In this document: positions 1-64,000 of the stretch, one piece after another
Position numbering within the stretch: position 1 is the stretch's first letter
How the letters are laid out: the number at the start of each line of letters is the position of its first letter
Source of the DNA: Erysipelotrichaceae bacterium
Lineage (GTDB): Bacteria > Bacillota_I > Bacilli_A > RFN20 > DUOF01
Assembly: GCA_015058985.1 (NCBI GenBank)
Contig: SVBH01000004.1
Span: 34,236-98,235, forward strand
Reading direction: 5' to 3'
Length of the DNA: 64,000 bases
Notes under the pieces: generated by a model
Told to the model about the DNA's origin: nothing
The model's input: only the letters and a program-made list of their open reading frames with translations
The model's database searches: none
Made by a program: the position numbers and the translations under genes

Positions 1-97
1 TACAATCATCTCCATTTTTATTATTATACCACACTAAAATGTTTTTTCTTTTTTATTTTAGTAAATAATAATATAATAAGTAAAATGAGGTATCGAT

Positions 98-1222
98 ATG
101 AGTGAAGTAATTGTTAAAAAAGTAACAAATAAAAAGGAACTAAAGAAATTCATCAAATTTCCAAATCAATTGTATAAAGACAATCCTTTTTATGTTCCTG
201 AATTAATCAAAGATGAAATCAAATATTTTGATCGAGAAAAAAATCCTTCTTATGAATATTGTGAATCTATTGAAGCATTAGCTTACAAAGATAATAAAAT
301 CGTAGGAAGAATATGTGGATTAATAAATCATCAATACAATAAAAAAATTAACGCAAAACACCTTCGTTTTAATCACTTTGACTTTATTGATGATTACGAA
401 GTCAGCAAAGCTTTAATTGACTTCATTTCTAAATGGGGAAAAGAAAAAGGAATGACCCATTTTAATGGTCCTATTGGATGCACGGACTTAGATAAACAAG
501 GAATGCTAATTGAAGGATTTGATAAACTTGCAATCAACTTTACCTACTACAATTATCCTTATTATATTCAACACTTAGAAAAACTGAAATTTGTTAAAGA
601 TGTCGACTGGGTTGAATATTTAATTAATGTTCCTGAAAAGATGGACGAAAGACTAGCAAAAATATCCAATTTCTTATTAGAAAGACAAGGATTTAAATTA
701 CTAAAATTTAGAAACGCCAAAGAAGCAATGCCTACCATTATTGAAGCATTCAATGTATATAACGACGCCTTTGCTAAACTACATGGGACAGTAAGACTGC
801 CTGAAAGACAAGTTAAGCAATACATCAACGATTACATCTCTCTTGCTAACTTTGACTATCTTTCTTTTGTAGCAGACAAAGAAGGTAAAGTTAAAGGATT
901 TGCTTTTGTTGTTCCTTCTATTTCAAAAGCATTACAAAAAGCAAAAGGAAGATTATTTCCAACTGGATGGTTTCATTTACTAAAATCTTTAAAAGTCAAC
1001 GATACACTAGATATGTATTTAATTGCAGTCAACCCTGGCGATCAAGGATTAGGATTAAATGGAATTATGATGGCAGATATCTTAGGTGCCGCAATTAAAA
1101 ATGGAATAAAATACGCAGAAACAGGACCAGAACTTGAAGATAATAATGAAGTTCAAGCACAATGGAAAAACTTTGAAAGAAAAATCATTAGAAGAAGACG
1201 TTGTTGGATAAGGGAAATATAA
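98..1222 (+). CDS. GNAT-like N-acetyltransferase family protein
   Basis: 374-residue soluble protein resembling the large GNAT-type family often annotated only as N-acetyltransferase; substrate unknown. The N-terminal part (about 1-180) carries a conserved-looking FNGPIGCTDLDKQGML block at 122-137. The C-terminal part has a beta-strand then VNPGDQGLGLNGIM at 311-324, which looks like an acetyl-CoA pyrophosphate loop. TGPELEDNNEVQ at 342-353 is also typical of the family. The ATG at 98 has GAGG about 8 bases upstream and a TATAAT at 72-77. The gene ends one base before the next small gene, so the two are probably co-transcribed. Family level is fairly sure; the reaction is not. Confidence 0.6.
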   Translation: MSEVIVKKVTNKKELKKFIKFPNQLYKDNPFYVPELIKDEIKYFDREKNPSYEYCESIEALAYKDNKIVGRICGLINHQYNKKINAKHLRFNHFDFIDDYEVSKALIDFISKWGKEKGMTHFNGPIGCTDLDKQGMLIEGFDKLAINFTYYNYPYYIQHLEKLKFVKDVDWVEYLINVPEKMDERLAKISNFLLERQGFKLLKFRNAKEAMPTIIEAFNVYNDAFAKLHGTVRLPERQVKQYINDYISLANFDYLSFVADKEGKVKGFAFVVPSISKALQKAKGRLFPTGWFHLLKSLKVNDTLDMYLIAVNPGDQGLGLNGIMMADILGAAIKNGIKYAETGPELEDNNEVQAQWKNFERKIIRRRRCWIREI

Positions 1223-1223
1223 T

Positions 1224-1487
1224 ATGAATGATGCATTAAACATAAACTTAGCAATCGAATATTTAAAAGAAAAAGTAACTTTATTTACTATCATTGATAA
1301 AAATAAAATTTACTTCAAAGGAAATAAAGAAAAAGTTAGAGTATCCAACCCTAACTCAGCTTATACTATATCTTATGAAGAATTTAAAACTTTATACAAT
1401 AAACAAGAATTTTATATTTACACCGAGGAATCATTTGAAATAGATGCTTCAAGAGATGAAGAATATTATAAATGGAATCATAAATAA
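1224..1487 (+). CDS. Small hypothetical protein downstream of the GNAT gene
   Basis: 87 residues, hydrophilic, with no signal peptide or membrane segment and no family I recognise. It starts immediately after the GNAT stop codon. A gapless arrangement with a strong terminator right after it suggests it is the second gene of a two-gene transcript. It has several aromatic residues in its C-terminal half (YKWNHK at the end). Function unknown. Confidence 0.55.
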   Translation: MNDALNINLAIEYLKEKVTLFTIIDKNKIYFKGNKEKVRVSNPNSAYTISYEEFKTLYNKQEFYIYTEESFEIDASRDEEYYKWNHK

Positions 1488-1513
1488 AAAAGTAGATTGG
1501 ATCTACTTTTTTT
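1486..1513. terminator. Bidirectional intrinsic terminator
   Basis: AAAGTAGAT, a TGG loop, then ATCTACTTT: a 9-bp perfect stem with A-run on the left and T-run on the right. It serves the plus-strand GNAT pair and the convergent minus-strand 54-residue gene, whose stop codon lies in the stem. Confidence 0.8.
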
Positions 1514-1667
1514 CTTTATTCTCAATTCTTTCTAATAAATCTTTTGCTTTTTTTAAGTAAGCAAGATAAGATTCTCTATCATTTTTTCTTTCTGCAAACA
1601 GCATTTTCATTGCATAATATTGAAATTCTTCTTCTAGACTTTCAAATTTTTCTTTGTAAGTTTTCAT
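1503..1667 (-). CDS. Small charged helical protein (54 aa)
   Basis: This short ORF reads MKTYKEKFESLEEEF at its start and ends LLERIENKEKK then TAG. It begins one base after the stop of the upstream 533-residue gene, and its ribosome-binding site (GAGG) lies inside the 3' end of that gene, so translation is probably coupled. The peptide is almost entirely predicted helix, rich in Lys and Glu, possibly a coiled coil. No known family. The tight coupling to the HETNH protein makes a partner or inhibitor role conceivable, but that is inference. Confidence 0.6.
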   Translation of the reverse strand: MKTYKEKFESLEEEFQYYAMKMLFAERKNDRESYLAYLKKAKDLLERIENKEKK

Positions 1668-1668
1668 C

Positions 1669-3270
1669 TTATTTCCTCATCAACATACTTTCATACTTAT
1701 CCATTGAAGGAGATTGTAAAATATCAGAAAGTATTTCCTTAACATTTTCAGGTACATAATTTAATAAAGACTTATATACACTAATATTTTGCTCTGCATT
1801 TTTATCCTTCAAAGGATTAATTGATGATCGTATAATTCCCCCATAAGCATCCAAATCCAATTGACTTTTAGCCATTTCCATCTCATCAACTAACTCACGA
1901 GGACTCATTTTATGAACACCCTTTTCAAAAAATTGATACTTATATTTTAAAATTGGATAATCTTTATCAACAGACTTCATTACTTCTTCTGCTAGTTCAG
2001 GTTTTTCCATCATTGTAGATATGAAAGTTTGAAATAAAGATTCTAAATCAACTCTTTTAACATTGTCACCAATTATTCTAGTCATATCATGTCTAAATGT
2101 TTTTTCAAAGTTTAACTGATCTAAAACCTTAGATTCAACATCTGCTTTGGTATTAACAATTTGTTTTAAATACTCTGTTGGATTTGCTAAATTCATCAAC
2201 TTAAAATATTCAATTTGAGCTTTAAATTCAGCATCAAATTCAGGACTAAAACAAGCAATGTTACTACGATAATAACTATCATTTTGATAACGAAAAATGT
2301 ACATATGACGAATCAATTTATCCATCGCATATAAGTCAATATCAGGATCTTCTGCAATATTACAAGTTTTAATATTATGGTCTTGAATTGCGTGATTTGT
2401 TTCATGAGTACAATAAAAACCTAAATGAGATAAAGTATCCTTTCTAAACGATTTCTTATTTATAAAAGTTGTAATCTTATTATTCTTAGGATTCCAACTA
2501 GCATCAACCATATTGATACCCGCTTCAGGTATGTTATTCAAGTCAACAGAAACATAATCAATACCTTTATTATGTAAATCTGTTAAAGTTTTCGTTTTTA
2601 TTGAAGCTAAATACAACAAATCTTTACTTTTATCTCTATTAAAATAATTATCATTTTTTTCCTTCATAACAGGGTTATTCACTAACTCCACAGAGATTAG
2701 TTCATCAATAGAATTATATCCCATCTGATTAGCTAATTTTTGATCTATTCCTTCTACATAATTAGAAGAAAAAATCTCACTGAAAACTTGATTCATATTT
2801 TCTTCAATACCATGTTTTTGACAATATCCATCGATAAAATTGGAATCTTTCAAAACTGCACCAGGAACAATAGCAGCAGGTAAACCAAGTTCTAAAATTG
2901 TTTCTCTAAGTACTTTTCTTTCTTCATCATCTAACCAGTCATATTCTCTATTAATTCTTCGTAAAAAAGCTTGAAATGTATCATTAAGATTTTGTTCAAA
3001 ACTATCACCTTGCATTTTCTTTGCAAACATTCTTAAACAAAATGAATTAGTTACACGAAAAGCATTTTCAGGATTACCACTTATAAAAAATTCTTTCCCA
3101 CCAGGTAAAGAGGTAATATCAATTCCATTTTTATTAAGTTCTTTCAAAAAGTCATATAATTCATTTAAATATTCATTTCTACAATTTTCTAATGTCTTTA
3201 TTACATCAGGATCTTTAAGTTTTTCAGGGTTAGACAAAACTACATCTTTTAACGCTCTTATTTCTCCCAT
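1669..3270 (-). CDS. Zincin-like protein with HETNH motif
   Basis: 533 residues with no signal peptide, so probably cytoplasmic. The visible motif is HETNH at 289-293 (HExxH type) following a hydrophobic stretch. About 50 residues later SPEFDAEFKAQ (342-352) offers glutamates that could be a third zinc ligand. These features suggest a metallopeptidase fold of the gluzincin type. The rest, mostly helical and charged, matches nothing I recognise. It resembles in style, but not clearly in sequence, the HExxH paralogues at 39-44 kb. Catalysis and substrate are unproven, and the motif alone can occur by chance. Confidence 0.5.
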   Translation of the reverse strand: MGEIRALKDVVLSNPEKLKDPDVIKTLENCRNEYLNELYDFLKELNKNGIDITSLPGGKEFFISGNPENAFRVTNSFCLRMFAKKMQGDSFEQNLNDTFQAFLRRINREYDWLDDEERKVLRETILELGLPAAIVPGAVLKDSNFIDGYCQKHGIEENMNQVFSEIFSSNYVEGIDQKLANQMGYNSIDELISVELVNNPVMKEKNDNYFNRDKSKDLLYLASIKTKTLTDLHNKGIDYVSVDLNNIPEAGINMVDASWNPKNNKITTFINKKSFRKDTLSHLGFYCTHETNHAIQDHNIKTCNIAEDPDIDLYAMDKLIRHMYIFRYQNDSYYRSNIACFSPEFDAEFKAQIEYFKLMNLANPTEYLKQIVNTKADVESKVLDQLNFEKTFRHDMTRIIGDNVKRVDLESLFQTFISTMMEKPELAEEVMKSVDKDYPILKYKYQFFEKGVHKMSPRELVDEMEMAKSQLDLDAYGGIIRSSINPLKDKNAEQNISVYKSLLNYVPENVKEILSDILQSPSMDKYESMLMRK

Positions 3271-3389
3271 ATTACCCCTCCTAATAATTTAATTATACTT
3301 CTAAAACTAAACTTATTCTATAAAACATTACGAATTTATTTAAAACTTCATCAAAAATAACATATAATTAACAAAAAAGGAGGCATTAT

Positions 3390-3929
3390 ATGCTAAGAAA
3401 TGAAGTAGTACTAGTAGATGTAAACGACAATGAAATAAGAAGTGAAACAAAAGAAAATGCCCATAAACAACCATTATTACATCGAGCATTCTCAGTATTT
3501 ATTTATAACAGCAATAATGAAATATTAGTTCAAAAAAGAGCAGCTCATAAATACCATAGCTCTAACTTATGGGCTAATGCTTGTTGCTCCCACCCAAAAC
3601 AAAAAGAAGACGTCAAAGAAAGTGCTAATGAAAGACTAAAAGATGAAGTTGGAATAGAGACAGAAATTGAAGAACTATTTTCTTTTACCTATCTTAATAA
3701 ATTCAATGACAATTTATACGAATACGAATACGATCACGTTTTCCTAGGAAAATATGATGGGGAAATCATTCTTAATGAAGAAGAAGCAAGTGAAACCAAA
3801 TGGATTAGTCTTGATGAACTCGAACAAGATTTAACCTTCAACCCTTTAAAATACGCTTCTTGGTTCATCATATGTGCTCCAAAAGTTATTCAACATTTAA
3901 AAAATCACTCAACGAGTGATTTAATTTAG
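3390..3929 (+). CDS. idi: Isopentenyl-diphosphate delta-isomerase, type 1
   Basis: 179-residue Nudix-fold isomerase that interconverts IPP and DMAPP for isoprenoid synthesis in the cytoplasm. The catalytic cysteine is C66 in ANACCSHP, aligning with the E. coli CGHP motif. The catalytic glutamates are in YEYEYDHVF (E111 and E113). A Nudix-like helix follows the Cys motif (about 70-90). An AAGGAGG site precedes the ATG. Low-GC Gram-positives more often carry the flavin-dependent type 2 enzyme, so the type 1 form is notable. The last codons overlap the convergent TspO gene and form part of a hairpin. Confidence 0.9.
   Translation: MLRNEVVLVDVNDNEIRSETKENAHKQPLLHRAFSVFIYNSNNEILVQKRAAHKYHSSNLWANACCSHPKQKEDVKESANERLKDEVGIETEIEELFSFTYLNKFNDNLYEYEYDHVFLGKYDGEIILNEEEASETKWISLDELEQDLTFNPLKYASWFIICAPKVIQHLKNHSTSDLI
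3899..3922 (-). terminator. Terminator of the TspO gene, inside the idi 3' end
   Basis: AAATCACTC, AAC loop, GAGTGATTT. Read on the minus strand the stem is followed by a run of six T. It lies inside the final codons of idi, so the bases encode Idi residues and a terminator at once. On the plus strand the T-run is weaker. Confidence 0.65.
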
Positions 3930-4385
3930 AATCCAACAAGCTAAATTCAAAGTAGTAGCAATACTTAACCATAAAGGATAAATGCAAAGTATATAACTAT
4001 AAACTTCACTTGATTTACATATTTCTTTTAACAACAATACACTTAGAATTAAATTCAAAATAATAACAACTAACCCCATAAATAAACCATTTAATGTAAA
4101 AAAGACTAAACACCATAATACATTCAAAATACCATTTATGATTAAAAGTGTTATTATTTTTTTATTGCTTTTCTCCTTTCTAACTAAGTGAATAGTATAA
4201 AAAATAAATACAGTGTAAATAATTGTCCACATTATAGGTATAAAAGCATTAGGAATCCATTCAGAAGGCCTTTGCAATGTTTCATACCAAGCCATACCAT
4301 TATCTACAAAAATCCAACCTAATAAAGCTACTAACAGTATCCCAAAAATAGGAATACCATAATCTAATAACTTTTCTCTATTCAT
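3921..4385 (-). CDS. tspO: TspO/MBR family membrane protein
   Basis: 154-residue integral membrane protein with five predicted helices, the family's usual number and length. Recognisable family features are RPSEWIPNAFIPIMWTIIY (39-57), NVLWCLVFF (88-96) and YPLWLSIATTLN (136-147). TspO proteins bind tetrapyrroles or other hydrophobic ligands and act as stress or signalling modulators; the role here is unknown. It is convergent with idi and overlaps it by nine bases. Family call is fairly secure. Confidence 0.8.
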   Translation of the reverse strand: MNREKLLDYGIPIFGILLVALLGWIFVDNGMAWYETLQRPSEWIPNAFIPIMWTIIYTVFIFYTIHLVRKEKSNKKIITLLIINGILNVLWCLVFFTLNGLFMGLVVIILNLILSVLLLKEICKSSEVYSYILCIYPLWLSIATTLNLACWILN

Positions 4386-4500
4386 ATTAATATTTTATGT
4401 AAAAAATCATAAATTATACATTTATATTTTCCACATTATAACTCTCCATAAATCACACTCTTTTATCACTATGATAAACTTTTAAATAGGAAGTGAAATT

Positions 4501-5079
4501 ATGAAAAAAGTATTCTTGTTTTTATATCCAATAAACGAATATTTCCAATTCTATAAATATTATGAAACCCAATATCAAAATCCCTTAGAAATATTAAATC
4601 AATCAATTAATCAAAGATATCGCAATAAAGGATATGAAGTTGTCTTTGCTCTTTTTCCTGATACTAATCTATATGGTATAAACAAGCATGAACAAGACCA
4701 AATAATTTACACTGATATCACATTAGAAAGTTTCATAACTAATCCTGTTCCTGTTTATCCAAACGAACAAAAACTAATAAATCAAATAGGTAATTTCAAT
4801 AAAATCGTCCTAGCAGGATTTCATGAAACAGATTGTGTTAAAAGGGTTGCCCAATATTGCTATCAGCAAGGATATGATACCCTAATAGATATTGATCTTA
4901 CAGATAATTTTTTCGTTTTAGCAAAAGACACCAACTATTTTAAAATTGATGAATATAATCCAATAAAACTTAAAGAACACTTATTATCAAAAGATCCAAG
5001 TGCTAAAAGACTTCTAACAAGAAAATACCAACACCCAATGTACAATATGAATATAGGAAACAAATACAAAAAGAAATAA
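4501..5079 (+). CDS. Hypothetical protein, possibly isochorismatase-fold
   Basis: 192 residues, soluble. The segment KIVLAGFHETDCVKRVAQYC (101-120) looks like the core of cysteine hydrolases (Gly-X-X-T-X-X-C-V followed by a helix), with C112 in the nucleophile position, and DTLIDIDLTDNF follows as expected for that fold. However, the N-terminal Asp motif of active isochorismatase-type enzymes is not visible; the strand reads KKVFLFLYPINEYF instead. It may be a degenerate relative or an unrelated protein. AGGAAGTG precedes the start. It stands alone on the plus strand. Confidence 0.4.
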   Translation: MKKVFLFLYPINEYFQFYKYYETQYQNPLEILNQSINQRYRNKGYEVVFALFPDTNLYGINKHEQDQIIYTDITLESFITNPVPVYPNEQKLINQIGNFNKIVLAGFHETDCVKRVAQYCYQQGYDTLIDIDLTDNFFVLAKDTNYFKIDEYNPIKLKEHLLSKDPSAKRLLTRKYQHPMYNMNIGNKYKKK

Positions 5080-5207
5080 CAAATCTTTTTTTGTTGCTCA
5101 AACTCAAACATATTTGATTTAATTCTATTGGATTACTTTTATTATCTATCTAAAATTTCTGTGTATATATAAAATATCTATATAAAATTCCAACTAGATG
5201 GTATAAC

Positions 5208-5234
5208 AAAAAAACACCTTAATAACAAGGTGTT
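5208..5234 (-). terminator. Terminator downstream of tRNA-Glu(CUC)
   Basis: On the minus strand AACACCTT, GTTATT loop, AAGGTGTT then seven T: an intrinsic terminator 13 bases after the tRNA. Confidence 0.8.
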
Positions 5235-5246
5235 CTATTTTTTATT

Positions 5247-5323
5247 TGGTGACCTGTACGGGATTCGAACCCGTGAATGCATCCTTGAGAGGGATGTGAG
5301 TTAAGCCACTTCTCCAACAGGCC
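5247..5323 (-). tRNA. tRNA-Glu (CUC)
   Basis: Cloverleaf on the minus strand with encoded CCA. Acceptor GGCCTGT pairs with ACAGGTC. The anticodon stem is CATCC/GGATG with loop CTCTCAA, giving anticodon CTC. The T arm has GGTTCGAATCC. It differs from the tRNA-Glu(UUC) at 10857-10933 at only three positions, one of them the anticodon wobble base, so it looks like a duplicated and shifted copy. It has its own promoter and terminator. Confidence 0.9.
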
Positions 5324-5338
5324 AAGTCAACATTAATA

Positions 5339-5367
5339 AATATATATTAATAATAATTTTTTTTCAA
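5339..5367 (-). promoter_or_regulatory. Sigma-A promoter of tRNA-Glu(CUC)
   Basis: -35 TTGAAA (5362-5367), 17-base AT-rich spacer, -10 TATATT (5339-5344), about 15 bases upstream of the mature tRNA end. Confidence 0.65.
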
Positions 5368-5432
5368 GTAAAAGAAAACTGTTTCTAAGTTTATGTTTAT
5401 ATGCTAAAATCGAATCAGAAGGAAGTGATTTT

Positions 5433-5792
5433 ATGCGTTTAATTAAATTAGCATTAGTTTTATTAATTTCTTATTTTATTTTAGCTTATTATAATATTTT
5501 TAGTGTTGAACACGGTTTTATGAAAAAGGAAGCTAATTTTGAATTTTTTGATGTTCTTAAATTAGATGATGTAGAATCATTTAAAAATCCATTTAAGGAT
5601 GATAAATACATTGTAACTTTTGAAATTAAAGATAAAGTTTATTATTCTACGGTTACTGAAGATGAACTAGAAGCATTAGATGTTTCTCTTGCATTCATTG
5701 ATGAAGAAGTAGAACATAAATCACTAGTCCCTGCGATAGTTGGTGCAGTAGGAATAGTGGTTGTTATCTTATTTGTAAGAAAAAGAAGGTAG
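5433..5792 (+). CDS. Small bitopic membrane protein, hypothetical
   Basis: 119 residues with a hydrophobic N-terminal segment (about 3-20) and a second near the C-terminus (about 98-115, ending VRKRR). Between them is an acidic, mostly soluble domain. The N-terminal segment could be a signal anchor and the C-terminal one a stop-transfer helix, putting the middle domain outside the membrane. AGAAGGAAGTG precedes the ATG. No family recognised. Confidence 0.55.
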   Translation: MRLIKLALVLLISYFILAYYNIFSVEHGFMKKEANFEFFDVLKLDDVESFKNPFKDDKYIVTFEIKDKVYYSTVTEDELEALDVSLAFIDEEVEHKSLVPAIVGAVGIVVVILFVRKRR

Positions 5793-5812
5793 TCTCTACC
5801 TTCTTTTTTTAT
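5782..5812. terminator. Bidirectional intrinsic terminator
   Basis: AAAGAAGGTAG, TCT loop, CTACCTTCTTT followed by T's. It overlaps the last codons of the plus-strand membrane protein and lies at the 3' end of the convergent ZIP transporter. Confidence 0.8.
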
Positions 5813-6597
5813 CCCAATGTTATTTCTAGTATCATCATAACTATAAATCCTAACATAAAGCCCCAACTACCAAAGTGAGAATCTGATGATAGTTTTGCAT
5901 CTGGGATTAAATCTTCGATTGTAACAAAGATCATTGCTCCTGCGGCAAAAGCCAACATCCAAGGCATAATTGATGATAAAAGATTTGCTACTAGTAATCC
6001 TACTACAGCAAATAAAGGTTCAACTATGGCACTTAAACTGCCCAAGACAAACGCTTTATTTTTACTTCCAGTTTCTTCTTGTAAAGGTAAAGCAATAGCA
6101 ATTCCTTCTGGAAAGTTTTGGATAGCAATACCAATTGCTAAACTTAAAGCAGATAAATAAGCTGATAATGTTCCTATTTGCATCGCACTTGAAAAAGCTA
6201 TACCTACTGCTAAACCTTCTGGAATATTATGAATCGTTACTGCTAAAAATAGTTTTTTAGCCTTACTTAAATGATTCTTTGGTCCTTCTTCCATCATTTG
6301 ATTTTTATGAATATGAGGAACAAGTTTATCCATGACCACTAATAGTAATGCTCCTAAAATAATTCCTACTGTAATAGGAACAAAACTCCAATTACCCCAA
6401 GAGGCAGAATCCTCTATAGCAGGAATAATAAGGCCAAATACTCCGGCAGCAATCATCACTCCTGCTGCAAATCCTAAAATAGAGGAATTAACTTTTGGAT
6501 GTAATTTTCCTTTGAAAAAATAAACACATAGACTACCTAAAGCAGTAGATAAAAATGTAATAAATATTCCTATTATTAAGATCAATGTTTTACTCAT
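5809..6597 (-). CDS. ZIP family divalent metal transporter
   Basis: 262-residue, eight-helix membrane protein that should import zinc or another divalent cation. The two signature helices carry HNIPEG (123-128) and QNFPEG (160-165), the metal path of ZIP transporters. A His-containing loop (PHIHKN, 94-99) lies between helices 3 and 4. The strong site AAGGAGG precedes the ATG. It lies downstream of gltX but a terminator separates them, so it probably has its own promoter within 50 bases. No metal-responsive operator is evident. Confidence 0.85.
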   Translation of the reverse strand: MSKTLILIIGIFITFLSTALGSLCVYFFKGKLHPKVNSSILGFAAGVMIAAGVFGLIIPAIEDSASWGNWSFVPITVGIILGALLLVVMDKLVPHIHKNQMMEEGPKNHLSKAKKLFLAVTIHNIPEGLAVGIAFSSAMQIGTLSAYLSALSLAIGIAIQNFPEGIAIALPLQEETGSKNKAFVLGSLSAIVEPLFAVVGLLVANLLSSIMPWMLAFAAGAMIFVTIEDLIPDAKLSSDSHFGSWGFMLGFIVMMILEITLG

Positions 6598-6613
6598 AAT
6601 AATCCTCCTTTTT

Positions 6614-6640
6614 AAAAAAGTATTCTATCACTAGAATACT
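6614..6640 (-). terminator. Terminator downstream of gltX
   Basis: On the minus strand AGTATTCTA, GTGA loop, TAGAATACT then TTTTT; 9-bp perfect stem. Confidence 0.8.
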
Positions 6641-6646
6641 CTTAAA

Positions 6647-8311
6647 TTATAACTTATTAATTACCTTATTTATTCTTTCAGTGTATCCTTTTACACCTAA
6701 GATTTTTAAGATAAAATATAGATTTGGAGTTTGTTTTCTAGTAGTAATGGCAATTCTTATGATTTCTGCGACATCTCCAATATGTCCTTTAAATGCTTCT
6801 TTGTTTTTCTTATATTCTTTAACATTAGCAGCAAAACCACAAGAAGAGGCAATTTCTTTTAAGTTAGCAAACCAATTCTCTTCATCTAAATCCATATTGT
6901 TTTTAGCAATAAAAGTATTTAAGACATTCTTAATATCTTCTTTGGCAATATTTGGATTCCAAGGTAATTCGTTATTTAACATCTCATTATAGTAATCATC
7001 ATAGAAGAACTTAATAGACTCTTTGATATCACCATATTTTTCATAGTCTTTACGAGGATTTTCTTTTTCCCTTTCAATATTCATAATAGATTTGAAATAT
7101 TCGAAATCTCTTTCAATTAATCCTTGTAATTCTTTGTCAAATTTCTTAGACCACTCATAAGTCTTTTCACTTATTTCTTGAGAATTCATTCTACTTAAGA
7201 CTTCTTTACAAATAAAACTTACTTTACCCATATCAAATAAAGCTCCATCTAAGCTCATCTTATCAAATCTAAATGGGAAATCAAAAATAGAAAGGTTTTT
7301 GTTTTCTTCTCTCCATTCCTCAAAGTTAGAGTTTACAACAGTCATTAAATATTCTAAGAAACCTTCAGTAGGATAACCTGCTTCAATAAAGAATGATGTA
7401 GCAGCTTCTTTGTCTTTTCTTTTAGAAAGTTTTCTTCTAGTACCATTTTCATCAATCTTCATAATAACAGGTAGATGACAATAAGCAGGCGCTTCCCAAC
7501 CTAATGTTTGGAAAAGTTGTAAGTGAATAGGTAAACTTGGTAACCATTCTTCTCCTCTTATAACATGAGTTGTACCCATGAAATGATCATCAACTAAGTG
7601 AGCAAAGTGATATGTTGGTAATCCATCACTTTTACAAATAACGATATCTTGATCATTTTCAGTGATATCTACTTGTCCTTTGATTTCATCATATGCTTTA
7701 TATTTATTTTTTTCATTTCCTTCAGATTTAAATCTAATAACATAAGGTTTTCCCTCTTTTATCAATTTAATTGCTTCCTCAGGGCTAAAATGATGGTATT
7801 TTGCATAGATTCCATAGTAACCTGGTCTTACTTTATTAACTTCTTGAACTTTTCTTAACTCAGTTAATTCTTCTTCAGTGCAAAAGCAAGGATAAGCTTT
7901 ATTTCTTCTAATCATTTCTTTTAAAACAATATCATAGATTTCTTTTCTTTTAGATTGAACATAAGGTCCATATATACCTTTTTCTTCGTCTCCAAAATAA
8001 CCTTCATCATTAACTAAACCAAAAACTTTTAATTGCTCAATTAAATCCTTACCAGAACCTTCAATCTCTCTTTTTTGATCTGTATCTTCAAGTCTTATAT
8101 AGAAAACACCATTACTTTGTTTAGCAGCAATGTAATCTACTAAAGTTACAAATAAAGATCCAGTATGCAAAAAACCAGTAGGAGAAGGAGCAAATCTAGT
8201 TACTCTTTGACTCTTATCTATATTTCTAACAGGATATCTTTTTTCTAAATCCTCTAAAGTTTCAATAACATTAGGGAATATTAAATCAGCTAATTCATTA
8301 TATTTATCCAT
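6647..8311 (-). CDS. gltX: Glutamate--tRNA ligase
   Basis: 554-residue class I aminoacyl-tRNA synthetase that charges tRNA-Glu (and possibly tRNA-Gln where GatCAB is used). The HIGH-type motif is PSPTGFLHTG (42-51) and the KMSKS-type motif KLSKR (294-298). Two acidic-binding features, RLEDTDQKR (73-81) and IRGEEWLPS (251-259), also fit. It is longer than the usual 470-490 residues, mainly in the C-terminal anticodon-binding part. It follows the Na/Pi symporter gene by 39 bases with an inverted repeat in between. Confidence 0.93.
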   Translation of the reverse strand: MDKYNELADLIFPNVIETLEDLEKRYPVRNIDKSQRVTRFAPSPTGFLHTGSLFVTLVDYIAAKQSNGVFYIRLEDTDQKREIEGSGKDLIEQLKVFGLVNDEGYFGDEEKGIYGPYVQSKRKEIYDIVLKEMIRRNKAYPCFCTEEELTELRKVQEVNKVRPGYYGIYAKYHHFSPEEAIKLIKEGKPYVIRFKSEGNEKNKYKAYDEIKGQVDITENDQDIVICKSDGLPTYHFAHLVDDHFMGTTHVIRGEEWLPSLPIHLQLFQTLGWEAPAYCHLPVIMKIDENGTRRKLSKRKDKEAATSFFIEAGYPTEGFLEYLMTVVNSNFEEWREENKNLSIFDFPFRFDKMSLDGALFDMGKVSFICKEVLSRMNSQEISEKTYEWSKKFDKELQGLIERDFEYFKSIMNIEREKENPRKDYEKYGDIKESIKFFYDDYYNEMLNNELPWNPNIAKEDIKNVLNTFIAKNNMDLDEENWFANLKEIASSCGFAANVKEYKKNKEAFKGHIGDVAEIIRIAITTRKQTPNLYFILKILGVKGYTERINKVINKL

Positions 8312-8332
8312 TTTCTAACCTCTTTTCGTTCG

Positions 8333-8354
8333 TTAATTAGTATACACTAATTAA
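8333..8354. repeat. 9-bp perfect inverted repeat upstream of gltX
   Basis: TTAATTAGT, ATAC centre, ACTAATTAA. It spans the end of the Na/Pi symporter gene and the gltX 5' region. There is no T-run after it in either direction, so an operator or mRNA-structure role is as likely as termination. Confidence 0.45.
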
Positions 8355-9991
8355 TTTATGTGAGCAACCTCAATAATGCTACGAGCAATAAAAGTCATAT
8401 GATCTCCAATTCTTTCCAAATCATTGACAATTCTTTCATAAACTCCGCCACTGATAATTTCACATTCTTTATTAGATAATCTTTCAATATGATTATCGAC
8501 AGCCTTCTTTCTTAAAACATCTAACTCATCTTCAACTTTTTCAGTTTTTTCCAATAATTTTATATCACGCTTATTAAAAGTATCAAAAGAAACATCAGAT
8601 AACTCCCACAATTTATCTAACATAACCTTAATATCTTGATAAGCTGTTTCAGTAAAATTAATATTATCCTTTTCAATTCCCTGACTACATCTTTCTATTC
8701 CTACAGCTAAATCACTAATTCTATCAATATCAGAAATAACATGATGTAAACTGGAAACTCTAACTCTTTCCTTTTCAGATAATTTACTACTAGTAAGTTT
8801 AATCAAAAACTCAGTAATTAACACATTTGATTTACTTACCTTTTCCTTTAAAGCAACTGCTTTATTAAAATGCTTTGTCGATTTATTCATCAAATCATCA
8901 CTAGCTAAAACCAAACTTTCTTTTGCGTCATTATACAAATAATTAATTTCCTTAATAGCCATAGACACCGCAATAGAAGGAGTTTTTAGTAATCTATCAT
9001 CAATATATTTTAAAGAAGTTCCTTTTTCACCATTATCCTTAATCAACCTTGTAGCAACTTTAACTAAAGCACCTGCAAAAGGCAACAAAACTAAAGTAGT
9101 AACAACATTAAAGAAAGTATGGAACATCGCAATCTGAGTAGATTGATGTTTAAACAACTTAGCCAAAACTTCAACAGCAAAATCGCGATAGATAACTAAG
9201 AAAATAAAGAATAATAAACTTCCTATTAAATTAAACAACAAGTGAATCAAAGCAGTTCTTTTACCATTAGCATTAGCACCTACCGAAGCAATTGCCGCAC
9301 TAATACAAGTACCAATATTAGTACCTAAAATAACATACAAAAAAGAATTACCACCATTACCAATAACTAATCCATTAGCAACAATGGCAATTAAAATTCC
9401 CGTCATAACAGAGGAACTTTGAACAATTGCTGTAAAAACAGCTCCTGCAAGTAACAATAAAAATGGATTACTAATAGAAGTTAAAATATCAACAAAAACA
9501 GGATTATCTTTTAAAGTAGAAACTGATAAAGTCATACATTTAATACTGAAGAAAATAAGACCTAATCCCACCAAAGCATAACCTATTTTTTTAACCATAT
9601 CCTTCTTCGATAACACATTCATTAAAACACCAATAAATGTAAAAATCAAAAAGATATCAGTGAAACTATAACTTTGCAAAGCTGCAATTTGAGCAGTAAT
9701 AGTAGTACCTATGTTTGCACCCATTATAATGTAAGTAGCTTGAAGTAAAGTTATAACGGCAGCATTAACTAAACCAATAGTCATAACAGTAGTAGCAGAA
9801 GAACTCTGAACAATCGCTGTAGTAGCAATACCAATTCCTACATTAGGTAATCTTTTACTTGATATCTTACTAAACATCGATTTAACTTTTCGATCTGCTA
9901 AACTTTCTAAACCTTCTGAAATTATCTGAGTAGAAAGAATAAAAAGTCCAATAGAAGCTAATAAAAACATAATATTGTAAAGTGTTTCCAT
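8351..9991 (-). CDS. Na/Pi cotransporter family protein with PhoU-like domain
   Basis: 546-residue membrane protein of the NptA/PNaS type, expected to couple phosphate uptake to sodium. Two inverted transport repeats each carry the QSSS signature (VQSSSATT at 61-68 and VQSSSVMTG at 190-198) and a GxNIGT motif (GANIGTT at 91-97 and GTNIGT near 223). After the last membrane helix a helical PhoU-like domain occupies about 340-540. Both parts are standard for the family and the length is typical. It has its own promoter. Confidence 0.9.
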   Translation of the reverse strand: METLYNIMFLLASIGLFILSTQIISEGLESLADRKVKSMFSKISSKRLPNVGIGIATTAIVQSSSATTVMTIGLVNAAVITLLQATYIIMGANIGTTITAQIAALQSYSFTDIFLIFTFIGVLMNVLSKKDMVKKIGYALVGLGLIFFSIKCMTLSVSTLKDNPVFVDILTSISNPFLLLLAGAVFTAIVQSSSVMTGILIAIVANGLVIGNGGNSFLYVILGTNIGTCISAAIASVGANANGKRTALIHLLFNLIGSLLFFIFLVIYRDFAVEVLAKLFKHQSTQIAMFHTFFNVVTTLVLLPFAGALVKVATRLIKDNGEKGTSLKYIDDRLLKTPSIAVSMAIKEINYLYNDAKESLVLASDDLMNKSTKHFNKAVALKEKVSKSNVLITEFLIKLTSSKLSEKERVRVSSLHHVISDIDRISDLAVGIERCSQGIEKDNINFTETAYQDIKVMLDKLWELSDVSFDTFNKRDIKLLEKTEKVEDELDVLRKKAVDNHIERLSNKECEIISGGVYERIVNDLERIGDHMTFIARSIIEVAHIN

Positions 9992-10024
9992 AATTTCACC
10001 TCAGATAAAATTATAATATTTTAT

Positions 10025-10054
10025 ATTATATTTTCCAATATTTAGTTTAATCAA
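10025..10054 (-). promoter_or_regulatory. Promoter of the Na/Pi cotransporter gene
   Basis: -35 TTGATT (10049-10054), 18-base spacer, -10 TATAAT (10025-10030). Confidence 0.6.
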
Positions 10055-10065
10055 AATAAAAATAA

Positions 10066-10093
10066 TAAAAAAAGTTGTTAGTTTCCTAACAAC
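10066..10093 (-). terminator. Terminator of the PH-domain gene
   Basis: GTTGTTAG, GAAA loop, CTAACAAC then seven T on the minus strand. Confidence 0.85.
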
Positions 10094-10095
10094 AA

Positions 10096-10488
10096 TTAAT
10101 TATGGATTATACTAGTAGTATTTTCTTTAGTAATTATCTTAGATTCAAGATATTCAGCTAATCCTTGAGGGTCTTTAACATTCTTAGTATTGATATCCCA
10201 TCTACCAGTTACATCAACCTTAACATCACCAAATCCTAAAATTCTTCCTAACCATCTTTGATCAACATAAACACTAGTTACCCCTAAAAAAGCACTTTTC
10301 CTTGTCTTTTTATTGATGATTCCAGATTTACTTATAACTTGGTTTTCATAGAATTCAATTCTTTCACTCTTTAAAACAAAAAGATCAATTACCATCAATA
10401 CTACTGGAACAATCAACCAACAAAATACAACTCTCATCAAAGTAATTGCAGCCCATGCACTTTTAGTTGCCACGTATTCAGCTTTCAT
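10096..10488 (-). CDS. PH-domain membrane protein (YdbS/bPH2-like)
   Basis: 130 residues. Two hydrophobic stretches at about 10-45 look like a membrane hairpin. The rest (about 46-125) reads as a bacterial pleckstrin-homology domain: ERIEFYENQVISKSGIINKK followed by FLGVTSVYVDQRWLGRILGFGDV, the pattern of YdbS/bPH2 proteins that convert membrane-bound position into strand-swapped beta scaffolds. Function of this family is poorly known. The interest lies in its promoter, whose spacer contains nine consecutive G's. It forms a single-gene unit with its own terminator. Confidence 0.7.
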   Translation of the reverse strand: MKAEYVATKSAWAAITLMRVVFCWLIVPVVLMVIDLFVLKSERIEFYENQVISKSGIINKKTRKSAFLGVTSVYVDQRWLGRILGFGDVKVDVTGRWDINTKNVKDPQGLAEYLESKIITKENTTSIIHN

Positions 10489-10522
10489 TATAAATCCCTC
10501 ATTTCCTTATTTTTCTGTAATA

Positions 10523-10553
10523 AGTATACCCCCCCCCGCTTCCTTTTTGTCAA
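10523..10553 (-). promoter_or_regulatory. Promoter with G9 tract in the spacer (candidate phase-variable)
   Basis: On the minus strand a perfect -35 TTGACA (10548-10553) and -10 TATACT (10523-10528) are separated by 19 bases, nine of which are an uninterrupted G run (10529-10537) abutting the -10. Loss of two G's would give the optimal 17-base spacer. The start codon of the PH-domain gene is 35 bases downstream of the -10. Confidence 0.7.
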
Positions 10554-10623
10554 CATAAAAAAAACGAACTTATCTAGATCGTTTTATATTAATTTAATCA
10601 CCAATCATATAATACCATAAAAC

Positions 10624-10651
10624 AAAAAAGAACCCTTCTTTCGAAGAGTTC
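10624..10651 (-). terminator. Terminator of the five-tRNA operon
   Basis: GAACTCTT, CGAAAG loop, AAGGGTTC (one G-T pair) then TTTTTTG on the minus strand, 15 bases after tRNA-Leu. Confidence 0.75.
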
Positions 10652-10665
10652 GTATTCGTATAGTT

Positions 10666-10748
10666 TGGTGCGGGAAATGGGACTCGAACCCACACGGTCA
10701 CCCACTAGATCCTAAGTCTAGCGCGTCTGCCAATTCCGCCATTCCCGC
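10666..10748 (-). tRNA. tRNA-Leu (UAG)
   Basis: Minus strand, CCA encoded. Acceptor GCGGGAA pairs with TTCCCGC. Anticodon stem CTAGA/TCTAG encloses loop CTTAGGA, anticodon TAG. A variable arm is present, as expected for class II tRNA. Last of the five-tRNA operon. Confidence 0.92.
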
Positions 10749-10767
10749 ATAATTGACTAAAAAAAAA

Positions 10768-10843
<76 letters not shown>

Positions 10844-10856
10844 ACAAAACTTATAA

Positions 10857-10933
10857 TGGTGACCTGTACGGGATTCGAACCCGTGAATGCATCCGTGAAA
10901 GGGATGTGAGTTAAGCCGCTTCTCCAACAGGCC
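10857..10933 (-). tRNA. tRNA-Glu (UUC)
   Basis: Minus strand, CCA encoded. Acceptor GGCCTGT pairs with ACAGGTC. Anticodon stem CATCC/GGATG, loop CTTTCAC, anticodon TTC. This is the standard glutamate tRNA and the likely parent of the CUC copy at 5247-5323. Confidence 0.93.
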
Positions 10934-10940
10934 AATAAAA

Positions 10941-11016
10941 TGGCGCCTATCGTAGGGCTCGAACCTACGACCTAACGGTTAACAGCCGTTTGCTCTGCCA
11001 ACTGAGCTAGATAGGC
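10941..11016 (-). tRNA. tRNA-Asn (GUU)
   Basis: Minus strand, CCA encoded, discriminator G. Acceptor GCCTATC pairs with GATAGGC. Anticodon stem AACGG/CCGTT, loop CTGTTAA, anticodon GTT. Confidence 0.93.
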
Positions 11017-11040
11017 ATTTTCTATACATTCTATAATAAA

Positions 11041-11117
11041 TGGTGGGTCTGAATGGGATCGAACCATCGACCTTACCCTTATCAGGGGTACGCTCTAACC
11101 AACTGAGCTACAGACCC
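11041..11117 (-). tRNA. tRNA-Ile (GAU)
   Basis: Minus strand, CCA encoded. Acceptor GGGTCTG pairs with CAGACCC. Anticodon stem TACCC/GGGTA, loop CTGATAA, anticodon GAT. First tRNA of the operon. Confidence 0.93.
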
Positions 11118-11138
11118 GCAACTTTCGAATGCTTTTAC

Positions 11139-11167
11139 ATTGTAACATTAATATATGAAACTTGCAA
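11139..11167 (-). promoter_or_regulatory. Promoter of the five-tRNA operon
   Basis: -35 TTGCAA (11162-11167), 17-base spacer, -10 TACAAT (11139-11144), 22 bases upstream of tRNA-Ile. Confidence 0.75.
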
Positions 11168-11197
11168 CAAAAATTTTACAAAGTTTTTTTAATGTTT

Positions 11198-11227
11198 AAA
11201 AAAAGAGAAAATAGAATTTATTTTCCC
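11198..11227 (-). terminator. Terminator of the 207-residue membrane protein gene
   Basis: GGGAAAATA, AATTC loop, TATTTTCTC then TTTTTTT on the minus strand; the stop codon lies within the hairpin. Confidence 0.75.
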
Positions 11228-11841
11228 TTTAATTCATCATATTTTTTTGCCTTTTCTTTAAGTTCCTCATATTCTTTTTTTGTTATTTTTACATACTCTT
11301 CAGAGACATAATCAGCTGATTTATTAGCCAAAACTGAAACAGTAACAAAAGAAACTATAGATAAAACCAGTAGAATCAAGAATACAGATAAAATATCGCC
11401 AATTTTTAAAACTCCAAAGATAGATAAAACACAAAGAAGAATAAATATAGATAAGATTGAATAACTTCCTATTTGGACCAAAAACTGCTTATTTCCTAAT
11501 TTTAGTTTAGTGGAAACAATAAAATTAAATAAAACTGATAACAGAGCAAAAGTAAAAGTAACATCTCCAAATACAGATCCAGTATCAAATAAAACAGTCG
11601 ATATTACTAAAACAACTGCCACTCCAATCAAACTTGTTGAAACAATTCCCAAAGTTTTATTCCTTTTTAAGACTTCTGCGCTACTAATAGAAAAATATCC
11701 TCCAACAGTCAAAGTAGCAACAATCAATAATAAATCTAATCTAGTTCCTTTAAAAAAACTTATTCCTAAAATACTAAGAATCAACATCAGAGCACATAAA
11801 CCAAGACCTATTAAAGTTCCTATTGTTAAACCTTTTTTCAT
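11218..11841 (-). CDS. Polytopic membrane protein, hypothetical
   Basis: 207 residues. About five or six hydrophobic helices fill residues 5-172 and are followed by a charged helical tail (KKEYEELKEKAKKYDELKGK). The tail might be a short coiled coil on the cytoplasmic side. No conserved motif I recognise. It lies between the tRNA operon and rpsI, separated from each by terminators, so it is a single-gene unit and not part of the ribosomal operon. Confidence 0.55.
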   Translation of the reverse strand: MKKGLTIGTLIGLGLCALMLILSILGISFFKGTRLDLLLIVATLTVGGYFSISSAEVLKRNKTLGIVSTSLIGVAVVLVISTVLFDTGSVFGDVTFTFALLSVLFNFIVSTKLKLGNKQFLVQIGSYSILSIFILLCVLSIFGVLKIGDILSVFLILLVLSIVSFVTVSVLANKSADYVSEEYVKITKKEYEELKEKAKKYDELKGK

Positions 11842-11887
11842 AATAACACCTCTTTTTTATATTTTACCATTTCTAATCCTTAAGTAA

Positions 11888-11911
11888 ACAAAAAAAGACC
11901 CGAAGGTCTTT
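11888..11911 (-). terminator. Terminator of rplM-rpsI
   Basis: AAAAGACC, TTCG tetraloop, GGTCTTTT followed by T's on the minus strand, 14 bases after rpsI. Confidence 0.85.
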
Positions 11912-11924
11912 TGAAAACAAAATA

Positions 11925-12326
11925 TTAACGTTTTGAGAATTGAGGTGCTTTTCTTGCTTTCTTTAATCCGTATTTCTTACGTTCTTTAGCTCTAGCATCT
12001 CTAGTTAACATACCATTAGCTTTTAAAACTGGTCTATAAGAATTTTGACTAGCTTCAAGTAATGCTCTAGCGATTCCAAGTCTAACTGCTCCAGCTTGTC
12101 CTGAGAATCCACCACCATTTACATTAGCACTGATATCAAATTTAGTTTCGTTTTCAGTAAAAGTTAAAGGTTGTTTTAAATCCATAACTAATGTTTCGTA
12201 TGGGAAGTATTCATTTACATCAACACCATTTATAACGATGTTTCCTTTACCAGGAGTTAAGATAACTCTTGCTACAGAACTTTTTCTTCTACCAGTTCCA
12301 CGGTATTGTACAGTATTTTTAGCCAT
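11925..12326 (-). CDS. rpsI: 30S ribosomal protein S9
   Basis: 133 residues, normal length. The N-terminus reads [14 protein letters not shown] and the C-terminal tail ends KAPQFSKR, the basic extension whose last arginine reaches P-site tRNA in the small subunit. It follows rplM by 14 bases, the conserved L13-S9 operon order, and shares its promoter and leader. A GGAGGAG-type site precedes the ATG. Nothing unusual. Confidence 0.97.
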
Positions 12327-12340
12327 TGTTATTCTCCTCC

Positions 12341-12784
12341 TTATAATCCTTTAATTTCTAATGCTACAGGTTGTTGAGCAGCATGTTTATGAGTATTTCC
12401 TGCATAAACATATAATTTTTTGTAGATTTGTCTTCCAAGTCTACCTTTTGGTAACATACCCCAAATTGTTCTTTCTAATAATTCAACAGGATATTTGTTA
12501 ACCATTTCTTTAGCAGTTCTTACTCTTAATCCACCTGGATATCCAGAGTGATTATAATATTTTTTATTTTCTAATTTGTTACCAGTTAATACTACTTTTT
12601 CAGCATTTATAATGATAACATTGTCTCCACAATCAACATGTGGTGTATAGATTGGCTTGTTCTTACCAGTTAACACGAAAGAAACTTCACTTGCTAATCT
12701 ACCAAGGTTTTTACCTTCAGCATCAATAACATACCATTTTCTTTCGATTGTTTTTTCATTTGCCATAGTTGTTTGACGTTGCAT
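12341..12784 (-). CDS. rplM: 50S ribosomal protein L13
   Basis: 147 residues. I start it at the ATG at 12784 because TTGGAGG lies just upstream; an upstream in-frame TTG at 12799 would place the ribosome-binding site inside the gene. Family features include [27 protein letters not shown] and [11 protein letters not shown]13 is an early assembly protein of the large subunit and acts as an operon repressor in some bacteria; the leader upstream fits that. Confidence 0.96.
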
Positions 12785-12848
12785 AATAATTTCCTCCAAT
12801 TTACCAAAGTCTAGTTTTACCGGGACTACACTTGGCTTTTGTGCCGTA
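12785..12848 (-). promoter_or_regulatory. Putative L13 leader RNA
   Basis: The transcribed stretch between the rplM promoter and its start is about 62 bases, GC-richer than its surroundings, and can fold. CCAAGT pairs with ACTTTGG (one bulge) around a CCCGG-containing loop. Position and folding resemble the L13 leader known in Bacillota, but I could not test it against a covariance model. Confidence 0.5.
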
Positions 12849-12852
12849 TATA

Positions 12853-12881
12853 ATGATATAAAAAATAGAAAGTTTTGTCAA
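12853..12881 (-). promoter_or_regulatory. Promoter of rplM-rpsI
   Basis: -35 TTGACA (12876-12881), 17-base spacer, -10 TATCAT (12853-12858). Confidence 0.8.
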
Positions 12882-12913
12882 ACAATATTTACATATTGTG
12901 GATACATAAAAAT

Positions 12914-13504
12914 CTATTTTTGTATCCCTTTGACCTCTTTTTCTATTTCTTCTTGTTCTTCTAACTCATATTTATATCTATAAGGATTATCAAAAGCTTT
13001 ATTTTCACTTAATTTATTTTCAAGCAAACTAATATAGTTTTCAACTTGATTCAATTTCACTTGAAGCTTTGATATTTCTATTTCATAACGATTATAAATG
13101 TCCATTTCCTCAATAATATTTGCCAACATCGACCAGTTTTTAATCACAGTCTTTTTAGCAGTATCCATATATTGCTTTTTATAGCGAGCATAAGATACAT
13201 TCAAGTAAGCAGCTCCTATTGCAACAATTGCTAAGTTTATTAAAGAAATTAGACTTTGACCAAACATAAAACCAACTGCAAAAGGAAAATTTACCAAAAT
13301 AGCAACTATACTAGTTATGATAGTTTTCTTATGATCTTCTATATAAAAATCTCTTACAACCCTTTTAGCAATTTTATCGATAATAATATCATTTCGTTCG
13401 ATACATAAATCATCAATCTGATGACTCAATAATTTATACTCTTTCTTTAGTTCATCTAAACTCATTATAGAGTAATTATTTTCTTTATTAGATACTTCTT
13501 CCAT
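12914..13504 (-). CDS. Two-helix membrane protein, tandem paralogue 3
   Basis: 196 residues. A helical N-terminal part begins IMSLDELKKEYKLL (13-26), then two membrane helices at about 61-80 and 84-104, then a long helical, probably coiled-coil tail ending in Glu-rich sequence. The plan matches the two upstream genes, which begin SIQELEKE and SIEELEKV, so the three are probably ancient tandem duplicates. It overlaps the preceding gene by 17 bases with AGGAGG just before the ATG. Function unknown. Confidence 0.6.
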   Translation of the reverse strand: MEEVSNKENNYSIMSLDELKKEYKLLSHQIDDLCIERNDIIIDKIAKRVVRDFYIEDHKKTIITSIVAILVNFPFAVGFMFGQSLISLINLAIVAIGAAYLNVSYARYKKQYMDTAKKTVIKNWSMLANIIEEMDIYNRYEIEISKLQVKLNQVENYISLLENKLSENKAFDNPYRYKYELEEQEEIEKEVKGIQK

Positions 13505-14054
13505 GATTCATTTCCTCCTCTAGTTCGTCCTCAAAACGATAACGACTAGGGTTATGAGAAACTCTAACAGGTTTAGTAACTTCTTTTAAATATTGAAGTT
13601 GTTCCTCTATTGCTATAATACCATTAGCAATCTTAACTAAATCAATATCATTCTCATCAATTTGATACTCAAAACGAATTTCCTTAGCTAGCAATTTATT
13701 TTTTTCCTTTTGAAAGTTTTCTTTCATGAATTTTTTATAATCTCTATTTGTTTTTATCCATCCAAAATAAAGCCCTGTAGAAGATAAGATTATTGAAGCC
13801 ATGTTTAAAAAACCTAATGCAGGTATTAGATTAGATAAAATCAGTAATATCATTGCAATCATAACTAAAATCATATTTATTTTGGAGTTTTTTCTACGAA
13901 CAGGAGCAAATTGTACAAATAATTTTTTATTTATATAATCGTCTATTGCTTCATTAACTCTTTGAGTCATAATTTCATTAAATTCATTAATTAAATTTTC
14001 ATGCTCTTTCTCTAACTCTTGAATGCTCATCATTCGATAATTCTTTTGTTCCAT
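13488..14054 (-). CDS. Two-helix membrane protein, tandem paralogue 2
   Basis: 188 residues. N-terminal MMSIQELEKEHENLINEF (8-25), a basic patch (PVRRKNSK, 51-58), membrane helices at about 59-76 and 78-100, and a Glu-rich C-terminal half. PxRYRFEDELEEE near the end resembles NPYRYKYELEEQEE of the downstream neighbour, supporting a duplication. A terminator follows the upstream paralogue, so this gene and its downstream neighbour may form a separate two-gene transcript. Confidence 0.6.
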   Translation of the reverse strand: MEQKNYRMMSIQELEKEHENLINEFNEIMTQRVNEAIDDYINKKLFVQFAPVRRKNSKINMILVMIAMILLILSNLIPALGFLNMASIILSSTGLYFGWIKTNRDYKKFMKENFQKEKNKLLAKEIRFEYQIDENDIDLVKIANGIIAIEEQLQYLKEVTKPVRVSHNPSRYRFEDELEEEMNHGRSI

Positions 14055-14119
14055 GATATCACCTGATACAAGTCTATCACAGCCAAAAATGCTTGTGTTG
14101 AACGAATAAACTTATCCAC

Positions 14120-14142
14120 AAAAAAAAGATAGTTTCCTATCT
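14120..14142 (-). terminator. Terminator after paralogue 1
   Basis: AGATAG, GAAA loop, CTATCT then TTTTTTT on the minus strand; overlaps the stop codon. Confidence 0.75.
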
Positions 14143-14712
14143 TCCTCTTGATGGTTCTTCTTCAATTTCTTCCTTCATCCTAGATGCACTTTCAAAAATT
14201 CTAACTTCTGTTTTATCTGCTTCTCTTTTTAGTTTTAGATAATTTCCTGCCCAAACTTTTTCTTTAGAGATTTCATCTAGTCTGACATCTTCATCAAATC
14301 TAGTATCATACTCTTCAACCTTTTTTTCGTATTCTTCAGGATGATCCAAATAATATTGCTTATATTCATCATAATATTTATTTATAAGTTTTTTACAACC
14401 TACCCTATGTAAAACTATTGGTATCGCAATGCTTGCAATAGCAGAAAGACCAGATACAGTAGCTTTAAACCAATTTGGTCCACCTATAATAAAAGGCAAT
14501 ATTTCACTAATTTGAAACCATATTGCTCCTGTACCTACCATGACTATATCAGACCAAAATCTTTTATTAACTATTTCACTTTCCATCACATGTTTGAATA
14601 ATTTTTCTTCTCTTTTCTCACTAAGAACTTCCTCTTCTTCATCTAATGAAGTAATAACTTTTTCTAATTCTTCAATACTTAAAACTTTCAATACTTTTTT
14701 TGGATATTTCAT
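14137..14712 (-). CDS. Two-helix membrane protein, tandem paralogue 1
   Basis: 191 residues. N-terminal VLSIEELEKVITSL (10-23) matches the start of the two downstream genes. Membrane helices are at about 55-78 and 83-103, followed by a charged helical tail with EYDTRFDEDVRLDE. Most diverged of the three. It lies directly after truA on the same strand but a terminator separates them. No recognised family; topology predicts both ends in the cytoplasm. Confidence 0.55.
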   Translation of the reverse strand: MKYPKKVLKVLSIEELEKVITSLDEEEEVLSEKREEKLFKHVMESEIVNKRFWSDIVMVGTGAIWFQISEILPFIIGGPNWFKATVSGLSAIASIAIPIVLHRVGCKKLINKYYDEYKQYYLDHPEEYEKKVEEYDTRFDEDVRLDEISKEKVWAGNYLKLKREADKTEVRIFESASRMKEEIEEEPSRGR

Positions 14713-14753
14713 ACTCCATCACCTGTAAAGATATTAACACATTCGAAAAAGAA

Positions 14754-14787
14754 TAAAAAAAAATAACCTATCTTTGTGGATAAGTTA
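14754..14787 (-). terminator. Terminator of the ecf-truA operon
   Basis: TAACTTATC, CACAAA loop, GATAGGTTA followed by a T-rich tract on the minus strand; the truA stop codon lies inside. Confidence 0.7.
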
Positions 14788-15508
14788 CTTTCATTAAATA
14801 CAAACCTTCAGAAGGAACTTTATAAATAGTTCGATTTGGACATCTTTCATCTAAGGAAAATTTAATATTGTCCAAATCAACCTTTCCATCATTATACGCT
14901 ATCATTGTTCCAATAATCATTCTAACCATATAACGTAAAAATCCAGTTCCAACAATCGAAATAATAATTATATCATCCTTTTTACTAATGCTAATTTTAT
15001 TAACAGTACGGACATAAGTCTTTTTTTCTTCCTCATCATTAGTACAGAAATTTTTAAAATTATGAGTACCCACAAAAAGTTTAGCAGCTTTTTTAAGCTT
15101 TTTAACATCTAAATCATATCCATGCTGATAAACATAATTTCTTTCAATAGGATTGAAAGTTCCAATATTGATTTTATAAACATACTCTTTATTTTTGATA
15201 CTACCTCTTGGATGAAAACTATCATCTACTTTATTTACATTTATGATAGAAACATCCTTAGGTAAATAAGTATTTAAAGCTTTCTTTATCTTATAAGGTT
15301 CAATTTCTTTTTCAGTTTCATAACTAAATACTTGACCATAAGCATGAACCCCTTTATCAGTTCTCCCAGAACTACTAATTTTTATTTCCTTCTGATAAAG
15401 CTTGGCCAAAGCAATTTGAATCTCATTTTGTATTGTTCTTTTGTCTTTTTGAATTTGATATCCATCAAAAAGAGTACCATCATAACTAACAATAACTTTA
15501 TATCTCAT
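14768..15508 (-). CDS. truA: tRNA pseudouridine(38-40) synthase
   Basis: 246 residues, standard length. Makes pseudouridine at positions 38-40 of the anticodon arm. The catalytic motif SGRTDKGVHA (47-56) places the nucleophile at D51, and the N-terminal YDGTLFDGYQIQ is typical. Its start touches the stop of ecfT (15508 shared), indicating translational coupling; ecfA1-ecfA2-ecfT-truA is the usual order in Bacillota. Confidence 0.95.
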   Translation of the reverse strand: MRYKVIVSYDGTLFDGYQIQKDKRTIQNEIQIALAKLYQKEIKISSSGRTDKGVHAYGQVFSYETEKEIEPYKIKKALNTYLPKDVSIINVNKVDDSFHPRGSIKNKEYVYKINIGTFNPIERNYVYQHGYDLDVKKLKKAAKLFVGTHNFKNFCTNDEEEKKTYVRTVNKISISKKDDIIIISIVGTGFLRYMVRMIIGTMIAYNDGKVDLDNIKFSLDERCPNRTIYKVPSEGLYLMKVTYPQR

Positions 15509-16311
15509 TATAAACTCACCCTTTTAACATTAATAGCAACTACAAAAACTAAAATCACTAGAACAAAACTTACACAATCAGACCATTTCAATTTATAAAC
15601 CTTATACCTCGTTCTTTTTCCTTCAGGATTATATCCCCTGACAACCATTGCACTTGCTAGTTCATCTGATCTTTGAAAACTAGAAATAAATAAAGGAATA
15701 ATCAAAGAAATAATAGCACCTATTTTTTCCTTTAAAGATCCATTCTCATAATCAACCCCTCTACTAGCCTGAGCATTAATTAACCTATTGGTTTCTCCTA
15801 ATAAAGTAGGAATAAATCTTAAAGCAATAGAAATAATCATTGCAATCTCATGAGCAGGAAATCTAATAACCTTCAAAGGACTTAAATAAAACTCCAAACC
15901 ATAAGTAATATCCAAAGGTTTTGTAGTAGAAGTCAAAATCATCGTAAACGCTAACATTAGTGCAAGTCTAAAGAAAATATATAATGATTGAAAAATAGCC
16001 TCCTTATAAATAGGATAATTCCCTATCGTCAATAAAACCTCACCACTACGAATAAAGATGACATTGAAGACAAAAAGCAGCAACAACATAAACCACATTG
16101 CTTTTAAAGATTTAAAAAATGTTTTAATTCTAACCTTAGCGCAAATCATCATTAATAAGGTGAAAATACTTAGGAAAATAAAGCCATTTATACCAATTGG
16201 CATAAAAACACCAACAGTTAATAAAACTAGCATAAACAATTTAATTCTAGGATCTAATCTATGAATAAAAGTGTTATAAGGCACATAGCGTCCTAAAGCT
16301 ATATTTTTCAT
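15508..16311 (-). CDS. ecfT: Energy-coupling factor transporter transmembrane protein
   Basis: 267 residues with five or six membrane helices. EcfT joins the two ATPases to exchangeable substrate-binding S components that import vitamins and other micronutrients. The two coupling Ala-Arg-Gly-type motifs are recognisable as QASRGVDYENG and MVVRGYNPEGKR. It starts in an ATGA overlap with ecfA2, whose stop is TGA. Confidence 0.95.
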   Translation of the reverse strand: MKNIALGRYVPYNTFIHRLDPRIKLFMLVLLTVGVFMPIGINGFIFLSIFTLLMMICAKVRIKTFFKSLKAMWFMLLLLFVFNVIFIRSGEVLLTIGNYPIYKEAIFQSLYIFFRLALMLAFTMILTSTTKPLDITYGLEFYLSPLKVIRFPAHEIAMIISIALRFIPTLLGETNRLINAQASRGVDYENGSLKEKIGAIISLIIPLFISSFQRSDELASAMVVRGYNPEGKRTRYKVYKLKWSDCVSFVLVILVFVVAINVKRVSL

Positions 16312-17162
16312 CTTTTCACCTCCCTAAGAAGGTTAGAAATCAAAAAATCTAAATCATATGTTTCTTTCTTCTCAAAATTAACCCCTTTTTCAGCCAATAA
16401 AGACTTAAATCTTATCAAATCAGGTTCTTTCAAAGCAAAAGAAGAAAGTTTTTCCTTATCATCGAAAAGCTCATTTTTAGAACCTTGATAAACAATTTCA
16501 CCATTAGACATCACAACCACTTTATTACAATATTCATAAACAACATTCATATCGTGAGTAATTAAAATAATTGTTTTACCTTTTTCATTTAAAATTTTAA
16601 AAATGTCCATGATTTCTTTACTACCAACAGGATCTAAACCTGCCGTAGGTTCATCAAGAATAATAACATCAGGATTCATTGCTAAAATACCAGCAATGGC
16701 AACCCTTCTTTTTTGACCACCAGACAAGTCAAAAGGAGATTTATCAAATAAAGATTCATCAATACCAACTGTTTGTAAAGCTTCCTTAGCAAACCTTAAA
16801 GAATCATCCTCACTAAATTTGAAATTCTTAGGGCCAAACATAACATCCTTTAAAACAGTTTCTTCAAATAATTGATACTCAGGAAATTGAAACACTAAAC
16901 CACAAGTTTTTCTAATTTTCTTAAAATCAACACTCTTCTTATTATTTATGATTTCCAAACCATTTACCTTAACTTTACCTTTTGTAGGTAATAAAAGAGC
17001 ATTTATATGTTGAACTAATGTACTCTTTCCAGAACCAGTATGTCCAACCACACCATAAAATTTACCATCTTCGAAAGTTACATTTACATCCTTTAAAGCT
17101 AAATGTTCAAAAGGGGTCTTAGGAAAATAGATGAAATCTACTTGTTCGAATGTAATTGCCAT
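16308..17162 (-). CDS. ecfA2: Energy-coupling factor transporter ATP-binding protein EcfA2
   Basis: 284-residue ABC ATPase. Walker A GHTGSGKST (40-48), a Q-loop in VFQFPEYQ, signature LSGGQKRR and Walker B VIILDEPTAGLDP with switch His in THDMN. The C-terminal extension after residue 230 is typical of EcfA proteins. It overlaps ecfA1 by 25 bases. It ends with TGA overlapping the ATG of ecfT, evidence that TGA is a stop codon here. Confidence 0.95.
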   Translation of the reverse strand: MAITFEQVDFIYFPKTPFEHLALKDVNVTFEDGKFYGVVGHTGSGKSTLVQHINALLLPTKGKVKVNGLEIINNKKSVDFKKIRKTCGLVFQFPEYQLFEETVLKDVMFGPKNFKFSEDDSLRFAKEALQTVGIDESLFDKSPFDLSGGQKRRVAIAGILAMNPDVIILDEPTAGLDPVGSKEIMDIFKILNEKGKTIILITHDMNVVYEYCNKVVVMSNGEIVYQGSKNELFDDKEKLSSFALKEPDLIRFKSLLAEKGVNFEKKETYDLDFLISNLLREVKR

Positions 17163-17968
17163 AATTTACTAATCAACTCACTTTCATCTTTAAAATTCCC
17201 TATATCTATACCTTTCTCTTTTAATTTATCATTAACTTCATATATAAAAGGTTTTTTTAAATTAATACTATTTAAATCAAGATTAATAAATCCATTTAAA
17301 TCACCATTATAAAAAACTTCACCTTTATTCATAACAATAATGTTATCTGCAGTCAGTACCTCATCAACATTATGAGTAATAGAAATAATAGTTAAATCAG
17401 GATTTTCTCTTTTAATCTTATCAACTAAATCATTTATCTCTTTCTTTCCAGCAGGATCTAACATTGTAGTTGCTTCATCTAAAATAACTACCTTACTATC
17501 TAAAGCTAAAATAGAAGCAACTGCCACTCTTTGCTTTTGTCCCCCACTTAAATTAGCAGGTTCCTTATCTAAAAATTCAATCATACCTACTTCCTTAGCA
17601 AACTTATTTATAATACTATCCATTTCCTTTTGAGGAACACATTTATTTTCTAAACCAAAAGCAATATCATCTCTTACAGTAGCACCAACAAACTGATTAT
17701 CAGGATTTTGAAAAACAATACCTATATCTTGTCTTAAACTATCAATATTTTTATTATTAGCCTCATTTCCAAAAAGAAATAACTTTCCATGACTAAAATT
17801 TAGCAAACCACAAATCAGCTTAGCAATCGTTGATTTACCAGAACCATTATGACCTACAATAACGGTCTTAGATTTTTCTTTTATATCAATGCTTACATTT
17901 TTTAAAGCAAGGTTTTTATTATCATAAGAATAAGAAATATTTTCAAGTCTAATAATAGAATCTTTCAC
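17138..17968 (-). CDS. ecfA1: Energy-coupling factor transporter ATP-binding protein EcfA1
   Basis: 276-residue ABC ATPase, partner of EcfA2. Walker A GHNGSGKST (39-47), Q-loop VFQNPDNQ, signature LSGGQKQR, Walker B VVILDEATTMLDP, switch His in THNVD. The start is GTG directly abutting the stop of the 48-residue membrane peptide (TAAGTG), so the two are translationally coupled. No S component is encoded in this window, suggesting a shared, group II type ECF module. Confidence 0.94.
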   Translation of the reverse strand: MKDSIIRLENISYSYDNKNLALKNVSIDIKEKSKTVIVGHNGSGKSTIAKLICGLLNFSHGKLFLFGNEANNKNIDSLRQDIGIVFQNPDNQFVGATVRDDIAFGLENKCVPQKEMDSIINKFAKEVGMIEFLDKEPANLSGGQKQRVAVASILALDSKVVILDEATTMLDPAGKKEINDLVDKIKRENPDLTIISITHNVDEVLTADNIIVMNKGEVFYNGDLNGFINLDLNSINLKKPFIYEVNDKLKEKGIDIGNFKDESELISKLWQLHSNK

Positions 17969-18115
17969 TTAGTTCATTCCTTCAAATAAAGCTGCAAAAG
18001 CAACCAACACTAAAACTGTAACAACAACAATAGCACTTATTCTTTGAAACAAAACTCTTCTCTTTTCTTTTTTTAATTCAATTTCTTTTTTTGTTAATAC
18101 TTTTTTCTCAGCCAT
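17969..18115 (-). CDS. Small single-pass membrane protein upstream of ecfA1 (48 aa)
   Basis: Starts MAEKKVLTKKEIELKKEKRR, followed by one hydrophobic helix (about 26-43) and ends LFEGMN. The N-terminus is strongly basic, so it should stay in the cytoplasm. Its TAA stop is immediately followed by the GTG of ecfA1 and a TCCTT-complement site lies upstream, both signs of real translation. No family recognised. The coupling to ecfA1 suggests an accessory of the ECF module, or merely a regulatory leader peptide; I cannot distinguish these. Confidence 0.65.
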   Translation of the reverse strand: MAEKKVLTKKEIELKKEKRRVLFQRISAIVVVTVLVLVAFAALFEGMN

Positions 18116-18169
18116 AAACAAACACTCCTTATATCATACAAATAATAACATAAAAGAATGAAAAGAAAA

Positions 18170-18196
18170 AGAAAAAGTAGGTATAACATACCTACT
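18170..18196 (-). terminator. Terminator of the 331-residue protein gene
   Basis: AGTAGGTAT, GTT loop, ATACCTACT then TTTTTC on the minus strand, just after the stop codon. Confidence 0.85.
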
Positions 18197-18197
18197 A

Positions 18198-19193
18198 TTA
18201 TTTACTAATTGTTTGACTTGGATCTTGAACTTCAGGTTCAACAGTAAGAACAGGATCTTTATAAGAACCATTACCAGTAATCATATTCAATAAATTTGGT
18301 TCTGCAATTAATTCTTTTTCTTCATCAGTTAATAGATTTAATCCTTCAAACATTTCAGGAGTATAATCAGCCATATAACCATTGATTATTTCATATTGAG
18401 ATTTCTTTTCTCTAGCATTTGCATATGGTTCATATTTTAATTCAACTACACAAGTTTGACCTTGATTATCAACAAATCCAAATGAACCCATCATACATTT
18501 ACCATTTTCAGTTATATATTCACGAGCAACACCATCAAGTCTAGAACCATCATCTAATTTAACAAGTTTAGCACTTTCCCAATCAAGTTTATCTTCATAA
18601 CCTTCTAAACTAGAACAATAACCTACTAAAGCTTCTTCATAATCTTGATCAACACCATAAGTACAAATTATTTTCATGTCTTCTTCTTTTGCTTCAGCAA
18701 TTGCAGCTCTTACAGTTTCTTGACTAGCAACTTGATCTTTACTTAATTCAATTCCCATAATTACTCTTGTGATATCAAATTCTGCATCTTCCAATGAAGG
18801 ATCAACATTTACATATTGTTCATAATCTCCAATTAGACAAGCCATATATTTACTATTTCCTTCAGAGTCTTGACTAACACTTATTACATAAGGTAAAGTT
18901 TCTCCTGCTTGTAATTTAAATTCAACATTAGAAATTCCAGTTTGATTTTGAACATCATCAATAATGACATCTTCAACTTTATCTTCAAAAGGTTTTTCTA
19001 CTTGAGGTTGAGGTTTCTTCAAAGAATAAGTTAAAACTACACCAGCTACTACAAGTACGACTACTACAGAAATAACTGCAGCCATAGCTTTTCCTTTTCT
19101 TTTTTGAGGTTTTGTCTCAACTACTTCTTCCTCATTAGTTTCAAAATCGTTTTCAATGATTTCTTCTTCTTTCTTTTCAAATTCTTCAGCCAT
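18198..19193 (-). CDS. Bitopic membrane protein with large C-terminal domain, hypothetical
   Basis: 331 residues. An acidic N-terminal stretch (1-27), a basic patch (KPQKRKGK, 28-35), one membrane helix (37-57) and an about 270-residue C-terminal domain with four or five cysteines, probably outside the membrane. That domain appears to contain two similar halves: IVMGIELSKDQVAS-type and a KIICTYGVDQDYEEAL region. No known domain recognised. It lies between rplQ and the ecf genes, bounded by terminators on both sides. Confidence 0.55.
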   Translation of the reverse strand: MAEEFEKKEEEIIENDFETNEEEVVETKPQKRKGKAMAAVISVVVVLVVAGVVLTYSLKKPQPQVEKPFEDKVEDVIIDDVQNQTGISNVEFKLQAGETLPYVISVSQDSEGNSKYMACLIGDYEQYVNVDPSLEDAEFDITRVIMGIELSKDQVASQETVRAAIAEAKEEDMKIICTYGVDQDYEEALVGYCSSLEGYEDKLDWESAKLVKLDDGSRLDGVAREYITENGKCMMGSFGFVDNQGQTCVVELKYEPYANAREKKSQYEIINGYMADYTPEMFEGLNLLTDEEKELIAEPNLLNMITGNGSYKDPVLTVEPEVQDPSQTISK

Positions 19194-19292
19194 AAATATC
19201 CCTCGCTTTTCTTATTCACGCAAATAAATGATAACATAATAAAGAACTCCTGAAAGTATTTTTACTAACGATTGTGAATAACTCAATAAAAA

Positions 19293-19321
19293 CAAAAAAA
19301 GTGCCAGTAATCTGACACTTA
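19293..19321 (-). terminator. Terminator at the end of the S10-spc-alpha operon
   Basis: AAGTGTCAG, ATTA loop, CTGGCACTT then TTTTTTTG on the minus strand, immediately downstream of rplQ. Confidence 0.85.
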
Positions 19322-19326
19322 ATTTA

Positions 19327-19719
19327 TTAAACTAATTCAACTAAAGCCATTGGTGAATTATCTCCACGTCTATTATCTAATTTGATAACACGAGTATATC
19401 CACCTTGACGGTCTTGATATTTTCCAGCAATTTCACTGAATAATTTTTGTAAAGCTGTTTGTGTTTCTTCTTTATCAGCATAAACATCTCTAACAACTTT
19501 AGCTGCTTGTCTTCTAGCAGCTAAATCACCTTTTTTAGCTAAAGTAATCATTTTTTCTGCTAAAGGTTGTAATTCAGTTGCAGTTTTTTCTGTTACTTCA
19601 ACTTTTCCATGAATGAATAATTCAGTAACAACATTACGCAACATAGATTTATTTTTAGATGTTGTATAACCAGCTTTGAATCTAACACCAGTTTTTCCAC
19701 GAACATTTTTTCTTGGCAT
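19327..19719 (-). CDS. rplQ: 50S ribosomal protein L17
   Basis: 130 residues. Family core SMLRNVVTELFIHGKVEVTE and the tail RRGDNSPMALVELV are clear. The first 22 residues are somewhat longer and more basic than usual (MPRKNVRGKTGVRFKAGYTT). Last gene of the alpha operon, 20 bases after rpoA, as in Bacillus. Confidence 0.96.
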   Translation of the reverse strand: MPRKNVRGKTGVRFKAGYTTSKNKSMLRNVVTELFIHGKVEVTEKTATELQPLAEKMITLAKKGDLAARRQAAKVVRDVYADKEETQTALQKLFSEIAGKYQDRQGGYTRVIKLDNRRGDNSPMALVELV

Positions 19720-19738
19720 GATTAATTCTCCTTTTTAA

Positions 19739-20689
19739 TTAATTATTTTCTTTAAAAGATAGATTATAACTAGCTAATTTATCTTTTACTTCTTTTAATG
19801 ACTTCTTACCTAAGTTACGTACTTTCATCATATCTTCTTCACTCTTTTGAGTTAATTCCATAACTGTAGATATTCCTGCTCTTTTTAAGCAATTATAAGA
19901 ACGTACAGATAAATCTAAATCTTCAATAGTCATATCTTGGTTCTTAGTCTCGTTTTCAACGATAGTTTCACCGATGATATCTACGAATTTGTCTAAATTA
20001 GTTAATTCAGTAAATAAAGCGAAATGTTCAATTAGGATTTTAGAAGCTAATGCAATAGCCATTTGAGGTTCCATTGAACCATCAGTCCAAATATCCATAA
20101 TTAATTTATCATAGTTAGCATTTCTTCCAACTCTAGCTGCTTCAACTTCATAAGCAACTTTTTTAATTGGAGAATAGTTTGCGTCAGTAGGAATTATACC
20201 AAAATGAGTTCTAGCATCTTTGTTTTGTTCTGCAGTGAAGAATCCTCTACCATTTCTTGCATATATTTTCATCTTTAAACTAGCACCAGCCGCTAAAGTA
20301 CAAATATAAGCCTCTTTAGATAAAACTTCTACACCAGTTGGACAAACAATATCTTCACCAGTTACTACTTTTGGACCTTTAACATCAATTGTTAATTCTT
20401 TCTTACTTTCATCATCTTCATCTATTGCTAGATTAAGTTCTTTAAGATTTAAAATAATACTTACTACATCTTCTTTAACTCCTGGAACTGTTGAAAACTC
20501 ATGTTGAACTCCATCGATTTCAATTGCAAATACGCTCGCTCCAGGTAAAGCAGATAATAAAACTCTACGTAGTGCATTACCTATTGTTATACCATATCCT
20601 TTTTCTAATGGTTCAACGATGAAACGCATATAGTTATCAGTTTCACCATTTCTCTCAATCTTAAAATTTGGTTTTTCAAACTTTCTCAT
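19739..20689 (-). CDS. rpoA: DNA-directed RNA polymerase subunit alpha
   Basis: 316 residues, normal length. The N-terminal dimerisation domain begins near FKIERNGETDNYMRFIVEPL with GNALRRVLLSALPG as the conserved loop. The C-terminal domain (about 250-316) has VRSYNCLKRAGISTVMELT and VRNLGKKSLKEV, the DNA- and activator-binding helices. It lies between rpsK and rplQ as in other Bacillota. Confidence 0.97.
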   Translation of the reverse strand: MRKFEKPNFKIERNGETDNYMRFIVEPLEKGYGITIGNALRRVLLSALPGASVFAIEIDGVQHEFSTVPGVKEDVVSIILNLKELNLAIDEDDESKKELTIDVKGPKVVTGEDIVCPTGVEVLSKEAYICTLAAGASLKMKIYARNGRGFFTAEQNKDARTHFGIIPTDANYSPIKKVAYEVEAARVGRNANYDKLIMDIWTDGSMEPQMAIALASKILIEHFALFTELTNLDKFVDIIGETIVENETKNQDMTIEDLDLSVRSYNCLKRAGISTVMELTQKSEEDMMKVRNLGKKSLKEVKDKLASYNLSFKENN

Positions 20690-20731
20690 TGTTTTCCTCC
20701 TATAAGTAATATTTGTAAACGTTAGTTATTA

Positions 20732-21124
20732 TTATCCACGAGGTCTCTTTGGTGGACGACATCCATTATGTGGAATTGGAGTGACGTCTTTAATACTTAA
20801 AATTTCAAGTCCTGCTACTTGTAAAGCTCTGATTGCAGATTCTCTACCTGGTCCAGGTCCTTTAACTTCAACATCAACTTTTACTACTCCATAGTCTTTT
20901 GCTTTGTTTGCTGCAGCTTCAGCAGCTGTTTGTGCAGCAAATGGAGTTGATTTCTTAGAACCTTTAATTCCTAAAGATCCTGCACTAGCCCAAGTTAGTG
21001 TGCATCCATTCATATCAGTAATAGTTACGATTGTGTTATTGAATGTAGATTGGATATGAGCGACACCATTTTGAACTTTTTTAGTAATTTTCTTTTTTCT
21101 TTGTGTATTACTTTGTTTAGCCAT
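20732..21124 (-). CDS. rpsK: 30S ribosomal protein S11
   Basis: 130 residues. Conserved [14 protein letters not shown] near the start and the C-terminal [11 protein letters not shown], which contacts mRNA near the exit channel. Follows rpsM by 18 bases; ordinary length. Confidence 0.97.
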
Positions 21125-21142
21125 TGTCTCTATCCTCCCTTA

Positions 21143-21517
21143 TTATTTAGAAGCAACTTTCTTGTTTGCTATAGTCTTCTTAGGTCCTTTTCTAGTTCTA
21201 GCATTAGTTTGAGTTCTTTGTCCTCTAACTGGTAGACCTCTTCTATGTCTAATTCCTCTATAACATCCGATTTCAATTAATCTTTTGATGTCTAAAGCAG
21301 TATCTCTTCTTAAGTCACCTTCAACTTTGTATTTAGAAGCTTCTGCTCTTAATTTTGATAATTCTTCTTCTTTTAAATCTTTAACTCTTACATCTGGACT
21401 AATTCCAGCATTTTTACAGATGTCCGCAGCTCTAGATGGTCCAATACCATAAATATATGTTAATGAAACAACTACTCTTTTATCATTTGGGACATCAACA
21501 CCTAATATACGTGCCAT
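21143..21517 (-). CDS. rpsM: 30S ribosomal protein S13
   Basis: 124 residues. [20 protein letters not shown] at the N-terminus and [21 protein letters not shown] in the tail, which contacts tRNA and L5 in the intersubunit bridge. Ordinary position between rpmJ and rpsK. Confidence 0.97.
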
Positions 21518-21539
21518 TTATTTCTTTTCCTCCTTAAAA

Positions 21540-21665
<126 letters not shown>

Positions 21666-21679
21666 CTAAAATCTTTCTT

Positions 21680-21901
21680 TTAATTTTTGTATCTAAATGT
21701 GATACGCCCACGTGTTAAGTCATATGGTGATATGTCTACAGTAACACGATCCCCCGGTAAAATGCGAATGTAATGCATACGGATTTTACCAGAAACGTGA
21801 GCAAGTATTACTGCCCCATTCTCAAGTCTAACCTTGAATTGGGAATTAGGTAGTGCTTCCACAACTACAGCCTCAACCTCAATATAATCTTCTTTTGCCA
21901 T
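21680..21901 (-). CDS. infA: Translation initiation factor IF-1
   Basis: 73 residues from the ATG at 21901; an in-frame TTG one codon upstream is less likely because GGAGGG sits 5 to 9 bases before this ATG. S1-like OB fold with [18 protein letters not shown] and [18 protein letters not shown]-1 occupies the A site during initiation. Lies between map and rpmJ as in Bacillus. Confidence 0.96.
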
Positions 21902-21919
21902 CAAATGCCCTCCTTCTTA

Positions 21920-22669
21920 TTATAACGTTGTTAATATAATATATCCTTTATCTGTAATAGCAATTGTATGTTCAAAATGAGCAGACAACTTACCATCAAC
22001 AGTAACAACTGTCCAATCGTTATCAAGAGTTCTTAACTCTTCTCTTCCTTGGTTTACCATAGGCTCGACTGCGATAACTAGTCCAGGTTTTAACAGCATT
22101 CCTTTACCGGCGTTGCCATAATTAGGAACCACAGGATCTTCATGAACTTCTCTCCCTACTCCATGACCAGTATAATCTTTAGTCATTGTATATCCGTTTT
22201 CTAAAACATGATTAGATATAGCAAAACCAATATCACCTAGTCTTTTTCCAGGAAGGGCTTGTTCTAACCCTTTATATAACGCTTCTTCATTTATACGTAA
22301 CAATCTTTTAGCTTCTTCACTAATCTCTCCAACAGGATAAGTCCAAGCAGAATCTCCATGATAGCCCTTGTAACATGCCCCTATATCAATTGTTACTATA
22401 TCTCCTTCTTTTAAAATCTTTGTTTTAGATGGTATTCCGTGTAATATTTCTTCATTAACAGAAATACATACAGAACCAGGAAATCCATACAAACCTTTAA
22501 ATGAAGGTTTTGCATTATATTTACGTATTGTTTTTTCAGCAATTAAATCCAACTCAAGAGTAGAAATACCAGGTTTAATATGTTTCTTTAATTCTTCATG
22601 AGTTAAAGCAACAATTCTTCCTGCTTCTCTTAATAATTTTATTTCCTTATCAGTTCTTAAAATTACCAT
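21920..22669 (-). CDS. map: Methionine aminopeptidase, type I
   Basis: 249 residues. Removes N-terminal methionine from nascent proteins. The five metal ligands are visible: D95 and D106 ([13 protein letters not shown]), H169 (TGHGVG), E202 (VEPM) and E233 (FEHT); H78 is the conserved active-site histidine. Follows adk by one base, in the adk-map-infA order of the spc operon. Confidence 0.96.
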
Positions 22670-22670
22670 T

Positions 22671-23318
22671 TTACTCTCCTTTTAGAGCATCTTTAATGCT
22701 TTGGAAGACATTTTGAGTACTATCTTCCCCATTTATATTCACAAGAATATTTTGTGCTTTGTAATAATTTACTGCTTCAGTTGTTTGATCCAAGTAAGTT
22801 TGATAACGAACCTTTATGCTTTCTTCATTATCATCTTTTCTTTGATATAATTTAGCACCACATTCTTCGCAAATATCACCTTTAGCAGAAGGCATAGTAT
22901 AAATGTTATATACCTTTGCACAATTTTCACAAGTACGACGACCTGTGATTCTTTTACAAATAAGATCAAAACTTACATCAAGTAAGATAACCTTATCAAT
23001 TTTTTTCCCTAAATCATTTAATGTTCTATTTAATTCAATAGCTTGATTTAATGTTCTAGGAAAGCCATCTAGGATAAAGCCATTTTTACAATCAGCTTTA
23101 CCTAGACGATCTATTACTAGTTTAATAGTTAACTTATCAGGCACTAATAATCCATTATCAATATAACTTTTAATTTCCACTGCAAGAGGATCATTCTTAG
23201 AAGCAATAGCCCTAAATAAATCACCAGTTGAGATATGAGGAATCTCAAACTCCTCTTTCATTAAAGAAGCATATGTCCCCTTACCTGCTGCAGGTGGACC
23301 CATAAAAATTATATTCAC
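22671..23318 (-). CDS. adk: Adenylate kinase
   Basis: 215 residues, the long form with a LID domain. P-loop GPPAAGKGT (7-15). The LID carries four cysteines (C130, C133, C150, C153) that should bind structural zinc, as in Bacillus. Catalyses ATP + AMP = 2 ADP. The start is GTG; an AAGGTAGGG sequence lies upstream. Follows secY closely. Confidence 0.96.
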
Positions 23319-23334
23319 AACGCATCCCTACCTT

Positions 23335-24624
23335 TTAATAAGAAAAACCTTTATATTGTTTTGTATTTAATTTACTTTCAATTTGAGTATTAACTTCATT
23401 TACAACACCAACTACGATGATAAGTCCTGTTCCACCAAAAGCGATAGCAGCATCTAAATCAGTAAAGATAATTGGTAATAAAGAAGGTAATAATGCAATA
23501 ATTAAAAGTCCAAACATTCCCAAGAAAGTAACTCTGCTTAATACTCTACTTATATGAGCAGATGTATCTTTTCCAGGTCTAATTCCAGGAATATATGCAT
23601 TACTCTTTTGTAAATCTTCTGAAGTTTCTTGAGGTCTAACTTGCGCATTAGATTGATAATATGCAAATAGAACAATTAAAACTGCATAAATAATAGTTCC
23701 CCAATAAACACCTTTATACTTCACACCTAAAGAGCAAATCTCTGTAATTGCCTCATTATCACCAAAGAATCCAGTAATAAGAATTACAGCCATCATAAGT
23801 GAATTTGCATAAATTACAGGCAATACTCCAGATGAATTAATCTTAATAGGTAAGAATGAAATATCCTTTTTCATGTTTATTTGAGTTGTATTTGTTGAAT
23901 ATTGTAAAGGAATCTTTCTGATAGATTTTTCCATAAAAACAACAAATGCGATAATCGCTAAATAAGCAATTATGTAAATTGAGAATTTTAATAATCCACT
24001 AAATACTGCATCATTAACCATACCATTTGGTAGGAAAGTATTGAAAGCATCTATAATTTGTTTAGGCATTGTGGAAACAATACCAGCAAAAATGATAACT
24101 GATATACCATTTCCAATACCCTTAACAGAAATTTGATCACCCAACCAAACAACAAAGCAACTTCCTGCTGTAATAATAGAAACTACATATACTATATCAG
24201 CAAAGCTTAGTGTTTCGTGAAGCCCTAAGGTTCTTAACATTCCATATCCTTGGATAACACAGAACATTAATGATAGATATTTATTAATAGATTCAATTTT
24301 CTTTCTACCCTGCTCTCCTTCTTTTTTTAATTCAGCTAAGGCAGGGAGCATATTATCACTAGACAAAATATCAGTAATAATAGATGCCGTAATGTAAGGA
24401 GATACTCCTAACGCAAAAATTGAAAATTGAGATAAAGATCCACCACTCAATATATCCATAAGTTGTGCAAAACTTCCTGCACTTTCAAGGAAGTTAGCAC
24501 CTAATGTTACTCTAGGAACTGTGATAGTAGTTCCTAATTTATAAATAAATAAAACTCCAAGGGTAAATAAAATTCTCTGTCTAATATCTTTATTTTTAAA
24601 TGCTTCGATGACCTTTTTAAACAC
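23335..24624 (-). CDS. secY: Preprotein translocase subunit SecY
   Basis: 429 residues, ten membrane helices; forms the protein-conducting channel with SecE (encoded at 56.6 kb). The plug and pore-ring region follow GGSLSQFSIFALGVSPYITA (61-80). C5 loop IPGIRPGKDT is conserved. Start is GTG, directly after the rplO stop, with GAGGTG upstream. rplO-secY-adk-map is the standard spc order. Confidence 0.97.
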   Translation of the reverse strand: MFKKVIEAFKNKDIRQRILFTLGVLFIYKLGTTITVPRVTLGANFLESAGSFAQLMDILSGGSLSQFSIFALGVSPYITASIITDILSSDNMLPALAELKKEGEQGRKKIESINKYLSLMFCVIQGYGMLRTLGLHETLSFADIVYVVSIITAGSCFVVWLGDQISVKGIGNGISVIIFAGIVSTMPKQIIDAFNTFLPNGMVNDAVFSGLLKFSIYIIAYLAIIAFVVFMEKSIRKIPLQYSTNTTQINMKKDISFLPIKINSSGVLPVIYANSLMMAVILITGFFGDNEAITEICSLGVKYKGVYWGTIIYAVLIVLFAYYQSNAQVRPQETSEDLQKSNAYIPGIRPGKDTSAHISRVLSRVTFLGMFGLLIIALLPSLLPIIFTDLDAAIAFGGTGLIIVVGVVNEVNTQIESKLNTKQYKGFSY

Positions 24625-25065
24625 CTAGATCACCTCTACTTTTCCACCAGCAGCTTCGATTGCAGCTTGAGCAGTTTTTGAAAATTTATTTGCAGAAACA
24701 GTTAAAACTTTGCTAACTGATCCATTTCCTAAAATCTTAATTCCATCGTATTCATTCTTAACTAAACCAGCTTCTTTTAATAAAGTTGGTGTTACGTTTG
24801 TATTATTTTCAAATCTGTTAAGTTCTTCAACGTTAACGATTGCATAATTTATACGATTGATGTTAGTGAAACCACGTTTTGAAACTCTACGATATATTGG
24901 GTTTTGTCCACCTTCAAATCCTAAACGAACGCCTCCACCAGAACGAGCATTTTGTCCTTTATGTCCAGCACCAGCTGTTTTACCAAGACCAGAACCCATT
25001 CCACGGCCTCTACGAGTTGCTTTTTGACGTGAACCTTCAATTGATTTTAGTTCATTTAATTTCAT
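24625..25065 (-). CDS. rplO: 50S ribosomal protein L15
   Basis: 146 residues from the ATG at 25065; GGAGGTG immediately upstream makes the earlier in-frame ATG at 25080 unlikely. The N-terminus is basic and glycine-rich ([20 protein letters not shown]), as in all L15. Directly downstream of rpsE with no rpmD (L30) between them. Confidence 0.96.
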
Positions 25066-25119
25066 ACTTTGCACCTCCATATCCTTGTTATATTTTATAT
25101 TTTATACCTTATATGTTTA

Positions 25120-25743
25120 TTATGCTAATATTTCTTTAACACTTTTGCCACGAAGAGCTGCTACTCTTGAAGCTGTTGTAGATCTTTTGATTCCATCGAT
25201 TGTAGCTCTAACTACATTGACTGAAACTCTTGATCCATATACTTTTGAATAAATATTTTTGATACCTGCAAGTTCAAGAACAGCTCTCACAGGTCCTCCA
25301 GCGATAATTCCAGTACCTTCAGGAGCAGGTTTTAAGAAAATCTTAGCTGCGCCATATTGTCCCATGATTTCATGAGGTAAGGTATCAGGTTTAACCATAG
25401 GTACTCTGTATGTATTTTTCTTAGCATCATCTAATGCTTTTCTAATTGCATCTGGTACTTCGTTTGCTTTTCCAAGTCCGAATCCAACTGTTCCTTTTCC
25501 ATCTCCGATAACTACTAAAGCTGAGAATCTCATACGACGTCCACCTTTAACAGTTTTAGAAATTCTTTTAATAGTAACTACTCTTTCTTGGAATTCTTTT
25601 TCTTTTCTTAAAGGTCTAGCAGCTTTTTTATCAAATTTTCTTTTTCCTTCTGTTCTAGGAGCTTTTCCTTTTTCAGAAGTTGTTTTTTCTACTTTTTCTT
25701 CAGTTGCTTCAACAACTGCATTTTCTTTTACTTCTTCAGCCAT
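25120..25743 (-). CDS. rpsE: 30S ribosomal protein S5 with N-terminal extension
   Basis: 207 residues, about 40 longer than the usual 166. The extra N-terminus (1-50) is Glu/Lys/Thr-rich and probably disordered. The normal S5 core begins near [19 protein letters not shown]; the [18 protein letters not shown] loop and C-terminal domain are intact. A spectinomycin-related loop (KTVKGGRR) is wild-type looking. Confidence 0.96.
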
Positions 25744-25762
25744 TTATTTTCGCGCCTCCCTC

Positions 25763-26119
25763 TTAGAATTTTAGTCCAGCTTCTCTAGCTGCTTCTGCTA
25801 ATGCTTTAATACGTCCATGATAAATATATCCACCACGGTCGAATACAACATTTTCAATTTTCTTAGCTAATGTTGCTTCAGCTACTGCTTTACCAACAAC
25901 TTTAGCTGCTTCAATGTTAGATCCATTTTCAAGTTTTAATGAAACTGAACTAGCACTTGCAAGTGTTACTCCATTTACATCATCAATAACTTGTGCATGA
26001 ATGTGTGCATTAGAACGAAATACGCTTAATCTAGGACAAGTTGGAGTTCCAGATACTTTTTTACGTAATCTTGTATGACGTTTTAATCTTTCATCATTTT
26101 TACTAACTTTATTTATCAT
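25763..26119 (-). CDS. rplR: 50S ribosomal protein L18
   Basis: 118 residues. Typical [15 protein letters not shown] near the N-terminus, [18 protein letters not shown] and the C-terminal [20 protein letters not shown]. Binds 5S rRNA. Between rplF and rpsE as expected. Confidence 0.97.
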
Positions 26120-26135
26120 AATTTACTCCCCTTTC

Positions 26136-26678
26136 CTATTTCTTTCCTGCTTTTTTACCTTCCTTACGACGGATTCTTTCAGTTGTATAAGCAATACCTT
26201 TTCCGCCATATGGTTCAGGTTCTCTAACAGCTCTAATATTAGCTGCTACTTGTCCTACTCTTTGTTTATCAATTCCTGAAACAGAAATTTCTGTAGGTGA
26301 TTTAACTTCTATTTTAACGCCATCTTCTTCAAGTACTTCTACTTGGTGAGAATATCCAACGTTTAATACTAATTTACTACCAGCCTTTGAAGCACGATAT
26401 CCGATACCAGTAATAACTAAGTCTTTTTTAAATCCTTTGCTTACTCCTTCAACCATACCATTTAATAAAGCTCTTGTAGTTCCATGTAATTGTTTAGAAG
26501 CTTTTTCATCATTGATTCTTGTAACAACTACATTTCTATCTTCAACATTAACTTTAACTCTATTTGAGAATTCTTTACTTAAAGTTCCTAAAGGTCCTTT
26601 AACTTCAACATTACATCCATTTACTGTAACTGTAACATTTTCAGGTAATACGATAATTTTATTTCCAATACGTGACAT
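26136..26678 (-). CDS. rplF: 50S ribosomal protein L6
   Basis: 180 residues, two L6 repeats. SRIGNKIIVLPENV at the N-terminus and the C-terminal EPEPYGGKGIAYTTERIRRK contacting the sarcin-ricin region. Ordinary length and position after rpsH. Confidence 0.97.
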   Translation of the reverse strand: MSRIGNKIIVLPENVTVTVNGCNVEVKGPLGTLSKEFSNRVKVNVEDRNVVVTRINDEKASKQLHGTTRALLNGMVEGVSKGFKKDLVITGIGYRASKAGSKLVLNVGYSHQVEVLEEDGVKIEVKSPTEISVSGIDKQRVGQVAANIRAVREPEPYGGKGIAYTTERIRRKEGKKAGKK

Positions 26679-26684
26679 ATATAA

Positions 26685-27077
26685 TTACCATACATAAGCG
26701 ACTACTTCGCCGCCTACACCTTTCACTCTAGCTTGTTTGTCAGTTAACATACCATTTGATGTAGAAATAATAGCAATTCCTAAACCATTTAATACTTTTG
26801 GTAAATCTTTAACTGAAGCATAAACTCTTAAACCAGGTTTTGAAATTCTCTTTAAACCAGTGATAACTCTTTGAGTTCCTGCATATTTTAGAATTAATGT
26901 TAATACTTTCTTTTCAGATTCTTCGATGATGTAATCATTGATAAATCCTTCCTCTTTCAAAATTCTAGCAATTTCAACTTTTGTTTTTGAATGAGGCATT
27001 TTAACTATTTCATTTCTCATTTGATTAGCATTACGGATACGTGTTAGCATATCTGCAATTGGGTCTGTCATACTCAT
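26685..27077 (-). CDS. rpsH: 30S ribosomal protein S8
   Basis: 130 residues. [19 protein letters not shown] at the N-terminus and the RNA-binding [20 protein letters not shown] at the end. Binds 16S rRNA helix 21 and represses the spc operon in several bacteria. The start could be two codons later. Confidence 0.97.
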
Positions 27078-27096
27078 ATCTTGTTCCTCCTAACCA

Positions 27097-27282
27097 TTAC
27101 CAACTTGCCTTTTTAAGTCCAGGAATTTGGCCTTTATAAGCTAATTCTCTTAAACAAATACGGCATAATTTAAATTTTCTAATAACAGAGTGAGGACGTC
27201 CACATCTTTCACAACGTGTATATTCTCTAACCCCAAATTTCTTTGGTTTGTTATATTTTTCTATCAACGCTTTTCTTGCCAT
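27097..27282 (-). CDS. rpsZ: 30S ribosomal protein S14, zinc type
   Basis: 61 residues, the short zinc-binding form. Ligands C24, C27, C40 and C43 (CERCG and CRICL). Ends [11 protein letters not shown], standard for the type Z form in Bacillota. Located between rplE and rpsH. Confidence 0.97.
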
Positions 27283-27296
27283 GTGTCAATTCCTCC

Positions 27297-27836
27297 TTAT
27301 TTTGCAAAAGGCATGCCTAATTCACTTAATAAAGTGTAAGCTTCCTCGTCCTTTTGTGCTGTTGTAACAATAACAATATCCATTCCACGAACTCTAGATA
27401 CGTTTTCGTAACTAATTTCTGGGAAAATGATTTGTTCTTTTACACCTAATGTATAGTTTCCTCTGCCATCAAATGCATCTTTAGAAACTCCTCTGAAGTC
27501 TCTAACTCTTGGTAATGAGATATTAAATAGTTTGTCTAAAAATTCATACATCTTTTGTCCACGTAATGTGACTTTACAACCAATTGGCATCCCAGCTCTT
27601 AACTTGAATGAAGCAATTGATTTTTTAGCTTTTGTAACAACTGGTTTTTGTCCAGCTAAAGCAGCTAATTCTTTTACTGAGTCATCGATTAATTTAGAGT
27701 TAGAAGTTGCATCTCCTACTCCAATATTAATAACAACTTTTTCAATCTTAGGAGCTTGCATAATTGATGAATATTTATATTTATTCATTAATGAAGAAAC
27801 TACTTCATTTTTGTATTTTTCATGTAATCTATTCAT
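27297..27836 (-). CDS. rplE: 50S ribosomal protein L5
   Basis: 179 residues. [13 protein letters not shown] near residue 30 and [19 protein letters not shown] match L5, which binds 5S rRNA and contacts P-site tRNA. Between rplX and rpsZ. Confidence 0.97.
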
Positions 27837-27847
27837 ACTGCTCCTCC

Positions 27848-28156
27848 TTATGCTATCTTAGAGCCACTTGCTTTTGTAACTCTAACTTTCTTATCATTTA
27901 CGATTTGGTACCCTACTCTTGTAGCTTTTTTAGTTTTAGGATCGACTAATGCAACTTTACATGCATAGATAGGATGTTCTTTAATTTCTTTTCCTCCATC
28001 AGGATTTACTTGAGAAGGTTTAACGTGTTTAGTTTTTAAGTTAACTCCTTCAACAACTACCATTTCATCCTTTAAAGAAACAGATAATACATTTCCTACT
28101 TTACCTTTGTCTTTACCACTTAATACAACAACTTTGTCGCCTTTTTTGATTTTCAT
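27848..28156 (-). CDS. rplX: 50S ribosomal protein L24
   Basis: 102 residues. KOW motif at the N-terminus ([19 protein letters not shown]). Assembly-initiating large-subunit protein. Follows rplN by 12 bases. Confidence 0.97.
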
Positions 28157-28168
28157 AAGTGCTCCTCC

Positions 28169-28543
28169 TTATAATACTTCAACAGCAAGTGAAGCAATCT
28201 TCAAACCTGTGTCGCCTAATTCTCTAATTTCTCTAGCTACTGGACCAAACACACGAGTACCAATTGGTGTTCCATCCTTTTTAATTAATACGATAGCATT
28301 GTCATCAAATCTGATGTTTGCTCCGTCTTTTCTAATAATTTCTTTTTTAGTTCTTACGATAATTCCTTTAACAACATCGCCTTTTTTAACAGTTCCATTA
28401 GGGATTGCATCCTTAACAGCACACATAACGATATCACCAATGCTAGAACTTTTTCTAACAGATCCACCGATTAATCTAAAGACTCTTACGGATTTAGCAC
28501 CAGAATTATCAGCAACTTTTAAATTAGTTTCATTTTGTACCAT
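28169..28543 (-). CDS. rplN: 50S ribosomal protein L14
   Basis: 124 residues, two longer at the N-terminus than the usual 122. [19 protein letters not shown] and the tail [19 protein letters not shown] are typical. Position after rpsQ standard. Confidence 0.97.
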
Positions 28544-28566
28544 AATTTCCTACATCCTTCCTTAGA

Positions 28567-28830
28567 TTAAGCAATTTCTGCTTTCTTAACAATTTTAACT
28601 AAACGGAAATGTTTGTCAGCTGATAGAGGTCTAGTTTCCATAATTTCAACTGTATCACCGATTGAAGCAATTTCTTGTTCATCGTGTGCTTTATACTTTT
28701 TAGAGTATTTAACTCTCTTTCCGTATAGTGAATGGTTTTTATATGTAGATACTAAAACAACAATTGTTTTTTGCATCTTATCTGAAACTACAACACCTTG
28801 TAGTTTACGACGACTATTTCTCTCTTCCAT
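28567..28830 (-). CDS. rpsQ: 30S ribosomal protein S17
   Basis: 87 residues, OB fold. [20 protein letters not shown] and [17 protein letters not shown] identify it. Follows rpmC by three bases. Confidence 0.97.
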
Positions 28831-28833
28831 CGA

Positions 28834-29040
28834 CTATTTCTCCTCTCCGCTTACTGCTTTTCTTTCGTTTAGTACAGTAAGAATTCTAGCAATATCTCTT
28901 CTTAAAGTTCTCATTTTACTTGCATTTTCAGCTTTTCCACTTGCTTGTTGGAATCTTAATGAGAATAATTCTTGTTTTAATTCAACAACTTGTTTTTGCA
29001 ATTCAGCTGTTTGTGTTTCTCTGATTTCTGTTACCTTCAT
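28834..29040 (-). CDS. rpmC: 50S ribosomal protein L29
   Basis: 68 residues, two-helix hairpin. LKQELFSLRFQQASGKAENA is the conserved core. Begins two bases after rplP and sits at the peptide-exit side of the large subunit. Confidence 0.97.
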   Translation of the reverse strand: MKVTEIRETQTAELQKQVVELKQELFSLRFQQASGKAENASKMRTLRRDIARILTVLNERKAVSGEEK

Positions 29041-29042
29041 TC

Positions 29043-29465
29043 TTACTCACCACACTTTTCTTCTTTTACTACTACTTTGCATCTAACTGGTAGTTTATAA
29101 GCTGCTAAACGTAAAGCTTCTCTTGCTAGATTTTCAGGAATTCCTGCCATCTCAAACATGATACGTCCTGGTTTAACAACTGCAACCCATCCATCAGGTG
29201 CACCTTTTCCAGATCCCATACGAACTTCTAATGGTTTCTTAGTTTTTGCTAAATGAGGGAAAATACGAATCCATATTTTACCTGCTCTTTTTGTATATCT
29301 TGCTAATGTAATACGAGCTGCCTCGATTTGACGGTTAGTAACCCAAGCTCCTGTTGTAGCTTGTAGTCCGTAGTCACCAAATGCTAACTCAGTACCAGCT
29401 TTAGATTTTCCTTCATATTTAATGATATGAGGTCTTCTATATTTGACTCTTTTTGGCATTAACAT
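29043..29465 (-). CDS. rplP: 50S ribosomal protein L16
   Basis: 140 residues. [20 protein letters not shown] at the N-terminus; [18 protein letters not shown] is the conserved central loop. Contacts A-site tRNA; essential for assembly. After rpsC by six bases. Confidence 0.97.
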
Positions 29466-29471
29466 AGTTGA

Positions 29472-30134
29472 CTACTCTCCTTCCTTTTTATTTTCTTTCT
29501 TAGCACCAGGTATTTTTCCTTCTCTACAAATCCAAACTTTAACACCTAATTTTCCATAAGTTGTATCAGCTTCAACTGCAGCATAGTCAATATCAGCTCT
29601 TAATGTTTGTAAAGGAACGATACCTTCTGAATATCCTTCACTTCTAGCAATTTCTGCTCCACCAAGTCTACCAGAAACTAATGTTTTGATTCCTTTAGCT
29701 CCTGCTTTCATAACTTTTTGAACAGCTTTCTTTTGAGTAGCTCTAAATGATGCTCTGTTTTCTAATTGTTCTGCGATTGCTTTAGCTACTAAAGTTGCGT
29801 CGAAGTCAGGATTCTTAACTTCTAATACATTTAATTTTAAATCTTTTTTATGAGTAATTTTGTTGATTTTCTTCTTTAATTCTTCAACTCTTTTACCATC
29901 TTGACCAATAACAACACCTGGACGAGCAACATAAACATTTAATGTTACATTTTTAGCAGTTCTTTCAATTTCAATTTTAGAAAGAACAGCATCTTTTAAT
30001 TCTTTATTTAAGAACTCTCTAATCTTAACATCTTCAATTAGGAAATCAGCAAAGTTCTTTTTGCTATACCATCTTGATTCATAGTCACGATTAATTCCAG
30101 TTCTCATTCCGATTGGACTAACTTTTTGACCCAT
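29472..30134 (-). CDS. rpsC: 30S ribosomal protein S3
   Basis: 220 residues. KH domain with [15 protein letters not shown] and the second domain [20 protein letters not shown]. Forms part of the mRNA entry channel. Ends in a short Lys/Glu tail. Ordinary. Confidence 0.97.
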
Positions 30135-30147
30135 TTAATGTTTCCTC

Positions 30148-30483
30148 CTACTCTTTCTCAGTTACAACAACAGTAATGTGGCTGCTTCTTTTAGTTACGA
30201 TTGAAGCACTTCCTTTTCCCATTGGCATTGTTCTTTTTAATTTTCTACCTTCATCAACAAATAATTTGCTGATTACTAAGTTTTCTTCATTCATTTTGTT
30301 GTTATTTACGGCATTTGCTGCTGCTGATTCAATTACTTTTTTCATTGGGTAAGCAGCTCTTTTAACTGTGCTACTTAAGATAGCTACAGCTTCTTTTACG
30401 CTTTTTCCACGAACTAGGTCTGCAACAAGTCTAGCTTTTTGTGGAGATACTTTTGCGTTTCTTAAAATTGCTTTTGCTTCCAT
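30148..30483 (-). CDS. rplV: 50S ribosomal protein L22 with unusual hairpin tip
   Basis: 111 residues. Globular domain is normal (RNAKVSPQKARLVADLVRGK). The extended hairpin that lines the peptide exit tunnel reads MPMGKGSASIVTKRSSHI where E. coli has MPRAKGRADRILKRTSHI: same length, but three arginines at the tip are replaced by Met, Ser and Ile. Macrolide-resistance changes map to this loop in other species, so drug response may differ; that is inference. Confidence 0.95.
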   Translation of the reverse strand: MEAKAILRNAKVSPQKARLVADLVRGKSVKEAVAILSSTVKRAAYPMKKVIESAAANAVNNNKMNEENLVISKLFVDEGRKLKRTMPMGKGSASIVTKRSSHITVVVTEKE

Positions 30484-30500
30484 TTTAATTCCTCCACCTA

Positions 30501-30797
30501 TTATTTCTTAGCCTTGTGAGCAGCTTTATCTTCTGCTGTATGACCAGTATGTCCTTTATAAAGTCTTGTTGGAGCAAATTCTCCTAATTTATGTCCTACC
30601 ATATCTTCTGTAACGTAAACAGGGATATGTTCTTTTCCATTGTAAACTGCAAATGTATGTTCTATAAACTCTGGAAAAATGGTAGATCTTCTAGACCATG
30701 TTTTGATAACTTCTTTTTTACCAGCCTCATTAAGTGCTACTACTTTTTTCATTAAGTGAGCATCACAGAAAGGACCTTTTTTCAAACTTCTTCCCAT
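30501..30797 (-). CDS. rpsS: 30S ribosomal protein S19
   Basis: 98 residues. [19 protein letters not shown] at the start and [20 protein letters not shown] near the end. Small-subunit head protein near the A site. Between rplB and rplV. Confidence 0.97.
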
Positions 30798-30808
30798 TTC
30801 TATTCCTC

Positions 30809-31642
30809 CTATTTACCATTACGTCTTCTTACTATTAATTTAGTAGAAGCTTTTCTATTATTTCTTGTCTTAACTCCAAGAGCTCTTTTACCCCATGGAG
30901 TTCTAGGTGCATCACGTCCAACTGGACATTTACCTTCTCCTCCACCATGAGGGTGGTCATTAGGGTTCATAGCAGATCCTCTAACAGTAGGTCTAATACC
31001 TAACCATCTACTACGTCCTGCTTTACCAATTTTAACTAATGAATGGTCTTCATTACCTACAACACCAATTGTTGCTTTACATGTAGCTAAGATTTTTCTA
31101 ACTTCACTTGAAGCCATTCTAACTATTACATAATTACCTTCTCTACCAAGTACTTGAGCACTTGTTCCTGCAGAACGGATTAATTGTCCACCTGCACCAG
31201 GTTTTAATTCAATATCGTGAATCATTGTACCTTCAGGAATATTATCAAGTGGTAAACAGTTACCAGGTTTGATATCAGCATCTTTTCCAGATAAAACTGT
31301 TGTTCCAACTGTTAATCCTTTTGGACAAATGATATATCTTTTTTCTCCATCAGCATAATTTAATAAAGCAATATTTGCTGATCTATTTGGATCGTATTCA
31401 ATTGAGCTAACTTTAGCAGGAATACCATCTTTATTTCTTTTAAAATCAATTAAACGATACTTTCTCTTGTGTCCGCCACCAATATGACGACATGTAATCT
31501 TTCCATGAACGTTACGTCCACCAGTTTTCTTTAATGATACAATAAGAGATTTTTCAGGAGTTGATTTTGTAATTTCTTCAAACGTCAAGCTAGTCATATT
31601 TCTACGAGAAGCTGATGTAGGTTTATATGTTCTAATAGCCAT
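30809..31642 (-). CDS. rplB: 50S ribosomal protein L2
   Basis: 277 residues. Contains the peptidyl-transferase-associated [15 protein letters not shown] loop with the conserved histidine, and [20 protein letters not shown] in the N-terminal RNA-binding domain. Ends [15 protein letters not shown]. Normal. Confidence 0.97.
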
Positions 31643-31671
31643 TTTTAACTTTTCCTCCTATATTTTTCTTC

Positions 31672-31980
31672 TTATTTAACTAGGTCTAATGTTTGGCCTT
31701 CAGCTAATGTGATTATAGCTTTCTTATAACCACTTACTTTTCCTTCATAACGACCCATTCTTTTGGCTTTTGCTCTCACATATGATGTATTAACATTAGT
31801 TACTTTAACACCGAACAATTTTTCAAATGCTTCTTTAATTTGAACTTTATTAGTTCCTTTAGCAACTTTAACTGTTACTTTGTTATAGTCTTGAGTTAAT
31901 TTCATTGATTTTTCAGTAACAATTGGCTCGATAATGACATCGAAATCATGAATTGCTAATTTTACTTCTTTATTTGCCAT
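31672..31980 (-). CDS. rplW: 50S ribosomal protein L23
   Basis: 102 residues. IIEPIVTEKSMKLTQDYNKV at the N-terminus. Lies at the tunnel exit and docks trigger factor and SRP. Its start overlaps the stop of rplD by one base. Confidence 0.96.
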   Translation of the reverse strand: MANKEVKLAIHDFDVIIEPIVTEKSMKLTQDYNKVTVKVAKGTNKVQIKEAFEKLFGVKVTNVNTSYVRAKAKRMGRYEGKVSGYKKAIITLAEGQTLDLVK

Positions 31981-32606
31981 TATGCTAATGCCTCCTCTAT
32001 ATTACTAATTGCTTTTGATGTGAATACAAATGAAGAATAATTTAATAATTCATATGTATTGATTTCATCATAGAATAATACATTTACATTTCCTAAGTTT
32101 GCTGCAGATAATAAAGTTTCAATATTAACACTTTCATCATCCACAACAATCAATGTTGTTCCTTCAACATTTAATGCTTTTAATAATTTAACCATTTCTT
32201 TTGTTGATGGTTTTTCAAATTTAATTGAATCTACAACAGTTATTTTATCAGCGATTTGAGTTAAAGCACTCTTAATAGCTAAGTCTCTAACTTGTTTATT
32301 CATTTTTAAAGTATAGTTTTGGTTTCCATCTGGACCGAAGACTGTACCTCCACCTCTCCATTGAGGAGAACGTCTACTACCTTGTCTTGCTCTACCAGTT
32401 CCTTTTTGTTTCCAAGGTTTTCTTCCACCACCTCTAACTTCGCTTCTTACTTTTGTTTTAGCAGTAGCTTGTCTAGAGTTAGATAAGTAAACTTGAACAG
32501 CATCGAATAATGCTTGATCGTTAACTTTGACACCAAATACTTCTTTATTTAAGTTTAGGTCTCCAACTTTTTCACCTAGTTGGTTCTTAATGTCTAATTT
32601 AGCCAT
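31980..32606 (-). CDS. rplD: 50S ribosomal protein L4
   Basis: 208 residues. The tunnel loop KQKGTGRARQGSRRSPQWRG is fully conserved, unlike the L22 loop of this genome. L4 also represses its own operon in E. coli. Between rplC and rplW. Confidence 0.97.
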   Translation of the reverse strand: MAKLDIKNQLGEKVGDLNLNKEVFGVKVNDQALFDAVQVYLSNSRQATAKTKVRSEVRGGGRKPWKQKGTGRARQGSRRSPQWRGGGTVFGPDGNQNYTLKMNKQVRDLAIKSALTQIADKITVVDSIKFEKPSTKEMVKLLKALNVEGTTLIVVDDESVNIETLLSAANLGNVNVLFYDEINTYELLNYSSFVFTSKAISNIEEALA

Positions 32607-32623
32607 GTTTTACCTCCTAAGCA

Positions 32624-33310
32624 CTATTGAGCAGCTGAAGCACTATAATCAACTAAATTCTTAATTGAATTAGCTTTCTTTTGTGCTTTAATTGCTGATC
32701 TAACAGTTACTAATCCTTTCTTTGCTCCAGGTATTGCACCTTTTATTAATAATGCGTTCTTTTCAACATCAACGCTTACAACTTCAAGGTTTAATACAGT
32801 AGTTGTTTTGTTACCATAATGACTAGGCATAATTCTTCCTGGGTGAATTCTGTTATTACAACGTCCGTTAGTTGCTAATGTACCTACACCTCTGTGGTAA
32901 CCTGAACCATGTCCTTTAGGTCCAATACTTTGATTTCTCATTTTAACTAAACCTGTGAATCCTTTACCCTTAGAAACACCAGTTACATCAATTGCTTCTC
33001 CAGCTTGGAATAAATCAACAGTGATAGAATCTCCAACATTGTATTTACTCATTTCATCACCTTTAACTTCTTTAACAAATTTCTTAGGTGTTGTGTTAGC
33101 CTTAGCAAAATGTCCTGCTTGAGGTTTATTAGTTAAATTTTCTTTTTGGTCTTCATAACCAAGTTGTAATGCTTCATAACCATCTTTTTCTAAAGTTTTC
33201 TTTTGTAAAACAACGTTAGGTAATACTTCAACTACAGTAACTGTAACTGCCTCACCTTCAGTAGTGAAAACTTGAGTCATTCCAACTTTTCTTCCTAATA
33301 TAGCTTTCAT
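32624..33310 (-). CDS. rplC: 50S ribosomal protein L3
   Basis: 228 residues. MKAILGRKVGMTQVFTTEG at the start; the peptidyl-transferase loop is near GHGSGYHRGVGTLATNGRCN. Some 15 residues longer at the C-terminus than E. coli L3 (ends VDYSASAAQ). Confidence 0.97.
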   Translation of the reverse strand: MKAILGRKVGMTQVFTTEGEAVTVTVVEVLPNVVLQKKTLEKDGYEALQLGYEDQKENLTNKPQAGHFAKANTTPKKFVKEVKGDEMSKYNVGDSITVDLFQAGEAIDVTGVSKGKGFTGLVKMRNQSIGPKGHGSGYHRGVGTLATNGRCNNRIHPGRIMPSHYGNKTTTVLNLEVVSVDVEKNALLIKGAIPGAKKGLVTVRSAIKAQKKANSIKNLVDYSASAAQ

Positions 33311-33324
33311 TCCGTGGCTCCTCC

Positions 33325-33636
33325 TTATAATTTAATCTCAATGTCGACGCCACTAGGTAAATCCAATCTTGTTAATGCATCAACTGTTTGTGGTGTTGGA
33401 TTTAATACATCTATTAAACGTTTGTGAGTTCTCATTTCAAATTGTTCACGTGAATCTTTGTGTTTGTGAACTGAACGTAGAATAGTGTAAATTTGCTTCT
33501 CTGTTGGAAGCGGTACTGGACCAACTACCTTTGCGCCAGTACTCTTAGCTACTCCCACAATTCTTTCAGCAGCTGCATCAAGAACTTGGTGTTCGTATGC
33601 TCTTAGATTAATTCTAATCTTGTTAGTTTTAGCCAT
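33325..33636 (-). CDS. rpsJ: 30S ribosomal protein S10 (NusE)
   Basis: 103 residues. [20 protein letters not shown] and the NusG-binding [20 protein letters not shown]. First gene of a co-directional run of 27 genes ending at rplQ. Has its own strong promoter and a structured leader. Confidence 0.97.
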
Positions 33637-33639
33637 TTA

Positions 33640-33768
33640 TTTTCCTCCTTGTCTAAAATCTAGCTTAGACATATGCTCCGTACAAATTCCCAAATACACA
33701 CGCATACGTTATTGTCCACTAACATGGGTGTATCTGCAACCTCGCACTTCAACGCACAGACTACAGTT
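33640..33768 (-). promoter_or_regulatory. Putative S10 operon leader RNA
   Basis: The 130-base untranslated leader upstream of rpsJ is much richer in G and C than the surroundings. GTGCGAGGTTGCAGATACACCC and the later CGTGTGTATTTGGGAATTTGTACGGAG halves resemble what I remember of leaders before rpsJ in other Bacilli. It contains complementary TGCG/CGCA and GGGTGTAT/ATACACCC-like arms. Autoregulation of the S10 operon is the likely role. Confidence 0.5.
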
Positions 33769-33771
33769 GAA

Positions 33772-33801
33772 ATTATAACAAAAAAACACTCCAAGAGTCA
33801 A
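33772..33801 (-). promoter_or_regulatory. Promoter of the S10-spc-alpha operon
   Basis: -35 TTGACT (33796-33801), 18-base spacer, -10 TATAAT (33772-33777), about 136 bases before the rpsJ start codon. Confidence 0.8.
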
Positions 33802-33833
33802 TATTTTTTTACTTAATTCACTTTTTGTGGACA

Positions 33834-33859
33834 AAAGAAAAAATCCATCTCTGGATTTT
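33834..33859 (-). terminator. Terminator of the lipoprotein gene
   Basis: AAAATCCA, GAGA loop, TGGATTTT then TTTC on the minus strand; overlaps the stop codon of the lipoprotein gene. Confidence 0.75.
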
Positions 33860-34493
33860 AGTTTTCATTCAAATTAATAATAAAAGATTTATTATTACCA
33901 ATTAAGTCTTTTACTTCAAATAAGATAAAGTTTTTACCTTCTTTGTTTATTGAAAGAGGATCTAAATAATTTGAAGTAACAATAATAGGATTTTCACAAC
34001 TATCGGTAGCATTATCTACTAAACAATAAGAAACACTTTTAATATCTGCCTCCACATTATTAAAGGACACAGTAGCATTTTCTGTAAAATTAGATATTAC
34101 TTCTACCCCTAAAGTAGGTTCAGATTTAGTTAAATCAATTTCGACTAAATCACTACTATAATTTTTTAAATTTTTACCTTTAACAGTAACAAAAAGATAA
34201 TGCATGCCAGAACTATATTCTTCATAAGATACAGTAAATTTACCTTCTGGCATTTTTTCACTATACTCATGAAGTGCATTACCAAAATTATTAGATTCAT
34301 AATCTTCTTTTGAAATTAAATATACTTTTGCATCCTCAAAACTATTAGGACTAACCCTAACATCAAAAGTAATAAAACTTCCTTGTATATATTCTAAATT
34401 TTTTATTTCAATCACTTTAATCTTAGCTTTATCGACATTACATCCTGTTAACACAAACAAAAAAGCCATTAATATGGACAATATTCTTTTCAT
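33858..34493 (-). CDS. Predicted lipoprotein, hypothetical
   Basis: 211 residues. Lipoprotein signal peptide MKRILSILMAFLFVLTGC with C18 as the lipidated cysteine. The mature part looks like two Ig-like beta domains (YIQGSFITFDVRVSPNSFEDAKVYLI and VISNFTENATVSFNNVEADI), and four later Cys/Asp motifs around CLVDNATDSC. It would be anchored on the outer face of the membrane. Similar CFDP/CLDF-type Cys pairs occur in the surface protein at 62.6 kb. It sits between tuf and rpsJ, flanked by terminators. Confidence 0.7.
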   Translation of the reverse strand: MKRILSILMAFLFVLTGCNVDKAKIKVIEIKNLEYIQGSFITFDVRVSPNSFEDAKVYLISKEDYESNNFGNALHEYSEKMPEGKFTVSYEEYSSGMHYLFVTVKGKNLKNYSSDLVEIDLTKSEPTLGVEVISNFTENATVSFNNVEADIKSVSYCLVDNATDSCENPIIVTSNYLDPLSINKEGKNFILFEVKDLIGNNKSFIINLNEN

Positions 34494-34546
34494 TAAATCA
34501 CCTATATATAAACACGGAAAAACCCGTTTAAAACTCTCTTTTCCTT

Positions 34547-34575
34547 ATATTATATTACAAAAGGCAAAAAATCAA
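34547..34575 (-). promoter_or_regulatory. Promoter of the lipoprotein gene (tentative)
   Basis: -35 TTGATT (34570-34575), 17-base spacer, -10 TAATAT (34547-34552); a TATAAT two bases upstream at 15-base spacing is the alternative. Confidence 0.45.
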
Positions 34576-34601
34576 GACCATTTGAATTACTCCTTTTTCA
34601 C

Positions 34602-34636
34602 AAAAAAAAGTAAGAGCTGCAGTCTCTTACTTTTTT
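34602..34636 (-). terminator. Terminator of the str operon after tuf
   Basis: AAAAAGTAAGAG, ACTGCAG loop, CTCTTACTTTTT followed by T's on the minus strand. Confidence 0.85.
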
Positions 34637-34656
34637 AGAATTTAATTTTTATAAAA

Positions 34657-35844
34657 TTAAGCTAAGATTTCTGTTACGTTTCCAGCACCAACAGTTCTTC
34701 CACCTTCACGGATAGAGAACTTAGTACCTTGTTCAACAGCGATTGGGTGAATTAATTCAACAGTCATTTCAACGTTGTCACCAGGCATAACCATTTCTAC
34801 ACCTTCTGGTAATTGGATGATACCAGTGATATCTGTAGTACGGAAATAGAATTGAGGTCTATAGTTTGCAAAGAATGGAGTATGTCTTCCACCTTCTTCT
34901 TTAGAAAGAATATAGACTTGTGATTTGAATTTTTGGTGAGGTTTAACACTTCCTGGTTTAGCTAATACTTGTCCACGGATAACTTCGTCTCTGTTAACTC
35001 CTCTTAATAATGCTCCAATGTTATCTCCTGCTTCTGCGAAGTCTAATAATTTACGGAACATTTCGATACCTGTGATAACTGTGTTCTTAGTTTCTCTAAT
35101 ACCAACAATTTCAGCAGCATCATTTAATTTAATTTGTCCTCTTTCAACTCTACCAGTTGCAACAGTTCCACGTCCAGTAATTGTGAAAACATCTTCAACA
35201 GGCATTAAGAATGGTTTGTCCATTTCTCTTGGAGGTAATTGAACATAAGCGTCAACTGCATCCATTAATTCAAGGATTTTTCCTTCCCATTTTGGATCTC
35301 CTTCTAATGCTTTTAAAGCAGATCCTTTAATGATTGGACAGTTATCTCCATCGAAACCATAGAAACTTAATAATTCTCTGATTTCCATTTCAACTAATTC
35401 TAATAATTCTTCATCTTCAACCATGTCACATTTGTTCATGAATACAACAATACTTGGAACTCCAACTTGTCTAGATAATAAGATGTGTTCTCTTGTTTGT
35501 GGCATTGGTCCATCAGTTGCAGCAACAACTAGGATTGCTCCATCCATTTGTGCAGCTCCTGTAATCATATTTTTAACATAGTCAGCGTGTCCTGGGCAGT
35601 CAACGTGTGCATAGTGACGAGTTGCTGTTTCGTATTCAACGTGAGCAGTGTTAATAGTTATTCCTCTAGCTCTTTCTTCTGGAGCTCCATCGATTTGATC
35701 GTAAGCCATTTTTTTAATGTTTGGATCATTTTTTGCTAATACTGTAGTAATAGCTGCAGTTAATGTTGTTTTACCGTGGTCAACGTGACCAATAGTTCCA
35801 ATATTAACGTGGCTTTTACTTCTGTCAAATTTTTCTTTTGCCAT
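34657..35844 (-). CDS. tuf: Elongation factor Tu
   Basis: 395-residue GTPase that delivers aminoacyl-tRNA. G1 GHVDHGKT (19-26), G3 DCPGHADY, G4 NKCD; the kirromycin-region residues look standard. Preceded by GGAGGA and 70 bases after fusA. Only one copy in this window. Confidence 0.98.
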
Positions 35845-35913
35845 AGTTAATTTTTTCCTCCTAATATATAACTGACATAATAATAATTTATTTAAAGAAT
35901 AAAATCAAGTATT

Positions 35914-37989
35914 TTACTCTCCACCATTATTCTTTTTCATGATTTTTTCAGAAATAGATTTTGGTGCTTCTTCGTATTTTGAGAATTGCATTACATAAGA
36001 TCCTCTACCTTGAGAGAATGAACGTAAATCTGTTGCATAACCGAACATTTCTGCAAGTGGAACGAATGCTCTAATGATTTGAGCGTTTCCTCTAGCATCC
36101 ATAGATTCAATTTTACCTCTTCTAGAGTTTAAGTCACCAATTGCGTCTCCCATGTATTCTTGAGGAACAGTAACTTCAACATCCATTACAGGTTCTAATA
36201 ATACTGCATCACATTTCTTAGCAGCTTCTTTTAAAGCCATTGAAGCAGCAATCTTATATGCCATTTCAGATGAGTCAACATCATGGTAAGATCCATCAAA
36301 TAATGTTGCTTTAACATCAATTACAGGATATCCAGCAATCATACCATTTTCCATAGCATTGATAAGTCCATCACATGTTGGTTTGATATATTCACGAGGA
36401 ACAACTCCACCAACGATACTGTCAACGAATTCAAATCCTTTACCTGGGTTAGGTTCAAATTTAATCCAAACATGTCCATATTGTCCACGTCCACCTGATT
36501 GACGTACATATTTTCCTTCACAATCATTAGTTTTTCTTATAGTTTCTCTATAAGCAACTTCTGGTGCTCCAACATTTGCTTGAACATTGAATTCTCTTTT
36601 CAATCTATCAACGATGATGTCTAGGTGTAACTCACCCATACCAGCAATGATAGTTTGCCCTGTTTCAGCATTAGTATGTGCCTTAAATGTTGGGTCTTCT
36701 TCAACAAGTTTAGATAAAGCAATAGTTAATTTATCTTGATCAGCTTTTGATTTTGGTTCAATAGCTTGTTCAATAACAGGTTCTGGGAATTCCATTTTTT
36801 CAAGAATAATTGGGTTATTTTCAGTACATAATGTATCTCCAGTTGTAGTATTCTTAAATCCTACAGCTGCAGCGATATCTCCAGAATATACTTCTCCAAT
36901 TTCTTCTCTTTTATTAGCGTGCATTTGAACTAATCTTCCGATTCTTTCTTTAACACCTTTAGTAGAGTTATATACATAAGAACCACTTGTCATAGTTCCT
37001 GAATAAACTCTAATGAATGTTAATCTTCCAATAAATGGGTCAGTCATGATTTTAAATGCTAATGCTGCAAATGGTTCATTGTCACCAGGTTTACAAGCAA
37101 CTTCATTACCATCTTCATCAGTTCCTTTAATACTTGGAACATCAACTGGTGATGGTAAATAATCTAACATAGCATCTAGTACTTTTTGGATACCTTTATT
37201 TTTATAAGCAGATCCACCTAGAACTGGGAAGAATTCACCTGTGATAACGGCTTTTCTAATAACTGCTTTAATTTCAGCAACAGTTGGTTCTTCTCCTTCT
37301 AATACTTTCATCATGAAATCATCATCGAATTGAGCTAATTTTTCTAATAATTCTGCTCTTAATAATTCGATTTTTTCAACATAATCTGCAGGAATTTCTT
37401 CCTCAGTCATTTTAATACCCATATCATCGTGGTAAATAGTTGCTTTTCTTTCGATAATATCAATTACACCACGTAATTGGCTTTCAAGTCCAATTGGGTA
37501 GAAAATTGGGTGAGCATTAGCACCAAGTCTTGTATGTAATGATTTAACACACATATCAAAGTCAGCACCAATTGCGTCTAATTTGTTTACGAATACGATA
37601 CGAGGAACTCCATATTTAGCTCCTTGTCTCCATACAGTTTCAGTTTGAGGTTCAACACCATTCTTACCATCAAGAACAGCAACTGCTCCATCTAAAACTC
37701 TTAAAGATCTTTCAACTTCTACAGTAAAATCAACGTGTCCTGGAGTATCGATGATATTGATTTTATGGTCTTTCCAAACAGCTGTAGTAGCAGCAGAAGT
37801 AATAGTAATACCTCTTTCTTGCTCTTGAGCCATCCAGTCCATAGTTGCAGTACCATCATGAGTTTCTCCAATTTTGTGAGTCTTTCCTGTGTAGTAAAGA
37901 ATACGTTCTGTTGTAGTTGTTTTACCAGCATCAATGTGAGCCATGATACCGACGTTTCTAGTTTTTTCTAATGAAATACTACGAGGCAT
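35914..37989 (-). CDS. fusA: Elongation factor G
   Basis: 691-residue translocase GTPase. G1 [11 protein letters not shown]3 DTPGHVDF, G4 NKLD; five-domain architecture of normal length. The tail ends [12 protein letters not shown]. Between rpsG and tuf, as in the str operon of Bacillus. Confidence 0.98.
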
Positions 37990-38010
37990 GCTTTAATTTC
38001 CCCTCCTTTA

Positions 38011-38484
38011 TTAATTCCAATTAAAGTGAGCAAATGCTTTATTTGCTTCTGCCATTTTGTGAGTGTCATCACGTTTCTTAACAGATGCTCCTGTTCCTTT
38101 AGATGCATCTATAATTTCGTTAGCTAATCTTTCATCCATATTCTTTTCATTTCTTAATCTAGAATAGTTAACTAACCAACGTAAACCTAAAGTGATTCTT
38201 CTAGCTTGGCTTGTTTGAACAGGAACTTGATAGTTAGCTCCACCAATACGTCTTACTTTTAATTCAAGTGAAGGCATAATGTTATTTAATGCTTGTTCAA
38301 ATACTACCATTGGATCTTCACCAGTTTTTTCTTTAATTAAATCAAATGCAGAATAAAGAATTGTTTGAGCAGTTCCTTTTTTTCCATCTAACATAATTCC
38401 ATTAATTAACTTAGTAACTAATTTAGATTTGTACACTGGATCAGGTAAAACATCACGTTTAGGTGTATTTCCTTTTCTTGACAT
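38011..38484 (-). CDS. rpsG: 30S ribosomal protein S7
   Basis: 157 residues. [19 protein letters not shown] at the start and the tRNA-contacting beta-hairpin [20 protein letters not shown]. Binds the 3' major domain of 16S rRNA. Follows rpsL by 41 bases. Confidence 0.97.
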
Positions 38485-38525
38485 ATGTATATTCTCCTTT
38501 CTTAAAGATTAATTTCTAATTAAAT

Positions 38526-38948
38526 TTATTTTGCTGCTGCTTTTGGTTTTTTAGCACCATATAAAGAACGTCCTTGCTTTCTGTTGTTAACTCCAGCACA
38601 GTCCATAGTTCCTCTGATAATGTGGTATCTAACTCCAGGTAGGTCCTTAACACGGCCTCCTCTAATTAATACAGCAGAGTGTTCTTGTAGGTTGTGTCCG
38701 ATTCCACCAATATAAGCTGTAACTTCAATACCATTACTTAAACGTACTCTCGCATATTTTCTTAATGCAGAGTTAGGTTTCTTTGGAGTCATTGTAGCAA
38801 CTCTGGTACAAACTCCTCTTTTTTGAGGTGAAGATGTCTTAATTGGTTTCTTTTCTAATGCATTGTAACCTTTACCTAAAGCAGGTGATTTAGATTTAAC
38901 AATACTTTTAGATCTTCCACTTCTTACTAATTGATTAATTGTTGGCAT
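38526..38948 (-). CDS. rpsL: 30S ribosomal protein S12
   Basis: 140 residues. [12 protein letters not shown] at the start; [17 protein letters not shown] contains the wild-type lysine (K42/43 in E. coli numbering) that confers streptomycin sensitivity when unchanged. GGNEGGG-like [19 protein letters not shown] follows. First gene of the str operon, with its own promoter. Confidence 0.97.
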
Positions 38949-39010
38949 TCCCAGTTTCCTCCTTTAAATTTTTGTAACACACCAATCCGGGTGTTTCCAA
39001 ATACTCCAAT

Positions 39011-39039
39011 ATTCTATAATATACGTTAAAAAAAGTCAA
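39011..39039 (-). promoter_or_regulatory. Promoter of the str operon (rpsL)
   Basis: -35 TTGACT (39034-39039), 17-base spacer, -10 TAGAAT (39011-39016). Confidence 0.8.
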
Positions 39040-39060
39040 TATATTTTGATTTTTCCACAC

Positions 39061-39097
39061 AAAAAAAGCAAAAGGGTTACCCCCCCCTGCTTTTTTT
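39061..39097. terminator. Terminator with G8/C8 tract between the HExxH cluster and rpsL
   Basis: AAAAAAAGCA and TGCTTTTTTT form the outer stem; inside it GGG can pair with part of an eight-C run (39080-39087). The outer stem works in both directions. Confidence 0.6.
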
Positions 39098-39103
39098 ATA
39101 GTC

Positions 39104-39667
39104 CTATAATCTCCTTGTAAAATAATTTTCTTGCTGCTTCTCAACTTTTAGTTCACGTGGTTTATTTATTCCAATATTACGATTCAATGAAGCAACATCT
39201 GAAATTAAATTCATTATATTTAATGTACTATTAGAATACTCCAAACTATCATTTTTATATTCTCTTTTAAAATTATCTATTGAATAATAAGGTATATTTT
39301 CTGCCCTACTCGCTATATCTCTAAATTCATTTAAATTACTCATTCCTAAATTATTTTTCAATATATTAGGATCAGAACTAACAATAGTAGCATCCATTAT
39401 TTCCTTGTGTTCATTCAAAATTGGATTTAAAAGGTTAATTGTATTATCATATCCAGTACCAAAACGTTCAGAACGAGGATAAGATATATTCTCTTTTTCT
39501 TCTTCCAAATGAGAAGGCCAATTCCATACAACATTAGTAACTCTATCAACAAAATCATCTACATCAACATTTTGAACCTCTCCATTTCTTGTTAAAACTT
39601 TTTTCTCATTGTCAGCAATAATTTCAGTAGAGTTCAAATTAGTTACAGTTCTAATATATAAAATCAT
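39104..39667 (-). CDS. Chimeric remnant: partner N-terminus fused to HExxH-paralogue C-terminus
   Basis: 187 residues. Residues 1-75 resemble the small partner protein at 42309 (MILYIRTV versus MIIFAKIR, NEKKVLTRNGE versus DEKSIFMRNGK, NWPSHLEEEK versus SWPEYVEEK). Residues from about 85 resemble the C-terminus of the 377-residue HExxH protein (ILNEHKEIMDATIVSSDPNILKNNLG versus ILDDHRELFEASILTSDPNLLKNNLG). The HExxH core is absent, so it looks like an in-frame deletion joining two neighbouring genes. It has GGAGA before its ATG and is intact as an ORF. Whether it works as a stand-alone or antagonist is unknown. Confidence 0.65.
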   Translation of the reverse strand: MILYIRTVTNLNSTEIIADNEKKVLTRNGEVQNVDVDDFVDRVTNVVWNWPSHLEEEKENISYPRSERFGTGYDNTINLLNPILNEHKEIMDATIVSSDPNILKNNLGMSNLNEFRDIASRAENIPYYSIDNFKREYKNDSLEYSNSTLNIMNLISDVASLNRNIGINKPRELKVEKQQENYFTRRL

Positions 39668-39686
39668 CCAAAAAATCTCCTCGCAA

Positions 39687-41174
39687 TTAACTTTTTTTAA
39701 AGTTAGGCCCTATAGACACATATTTAAATGGCTCTAATAGTTCTAATAATTCTTCTTCCATTTCCTCTAAATTGAAAGAATTATACAATTCGCTTCTTTT
39801 ATCAAAAGGACATCTAATAAAATTGTCCGCATTTTCAATATACTTTAACAAATAATTATAATTATCTTTTCCAATGACACTTTCAATTGCATTAGAATTA
39901 TTACTAATGATAGGAGACTGCATAAGTTTTTTGTTTTGTCCAAACAAACTTCTTACATATCCTACAACTTCATATCCATCTGTCATTCTACCAGCAAAAG
40001 AAGCAATACATAAACCTTTTCGATGCATTTTCATTGCAATTTCCTCCGCAGTTAAATCGACAATAGCTTCATCTAAAGGTATTTCGGTTTTATTTCTATC
40101 ATTTGTTTTTATATCATTTGATGTATTATTAATGTTTACTTCACATGCACCATACTTTGCAACATATCCATCTTGTTTCTTTTCTATAATATCTGCCCCT
40201 AAAACATGTAACAACTCATGAATTAGGTCAACATCTAAATTCTCGTTTTGAATAGGAGAAATTATAACAGATTTCATTCTATCATCAACTTCATCAAGAT
40301 AGTGACAAGTAGTAGCAATGGTTTGTCCAGATAATCCTCCAGAAAAATAGTAATTAAATAAAACATTATCGATATTTTTCTTTTCTGCCTCACTTGTTTG
40401 TAATCCGTCTATCAAAGCAGAAGAATCTTTATAAAAACCTGTATTTTTAATAACATTTTTCAAATCATTATCGTTTTTATTTAACAATACACGTAATTCT
40501 TTATTAAATGCAAAATCAATAAATCCTTTATTACTTAAAAGTTCTTCTAAATCGAATTCCTCACTTCTATAGTAAAGTATGCCCATACACTTAAGGATAT
40601 TCTTAGATGATTCGCTATTTATGTTATCCTTATTAATACCGAGAAGCTTTTTGTACCATTTTTTAAAGTTAGGTTTTTTCTCCTGCCCACCATAAATATA
40701 CTTGAAAGCAATAGCATCAGTATCAATATCTTTTTTTTCAAAAAAATCATCTATATATTGTTTTTCTTTTGCTAAAAATTCACACGCTTTGTCAACAGAA
40801 ATAATCGCATCATTCAGATTGTTAAGGGTATATTCTTTTAGTTCTTCATTTACTACATCTTGAGAATTAAACCAATTTTCTATATTGGAAACATCTCTTT
40901 CAGACAAACTTACTATTTTTGGAGGAACACATACAAAAGTTACATCATTAATCTTTTGAGTTATTTTTTCGCGATAATCTTCTCCAAAATAAGCGACAAA
41001 TTCTTCAATAATTAATTTCCTATTTTTTTCTAAAAAACTAGCAGTTACAGTTGACTTAGCAGAAGTGGTTGTAATTTTTCCAGTGGCAGCGGCTGTACCT
41101 GCATTAGTATGAACGTTTTCTCCAGTAGCAGCAGGTCCACCAGGTGAAGTCATTCCATTTTTTCCATCTTCCAT
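39687..41174 (-). CDS. Zincin-like HExxH paralogue A (495 aa)
   Basis: 495 residues, no signal peptide. Residues 1-47 are a low-complexity Thr/Ala/Gly segment, probably disordered. The family N-terminal module follows (NRKLIIEEFVAYFGEDYREK, 51-70). HELLH is at 319-323 after a hydrophobic stretch, and LDEAIVDLTAEEIA gives a candidate third zinc ligand at E369. The C-terminus (YEVVGYVRSLFGQNK) aligns with the paralogues. It is translated from AGGAGG. Peptidase activity is an inference from the motif and spacing; no described family recognised. Confidence 0.6.
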   Translation of the reverse strand: MEDGKNGMTSPGGPAATGENVHTNAGTAAATGKITTTSAKSTVTASFLEKNRKLIIEEFVAYFGEDYREKITQKINDVTFVCVPPKIVSLSERDVSNIENWFNSQDVVNEELKEYTLNNLNDAIISVDKACEFLAKEKQYIDDFFEKKDIDTDAIAFKYIYGGQEKKPNFKKWYKKLLGINKDNINSESSKNILKCMGILYYRSEEFDLEELLSNKGFIDFAFNKELRVLLNKNDNDLKNVIKNTGFYKDSSALIDGLQTSEAEKKNIDNVLFNYYFSGGLSGQTIATTCHYLDEVDDRMKSVIISPIQNENLDVDLIHELLHVLGADIIEKKQDGYVAKYGACEVNINNTSNDIKTNDRNKTEIPLDEAIVDLTAEEIAMKMHRKGLCIASFAGRMTDGYEVVGYVRSLFGQNKKLMQSPIISNNSNAIESVIGKDNYNYLLKYIENADNFIRCPFDKRSELYNSFNLEEMEEELLELLEPFKYVSIGPNFKKS

Positions 41175-41188
41175 ATAAATCCCTCCTA

Positions 41189-42322
41189 TTAGTTGTTAAA
41201 TTTTTTATATCCAATATCATTTTGTTTATTTTTACTAGCTTCTTGAACAACAATTTCTCTTGGAATAATCCTATTCATAACTATATTTAGTTCATCGATT
41301 TTTTCCTTTATCTCTTCTTTTTTAGAGAATCCACATTCATATCCATTTAAATCATAAGCTTGTTTAGCAATATCAATTAGCACATTACTATGCTCACCTA
41401 AATTATTTTTTAACAAATTAGGATCACTTGTTAAAATTGAAGCTTCAAATAATTCTCTATGATCATCCAATATAGGTTCTAACAAATCCACCATCGTCAT
41501 ATAAGCATTACCTCTCATCGAAGGAAAACTAACACTTATATTATTACTTCTCATCATTTTAGCAATCTCACCTGCAGTGTATTCTACAACTGATTCATCT
41601 ATATATGTTTCATTTTTATCACGTAATTCACCATTTGAGCACAAAGTCAATCCCGATTTAACTTGCCCAATTCCATCTTTATCATAAATTAAATCACTTC
41701 CAATAACATGCAATAATTCATGAATAATAGTTTGATCTCTTAGTTCATATCTTAAAGGAAATACCACAAAATGTTTTAATTCTTTGTCTTTTTCATCTAT
41801 ATAATGTTTTGTAAATGCTTGCGAATTACTTTTACCTGTCATAAAATCCTCAATTGCAAATAAACAAGTATCATAATCTGTATCAGGCATATTTAAGTCA
41901 AGTAAAGCATCAGTAGAGTCTCGATAAAATGACGATTGCTTAAAACCTGTACTATCTGGATATTTTCTTCTGTCTTTTACAATTTGACTACTGTTATTAT
42001 CTATTTCTGCTAATAATTGTTCTTTTTCATTTTTTGGAATAGAACCAGGCATTAAAGTTTCCATAAGACTAATATCATCAAGTACTCTATCCTTAAATTC
42101 TCTTACATCTTTACTAATACGATATAATCTTTCTTCCTCAGTTTCATTTTCAATTTTTCTGTATATTCCTCGTGATACATCCACCATATCTCTAGGAACC
42201 ATTACAACAGTGGTATTATTTATTCTTTCAACAATTCTGTCTCTATGTTTTTCACCAAAATATTCAACAAAAACTTCAATTAAAAGTTCTTTTTTATCAT
42301 TCATAAAATTAACTTCTGACAT
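41189..42322 (-). CDS. Zincin-like HExxH paralogue B (377 aa)
   Basis: 377 residues from the ATG at 42322, chosen because GGAAGG lies 8 bases upstream; in-frame GTG/ATG codons at 42331 and 42328 are too close to it. N-terminal module ELLIEVFVEYFGEKHRDRIV, then HELLH (about 201-205) and YIDESVVEYTAGEIA with the candidate third ligand glutamate. The C-terminal 100 residues are the source of the chimeric gene at 39104. It overlaps the partner gene by 14 bases. Probably cytoplasmic; function unknown. Confidence 0.6.
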   Translation of the reverse strand: MSEVNFMNDKKELLIEVFVEYFGEKHRDRIVERINNTTVVMVPRDMVDVSRGIYRKIENETEEERLYRISKDVREFKDRVLDDISLMETLMPGSIPKNEKEQLLAEIDNNSSQIVKDRRKYPDSTGFKQSSFYRDSTDALLDLNMPDTDYDTCLFAIEDFMTGKSNSQAFTKHYIDEKDKELKHFVVFPLRYELRDQTIIHELLHVIGSDLIYDKDGIGQVKSGLTLCSNGELRDKNETYIDESVVEYTAGEIAKMMRSNNISVSFPSMRGNAYMTMVDLLEPILDDHRELFEASILTSDPNLLKNNLGEHSNVLIDIAKQAYDLNGYECGFSKKEEIKEKIDELNIVMNRIIPREIVVQEASKNKQNDIGYKKFNN

Positions 42323-42629
42323 AAACATCACCTTCCATCAATCTTATAAACTTACAATAATTATGAGGCTTAGCGTTTATTCCAATATATTTTTTTTGTA
42401 ATTTATCATTATTAAAAATCTTTATTTCATAGGATTCTTCATGATGAAAATCTCTACTTTTTTCTTCTACATACTCCGGCCAACTATTAACAATAGAATT
42501 AAATTCAGTCAAAAATTTTAAGATATTAATCTTCTCTGTTTTGCCATTGCGCATAAAAATAGACTTCTCATCATCTATGATTATTTCAATGAATTGGATA
42601 TTTCTTCTAATCTTAGCAAAAATAATCAT
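42309..42629 (-). CDS. Small partner protein of the HExxH cluster (106 aa)
   Basis: 106 residues from the ATG at 42629; AGGAGG lies nine bases upstream and inside the longer reading frame, so the earlier ATG at 42647 is unlikely. Begins MIIFAKIRRNIQFIEI and holds NGKTEKINILKFLTEF and SWPEYVEEK, shared with the chimeric gene's N-terminus. Looks like a small beta-rich domain. Its 3' end overlaps paralogue B, so the two are coupled and likely act together. No known family. Confidence 0.6.
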   Translation of the reverse strand: MIIFAKIRRNIQFIEIIIDDEKSIFMRNGKTEKINILKFLTEFNSIVNSWPEYVEEKSRDFHHEESYEIKIFNNDKLQKKYIGINAKPHNYCKFIRLMEGDVYVRS

Positions 42630-42653
42630 ATTGGCCTTCCTCCTCATAATTTA

Positions 42654-42682
42654 AGTATAAATCTTTTGTAAATATTTAACAA
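42654..42682 (-). promoter_or_regulatory. Promoter of the partner/paralogue B transcript
   Basis: -35 TTGTTA (42677-42682), 17-base spacer, -10 TATACT (42654-42659), shortly before the AGGAGG of the partner gene. Confidence 0.6.
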
Positions 42683-42723
42683 TGAATTCGTTTGAAACTG
42701 TTAAGTTTACAAGAAAACAGTCA

Positions 42724-42752
42724 AAAAAAAGAAAAGTTATTTAAACTTTCCT
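42724..42752 (-). terminator. Terminator of paralogue C
   Basis: GGAAAGTT, TAAAT loop, AACTTTTC then TTTTTTTT on the minus strand, over the end of the 428-residue gene. Confidence 0.65.
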
Positions 42753-44027
42753 TCTTATTTTTAAATCTCTTTGTTCATCTAATTTATAAATTTTTTCACT
42801 TATCACTTTACACTTTTCGACGCTTTCTTCATTATTAAAATTGTTAATCAAATCTATTAAGTATTCATAATCTTCTCCATAATAAGAAGAAAAATAATTT
42901 ACATCATCTTGCATATAATGTTCTTTGATTGCTTCTATATGTTTTTCTAAAAAATCATTCAATAATCTACTTACCACATTATAAGTATTTCCACTCCATG
43001 ACGCTTCAAAGAATATAGGTAAATCATCCACTAATTTCAATATTTTACTAGTCAAATAATCATTAACAATTTCATCAAATAAATCATATCTATCATCATT
43101 TTCCTTTACCACTATAACATCATCTTTACTAATATCATTAGAGTACGTATTAATAGTCAAACCTACCTTAATATTAGTTTCCTCATCGTTTGAATTAATT
43201 AAATTAGATGCTATTGCGTGATTACATTCATGAATAAATGTATTCTTAGACAAATTAAATATCAAAGGTAAAATACAAATACTTTTAATTTGCTCCTTAT
43301 CTAAATAAGGTATACATGCTCCTTGCCAATTACCCTGTTCATATACATATTGAAACAAAAGAGCTTCGATTGCTTCGTCTAAACTTTTAATTTTCAAAGA
43401 TTTCAATTTACTTAAAGCTGTATTATAAAAAACGTTATCTGTAATTTGTTTTGATAAATTTTCATATTCCTCGTTAGCTTTCAATATTAAAGTATTGTAT
43501 CTATCCTGATAATTTTCTCTCCAAATATTAGAACCCATTTTTAATTTTTTTAATAAATATTTTACATTTGTTTCATCATTTAACCATTCTTGACAAATTT
43601 TGATTGTTTTTTGCCCTTCTTCGGTACTTACATCTAATTCTTCATCTATTTGCCCTGAAAGAACAGAAACAATTTCAAAAAAAGCTAATTCTTGTTCCTC
43701 ATTCATTTCAGATTGACTTTTCAAATTGTCATAAATCTCACAAATTACACCAGGAGTCAAATATCTTATCGTTATCTTCTGACCTAAAACTTTTTCATTA
43801 AAATCATCTACTAAACACAACGCATCATAATAACAATAAGCTGTAATCAATTCCTCTAAATCATTATTTTCCTTTGGAAGATGCAAAAAAGTGATAGAAT
43901 TGAATCTTTCTTCAATTCTACTTCTATTCTTTTCACCATAAAAAGAAACAAAAATCTCGATAAAATATTGCTTATAATTTTTTATAGGATTAATTACATC
44001 AATGTTATTTAAAGTCTTAATAGCCAT
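42741..44027 (-). CDS. Zincin-like HExxH paralogue C (428 aa)
   Basis: 428 residues, no signal peptide. N-terminal module QYFIEIFVSFYGEKNRSRIE (20-39) aligned with paralogues A and B. HECNH at 266-270 replaces HELLH; candidate third ligand E319 in DLFDEIVNDYLTSKI. C-terminal half has SGNTYNVVSRLLNDFLEKH, matching the paralogues. Most diverged of the three; the Cys in its HExxH is unusual. It is separated from paralogue B by a terminator and a promoter, so it may be its own unit. Substrate and activity unknown. Confidence 0.6.
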   Translation of the reverse strand: MAIKTLNNIDVINPIKNYKQYFIEIFVSFYGEKNRSRIEERFNSITFLHLPKENNDLEELITAYCYYDALCLVDDFNEKVLGQKITIRYLTPGVICEIYDNLKSQSEMNEEQELAFFEIVSVLSGQIDEELDVSTEEGQKTIKICQEWLNDETNVKYLLKKLKMGSNIWRENYQDRYNTLILKANEEYENLSKQITDNVFYNTALSKLKSLKIKSLDEAIEALLFQYVYEQGNWQGACIPYLDKEQIKSICILPLIFNLSKNTFIHECNHAIASNLINSNDEETNIKVGLTINTYSNDISKDDVIVVKENDDRYDLFDEIVNDYLTSKILKLVDDLPIFFEASWSGNTYNVVSRLLNDFLEKHIEAIKEHYMQDDVNYFSSYYGEDYEYLIDLINNFNNEESVEKCKVISEKIYKLDEQRDLKIRRKV

Positions 44028-44096
44028 TTTAACACCTTCTGATAATTATTATAATAAGTTAAAATATTATAGATAAATACATATCATCCATTTTGT

Positions 44097-44127
44097 GAAA
44101 AAAAAAGAGTCAGCTTTCGCTAACTCT
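44097..44127 (-). terminator. Terminator of rpoBC
   Basis: AGAGTTAGC, GAAA loop, GCTGACTCT (one G-T pair) then eight T on the minus strand, 13 bases after the rpoC stop. Confidence 0.88.
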
Positions 44128-44139
44128 AATTTTAATATA

Positions 44140-47100
44140 TTAGAATATTTCATCATGGAATGAGAAGTCGAAATCTTCATCTTCAGTTTCTTCATCTTCA
44201 ACAGTTTCCTCAATTCCAAAGTTTTTAAGTCCTGTTCCTGCTGGAATAAGTTTACCAACAATTGCATTTTCTTTAAGTCCAGATAAGAAGTCTCTCTTAC
44301 CTTTAATTGCAGCATCTGCTAAAACTTTTGTAGTTTCTTGGAAAGATGCAGCAGATAAGAATGATTCAGTTTCTAGAGCAGCTTTAGTAATTCCTAGTAA
44401 TACTTGTCTTCCAACTGCAGGTCTTTTTCCTGCAAGTAAAGCAGCTTTATTAGCTCTCATAAATTCATAGTTACTTACTTTAGTACCATATACCAAATCA
44501 GTATCTCCAGTTTCAATAACTAATATTTTTCTTAACATTTGGTGAACAATAACTTCAATATGTTTATCTGAAATATCTAGTGATTGGCTCTTATAAATCT
44601 TATTAACTTCTTTTAAGATGTAGTTTTGAACCGCAACTGGTCCAGCTACTTCAAGTAAGTTCTTAGGATTAATAGAACCTTCAGTTAATTTTTGTCCTGT
44701 TTCAACTTCTTCACCAACTTTTACAAGTAATTTAGAACCAAATACAGGGTTATATGTGAATGAATCTAAATCATTTGCAACAACAATCTCATACATTCCG
44801 CTTTCTTCTTTAATGGATACTACCTTACCATTAATATTAGAAATTACAGCTTCTTTCTTAGGATTTCTTGCTTCAAATAATTCCTCAACTCTAGGTAAAC
44901 CTTGAGTGATATCGCTACCAGCAACTCCTCCTGTATGGAAGGTTCTCATTGTTAATTGAGTACCTGGTTCTCCAATTGATTGAGCAGCCATAGTTCCAAC
45001 AGCTTCACCAATGTTGACGACCATACCAGTTGCTAAGTTTGTTCCATAACATTTTTGACATACACCATTAGCACATTCACATGTGAATAATGATCTAACT
45101 TCTACCTCTTTGATTCCAGCTTGTTCAATTTTCTTAGCAGCAAATGCTGTAATTAAATCTCCTGCTTTAACAATGATACTTCCATCATTTGGATCAATGA
45201 TGTCTTTAACAGAGAATCTACCAACTACTCTGTCTACAAGTTTAACCATTGTTGCAGCTTCATCACCTAAATCTTTAACGATAAATCCATGGTCAACACC
45301 ACAATCTTCTTCTCTTATGATAACATCATGAGATACATCAACAAGTCTTCTTGTTAAGTATCCAGATTCAGCAGTTTTTAACGCTGTATCGGTATTACCT
45401 TTACGAGTACCGTGAGTAGAAATAAAGTATTCAGATACTGTTAAACCTTCTCTAAAACATGATTTAACAGGAATTTCAATAGGTTTACCAGAAGTATTAG
45501 CCATCAATCCTCTCATTCCAGATAATTGAGTAAAGTGTGATGCACTACCTCTAGCTCCAGAGTCAGAAATCATAACAAGTGGGTTATATGGATCTTGTTT
45601 TCTTTGTTCAGTAAGTTCAGATTGAACTCTGTTCTTAACTCCATCCCATAATCCAATAACATAGTTATATCTTTCTTCATTTGTAAGATAACCATTATCA
45701 TACATTCTCTTAATTTCATCGATTTTTGCTTCAACGTCTTTGAAATACTCTCTCTTCTTATCAAAAGGAGTGATATCAAATAAAGAAATAGTAAACGCTG
45801 CCTTAGTAGACATTTTAAATCCTAAATCTTTCAATTTATCAAGCATAATAGAAGTTTCAGTAGTTCTAAATCTATTGAATACTTCATCGATAATCATTCC
45901 AAAATTTTTCTTAATAAAAGGTTTAATTAATGGTGATTCTGAAATTAATGTTTTAACATCAGTTCCAGGTTCAACAATATATTTTCTTGGTGTATCTTTT
46001 AAGTTTTCTTTTGTAGGTTCATTTAAATAAGGTAATTTAGAAGGCATAATGCTATTAAAAATTAACTTACCTACAGTAGTGATTAAATATTTGTCATAAT
46101 CACTTTCATCAAAATACATTTTATTTAAGCCACCAATTCGAACAGCAATTCTGTTATGCAAATCAACTTTACCAGTTTCATATGCAAGAATTACTTGATC
46201 ATAAGTAGCAAATATTTTTCCTTCACTTTCAGCAAATAAATCATATTTTTCTGCTTCAAGTTCTTCTCCATTTTCTCTTAATTCTTGTGCTTTATGCTCA
46301 TATACAGCTTTATCATATTCCATAGTAATATAGAAATTTCCTAAAACCATGTCTTGAGAAGGAGTAACAATAGTTCTTCCATCTTTAGGTCCTAATATAT
46401 TGTTAGAAGCTAACATAAGAATTCTAGCTTCTGCTTTAGCTTCTTCTGATAAAGGTACGTGAACAGCCATTTGGTCTCCATCGAAGTCAGCATTGAATCC
46501 ACCACAAACTAATGGGTGAAGTCTAATTGCTTTTCCATCTACTAATTTAGGTTCAAATGCTTGAATACCCAAACGGTGAAGGGTTGGAGCACGGTTTAAT
46601 AATACAGGGTGTTCTTTAATGATAACTTCAAGAACATCCAACACCTTTTCATCATATCTACTAATCATACGATCAGCTTGTTTATGAGAAGTAGCAACTT
46701 CTTGTTTAATTAGTTCAGCTGCGATGAAAGGTCTTAATAAAGATACTGCCATTTCACGAGGAATACCTGCTTGATACATCTTTAGGTCTGGTCCAACTGC
46801 GATAACTGAACGTCCTGAATAGTCAACACGCTTTCCTAATAAGTTAAGACGGAAACGACCTTGTTTTCCTTTTAAAGCACTAGATAATGATTTTAATGCT
46901 CTACCACCAGCACCTGTTACTGCTTTACCTCTTCTACCATTATCGATTAAAGCGTCAACAGATTCTTGTAACATTCTCTTTTCATTCATTAAGATAACGC
47001 TAGGTGCATTAATATCAATTAATTTTTGTAAACGAGTATTTCTTGTAATTACTCTTCTATATAAATCATTTAAATCACTTGTAGCAAAACGTCCACCATC

Positions 47101-47973
47101 AAGTTGTAACATAGGTCTTAAATCAGGTGGTATAACAGGAACTACATCAAGAACCATGTGTTCAGGTTTATTGTTACTCTTTAAGAAAGAATCAATGACA
47201 TCTAATCTTTTTAATAGTTTTTGTCTTCTTTGATTTTTCTTTCCTACTGTTTCTTTTAATTCTGCTTCAATTTTGTCATATTCAGCTTGAATATCAACTT
47301 CACTTAAAAGTTGTTTAATTGCTTCTGCACCAGTTCCAAACTTAGCACCTGTATGTCTTGAAATATAGCTAGCATAAGCGATGAATTCAAATGGTTCTTT
47401 AATATTTTCCATTTTTTCAATCATCATTTCTGTTCCAGCATATTCACTAGATTCAGGATCCAATTTAGTTAAGATATCTCTAGTAATAGCAGCAAATTTC
47501 ATTCTTGCTGTTTTTTCATCTAAAACTTCACATTTAGATAAATGAGGAGTATTTCCTGGGTCTAAAACAATATTAGAAATGAAGTATACAACTTCTTCTA
47601 AAGACTTAGGGCTAACATCTAATACCATTCCAATACGACAAGGAATACCTTTTAAATACCAAATATGTACAACAGGAGTAGCTAATTTAATGTGTCCCAT
47701 TCTTTCTCTACGAACAGATTTAGTTGTAATTTCAACTCCACATTTTTCACAAACCATTCCTTGATAACGAATCTTTTTATATCTTCCACAATGACATTCG
47801 AAATCTTTACTTGGTCCGAAAATTCTTTCACAGAATAAACCATCTGGTTCAGGTTTTAATGAACGATAGTTTATAGTTTCAGGTTTAGTAACCTCTCCAT
47901 AAGACCATTCTAGGATTCTTTCAGGAGAAGCAAGACCTATTTGCATTGATCCATAACGATTAACATCTATCAT
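44140..47973 (-). CDS. rpoC: DNA-directed RNA polymerase subunit beta'
   Basis: 1277 residues. Catalytic [12 protein letters not shown] with the Mg-binding aspartates; N-terminal zinc motif CHCGRYK...CEKCG and the second zinc site with [13 protein letters not shown]. The usual large insertions of proteobacteria are absent, as expected for Bacillota. Ends with an acidic tail ([16 protein letters not shown]). Follows rpoB by 15 bases. Confidence 0.98.
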
Positions 47974-47988
47974 CCTACTTTATCCTCC

Positions 47989-50900
47989 TTACTCTTCATC
48001 CTCGAAGCTTTCAAACTTTTCATATTGGAAATCTTCGTATTTATTCATTTCATCTTTTAAAGTTGTAACTAATTCAGTTTCTTCTTTTTCGATTGCTTTT
48101 GAAGCTGCTTTATTATCAATTAATTCTCCATCTACATCATATAGTTTAACATCAATTGCTAAACCTTGTAATTCCTTAACCATAACTCTAAATGATTCAG
48201 GAACTCCAGGTGTAGGTAATGGTTTTCCTTTAATAATAGCTTCATATGTTTTTGCTCTACCAATCATATCATCTGATTTGATAGTCATAATTTCTTGTAA
48301 TAAGTGCGCTGCTCCGTATGCTTCACAAGCCCATACTTCCATTTCTCCAACTCTTTGTCCACCATTTTGAGCTTTACCTCCAAGTGGTTGTTGAGTAACC
48401 ATTGAATAAGGTCCAATTGCTCTAGCATGCAGTTTATCATCAACCATGTGGTTTAACTTAATCATATACATGACTCCTACTGCTACTCTAGCATCAAATC
48501 TTTCACCCGTTCTTCCATCACGTAAGACTTCTTTTCCATCAGGTGCCATTCCTGATTCTGCCATTAATTTGACAAGTTCATCATTTGTAACTCCTTCAAA
48601 TACTGGAGTAGCAAATTTAACACCTAATCTCTTTCCAGCCATACCTAAGTGGAATTCTAGAATTTGTCCAATGTTCATACGAGAAGGAACTCCTAATGGG
48701 TTTAACATGATATCTACTGGAGTACCATCTTCTAAGAAAGGCATATCTTCTTGAGGTAAGATTTTAGAGATAACACCTTTGTTTCCGTGTCTTCCAGCCA
48801 TCTTATCTCCTTCTTGGATTTTACGTTTTTGAGCAATATATACTCTAATAACTTCATTTACTCCAGGAGCCATTTCATGTCCTTGTTTTCTTGAGAATAC
48901 TTTAACATCTACAACAGTTCCTGCTCCACCATGTGGAACCCTTAAAGAAGTATCTTTTCCTTCTTTAGTCTTTTCTCCGAAGATTGCCATTAATAATTTT
49001 TCATCAGGTGATGGTTCAGTTTGTCCTTTTGGAGTAATCTTTCCAACAAGGATATCACCATCTCTAACATCAAATCCTGGTACAACAATACCTCTAGAGT
49101 CTAATTGTACTTTTGAATCTTCACCAACATTAGGAATATCTCTAGTGATTTCCTCATGTCCTAATTTAGTATCTCTACACTCAACATCATATGATTCAAT
49201 ATGAAGTGAAGTATAAACATCATCTTTAATAACACGATCAGACATAATGACAGCATCCTCGAAGTTATAACCATTCCATGTCATGAATGCTACAACAACG
49301 TTTTGTCCTAATGCCATTTCACCATTTTGAGTTGCAGGTCCATCAGCAATGATTTCCCCTGCTTTAACTTTTTGTCCAACTTCTACGATTGGATGTTGAA
49401 CGATTGCAGTACCTTGGTTAGATCTTTGGAACTTATGTAATCTATAAACTTCAGTTCCTTTCTTACCTTCGACTTCTATTCTATTTCCATCTACATATTT
49501 AACAGTTCCATCTTCCTTAGCAAGAACACAAACTCCACTATCGTGAGCAACATATTTTTCCATACCTGTTCCAACGATAGGTGAATCAGGTCTTAAAAGA
49601 GGAATTGCTTGTTTCTGCATGTTTGCACCCATCAAAGCACGTTGTCCATCATCATTCTCTAAGAAAGGAATACAAGAAGCTGCAACAGAAATGATTTGCT
49701 TAGATGAAACACCTACAAAGTCAATATCTTCTTTACTAGCTTCAATATTTTCACCTTTATGACGAGCAACTACTCTATCTTCAGCAATTCTGCCTTCTGC
49801 ATCTAATTTAATATTTGCTTCTGCAATATAATATTCATATTCATCATCTGCAGACATATAAATACATTCATCTGTTAGCTTACCTGTTTCTTTATCAACT
49901 TTACGATATGGAGTTTTAATAAATCCATATTCATCGATAATAGCATAGTTAGCTAAGTTATTGATAAGACCGATATTTCCTCCTTCAGGAGTTTCAACAG
50001 GACAGATTCTTCCATAGTGAGTAACGTGAACGTCTCTGACGACCGCTCCAGCTCTTTCTCTTGTTAATCCTCCTGCTCCTAAAGCAGAAATACGTCTCTT
50101 ATGACTTAATTCAGACAATGGGTTAACTTGGTCAGCATATTGTGATAATTGGCTACTTGAGAAGAATTCTTTAATAGCAGCAGTTAAAGGTCTAACATTT
50201 GAAATGTTTTGAGGAGTCATTCCTGTTGTATCAGAAATAGACATTTTTTCTTTAACGCTTCTTTCCATTCTTGATAATCCAATCTTAAATTGGTTTTGGA
50301 TTAATTCACCAACTGGTTTAACACGTCTATTACTTAAATGGTCAATATCATCGTTAACACCAAATCCTTCTAACATATTCATAGTAAATGAGAATGTAGC
50401 AACAATATCAGACATTGTTACATATTTCTTTGTTATAGACATGTCAGTACCAATAATATTCATAATTCTATCTTGGTCTTCTGATGTGTATACTTTTACG
50501 ATTTGAACATTACAATCATCATCTAAATCAGTATTTAAATCTAATGTAACTTTATGAGCACCATTTTCAAAGAATTTAATACTTCTTAAATAGTCTAATT
50601 TTTCTTTATCAATAAATGTACCTTTTTTATAGACAATTTCACCATCAGCATCAACTAGATGCTCTGCAATAATCTTGTCTAATAATCTTTCATATACATT
50701 TAACTTTCTATTTAATTTATATCTACCTGCTTTAGCAAGATCATATCTTTTACGATCAAAGAATCTTTGGATAAGTAAAATCTTAGATCCTTCTTCAGTA
50801 GCAGGTTCACCTGGTCTTAATTTGTTATAGATTTCAATCATAGCTTCTTTAGTTGAAGCAGTGGAATCTTTTTCTAAAGTATTGATTAAACGATAATCAT

Positions 50901-51543
50901 CACCAAACAAATCAATTAAAACTTCATTTTGTTCGATACCAATAGCTTTTAATAATACAGTAGCAGGTAATTTCTTAGTTCTATCAATTCTAACGTTGAT
51001 TAAATCATTACCATCTGTTTCAAATTCAATCCAAGTACCTCTGGTAGGAATAATTTCTCCCCCATAAGTCATTTTACCTTTGTTAACATCCATCACTTGA
51101 CTAAAGTAAGCCCCTGGAGATCTAACTAATTGAGAAATGATAACTCTTTCTCCTCCATTTATGACGAAAGTACCACTATCAGTCATAATAGGGAAATCTC
51201 CCATGAAAATCTTACTTTCTTTAATTTCACCTGTTAACTTATTAATTAATCTGAATGTAGCTCTTAAAGGCATTGAATATGTTAAGAATTGTTCTTTACA
51301 ATCATCAATACTATAAGTTGGCTCTCCAAATTCATAATCAACGAATTGAAGTTCTAATGAACCATTAGCATTTTCAATTGGATAGATTTCTTCAAATACT
51401 TCTCTTAAACCATCTTTTAATAACCACTTAAAAGAGTTAATTTGAACTCCAATAAGGTTAGGTAAAGGAAGTACATCTTTAACCTTTCCATAGTTGATTC
51501 TTTCTTTAAATTTTTCTGTTGTTGGAAGTGTTGATTTTGCCAC
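47989..51543 (-). CDS. rpoB: DNA-directed RNA polymerase subunit beta
   Basis: 1184 residues, start GTG with GAGGTGA upstream. Contains the rifampicin-pocket region [20 protein letters not shown] with a wild-type looking histidine and serine, and the catalytic-side [16 protein letters not shown]. Core enzyme with rpoC; strong promoter just upstream. Confidence 0.98.
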
Positions 51544-51605
51544 TAACAGTCACCTCTTTCAAACATTTGTTTTTGGCCAGAAATGTCTTTTTTACACATT
51601 CTACA

Positions 51606-51634
51606 ATTATATTTTTTACTATAAGTAAAGTCAA
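51606..51634 (-). promoter_or_regulatory. Promoter of rpoBC
   Basis: -35 TTGACT (51629-51634), 17-base spacer, -10 TATAAT (51606-51611). Confidence 0.85.
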
Positions 51635-51647
51635 TTTAATAACCTAA

Positions 51648-52247
51648 TTATCCACATTTAATGGACTTTAAAATATAGAAACCTTTTTTCTTTTCAAGAA
51701 TTTCACAATTTCCAAATAATTCTATTAACTTTTTCTCACTACTCTTCGCACCATGACTTTTCCTATTCACTACATATAGGATTCCATTTAAATCTAAACA
51801 GTTGTACGCCTGTGAGAAAAAACTAAATACAACTTCTTTGCCTGCCCTAATTGGAGGATTAGTTACTACCATATTAAATAATCCTTTTACATTAGAACAA
51901 ATATTACTTTCATAAACCTTATAATTATTAATCTTGTTTAGAAGGATGTTCTCATTACACAAAGATAAAGCTCTCTCATTGACATCTACTCCTTCAATTT
52001 TACTTTCAGGAAAAATAGAAGCAAGTGTAATGCCCAAACATCCAATTCCACAACCAAGATCTAATATTCTACCATTTAAAGATTCTTCTTTAAGTACATT
52101 CAAGAAGATAGCAGTTCCCTCATCTAATTCATCTTTAGAAAAAACTCCAAAATCAGATTTCATAATATATTCTTTATTATTAAAGGTATATTTAAATTCC
52201 ATCTTTTTTGATTTTAAGTCTTTATCATTTTCAAAATAATGAGACAT
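51648..52247 (-). CDS. Class I SAM-dependent methyltransferase (RsmC/YbxB-like)
   Basis: 199 residues. SAM-binding motif LDLGCGIG (62-69) and the catalytic motif NPPIRAG (130-136), the form found in rRNA guanine-N2 methyltransferases of the RsmC group. It occupies the same place as ybxB between rplL and rpoB in Bacillus. Target base not shown by the sequence. About 70 bases after rplL. Confidence 0.85.
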   Translation of the reverse strand: MSHYFENDKDLKSKKMEFKYTFNNKEYIMKSDFGVFSKDELDEGTAIFLNVLKEESLNGRILDLGCGIGCLGITLASIFPESKIEGVDVNERALSLCNENILLNKINNYKVYESNICSNVKGLFNMVVTNPPIRAGKEVVFSFFSQAYNCLDLNGILYVVNRKSHGAKSSEKKLIELFGNCEILEKKKGFYILKSIKCG

Positions 52248-52271
52248 CTTTGCTACCTCCTTAAACGACCA

Positions 52272-52299
52272 AAACCTGCATTGAATTTACTGCAGGTTT
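52272..52299. promoter_or_regulatory. Hairpin between rplL and the methyltransferase gene
   Basis: AAACCTGCA pairs with TGCAGGTTT around a 10-base loop. The minus-strand side is followed by TGGTCGTTT, not a run of T, so this looks like an attenuating or processing hairpin that lowers expression downstream of rplL rather than a full terminator. Confidence 0.5.
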
Positions 52300-52316
52300 A
52301 GTTTTTATTAGGCTAA

Positions 52317-52694
52317 TTATTTTACTTCAACTTCAGCTCCAGCTTCAACTAATTTAGCTTTTGCTTCTTCAGCTGCTGCTGGTGATACTTTTTCTTTAAT
52401 TGCACAAGGTGCACCATCTACTAATTTCTTAGCATCGATAAGTCCAACACCTGTTAATGCTTGAACTGCTTTGATAACTGCAACTTTGTTAGCTCCAACT
52501 GATTTTAAGAATACGCTAACTTCGCTTGGTGCTGCTGCTGCTTCTGCTTCAGCTGCTGGTGCTGCTGCTCCAGCTACAGGAGCTGCTGCAACTACTCCAA
52601 ATTCTTCTTCGATTGCTTTGACTAATTCATTAACTTCTAGGATAGTCATTTCCTTTAAACTTTCAATAATTTCTTGAGCACTTAATTTTGCCAT
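52317..52694 (-). CDS. rplL: 50S ribosomal protein L7/L12
   Basis: 125 residues. N-terminal dimerisation helix, an Ala/Pro-rich hinge (about 36-58, rich in AAAP) and the C-terminal factor-binding domain with [17 protein letters not shown] and [13 protein letters not shown]. Stalk protein that recruits translational GTPases. 18 bases after rplJ. Confidence 0.97.
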
Positions 52695-52712
52695 TTTAAT
52701 TTTCCTCCTCTA

Positions 52713-53204
52713 TTAAGCTTCTTTTGCTTCGCCTACTGCTTTAACAGCACATGCAAATTTGATGATAGGTGTTTGTAAACATCCTAATAACATTGAAATC
52801 ATACCTTCTTTGTTTGGTAACTTTGCGATTTCTTTAATTTCTTTTTCTCCTAATACTTTTCCTTCAACAACTCCAGATTTGATTACTAAGTTTTTCTCTT
52901 TCTTAGCAAATTTACTTAGAATTGCAGGAGCAGTAGTAGCTTCTTTACCTAATACAATTGCGTTAGGTCCAACTAGACTTTCTGTAAGTCCTTCATATCC
53001 TAGACTTTGCGCAGCTCTTACAACTAAATTGTTTTTGTAAACTTTAATACTTGCATTTTCAGCACGTAATTGTCTACGTAAGTTAGTTAAAGCAGCAACT
53101 GTTAATCCACGATATTCTACAACAACTACAGATCCGCTTTCTTTCATCATAGTAGCGATTTGTTCTACAGTTTGTTGTTTTGCTTCGATTGTTCTTTGAT
53201 TCAC
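52713..53204 (-). CDS. rplJ: 50S ribosomal protein L10
   Basis: 163 residues, start GTG with AGGAGG upstream. VVVVEYRGLTVAALTNLRRQ is the family core. With L7/L12 it forms the stalk and binds its own leader to repress the operon. C-terminal helix anchors L7/L12. Confidence 0.96.
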   Translation of the reverse strand: MNQRTIEAKQQTVEQIATMMKESGSVVVVEYRGLTVAALTNLRRQLRAENASIKVYKNNLVVRAAQSLGYEGLTESLVGPNAIVLGKEATTAPAILSKFAKKEKNLVIKSGVVEGKVLGEKEIKEIAKLPNKEGMISMLLGCLQTPIIKFACAVKAVGEAKEA

Positions 53205-53212
53205 TTAAGTTT

Positions 53213-53378
53213 CCTCCTTTTTATTTTTATTAAAAAGTACCAATATCCAAAACAAAACCCTGTACAAAGACAGGGTGAGTTTAAGAAATAACATTCTCTT
53301 TACACCTCGGTAACCTTATTAAGTCTAACTTCGACCGTTACTGTCTTTGGCTATTGAATACGCTTTAATCTAATTTAA
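53213..53378 (-). promoter_or_regulatory. L10 leader RNA with attenuator
   Basis: The 166-base region between rplA and rplJ contains the recognisable L10-leader elements CCAAAGACAGTAACGG and GTTACCGAGGTG. Downstream, ACCCTGT pairs with ACAGGGT (53257-53276), followed by TTTTGTTTTG, making an intrinsic attenuator hairpin. L10-L7/L12 binding or a free leader would control read-through into rplJ-rplL. Confidence 0.8.
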
Positions 53379-54062
53379 TTAAATTTTTTCTACTAAAACT
53401 TTTACTGAAGGTCCCATTGTAGTACTTAATGCTACATTCTTCATATATAGACCTTTAACAGTAGATGGTTTAGCTTTTACTAAAACATCATAAATTGCTT
53501 TGAAGTTTTCTTGTAATTTAGTAGGTTCGAATGAAACTCTACCGATTGATAAGTTGATGTTTCCTTCTTTATCAACACGGTATTCTACTTTACCAGCTTT
53601 AACTTCAGATACTGCTTTTGCGATATCCATAGCAACTGTTCCAGTTTTTGGGTTTGGCATTAAACCTTTAGGTCCTAATAAACGACCAATTTTACCTAAC
53701 TCTCCCATCATATCTGGAGTAGCTACGATAACATCATATCCAAACCAACTTTCTTTTTGGATCTTTTCGATCATTTCTTTTCCACCAACATAGTCAGCTC
53801 CAGCTGCTTTAGCTTCTTCTACTTTATTAGTAATAGCTAAAACTACTTTTGTTTTTCCAGTTCCATTAGGTAAAACTAGAGCTCCTCTGATTTGTTGGTC
53901 AGCATATTTTGGGTCAACCCCTAATCTAAATGAAACATCTACAGATGCATCAAATTTAGATGGATTAGTTTTCTTAACTAATTCGCAAGCTTCTGCAATT
54001 GGGTAAGCTTTGTTCTTTTCAACAAGTGCAGCAACTGCTACATATTTTTTTCCTTTCTTCAT
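53379..54062 (-). CDS. rplA: 50S ribosomal protein L1
   Basis: 227 residues. [20 protein letters not shown] and GPRGMMPNPK-like [19 protein letters not shown]. Forms the L1 stalk and represses rplK-rplA through the mRNA site seen upstream of rplK. Confidence 0.97.
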
Positions 54063-54106
54063 AATTTCCTCCCTGTGGTATTAACGGATTTTCCTCCCAC
54101 TCTATT

Positions 54107-54520
54107 TTATTCTTCTACTGTAACGCCCATGCTTCTAGCGCTTCCTGCAATAATCTTCATTGCAGCTTCTACGTCATTAGCGTTTAAATCAACCATTTTA
54201 GCTTCAGCAATTTTCTTCAAATCTTCTTTTTTCAAAGTTCCAACTTTAACAGTTTTAGCTTTTGCAGATCCAGATTTAACACCTGCATACTTTTTGATAA
54301 GATATGAAGCTGGTGCTGTTTTTACAACAAAATCAAAACTCTTATCTTCATAAGCTGTGATAATTACAGGTACAGGTTCTCCTGATCTGTCTTTTGTTTT
54401 GTCGTTGAACTCTGTACAAAACTTAGGCATATTAACACCAGCTGATGCTAATGCTGATCCTGGTTTTGCAGCTCCGCCTGGAAGTTCTAACTTAACAACC
54501 TTTGCGACTTTCTTACTCAC
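54107..54520 (-). CDS. rplK: 50S ribosomal protein L11 with shortened proline loop
   Basis: 137 residues from the GTG at 54520, where AGGAGG lies 8 bases upstream; the track's longer start would put that site inside the gene. The N-terminal domain reads LPGGAAKPGSALASAGVN where E. coli has [20 protein letters not shown]: four residues of the proline loop are missing. That loop binds thiostrepton, so sensitivity may be altered. The C-terminal rRNA-binding domain is intact. Confidence 0.96.
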   Translation of the reverse strand: MSKKVAKVVKLELPGGAAKPGSALASAGVNMPKFCTEFNDKTKDRSGEPVPVIITAYEDKSFDFVVKTAPASYLIKKYAGVKSGSAKAKTVKVGTLKKEDLKKIAEAKMVDLNANDVEAAMKIIAGSARSMGVTVEE

Positions 54521-54550
54521 GTGACACACCTCCTATTATTTTTGTCCGTG

Positions 54551-54583
54551 CTGTGGTCATAACAAACTTACGTTCTGCCACTG
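54551..54583 (-). promoter_or_regulatory. Putative L1-binding site in the rplK leader
   Basis: In the 5' leader CAGTGGCAGAACG, a loop, then ATGACCACAG resemble the L1-binding element of the L1 stalk in 23S rRNA and the E. coli L11 operon. It would let free L1 repress rplK-rplA. Motif match only; not tested. Confidence 0.45.
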
Positions 54584-54612
54584 CGCAATCTTGCACACCC
54601 GTGCACTTTGAT

Positions 54613-54641
54613 ATTTTATTACAAATATAATATATTTGCAA
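54613..54641 (-). promoter_or_regulatory. Promoter of rplK-rplA
   Basis: -35 TTGCAA (54636-54641), 17-base spacer, -10 TAAAAT (54613-54618). Confidence 0.78.
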
Positions 54642-54772
54642 GAAATTTATAAAAAAGCCATTTTCATTGTGTAAAACTTTTGAAAACTAGTTGCTTTTGA
54701 ACAAAAAAAGCGTTTTTACTTTTTTTATAATCTTAATTAGATTATACTATAACCATAGAGGAGTTGATTATC

Positions 54773-55924
54773 ATGGAAATGAACATTAACAAAACAAGTG
54801 TTGATGATTTCTACAAAGAAATGTTCAAAGGATCAGACAAAAATCAACAACTAAGATCATTAGAATTATCTTTTAATGCTCTATTTGATAACAAAATGTC
54901 AATTTTAAACAAAGAACTGTATAAACTAGGAAAACACAATGTTTTTAATCAAAACGGATCCTTAACCATGGAAAAAATACAAGATGGAGGATTTGTTTTT
55001 GAAATCAAAGACATTAAGATTTTAAATACAAATTACACTCCTATCTACTTAAAGGGAAATGATATCTTAAACCTTATGGATCAGTTAATTGAAAATATTT
55101 CTTATTTAGAAGCTTTTGTTAATATTGCAGAACAATCTACTAAAAATTTAAAACCTGAAGAAAAAAAGAAATTCACTGATAAAATCATGGATGAAGCTTA
55201 CGATAATTTTCCAAATCCTACTACCAATACAAAGCAAATTGAAAAAGAAGCAAAAATTGAAGTAGAAGTTAAAACAAAAATAGACAAAATCATTGATAAG
55301 TTACCACCAAAAATAAAGCACTTTGTAGAAACTGATTTAACTAACAAATATCTTTTAGAACACGTATCAAAACAAGTTGGAGACCCCGAAGCAAACTTAG
55401 AAAACATTGTAAACGAAAAGGTTGCTAAAAAGGTCGCAGAAGTTATAGAGCAAAAAGCCCCTGCTATCATTCATAGCTTAGATCCAAAAGGCAAAAAAGA
55501 ATTAGCACAATCCGTAGACAATGCTATCAAACAAACTGCAGCTACTCAAGACGTAAACATCCAATTAGCTCCTAATAAAAACGTTCCTGAAAAAGAGGAA
55601 ACAATTGCTAACCTTGAATACGTTGATCAAGTTGTCAATACACTTGATATCAATACTCTTAAAAAAGACGACAAAAAAGGCGAAAAAGGAGTTACAGAAA
55701 GACCTCTTAATGAAGAAGAAAAAGCTAAAATTGAGAAAAATCTTGGAACTGCTAAAAATATGTTCTCTGGAATCAACTTAGATTTTATTGAGAAAAATAA
55801 AGATATGGACTTCAAAGAATTAAGCGTGGAAGAATTCCAACAATTAAGCCCTGAAGAACAAACTGAATACTTGAAAAAACAAGAAGAATTTGAAAAGAAT
55901 TTTGTAGGTCCTCGTAGACCATAA
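54773..55924 (+). CDS. Soluble acidic/lysine-rich protein, hypothetical
   Basis: 383 residues from the ATG at 54773, with GAGGAG 9 bases upstream (an in-frame TTG at 54764 is less likely). Highly charged, few hydrophobic segments, no signal peptide. Predicted mainly helical; Lys/Glu-rich stretches (about 160-200 and 300-330) suggest coiled coil, and LSVEEFQQLSPEEQTEYL near the end repeats a Glu-rich pattern. The only plus-strand gene in the 11-62 kb stretch, standing between rplK and nusG. No known family. Confidence 0.55.
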   Translation: MEMNINKTSVDDFYKEMFKGSDKNQQLRSLELSFNALFDNKMSILNKELYKLGKHNVFNQNGSLTMEKIQDGGFVFEIKDIKILNTNYTPIYLKGNDILNLMDQLIENISYLEAFVNIAEQSTKNLKPEEKKKFTDKIMDEAYDNFPNPTTNTKQIEKEAKIEVEVKTKIDKIIDKLPPKIKHFVETDLTNKYLLEHVSKQVGDPEANLENIVNEKVAKKVAEVIEQKAPAIIHSLDPKGKKELAQSVDNAIKQTAATQDVNIQLAPNKNVPEKEETIANLEYVDQVVNTLDINTLKKDDKKGEKGVTERPLNEEEKAKIEKNLGTAKNMFSGINLDFIEKNKDMDFKELSVEEFQQLSPEEQTEYLKKQEEFEKNFVGPRRP

Positions 55925-55931
55925 AAAAATT

Positions 55932-55965
55932 AAAAGTCCTAAGCAAAAATTAGGACTTTTTCTTT
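55932..55965. terminator. Bidirectional terminator between the 383-aa gene and nusG
   Basis: AAAAGTCCTAA, GCAAAAA loop, TTAGGACTTTT with T-rich tails on both sides. Ends both the plus-strand gene and the secE-nusG transcript. Confidence 0.85.
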
Positions 55966-55969
55966 TTAA

Positions 55970-56560
55970 TTAAATTTTTTCAATATCAGTAAATGCAACT
56001 TCAACAGGAGTTTCTCTGCCAAAGAAGATAGCACTTACAACAACCATTTTTCTTGCTGTGTCAATTGATTGAATAGTTCCTTCACTACCAGCTAAAGGAC
56101 CTTGAAGAATTCTAACATCATCACCAGCTTGATATCCACAGAACATATCATCTTCAACCATTCCCATTCTCTTTAACACAGGTTCAATTTGTTCTTTAGG
56201 TAAAGGAAAAGGTTTAGCTCCACGTCCACTTGATCCAACGAATCCAGTAACTCCAGGAGTATTTCTAACAACATACCATGCTTCATCAGTCATAATCATT
56301 TCAACAAATACATATCCAGGATATGTATTTTTCATTTTAACCTTACCAGTATTAACGCCATCTTTCATTACACTTACAGGTTGCTCAGCGACGATAACTC
56401 TATAAATATAATCTTGCATATTCATACTTTCAATTCTTCTAATAAGATTATCTTTTACTTTATTTTCATGTCCAGAATAAGCATTAACAACATACCATTT
56501 TTTTTCATTGGAAACTTTATCTTCTTCTAAAATTGGTTCATTCATTCTATTTTCTTCCAT
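55970..56560 (-). CDS. nusG: Transcription termination/antitermination protein NusG
   Basis: 196 residues from the ATG at 56560 (AGGTG lies 6 bases upstream). NGN domain with KWYVVNAYSGHENKVKDN; KOW motif near the end (VRILQGPLAGSEGTIQSID). Links RNA polymerase to S10 or Rho. Extra N-terminal 18 residues are acidic. Confidence 0.95.
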   Translation of the reverse strand: MEENRMNEPILEEDKVSNEKKWYVVNAYSGHENKVKDNLIRRIESMNMQDYIYRVIVAEQPVSVMKDGVNTGKVKMKNTYPGYVFVEMIMTDEAWYVVRNTPGVTGFVGSSGRGAKPFPLPKEQIEPVLKRMGMVEDDMFCGYQAGDDVRILQGPLAGSEGTIQSIDTARKMVVVSAIFFGRETPVEVAFTDIEKI

Positions 56561-56575
56561 CTCTATCACCTACAA

Positions 56576-56767
56576 TTACATAGTTAATCCAATTATTTCA
56601 AACATTTTAACAATAACTGCATTTAATACATGAAATAACAATCCAAAAAATACAAGATACAATAAAACCTTAATAGTAGTAAAAACAACTTCTTTTGGTT
56701 TAGCCCATCTTACTTTAGTAGATTCATAAGCAACACCTTTAAAATATCTTCCAATTGTTCTAAACAT
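56576..56767 (-). CDS. secE: Preprotein translocase subunit SecE
   Basis: 63 residues, single-helix form as in Bacillus. An amphipathic region (GRYFKGVAYESTKVRWAKPKE) precedes one membrane helix (about 30-52). Clamps SecY, encoded in the spc operon. GGAGG precedes the ATG. Confidence 0.9.
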   Translation of the reverse strand: MFRTIGRYFKGVAYESTKVRWAKPKEVVFTTIKVLLYLVFFGLLFHVLNAVIVKMFEIIGLTM

Positions 56768-56781
56768 ATTCTTTATCCTCC

Positions 56782-56928
56782 TTACTTACTTTGCTTATGC
56801 AAAGTATGCTCGTTACATTTTTTACAATGCTTAATTACTTCTAGTCTTTTATCATCCGAAGTTTTAACTGTCGTGGTGTAATTTCTAGATAAACACTTCG
56901 TGCAAACAAGTAACACTTTTTTTCTCAT
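56782..56928 (-). CDS. rpmG: 50S ribosomal protein L33, zinc type
   Basis: 48 residues. Starts [20 protein letters not shown] and has a second pair CKKC, giving four zinc-ligand cysteines. Located between the sigma factor gene and secE as rpmGB is in Bacillus. Own promoter upstream. Confidence 0.93.
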
Positions 56929-56951
56929 AAAAGCACCACCTTACCTTTAAA

Positions 56952-56980
56952 AATTTATCACATGTGCGATTAATAGTCAA
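56952..56980 (-). promoter_or_regulatory. Promoter of rpmG-secE-nusG
   Basis: -35 TTGACT (56975-56980), 17-base spacer, -10 TAAATT (56952-56957). Confidence 0.75.
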
Positions 56981-56996
56981 TTTTTATTACGATTTT

Positions 56997-57593
56997 TTAG
57001 CAATTTGTTAATTTTTTTCTGATCTTGTAAATAACATAATCTACTCTCTTAAAAGGTATTCCTACAATCTCTCCAATTTCTTTATAACTTTTACCTTCGC
57101 TTTTTAAAGTGATAATCTTTAGTTCCTCATTACTCAATTTGGAAAGTATTTCCTTTATACTATCACTTTTATCAGCAACGTCATAATTACCAGATACATC
57201 ACTAATAATATATTTAGACTCAACAGTATCAAGATAATTGATATCATCTAAACCATTCAAAGATGCATCTAAAGACAAAGCACTAGCTAATGCTTTCTTA
57301 CCATTAGAATTCTCACTTCTAATTTTCTTAATGATAAATCGATCCAAACATACCTTTAAATAAGAAATAAAACGACCTAAATTGCTATCATATTCATCAA
57401 TATAATTATCGAACACAGATAAGAAATCATTAAAAATATCTTCTACCTCGATCTTATTAAATCTCAGCAAACCTTTTTTATTATTAATCCATTTTAAAAC
57501 AATTTTCTTATATCTATCGAACAATAGATTATATGCTTCCTTATTATCTTCCCTAACAAGACTTATAAGTAAATCATCGCTACACTCATCCAA
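56997..57593 (-). CDS. Sigma-70 family RNA polymerase sigma factor (SigH-like)
   Basis: 198 residues. Sigma region 2 in FDRYKKIVLKWINNKK through FLSVFDNYIDEYDS; region 4 helix-turn-helix SYKEIGEIVGIPFKRVDYVIYKIRKK at the C-terminus. Length and location (between rlmB and rpmG) match SigH of Bacillus. Which genes it controls cannot be told here. Confidence 0.8.
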   Translation of the reverse strand: MDECSDDLLISLVREDNKEAYNLLFDRYKKIVLKWINNKKGLLRFNKIEVEDIFNDFLSVFDNYIDEYDSNLGRFISYLKVCLDRFIIKKIRSENSNGKKALASALSLDASLNGLDDINYLDTVESKYIISDVSGNYDVADKSDSIKEILSKLSNEELKIITLKSEGKSYKEIGEIVGIPFKRVDYVIYKIRKKLTNC

Positions 57594-57604
57594 ATTTATT
57601 CCTC

Positions 57605-58330
57605 CTATAATGGATTTTGTTGTGAATGAATTTGATATAAAAGTATCCCTGTAGCTACAGAAACATTTAAAGAATTAACATGCCCAACCATTGGTAAATT
57701 AACTTTAAAATCGCAGTTTTTTAAAACTAATTTGGAAATTCCTTTTCCTTCAGAACCTACAACAAGAGCAATCTTTCCTTTGTAATCTACTTGGCGATAA
57801 TCCAAAGAATTATCTTCCTCTGCGCCAACCAACCAATAACCAATAGTTTTTAAATCTTCTATTAATCGATTAAGATTAGTAACTTGACATATACGAACAT
57901 GTTCAATAGCTCCAGTAGAAACCTTTGCAACTGTATCATTTAAAGGTGCATTACCAAATTTTGGTACAAAAACAGCATCTACCCCAATTGCATCACATGT
58001 TCTCAAAATCGCACCAAAATTATGAGGATCTTCAATTCCATCTGCAATTAGTACAATTGAATCTTTTTTATCTTTGATAATTTTTTCAACTGACTTATAA
58101 TCTCGATACTCATAAGACTTTACTTTTGCTAAAATTCCTTGATGCAATCCTTTATTACTTAATTTATCAGCTTTTTTGCTATCTATATAAGTAATTTTTA
58201 ATTTGTTATCACTAAGAAGCTTTAGAACCTTAGAATCAGAAAAATTATCTACCAATAAAATTTGTTCAATATCTTTCTTACTTTTTATCCTTTCACTTAC
58301 AACATTTTTTCCATATATATATTGTGCCAT
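57605..58330 (-). CDS. rlmB: 23S rRNA 2'-O-methyltransferase RlmB (SpoU family)
   Basis: 241 residues from the ATG at 58330 (AAGGAGTG upstream excludes the earlier in-frame ATG at 58354). N-terminal substrate-binding domain begins YIYGKNVVSERIKS. SpoU motifs: DPHNFGAILRT (101-111), VVGSEGKGIS (190-199), LPMVGHVNSLNVSVA (212-226). Trefoil-knot fold. In Bacillus the orthologue is just upstream of sigH too. Confidence 0.93.
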   Translation of the reverse strand: MAQYIYGKNVVSERIKSKKDIEQILLVDNFSDSKVLKLLSDNKLKITYIDSKKADKLSNKGLHQGILAKVKSYEYRDYKSVEKIIKDKKDSIVLIADGIEDPHNFGAILRTCDAIGVDAVFVPKFGNAPLNDTVAKVSTGAIEHVRICQVTNLNRLIEDLKTIGYWLVGAEEDNSLDYRQVDYKGKIALVVGSEGKGISKLVLKNCDFKVNLPMVGHVNSLNVSVATGILLYQIHSQQNPL

Positions 58331-58387
58331 ATTTTCACTCCTTAGTGGTCTCATCTTTTTCCCATATTAGTTTACCATTTTATTCAT

Positions 58388-58417
58388 AAAAGAAAAAGGA
58401 ACATTTGTTCCCTTTTC
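58388..58417 (-). terminator. Terminator of the giant repeat-protein gene
   Basis: AAAGGGAACA, AA, TGTTCCTTTT then TCTTTT on the minus strand, 10 bases after the stop. Confidence 0.75.
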
Positions 58418-58426
58418 TAATAATTA

Positions 58427-61400
58427 CTATTCAAAATAGACAATTTTCTTAAGTGCATCCTTACCAGTTGTAGGAGCATCTAAATTATCAATTTCACTGA
58501 CGATTGTATTGTAAACAAGTACATTATCAATAGCAATCTTCTTTTCATCTGGAATATCGTTAGAATTGATAACAGAAGCAACAATAACAGAATTTGCAAT
58601 CTTCTTAAACAATCCATCTTCACCAAACAATTCATTTACATTAGATGCATCAATTGTGAAATCTTCAAGAGGTAACATTGTTTCTAGTCCATCTTTAACA
58701 GCAAGTTCATTAGTCCAATTAATATCCTTAATGACTAAACTATCTACAAATTCAACATTAGTTGCAGTACTGACATCATTATCAATATCAATTTCTCCTA
58801 AAACAGATTTTAATCTAGACTTAATCTCTCTTTCAGCAACAGGACCAAAAATTGTAGAATCAGCTAGAACAAGCTTCAACTCATCAAGTTTAGGACCAAA
58901 TTCGTCACTTTCATCGCTAACACCATCAAATTCTTGTAATTTATCATAAACGTTGAATTCTTTTCTATAGTCAGCACCAAAGATATCTAAATTATCAATA
59001 TAATCCTCATATTCAGCTGTTTCAGAAGTTGTAGGATTATCTACATCTTCAAAGAAATAAGGTTTTACTAAACTCTTAATTTCATCAAATAATGTATCTT
59101 CAACAATATATTTAACAACTGTTGTGTCAGCAGCAGCAGTCATTGCAGCAGTAAGCTTATCTCCATCTCCACCTTCAACATTACTATAATCAGCATCTCC
59201 TGGATAATGGATAATCTCAAATTGATCTTTAACAGATACTTCATTATCCCAATTTACACTACCATCATTGTTATCATCAAAAATATCCAATGAATTAATA
59301 AATGTATCTTCAAATAAAGCAGTACCATCTTCTGCCTTTATAACAGCCAAACCATCTTTAACCTTTGTAGAAACTAAATCCTTAACTACGACAGTTTCTT
59401 TTGCACTATCAATAAAACTAGGAATCATTTCTATTTCTACATCTTTTTGAGTTTCGTGAGTAGCATCATCTGTTATATTCCACAACAATTCATTAGCAGC
59501 AGTTAATTCAACACTCCAAGATACTCCATCTGTTAATTCTTCTTGCGTTTTCTTATCAGTTCCATCTAATTCTAATAATTCATTAACTTTATTAGTAATT
59601 GAAGGTCCAAGAGTTTTTGACTCCAACAAGTTAGAAACAATAACACTTACATTATTTATTCTAATTTGAGTATCACTAGCACTAGGATCCATTTTTCCAA
59701 TGTTTTCAAAATCATTAACAGCATCTTCATTATCTAAAGCATTAACCAATAATTTTATTTCATTTTTCCAATCAGACTTAGTAAAATCATCAGTGCTTCC
59801 AACAACTAATGTTTCTCCATCAAATTCAAAACTATCAAGTTCTGTATTCAATTTACTAGTAACTACTTTATAAATAACATTAGATGCAAACAAAGTATCA
59901 ATATTAGCATCAACTTTTAAGATATCAACCATTATATCAGTAGTTTCTGCTCCATCTGCAAAGAACCCTTCATTAGATAACATTTTATATGCTCTTAATA
60001 AATTTTCTATTTCTTCTTCCCAAACAATTTCATCATAAGTTAAAGTCTCATCAATAGATTTAATTTGAGATTCAATAATATCTGGGAAAACAGCCATAAA
60101 TACTTCAGAAGAAACAATTGCATCACTTAATTCTTCTATCTCATCAACTTCTCCATCTACTTCTAATTCTGCTATAAATGTATTGACATCAAAATCATCT
60201 TCGAATGCACCGCCATCATAAAATACTTTCGCAGCTACTAATAAAGCTTCCATTTCAGTAGACCAATCAATGTCTTCTGGTAAAGAGACAGTTCCTTCTT
60301 CCATCATTGAAGTTAAAGTTTCTTCAAGAGTTGGTTCAATAATTTCAGGAATAAGAGCAGTTATAAGTTTAGAAGATCCCATCTTTTGTCCTAATAAAGA
60401 TACTTTTTCTTTAGTAGGTCCCAAAATAGCTTCTAACATATCCTGGTCATTTTCAATGGCATCAATAACACCCTCCTTAGAAAGAAGTACAGCTAATGAA
60501 ACAATATTTTTAATTTCAGTAGACCAACTAACATCTCCTAAATTTAAGTCTTCACTAGTATAATCTTTATCCAAAGTATCATTAAAATATTTAATAACAA
60601 ATGGTTCAACAACATTTCCAATAACTTGGGAAATTAAACTAGATTCAAATAAAGAATCTACCAACTCATTTGTCTCAGTTTCATTAACGTTTGATAAAAT
60701 TGCACTTCCTTTTGCAGAAAGCTCATATTCATTTGTCTCTGCATTCAACACAATTACACCAGTATCTTTAAATTTACTTACAGCAGTTAAAATAGCATGT
60801 AATTCTTCACTAAAATCAATTCCTTCTGTGTTAATAGTAACAGTCTTAGTTCCTCCAAAAGAACTAATTAATTCTTCTACCATTTCATCAAACTTAGGAA
60901 CCAAATAAGTATCATATAATTGTGTAATTAAATTAGATTTTTTAATACTTTCAACCAATCCATCAATATGTTCACCATCTAAATTTGCGACAATATTGTA
61001 GTAATTATCAGTTATTTCTGTTCCTTCAAATAAAGGCAACTTAACGATTTCACTTGCTATATTGAATAAATTTTGAATTTCTTGCTTAGCACTAATCTTA
61101 GTTAAATCAAAACCTTCTGGTAAATCCAACTCTTTCTCAATAACTTTAAATCCAACTTTTTCAATAATAGTAACTAATAATTTAACACTAGAAATAGAAT
61201 TACCTAACCTAGTTACATCCTCAGAAGTCAATTTACTTGCCAAAGCAGCAGCGTCCATTTCGCCTTCTAAAGATAATCCCTTTTTTTCTAAAGTTAAGTA
61301 AATATCAAAAGTATTCTTTAAATCTTGTTGAAGATTTATCTTTTCGCCATAAAGTTTCATATTAGACATTAATCTAAACATTCCTTTATCTAAATTAGCA

Positions 61401-61975
61401 ACAGACATAATTTTAGAAAAAGTACTATCGGTATAATAATTAGTGATATCACAACTATTAAATCCATCTAAACTAATACACTTAGTATTTCCTTTACTAT
61501 CCCTCAAAGTAGATAAAACACCTGTAAAAGGAGTAAGAATTAATACGAACGTTAAGAAACAGTTAGCAACACTGACTGCTGCTCCTCCAAATCTTGTTCC
61601 CCAAGTTTTTGCTCTTTTCTCCCCTTTAAAGATAATCTTTCTAAAAATTCTTCTAATAATTAATTTAATAGGGAATAAAACAATCCTTAAAACAAACCAA
61701 ACAATACCAGAAGCGAATATTCTAATTAAACTACTTAAAAATTCTTCTAGTTCTGAAGTTGTCATATATTCTGTCATATCATTTAGTGCTTCTTTTGGAA
61801 TCATATTCACTATCACTGACCCTAAAATAGGCATCAATAACCAAACTATCAAAAACAACACTAAATTATAACAAATGTTAAATGTGCTCTTAAACAATCC
61901 TTTCCATAATCCTAATAAAAAGGATAATCCTAAAAAACCAAAAAATACTATATCAATAATTGCTGATATTTCCAT
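58427..61975 (-). CDS. Giant CvpA-like membrane-anchored repeat protein
   Basis: 1182 residues. The N-terminal 160 residues hold four membrane helices with CvpA-like features: IDIVFFGFLGLSFLLGLWKG (7-26) and GGAAVSVANCFLTFVLILT. The remaining 1000 residues contain about ten degenerate repeats of 81-96 residues; each has a core such as VSWSTEIKNIV, IDWSTEMEALL, IVWEEEIENLL, VNWDNEVSVKD or INWTNELAVKD (at about 295, 386, 482, 569, 650, 734, 818, 907, 1000, 1085). Strongly acidic. It starts in a TAATG overlap with the upstream 158-residue membrane protein. Such domains with CvpA are unknown to me; a secreted or cell-surface role is inferred from topology. Confidence 0.65.
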   Translation of the reverse strand: MEISAIIDIVFFGFLGLSFLLGLWKGLFKSTFNICYNLVLFLIVWLLMPILGSVIVNMIPKEALNDMTEYMTTSELEEFLSSLIRIFASGIVWFVLRIVLFPIKLIIRRIFRKIIFKGEKRAKTWGTRFGGAAVSVANCFLTFVLILTPFTGVLSTLRDSKGNTKCISLDGFNSCDITNYYTDSTFSKIMSVANLDKGMFRLMSNMKLYGEKINLQQDLKNTFDIYLTLEKKGLSLEGEMDAAALASKLTSEDVTRLGNSISSVKLLVTIIEKVGFKVIEKELDLPEGFDLTKISAKQEIQNLFNIASEIVKLPLFEGTEITDNYYNIVANLDGEHIDGLVESIKKSNLITQLYDTYLVPKFDEMVEELISSFGGTKTVTINTEGIDFSEELHAILTAVSKFKDTGVIVLNAETNEYELSAKGSAILSNVNETETNELVDSLFESSLISQVIGNVVEPFVIKYFNDTLDKDYTSEDLNLGDVSWSTEIKNIVSLAVLLSKEGVIDAIENDQDMLEAILGPTKEKVSLLGQKMGSSKLITALIPEIIEPTLEETLTSMMEEGTVSLPEDIDWSTEMEALLVAAKVFYDGGAFEDDFDVNTFIAELEVDGEVDEIEELSDAIVSSEVFMAVFPDIIESQIKSIDETLTYDEIVWEEEIENLLRAYKMLSNEGFFADGAETTDIMVDILKVDANIDTLFASNVIYKVVTSKLNTELDSFEFDGETLVVGSTDDFTKSDWKNEIKLLVNALDNEDAVNDFENIGKMDPSASDTQIRINNVSVIVSNLLESKTLGPSITNKVNELLELDGTDKKTQEELTDGVSWSVELTAANELLWNITDDATHETQKDVEIEMIPSFIDSAKETVVVKDLVSTKVKDGLAVIKAEDGTALFEDTFINSLDIFDDNNDGSVNWDNEVSVKDQFEIIHYPGDADYSNVEGGDGDKLTAAMTAAADTTVVKYIVEDTLFDEIKSLVKPYFFEDVDNPTTSETAEYEDYIDNLDIFGADYRKEFNVYDKLQEFDGVSDESDEFGPKLDELKLVLADSTIFGPVAEREIKSRLKSVLGEIDIDNDVSTATNVEFVDSLVIKDINWTNELAVKDGLETMLPLEDFTIDASNVNELFGEDGLFKKIANSVIVASVINSNDIPDEKKIAIDNVLVYNTIVSEIDNLDAPTTGKDALKKIVYFE

Positions 61976-62451
61976 TATTGTTCCTCCTCTTTTTTATTAT
62001 TTTTGGAAAATAAATATTCCACATACATTTTTTTATAATAAATAATTCCAAACACCATATAAGATAAAAATACAAAATGAATTAAAAAACTTATAACATC
62101 ATATGAATAAAAATATAAAAACATATCTAAGAAATAAAAAGCTACAAAAGCAATGAAGAATTTTATCCTTCCTTTCTGCGACTCTTTCCATAGTAGAAAT
62201 ATCATGACCGATATCACTAGACTCATAGAAACATCTACAATAGGACCTAAAAATTTAGCATAACTAGAAACAAAGACTCCAAGCAGATTTGTCATTCTAT
62301 TAATTTCTAGCAAATAAATCATATGTTCATTACCAAACAAAAAGAAAATTGTTCTGATAATAACAAATGCACTTACAAGAAGTAATCCATTCGTTGATTT
62401 CAAATACTTTAAACGGTATTTTTGTACTAAATTACTCATTATTTTAATCAC
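61975..62451 (-). CDS. Small polytopic membrane protein, hypothetical
   Basis: 158 residues, four predicted membrane helices (about 20-36, 44-70, 76-95, 100-140) and a Lys/Glu tail. Stop TAA overlaps the ATG of the giant CvpA-like protein by one base, so the two should be produced together and may form a complex. No family recognised. Confidence 0.55.
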   Translation of the reverse strand: MIKIMSNLVQKYRLKYLKSTNGLLLVSAFVIIRTIFFLFGNEHMIYLLEINRMTNLLGVFVSSYAKFLGPIVDVSMSLVISVMIFLLWKESQKGRIKFFIAFVAFYFLDMFLYFYSYDVISFLIHFVFLSYMVFGIIYYKKMYVEYLFSKNNKKEEEQ

Positions 62452-62551
62452 CTGATAATATTATATATTATTTAAATCATTCTGTTAATTACTTTTTAAC
62501 TTCTTTCCATTATAAAAACATAAAAGTAATACACATTTATCGTTTTTATTA

Positions 62552-62580
62552 TTGTTAATTTTTTTTCACCCTTTTAAAAT
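62552..62580 (+). promoter_or_regulatory. Promoter of the surface protein gene
   Basis: -35 TTGTTA (62552-62557), 17-base spacer, -10 TAAAAT (62575-62580). Confidence 0.6.
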
Positions 62581-62601
62581 AGTTTTCGTGAGGTGAAAAC
62601 C

Positions 62602-63870
62602 ATGTATTTAAAGAGTAGAATTTTCAAAATTACAACTTTTTTATTAACATTAGCTGTTGTCATAGGAATTGGTTATGTTATTTACACCAATTGGGACGCC
62701 ATAAAATTTAAAACTAGAAAGACTATCGACAGCAACACAAAGAATAGTTACATAAAAATAAACGATGGTGCAAGAAACACTAATTCATTAGATGTTGAAG
62801 TAAGAGTTTCAACAGATAATATCAAAGCAAACTATATTTCATACCAAACTTGCTTTGATCCATTAGAAGGAAAGATAGTATGTAATGACTGGACAAATCA
62901 TTTAGACACTCCATTTATCAACTACATGGGTAAAGATATAAACTCTGACGCAGCATGGAAAAAAACAATAAGATTATATGATGGTTTACCAGATGAGCAA
63001 TTACAAGGAAGACACATAGTCAAAGTAAAATATTTCTATGTAGAACAAATCTTCGCAGGATCATCTGGATCAATAGAAGTATTAGAAACAAGATCAAATT
63101 ACATATACTATGATTCAATTGCTCCTAAGATTACAACAAACTCAACAAATGCTTGGACAGACAATAACTATTTAGAAGTAAAATATGACGATAAATCAAC
63201 AGTTGATTATATTGCATCTGGAGTAAAATCAATCAAATACAAACTTTGTTTAGACTTTGAAACAGTTACTGGAACAACGACATGTACAGAAGAAGCACCA
63301 GAAGTAAAAGTTAAAAAATCTCTAAATGGAAAATTCAAAATCAATTTAGAATTACCAAAAACATTTGTAACAATTACAGTCAAAGATAAAGCGGGTAATG
63401 AAACAATATTCTCTCAAGTATTAAGAAAAGATGATACAAATCCTGTAGTAACAATTAATCAAGTAAAAGACCCTGAGACAGGAAAATTATATTCTATTAA
63501 CGTATCAGCAACTGATACTAACTCTATGTTAAATACTTTAAAATATACATTCTCAAATAGCGATATTAGACCAAACGAAGCTGAATTTACTAACGAATTA
63601 TTTGAATACGACAATGTATCAATTGATCTTCCTACTAAAAACAAAACTTATTATTTATGGGTTAGAGCTGAAGATTACGCTGGAAACGTAACTTATAAAA
63701 ATAGTGGGCCATTATACATATGCGATAGTGTAGAATCTTGCGCCAAACTAACAAATGATAAAAAAGATTATATGACATTATTGTATGCTTCGATTGGAGT
63801 TGCAATTATAGCAACAGTATCAATATTTGTTATCTTATCTTCAAATAAAAAAAAGAAACACATTAAATAG
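62602..63870 (+). CDS. Membrane-anchored surface protein with Ig-like domains
   Basis: 422 residues from the ATG at 62602, with GAGGTG 6 bases upstream (an in-frame GTG at 62593 is inside the site). An N-terminal helix (about 9-32) acts as signal anchor, a C-terminal helix (about 397-416) precedes a Lys-rich tail. Between are two or three Ig-like beta domains; YYDSIAPKITTNS and FVTITVKDKAGNETIF are typical of Ig-like adhesin domains. Cys-pair segments (CFDPLEGKIVC, CLDFETVTGTTTC) resemble those in the lipoprotein at 33.9 kb. Own promoter and terminator. Confidence 0.65.
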   Translation: MYLKSRIFKITTFLLTLAVVIGIGYVIYTNWDAIKFKTRKTIDSNTKNSYIKINDGARNTNSLDVEVRVSTDNIKANYISYQTCFDPLEGKIVCNDWTNHLDTPFINYMGKDINSDAAWKKTIRLYDGLPDEQLQGRHIVKVKYFYVEQIFAGSSGSIEVLETRSNYIYYDSIAPKITTNSTNAWTDNNYLEVKYDDKSTVDYIASGVKSIKYKLCLDFETVTGTTTCTEEAPEVKVKKSLNGKFKINLELPKTFVTITVKDKAGNETIFSQVLRKDDTNPVVTINQVKDPETGKLYSINVSATDTNSMLNTLKYTFSNSDIRPNEAEFTNELFEYDNVSIDLPTKNKTYYLWVRAEDYAGNVTYKNSGPLYICDSVESCAKLTNDKKDYMTLLYASIGVAIIATVSIFVILSSNKKKKHIK

Positions 63871-63890
63871 ATATGAAGTTATAAGATAAA

Positions 63891-63922
63891 TGTAGACACA
63901 AAAAAACGTGTCTGCATTTTTT
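63891..63922 (+). terminator. Terminator of the surface protein gene
   Basis: TGTAGACAC, A-rich loop, GTGTCTGCA (one G-T pair) then TTTTTT on the plus strand. Confidence 0.8.
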
Positions 63923-63948
63923 GTTATAATGAAATTGGAGGTACAGAT

Positions 63949-64000
63949 ATGGCAAGAATTAGAAAAGGACCAAATAGATATTGGTCAAAAGATGATAAAC
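63949..64000 (+). CDS. Start of an unidentified gene, cut by the window edge
   Basis: Seventeen codons are visible: MARIRKGPNRYWSKDDK. Preceded by GGAGG and a TATAAT at 63925-63930. The opening resembles the N-terminal end of some insertion-sequence transposase helix-turn-helix proteins, but too little is present to decide. Confidence 0.4.
   Translation, partial: MARIRKGPNRYWSKDDK

Follow-up and report, generated by a model that had tools for sequence, protein, structure and literature searches.

A CvpA-anchored repeat protein of giant size in small-genome Bacilli: a candidate sortase-independent surface chain

Introduction

Why would a bacterium with a genome of 836,898 bases (86.6% complete) maintain a protein of 1,182 residues that begins with a domain otherwise found in short membrane proteins and continues as a long, acidic tail? 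The question is raised by one gene in the window, the 64,000-nucleotide stretch of Erysipelotrichaceae DNA analyzed here, to which all coordinates refer unless a locus is named. The closest named relatives of the source genome are uncultured gut Bacilli. An earlier note on the same DNA had described the gene product as a CvpA-domain protein built from degenerate repeats and had suggested a large scaffold outside the cytoplasm. We examined its gene organization, membrane anchor, repeats, and distribution.

Results

Gene organization

The gene occupies positions 58,427 to 61,975 on the minus strand and encodes 1,182 amino acids, exactly as first read. Upstream on the same strand lies a small membrane-protein open reading frame (61,975 to 62,451; 158 amino acids from a GTG codon, an ATG at 62,439 being the likelier start). 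Its stop overlaps the start of the giant gene by one base (TAATG) and a GGAGG ribosome-binding site lies ahead of that start, in keeping with the translational coupling proposed earlier. A promoter-like site, TTAACA-17-TATAAT (62,460 to 62,488, minus strand), precedes the two genes with 11 of 12 matches, a score equally frequent in shuffled sequences. A terminator-like hairpin (58,391 to 58,418, minus strand; -15.4 kcal/mol, z of -4.6) follows the giant gene and was reported by the terminator scan on the other strand too. Because the hairpin stands after the giant gene and the promoter-like site before the upstream frame, it is plausible that both belong to a single unit. The small protein is probably not required as a partner of the giant one, since it gave only weak matches elsewhere and none in the three genomes of the same family; as a conserved partner it was rejected on the same grounds.

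Three other genes of the window deserve mention. Divergent from the giant gene, positions 62,593 to 63,870 (plus strand) encode a 425-residue protein with a helix at either terminus and possible Ig-like domains. Proteins of similar build, 414 to 445 residues long, adjoin short CvpA paralogues in genomes G001 to G003; homology is unsupported: a BLAST E value of 9e-4 in a four-sequence set pointed to kinship, which was rejected when 287 of 500 shuffles scored as well in a profile test. A sigma-70-like factor (56,997 to 57,593, minus strand), for which SigH-type models are nearest, lies between rlmB and secE, a place taken by an open reading frame of similar size in relatives (loci L063, L065, and L066). 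Between rplK and nusG, on the strand opposite the ribosomal genes, a charged, Lys/Glu-rich protein of 386 residues (54,764 to 55,924, plus strand) was not assigned to a family.

Membrane anchor and topology

Hydrophobicity places four helices within residues 3 to 155, and the CvpA-type domain as a whole covers residues 3 to 160 (61,496 to 61,969, minus strand). The Pfam Colicin_V model matched residues 7 to 160 with an E value of 2.4e-4, its 21.5 bits falling below the cut-off of 29.3; one relative reached 27.7 bits with the CvpA model (PF02674). When 23 N termini of the giant family were compared with 19 ordinary CvpA proteins by hhalign, the two profiles matched at 97.6% (E value of 4.4e-12) with helices 1 to 4 all aligned, and a hidden Markov model (HMM) of the giant-family N termini detected ordinary CvpA at an E value of 1.5e-8. 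These profile comparisons argue clearly for homology between the two and confirm the CvpA-like helices of the earlier note. Ordinary CvpA proteins of the same class measure about 160 to 300 residues and have no large outer region, so the remark that such proteins are normally short was also correct. CvpA proteins of intermediate size, about 570 to 590 residues and about 780 in another family, were seen in six members of the class (G284, G295, G317, G326, G342, and G350); they pass the Pfam cut-off and may bridge the ordinary and giant forms.

The orientation of the protein was read from its charges. Across 43 relatives, lysine plus arginine per 10 residues amounted to 0.48 in the N terminus, 2.70 in loop 1-2, 0.42 in loop 2-3, 2.53 in loop 3-4, and 0.67 after the fourth helix. 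Because strong basicity is limited to loops 1-2 and 3-4, both ends and the entire tail are predicted to lie outside the membrane, which matches the extracellular or periplasm-like placement suggested before. The family members that were fetched start with four helices and continue as a long acidic tail; net charge ranged from -13 to -197 in 24 proteins and was -131 for the tail of the window protein, whose acidity had been pointed out. No consistent second membrane anchor was found in these 24 proteins. Just after the fourth helix, C166 and C175 (61,451 to 61,480, minus strand) constitute a candidate disulfide. A similarly placed pair occurs in six of seven proteins of the same family, and four of these six, including the window protein, have no further cysteine along the tail, a pattern that fits a disulfide formed outside. 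DsbA, as a maker of disulfides, was not found in the window's family.

Repeat units

Segmented on the W-x-x-E core, residues 213 to 1182 fall into 11 units of 81 to 98 residues, all encoded on the minus strand. Five of them are strong: units 2 (residues 294 to 385; 60,821 to 61,096), 3 (386 to 481; 60,533 to 60,820), 4 (482 to 568; 60,272 to 60,532), 5 (569 to 649; 60,029 to 60,271), and 6 (650 to 733; 59,777 to 60,028). In leave-one-out HMMs, each scored above all 500 shuffles, and a family repeat HMM trained without the window protein found them (residues 294 to 733) at 8.9 to 22.1 bits, the best decoy reaching 8.1. Unit 1 (213 to 293; 61,097 to 61,339) is weak, with 14 of 500 shuffles as good. 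The remaining units are divergent. Unit 7 (734 to 817; 59,525 to 59,776) retains the W-x-x-E core only and fails the leave-one-out test (69 of 500 shuffles), unit 8 (818 to 906; 59,258 to 59,524) was equaled by 7 of 500, and unit 9 (907 to 1000; 58,976 to 59,257) by none. In unit 10 (1001 to 1084; 58,724 to 58,975) Y-x-x-E replaces W-x-x-E and 24 of 500 shuffles did as well; for the C-terminal unit 11 (1085 to 1182; 58,430 to 58,723) the figure was 2 of 500. Neither unit 1 nor any of units 7 to 11 rose above the decoys with the family HMM trained without the window protein; units 7, 8, 9, and 11 follow the tryptophan periodicity described below.

Since the leave-one-out test is favored by unit boundaries that were chosen on the W-x-x-E core, the family HMM and the tryptophan tests weigh more. 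Independently of any boundary, seven of the eight tryptophans of the ectodomain have a glutamate at position +3 (binomial P of 1.2e-6). Their spacings are 87, 81, 84, 84, 89, and 178 residues, the last being twice the period, and 1 in 100,000 random placements was as regular. An ungapped self dot-plot was marginal (best score of 52 versus a shuffle mean of 38 and maximum of 48). A lax first version of the repeat HMM, which fits itself, was dropped in favor of a strict, decoy-controlled one. By these sequence comparisons, units 2 to 6 are firmly supported as true repeats, and units 1 and 7 to 11 are likely repeats that have degenerated. The earlier count of about ten repeats of 81 to 96 residues with a W-x-x-E core therefore becomes 11 of slightly wider range, of which the five strong units stand firmly and the other six on the weaker tests; its prediction of self-similarity above chance was borne out.

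The decoy-controlled HMM recognized 100 units in 24 of 25 members from the order, with no decoy matches. On other orders, which had been held out, it gave 35 matches versus none in reversed sequences and none in fivefold shuffles, and in 117 genomes nearly all matches fell within giant CvpA frames. In the window's own genome, family-profile matches were confined to the giant gene, the extra ones being repeats inside it. These data bear on the idea that the tail is loosely constrained filler, grown by duplication and drift on a CvpA domain that alone is functional. The great divergence of the units, their variable lengths, and the failure of units 1 and 7 to 11 to reach the family profile are what such drift would leave. 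However, glutamate, serine, and proline positions are conserved across the order (93, 82, and 75%), repeats remain recognizable in other orders, and the gene is retained in a 0.84-Mb genome, of which it makes up 0.42%. We regard filler as highly improbable.

The conserved hydrophobic spacing of the repeat is that of amphipathic helices. AlphaFold2, given a single unit and the protein's own 11 units, returned an all-helical model of modest confidence (pLDDT of 69), whereas a model of two units from a five-row alignment was unusable (pLDDT of 38); the modeling that the earlier note had recommended thus speaks for a helical unit and yielded no confident multiunit structure. Searched with Foldseek, the single-unit model had no match in the PDB (best E value of 2.4), and no Pfam repeat model matched the giant proteins. 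From the spacing and the model we infer that a stacked helical array of units is plausible.

The large region matched no model in Pfam or NCBIfam, the weak anchor match apart, and a PDB sequence search found no match for the giant protein. Nor did the giant proteins show any known domain for ligand binding, wall binding, or enzymatic activity. A role like that of MarP, in which a CvpA-type four-helix anchor carries an outer effector domain acting in wall or stress physiology, would agree with the common layout, as MarP has its C-terminal domain in the periplasm, preceded by four helices at the N terminus (PMC4992679). The window's family also makes penicillin-binding proteins, so a wall is present to act on. 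Such an effector is nonetheless improbable given that neither a protease nor another enzyme domain was detected in Pfam, NCBIfam, or PDB sequence searches.

Distribution and descent

Used as a single query, one protein led to five genomes; single-sequence searches with the window protein in genome and viral collections returned no relatives, and none was found in viral contigs with a relative's sequence as the query. A profile built from the five reached 148 of 279 genomes of the order and 36 of its 56 genera. Among the best 113 order matches, the median frame was 2,102 residues, some frames being cut by contig ends. A single genus includes about 14 species whose members measure 2,100 residues. 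Across the class, a profile of 23 N termini matched 170 of 395 sampled genomes and 86 of 193 genera, with frames of up to 6,056 residues. Most relatives measure 1,200 to 2,800 residues and one exceeds 6,000, so giant size is common in this branch of CvpA throughout order and class. Judging by these profile matches, the family is spread over many small-genome relatives of mycoplasmas; some genomes of the order gave no match despite good assembly. In G387, a family member of at least 6,049 residues (L155, 1 to 18,147) adjoins a paralogue of 1,098 residues (L156, 1,410 to 4,703); pairs of family genes also occur in G372 (L164) and, with more intervening genes, in G357 (L170).

A tree of N termini united the window's taxonomic family (96/95) and cleanly set apart a second one; within the former, the window protein branched outside two paralogue types. 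As the tree tracks taxonomy, descent appears to be mainly vertical. This pattern counts against a surface adhesin or a protein that binds host or substrate, with repeats setting its reach, since adhesins are often patchy in distribution. A large, outward-facing, repeat-built protein of variable size has the look of one, and several of its close named relatives were sampled from animal guts, but no known adhesin or binding domain appeared in any library searched. We consider an adhesin rather unlikely.

Gene neighborhood and cellular setting

In 14 of the 17 loci fetched from outside the window's family, the giant gene is flanked on one side by divergent CPBP and TraX genes and on the other by YigZ, often a few bases apart, and in most of them Mrp follows YigZ. 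This block is conserved across the order: genes for TraX and the Rce1-like CPBP are transcribed away from the giant CvpA gene, and on the far side of the latter come YigZ (UPF0029) and, in most cases, Mrp; it is present in L053 (1,366 to 11,016), L059, L051, L055, and ten other loci. The window gene lies outside this neighborhood, and the conserved neighbors CPBP, TraX, YigZ, and Mrp give no pointer to a surface scaffold. At the syntenic locus, the giant protein ranges from 619 to 2,178 residues. This is the result of looking for orthologues with varying repeat number, as had been suggested.

Such variation is odd for a gating domain, a point that matters for the view of the CvpA domain as an exporter or channel for small solutes, with outer repeats that regulate or gate it, for instance by sensing envelope tension. 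That view draws on work with enteric CvpA, which is needed for deoxycholate resistance in EHEC and Vibrio and has been likened to transporters or MscS-type channels (PMC6705877), and on the classwide conservation of the membrane domain. With the outer part so free in size at one locus, we judge a channel unlikely.

Of 117 genomes from the order, one has a sortase; none was found in the window's own genome, at its 86.6% completeness. This near absence agrees with what has been reported for RFN20, and both sortase loss and thin or absent walls are reported for related orders (PMC10868615). A multihelix anchor for a large surface protein would suit a sortase-poor, thin-walled setting. The absence being nearly order-wide, it allows no correlation with the presence of the giant protein.

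Discussion

The reading that we prefer, and to which we give about an even chance, is that the giant protein serves as a surface chain or scaffold, helical, variable in length, and anchored in the membrane without the help of sortase; this function is deduced from its architecture. The four-helix CvpA-type domain would be its membrane root, leaving both termini outside. After helix 4, about 1,000 residues here and up to more than 5,800 in relatives would form a succession of degenerate, acidic units rich in helix, all on the outer face of the membrane. As a scaffold or spacer, the chain may fill or organize the gap that separates the membrane from the wall or the surroundings. Sortases being nearly absent from the lineage, the multihelix anchor would take over the holding of a large surface protein.

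A broader proposal is more tentative, and we would sooner doubt than assert it: that helical repeat chains rooted in a CvpA domain, from 600 to over 6,000 residues long and with an undescribed repeat fold, are a main sortase-independent surface architecture of the small-genome Bacilli related to mycoplasmas, one that has survived as genomes shrank and walls thinned or disappeared. The family of the anchor is a known one; beyond it, neither the repeat nor the overall architecture is represented in Pfam or NCBIfam. A partial literature search found no published description of either, and one may exist elsewhere.

CvpA has been known as a short membrane protein, and here it anchors giants in more than half of the genomes examined from the order and in 43% of those sampled from the class. 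The family is kept in lineages that otherwise shed genes. If the surface chain is real, it would show how surfaces can be built without sortase in thin-walled or wall-less relatives of mycoplasmas, and a poorly understood protein family would gain a testable role.

Comparison with known systems

The nearest known relative is the CvpA/Colicin V production family (PF02674; CvpA of Escherichia coli, YshB of Bacillus subtilis), whose four-helix membrane domain is, by profile comparison, homologous to that of the giant family. Its ordinary members are short, whereas the window protein is long, carries a large outer region, and scores below the Pfam cut-off. Sortase-anchored surface proteins of Gram-positive bacteria also tie a long, repeat-built outer region to the envelope. 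The giant protein has an N-terminal multihelix anchor instead and no LPXTG-type sorting signal was found at the C terminus of the giant proteins. The likeness is one of analogy only. The helices of mycobacterial MarP are of the CvpA type. MarP (Rv3671c) is a membrane-anchored serine protease in which four N-terminal helices precede a large C-terminal domain outside the cytoplasm (PMC4992679). The giant family shares the four N-terminal helices and, by the charge pattern of 43 proteins, a C-terminal region predicted to lie outside. The close MarP homologue MAP0403, in contrast, has 397 residues and a trypsin-like protease domain, whereas no enzyme domain or sequence relation was detected for the giant protein, and Pfam, NCBIfam, and PDB sequences revealed no trypsin- or chymotrypsin-like protease domain in it. 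Likened to the giant family by annotation and length, gene 0669 of Mycoplasma bovis (1,398 bp, listed as nonessential) encodes a CvpA family protein (PMC4045577); at about 465 residues, it is larger than ordinary CvpA and comes from a wall-less relative.
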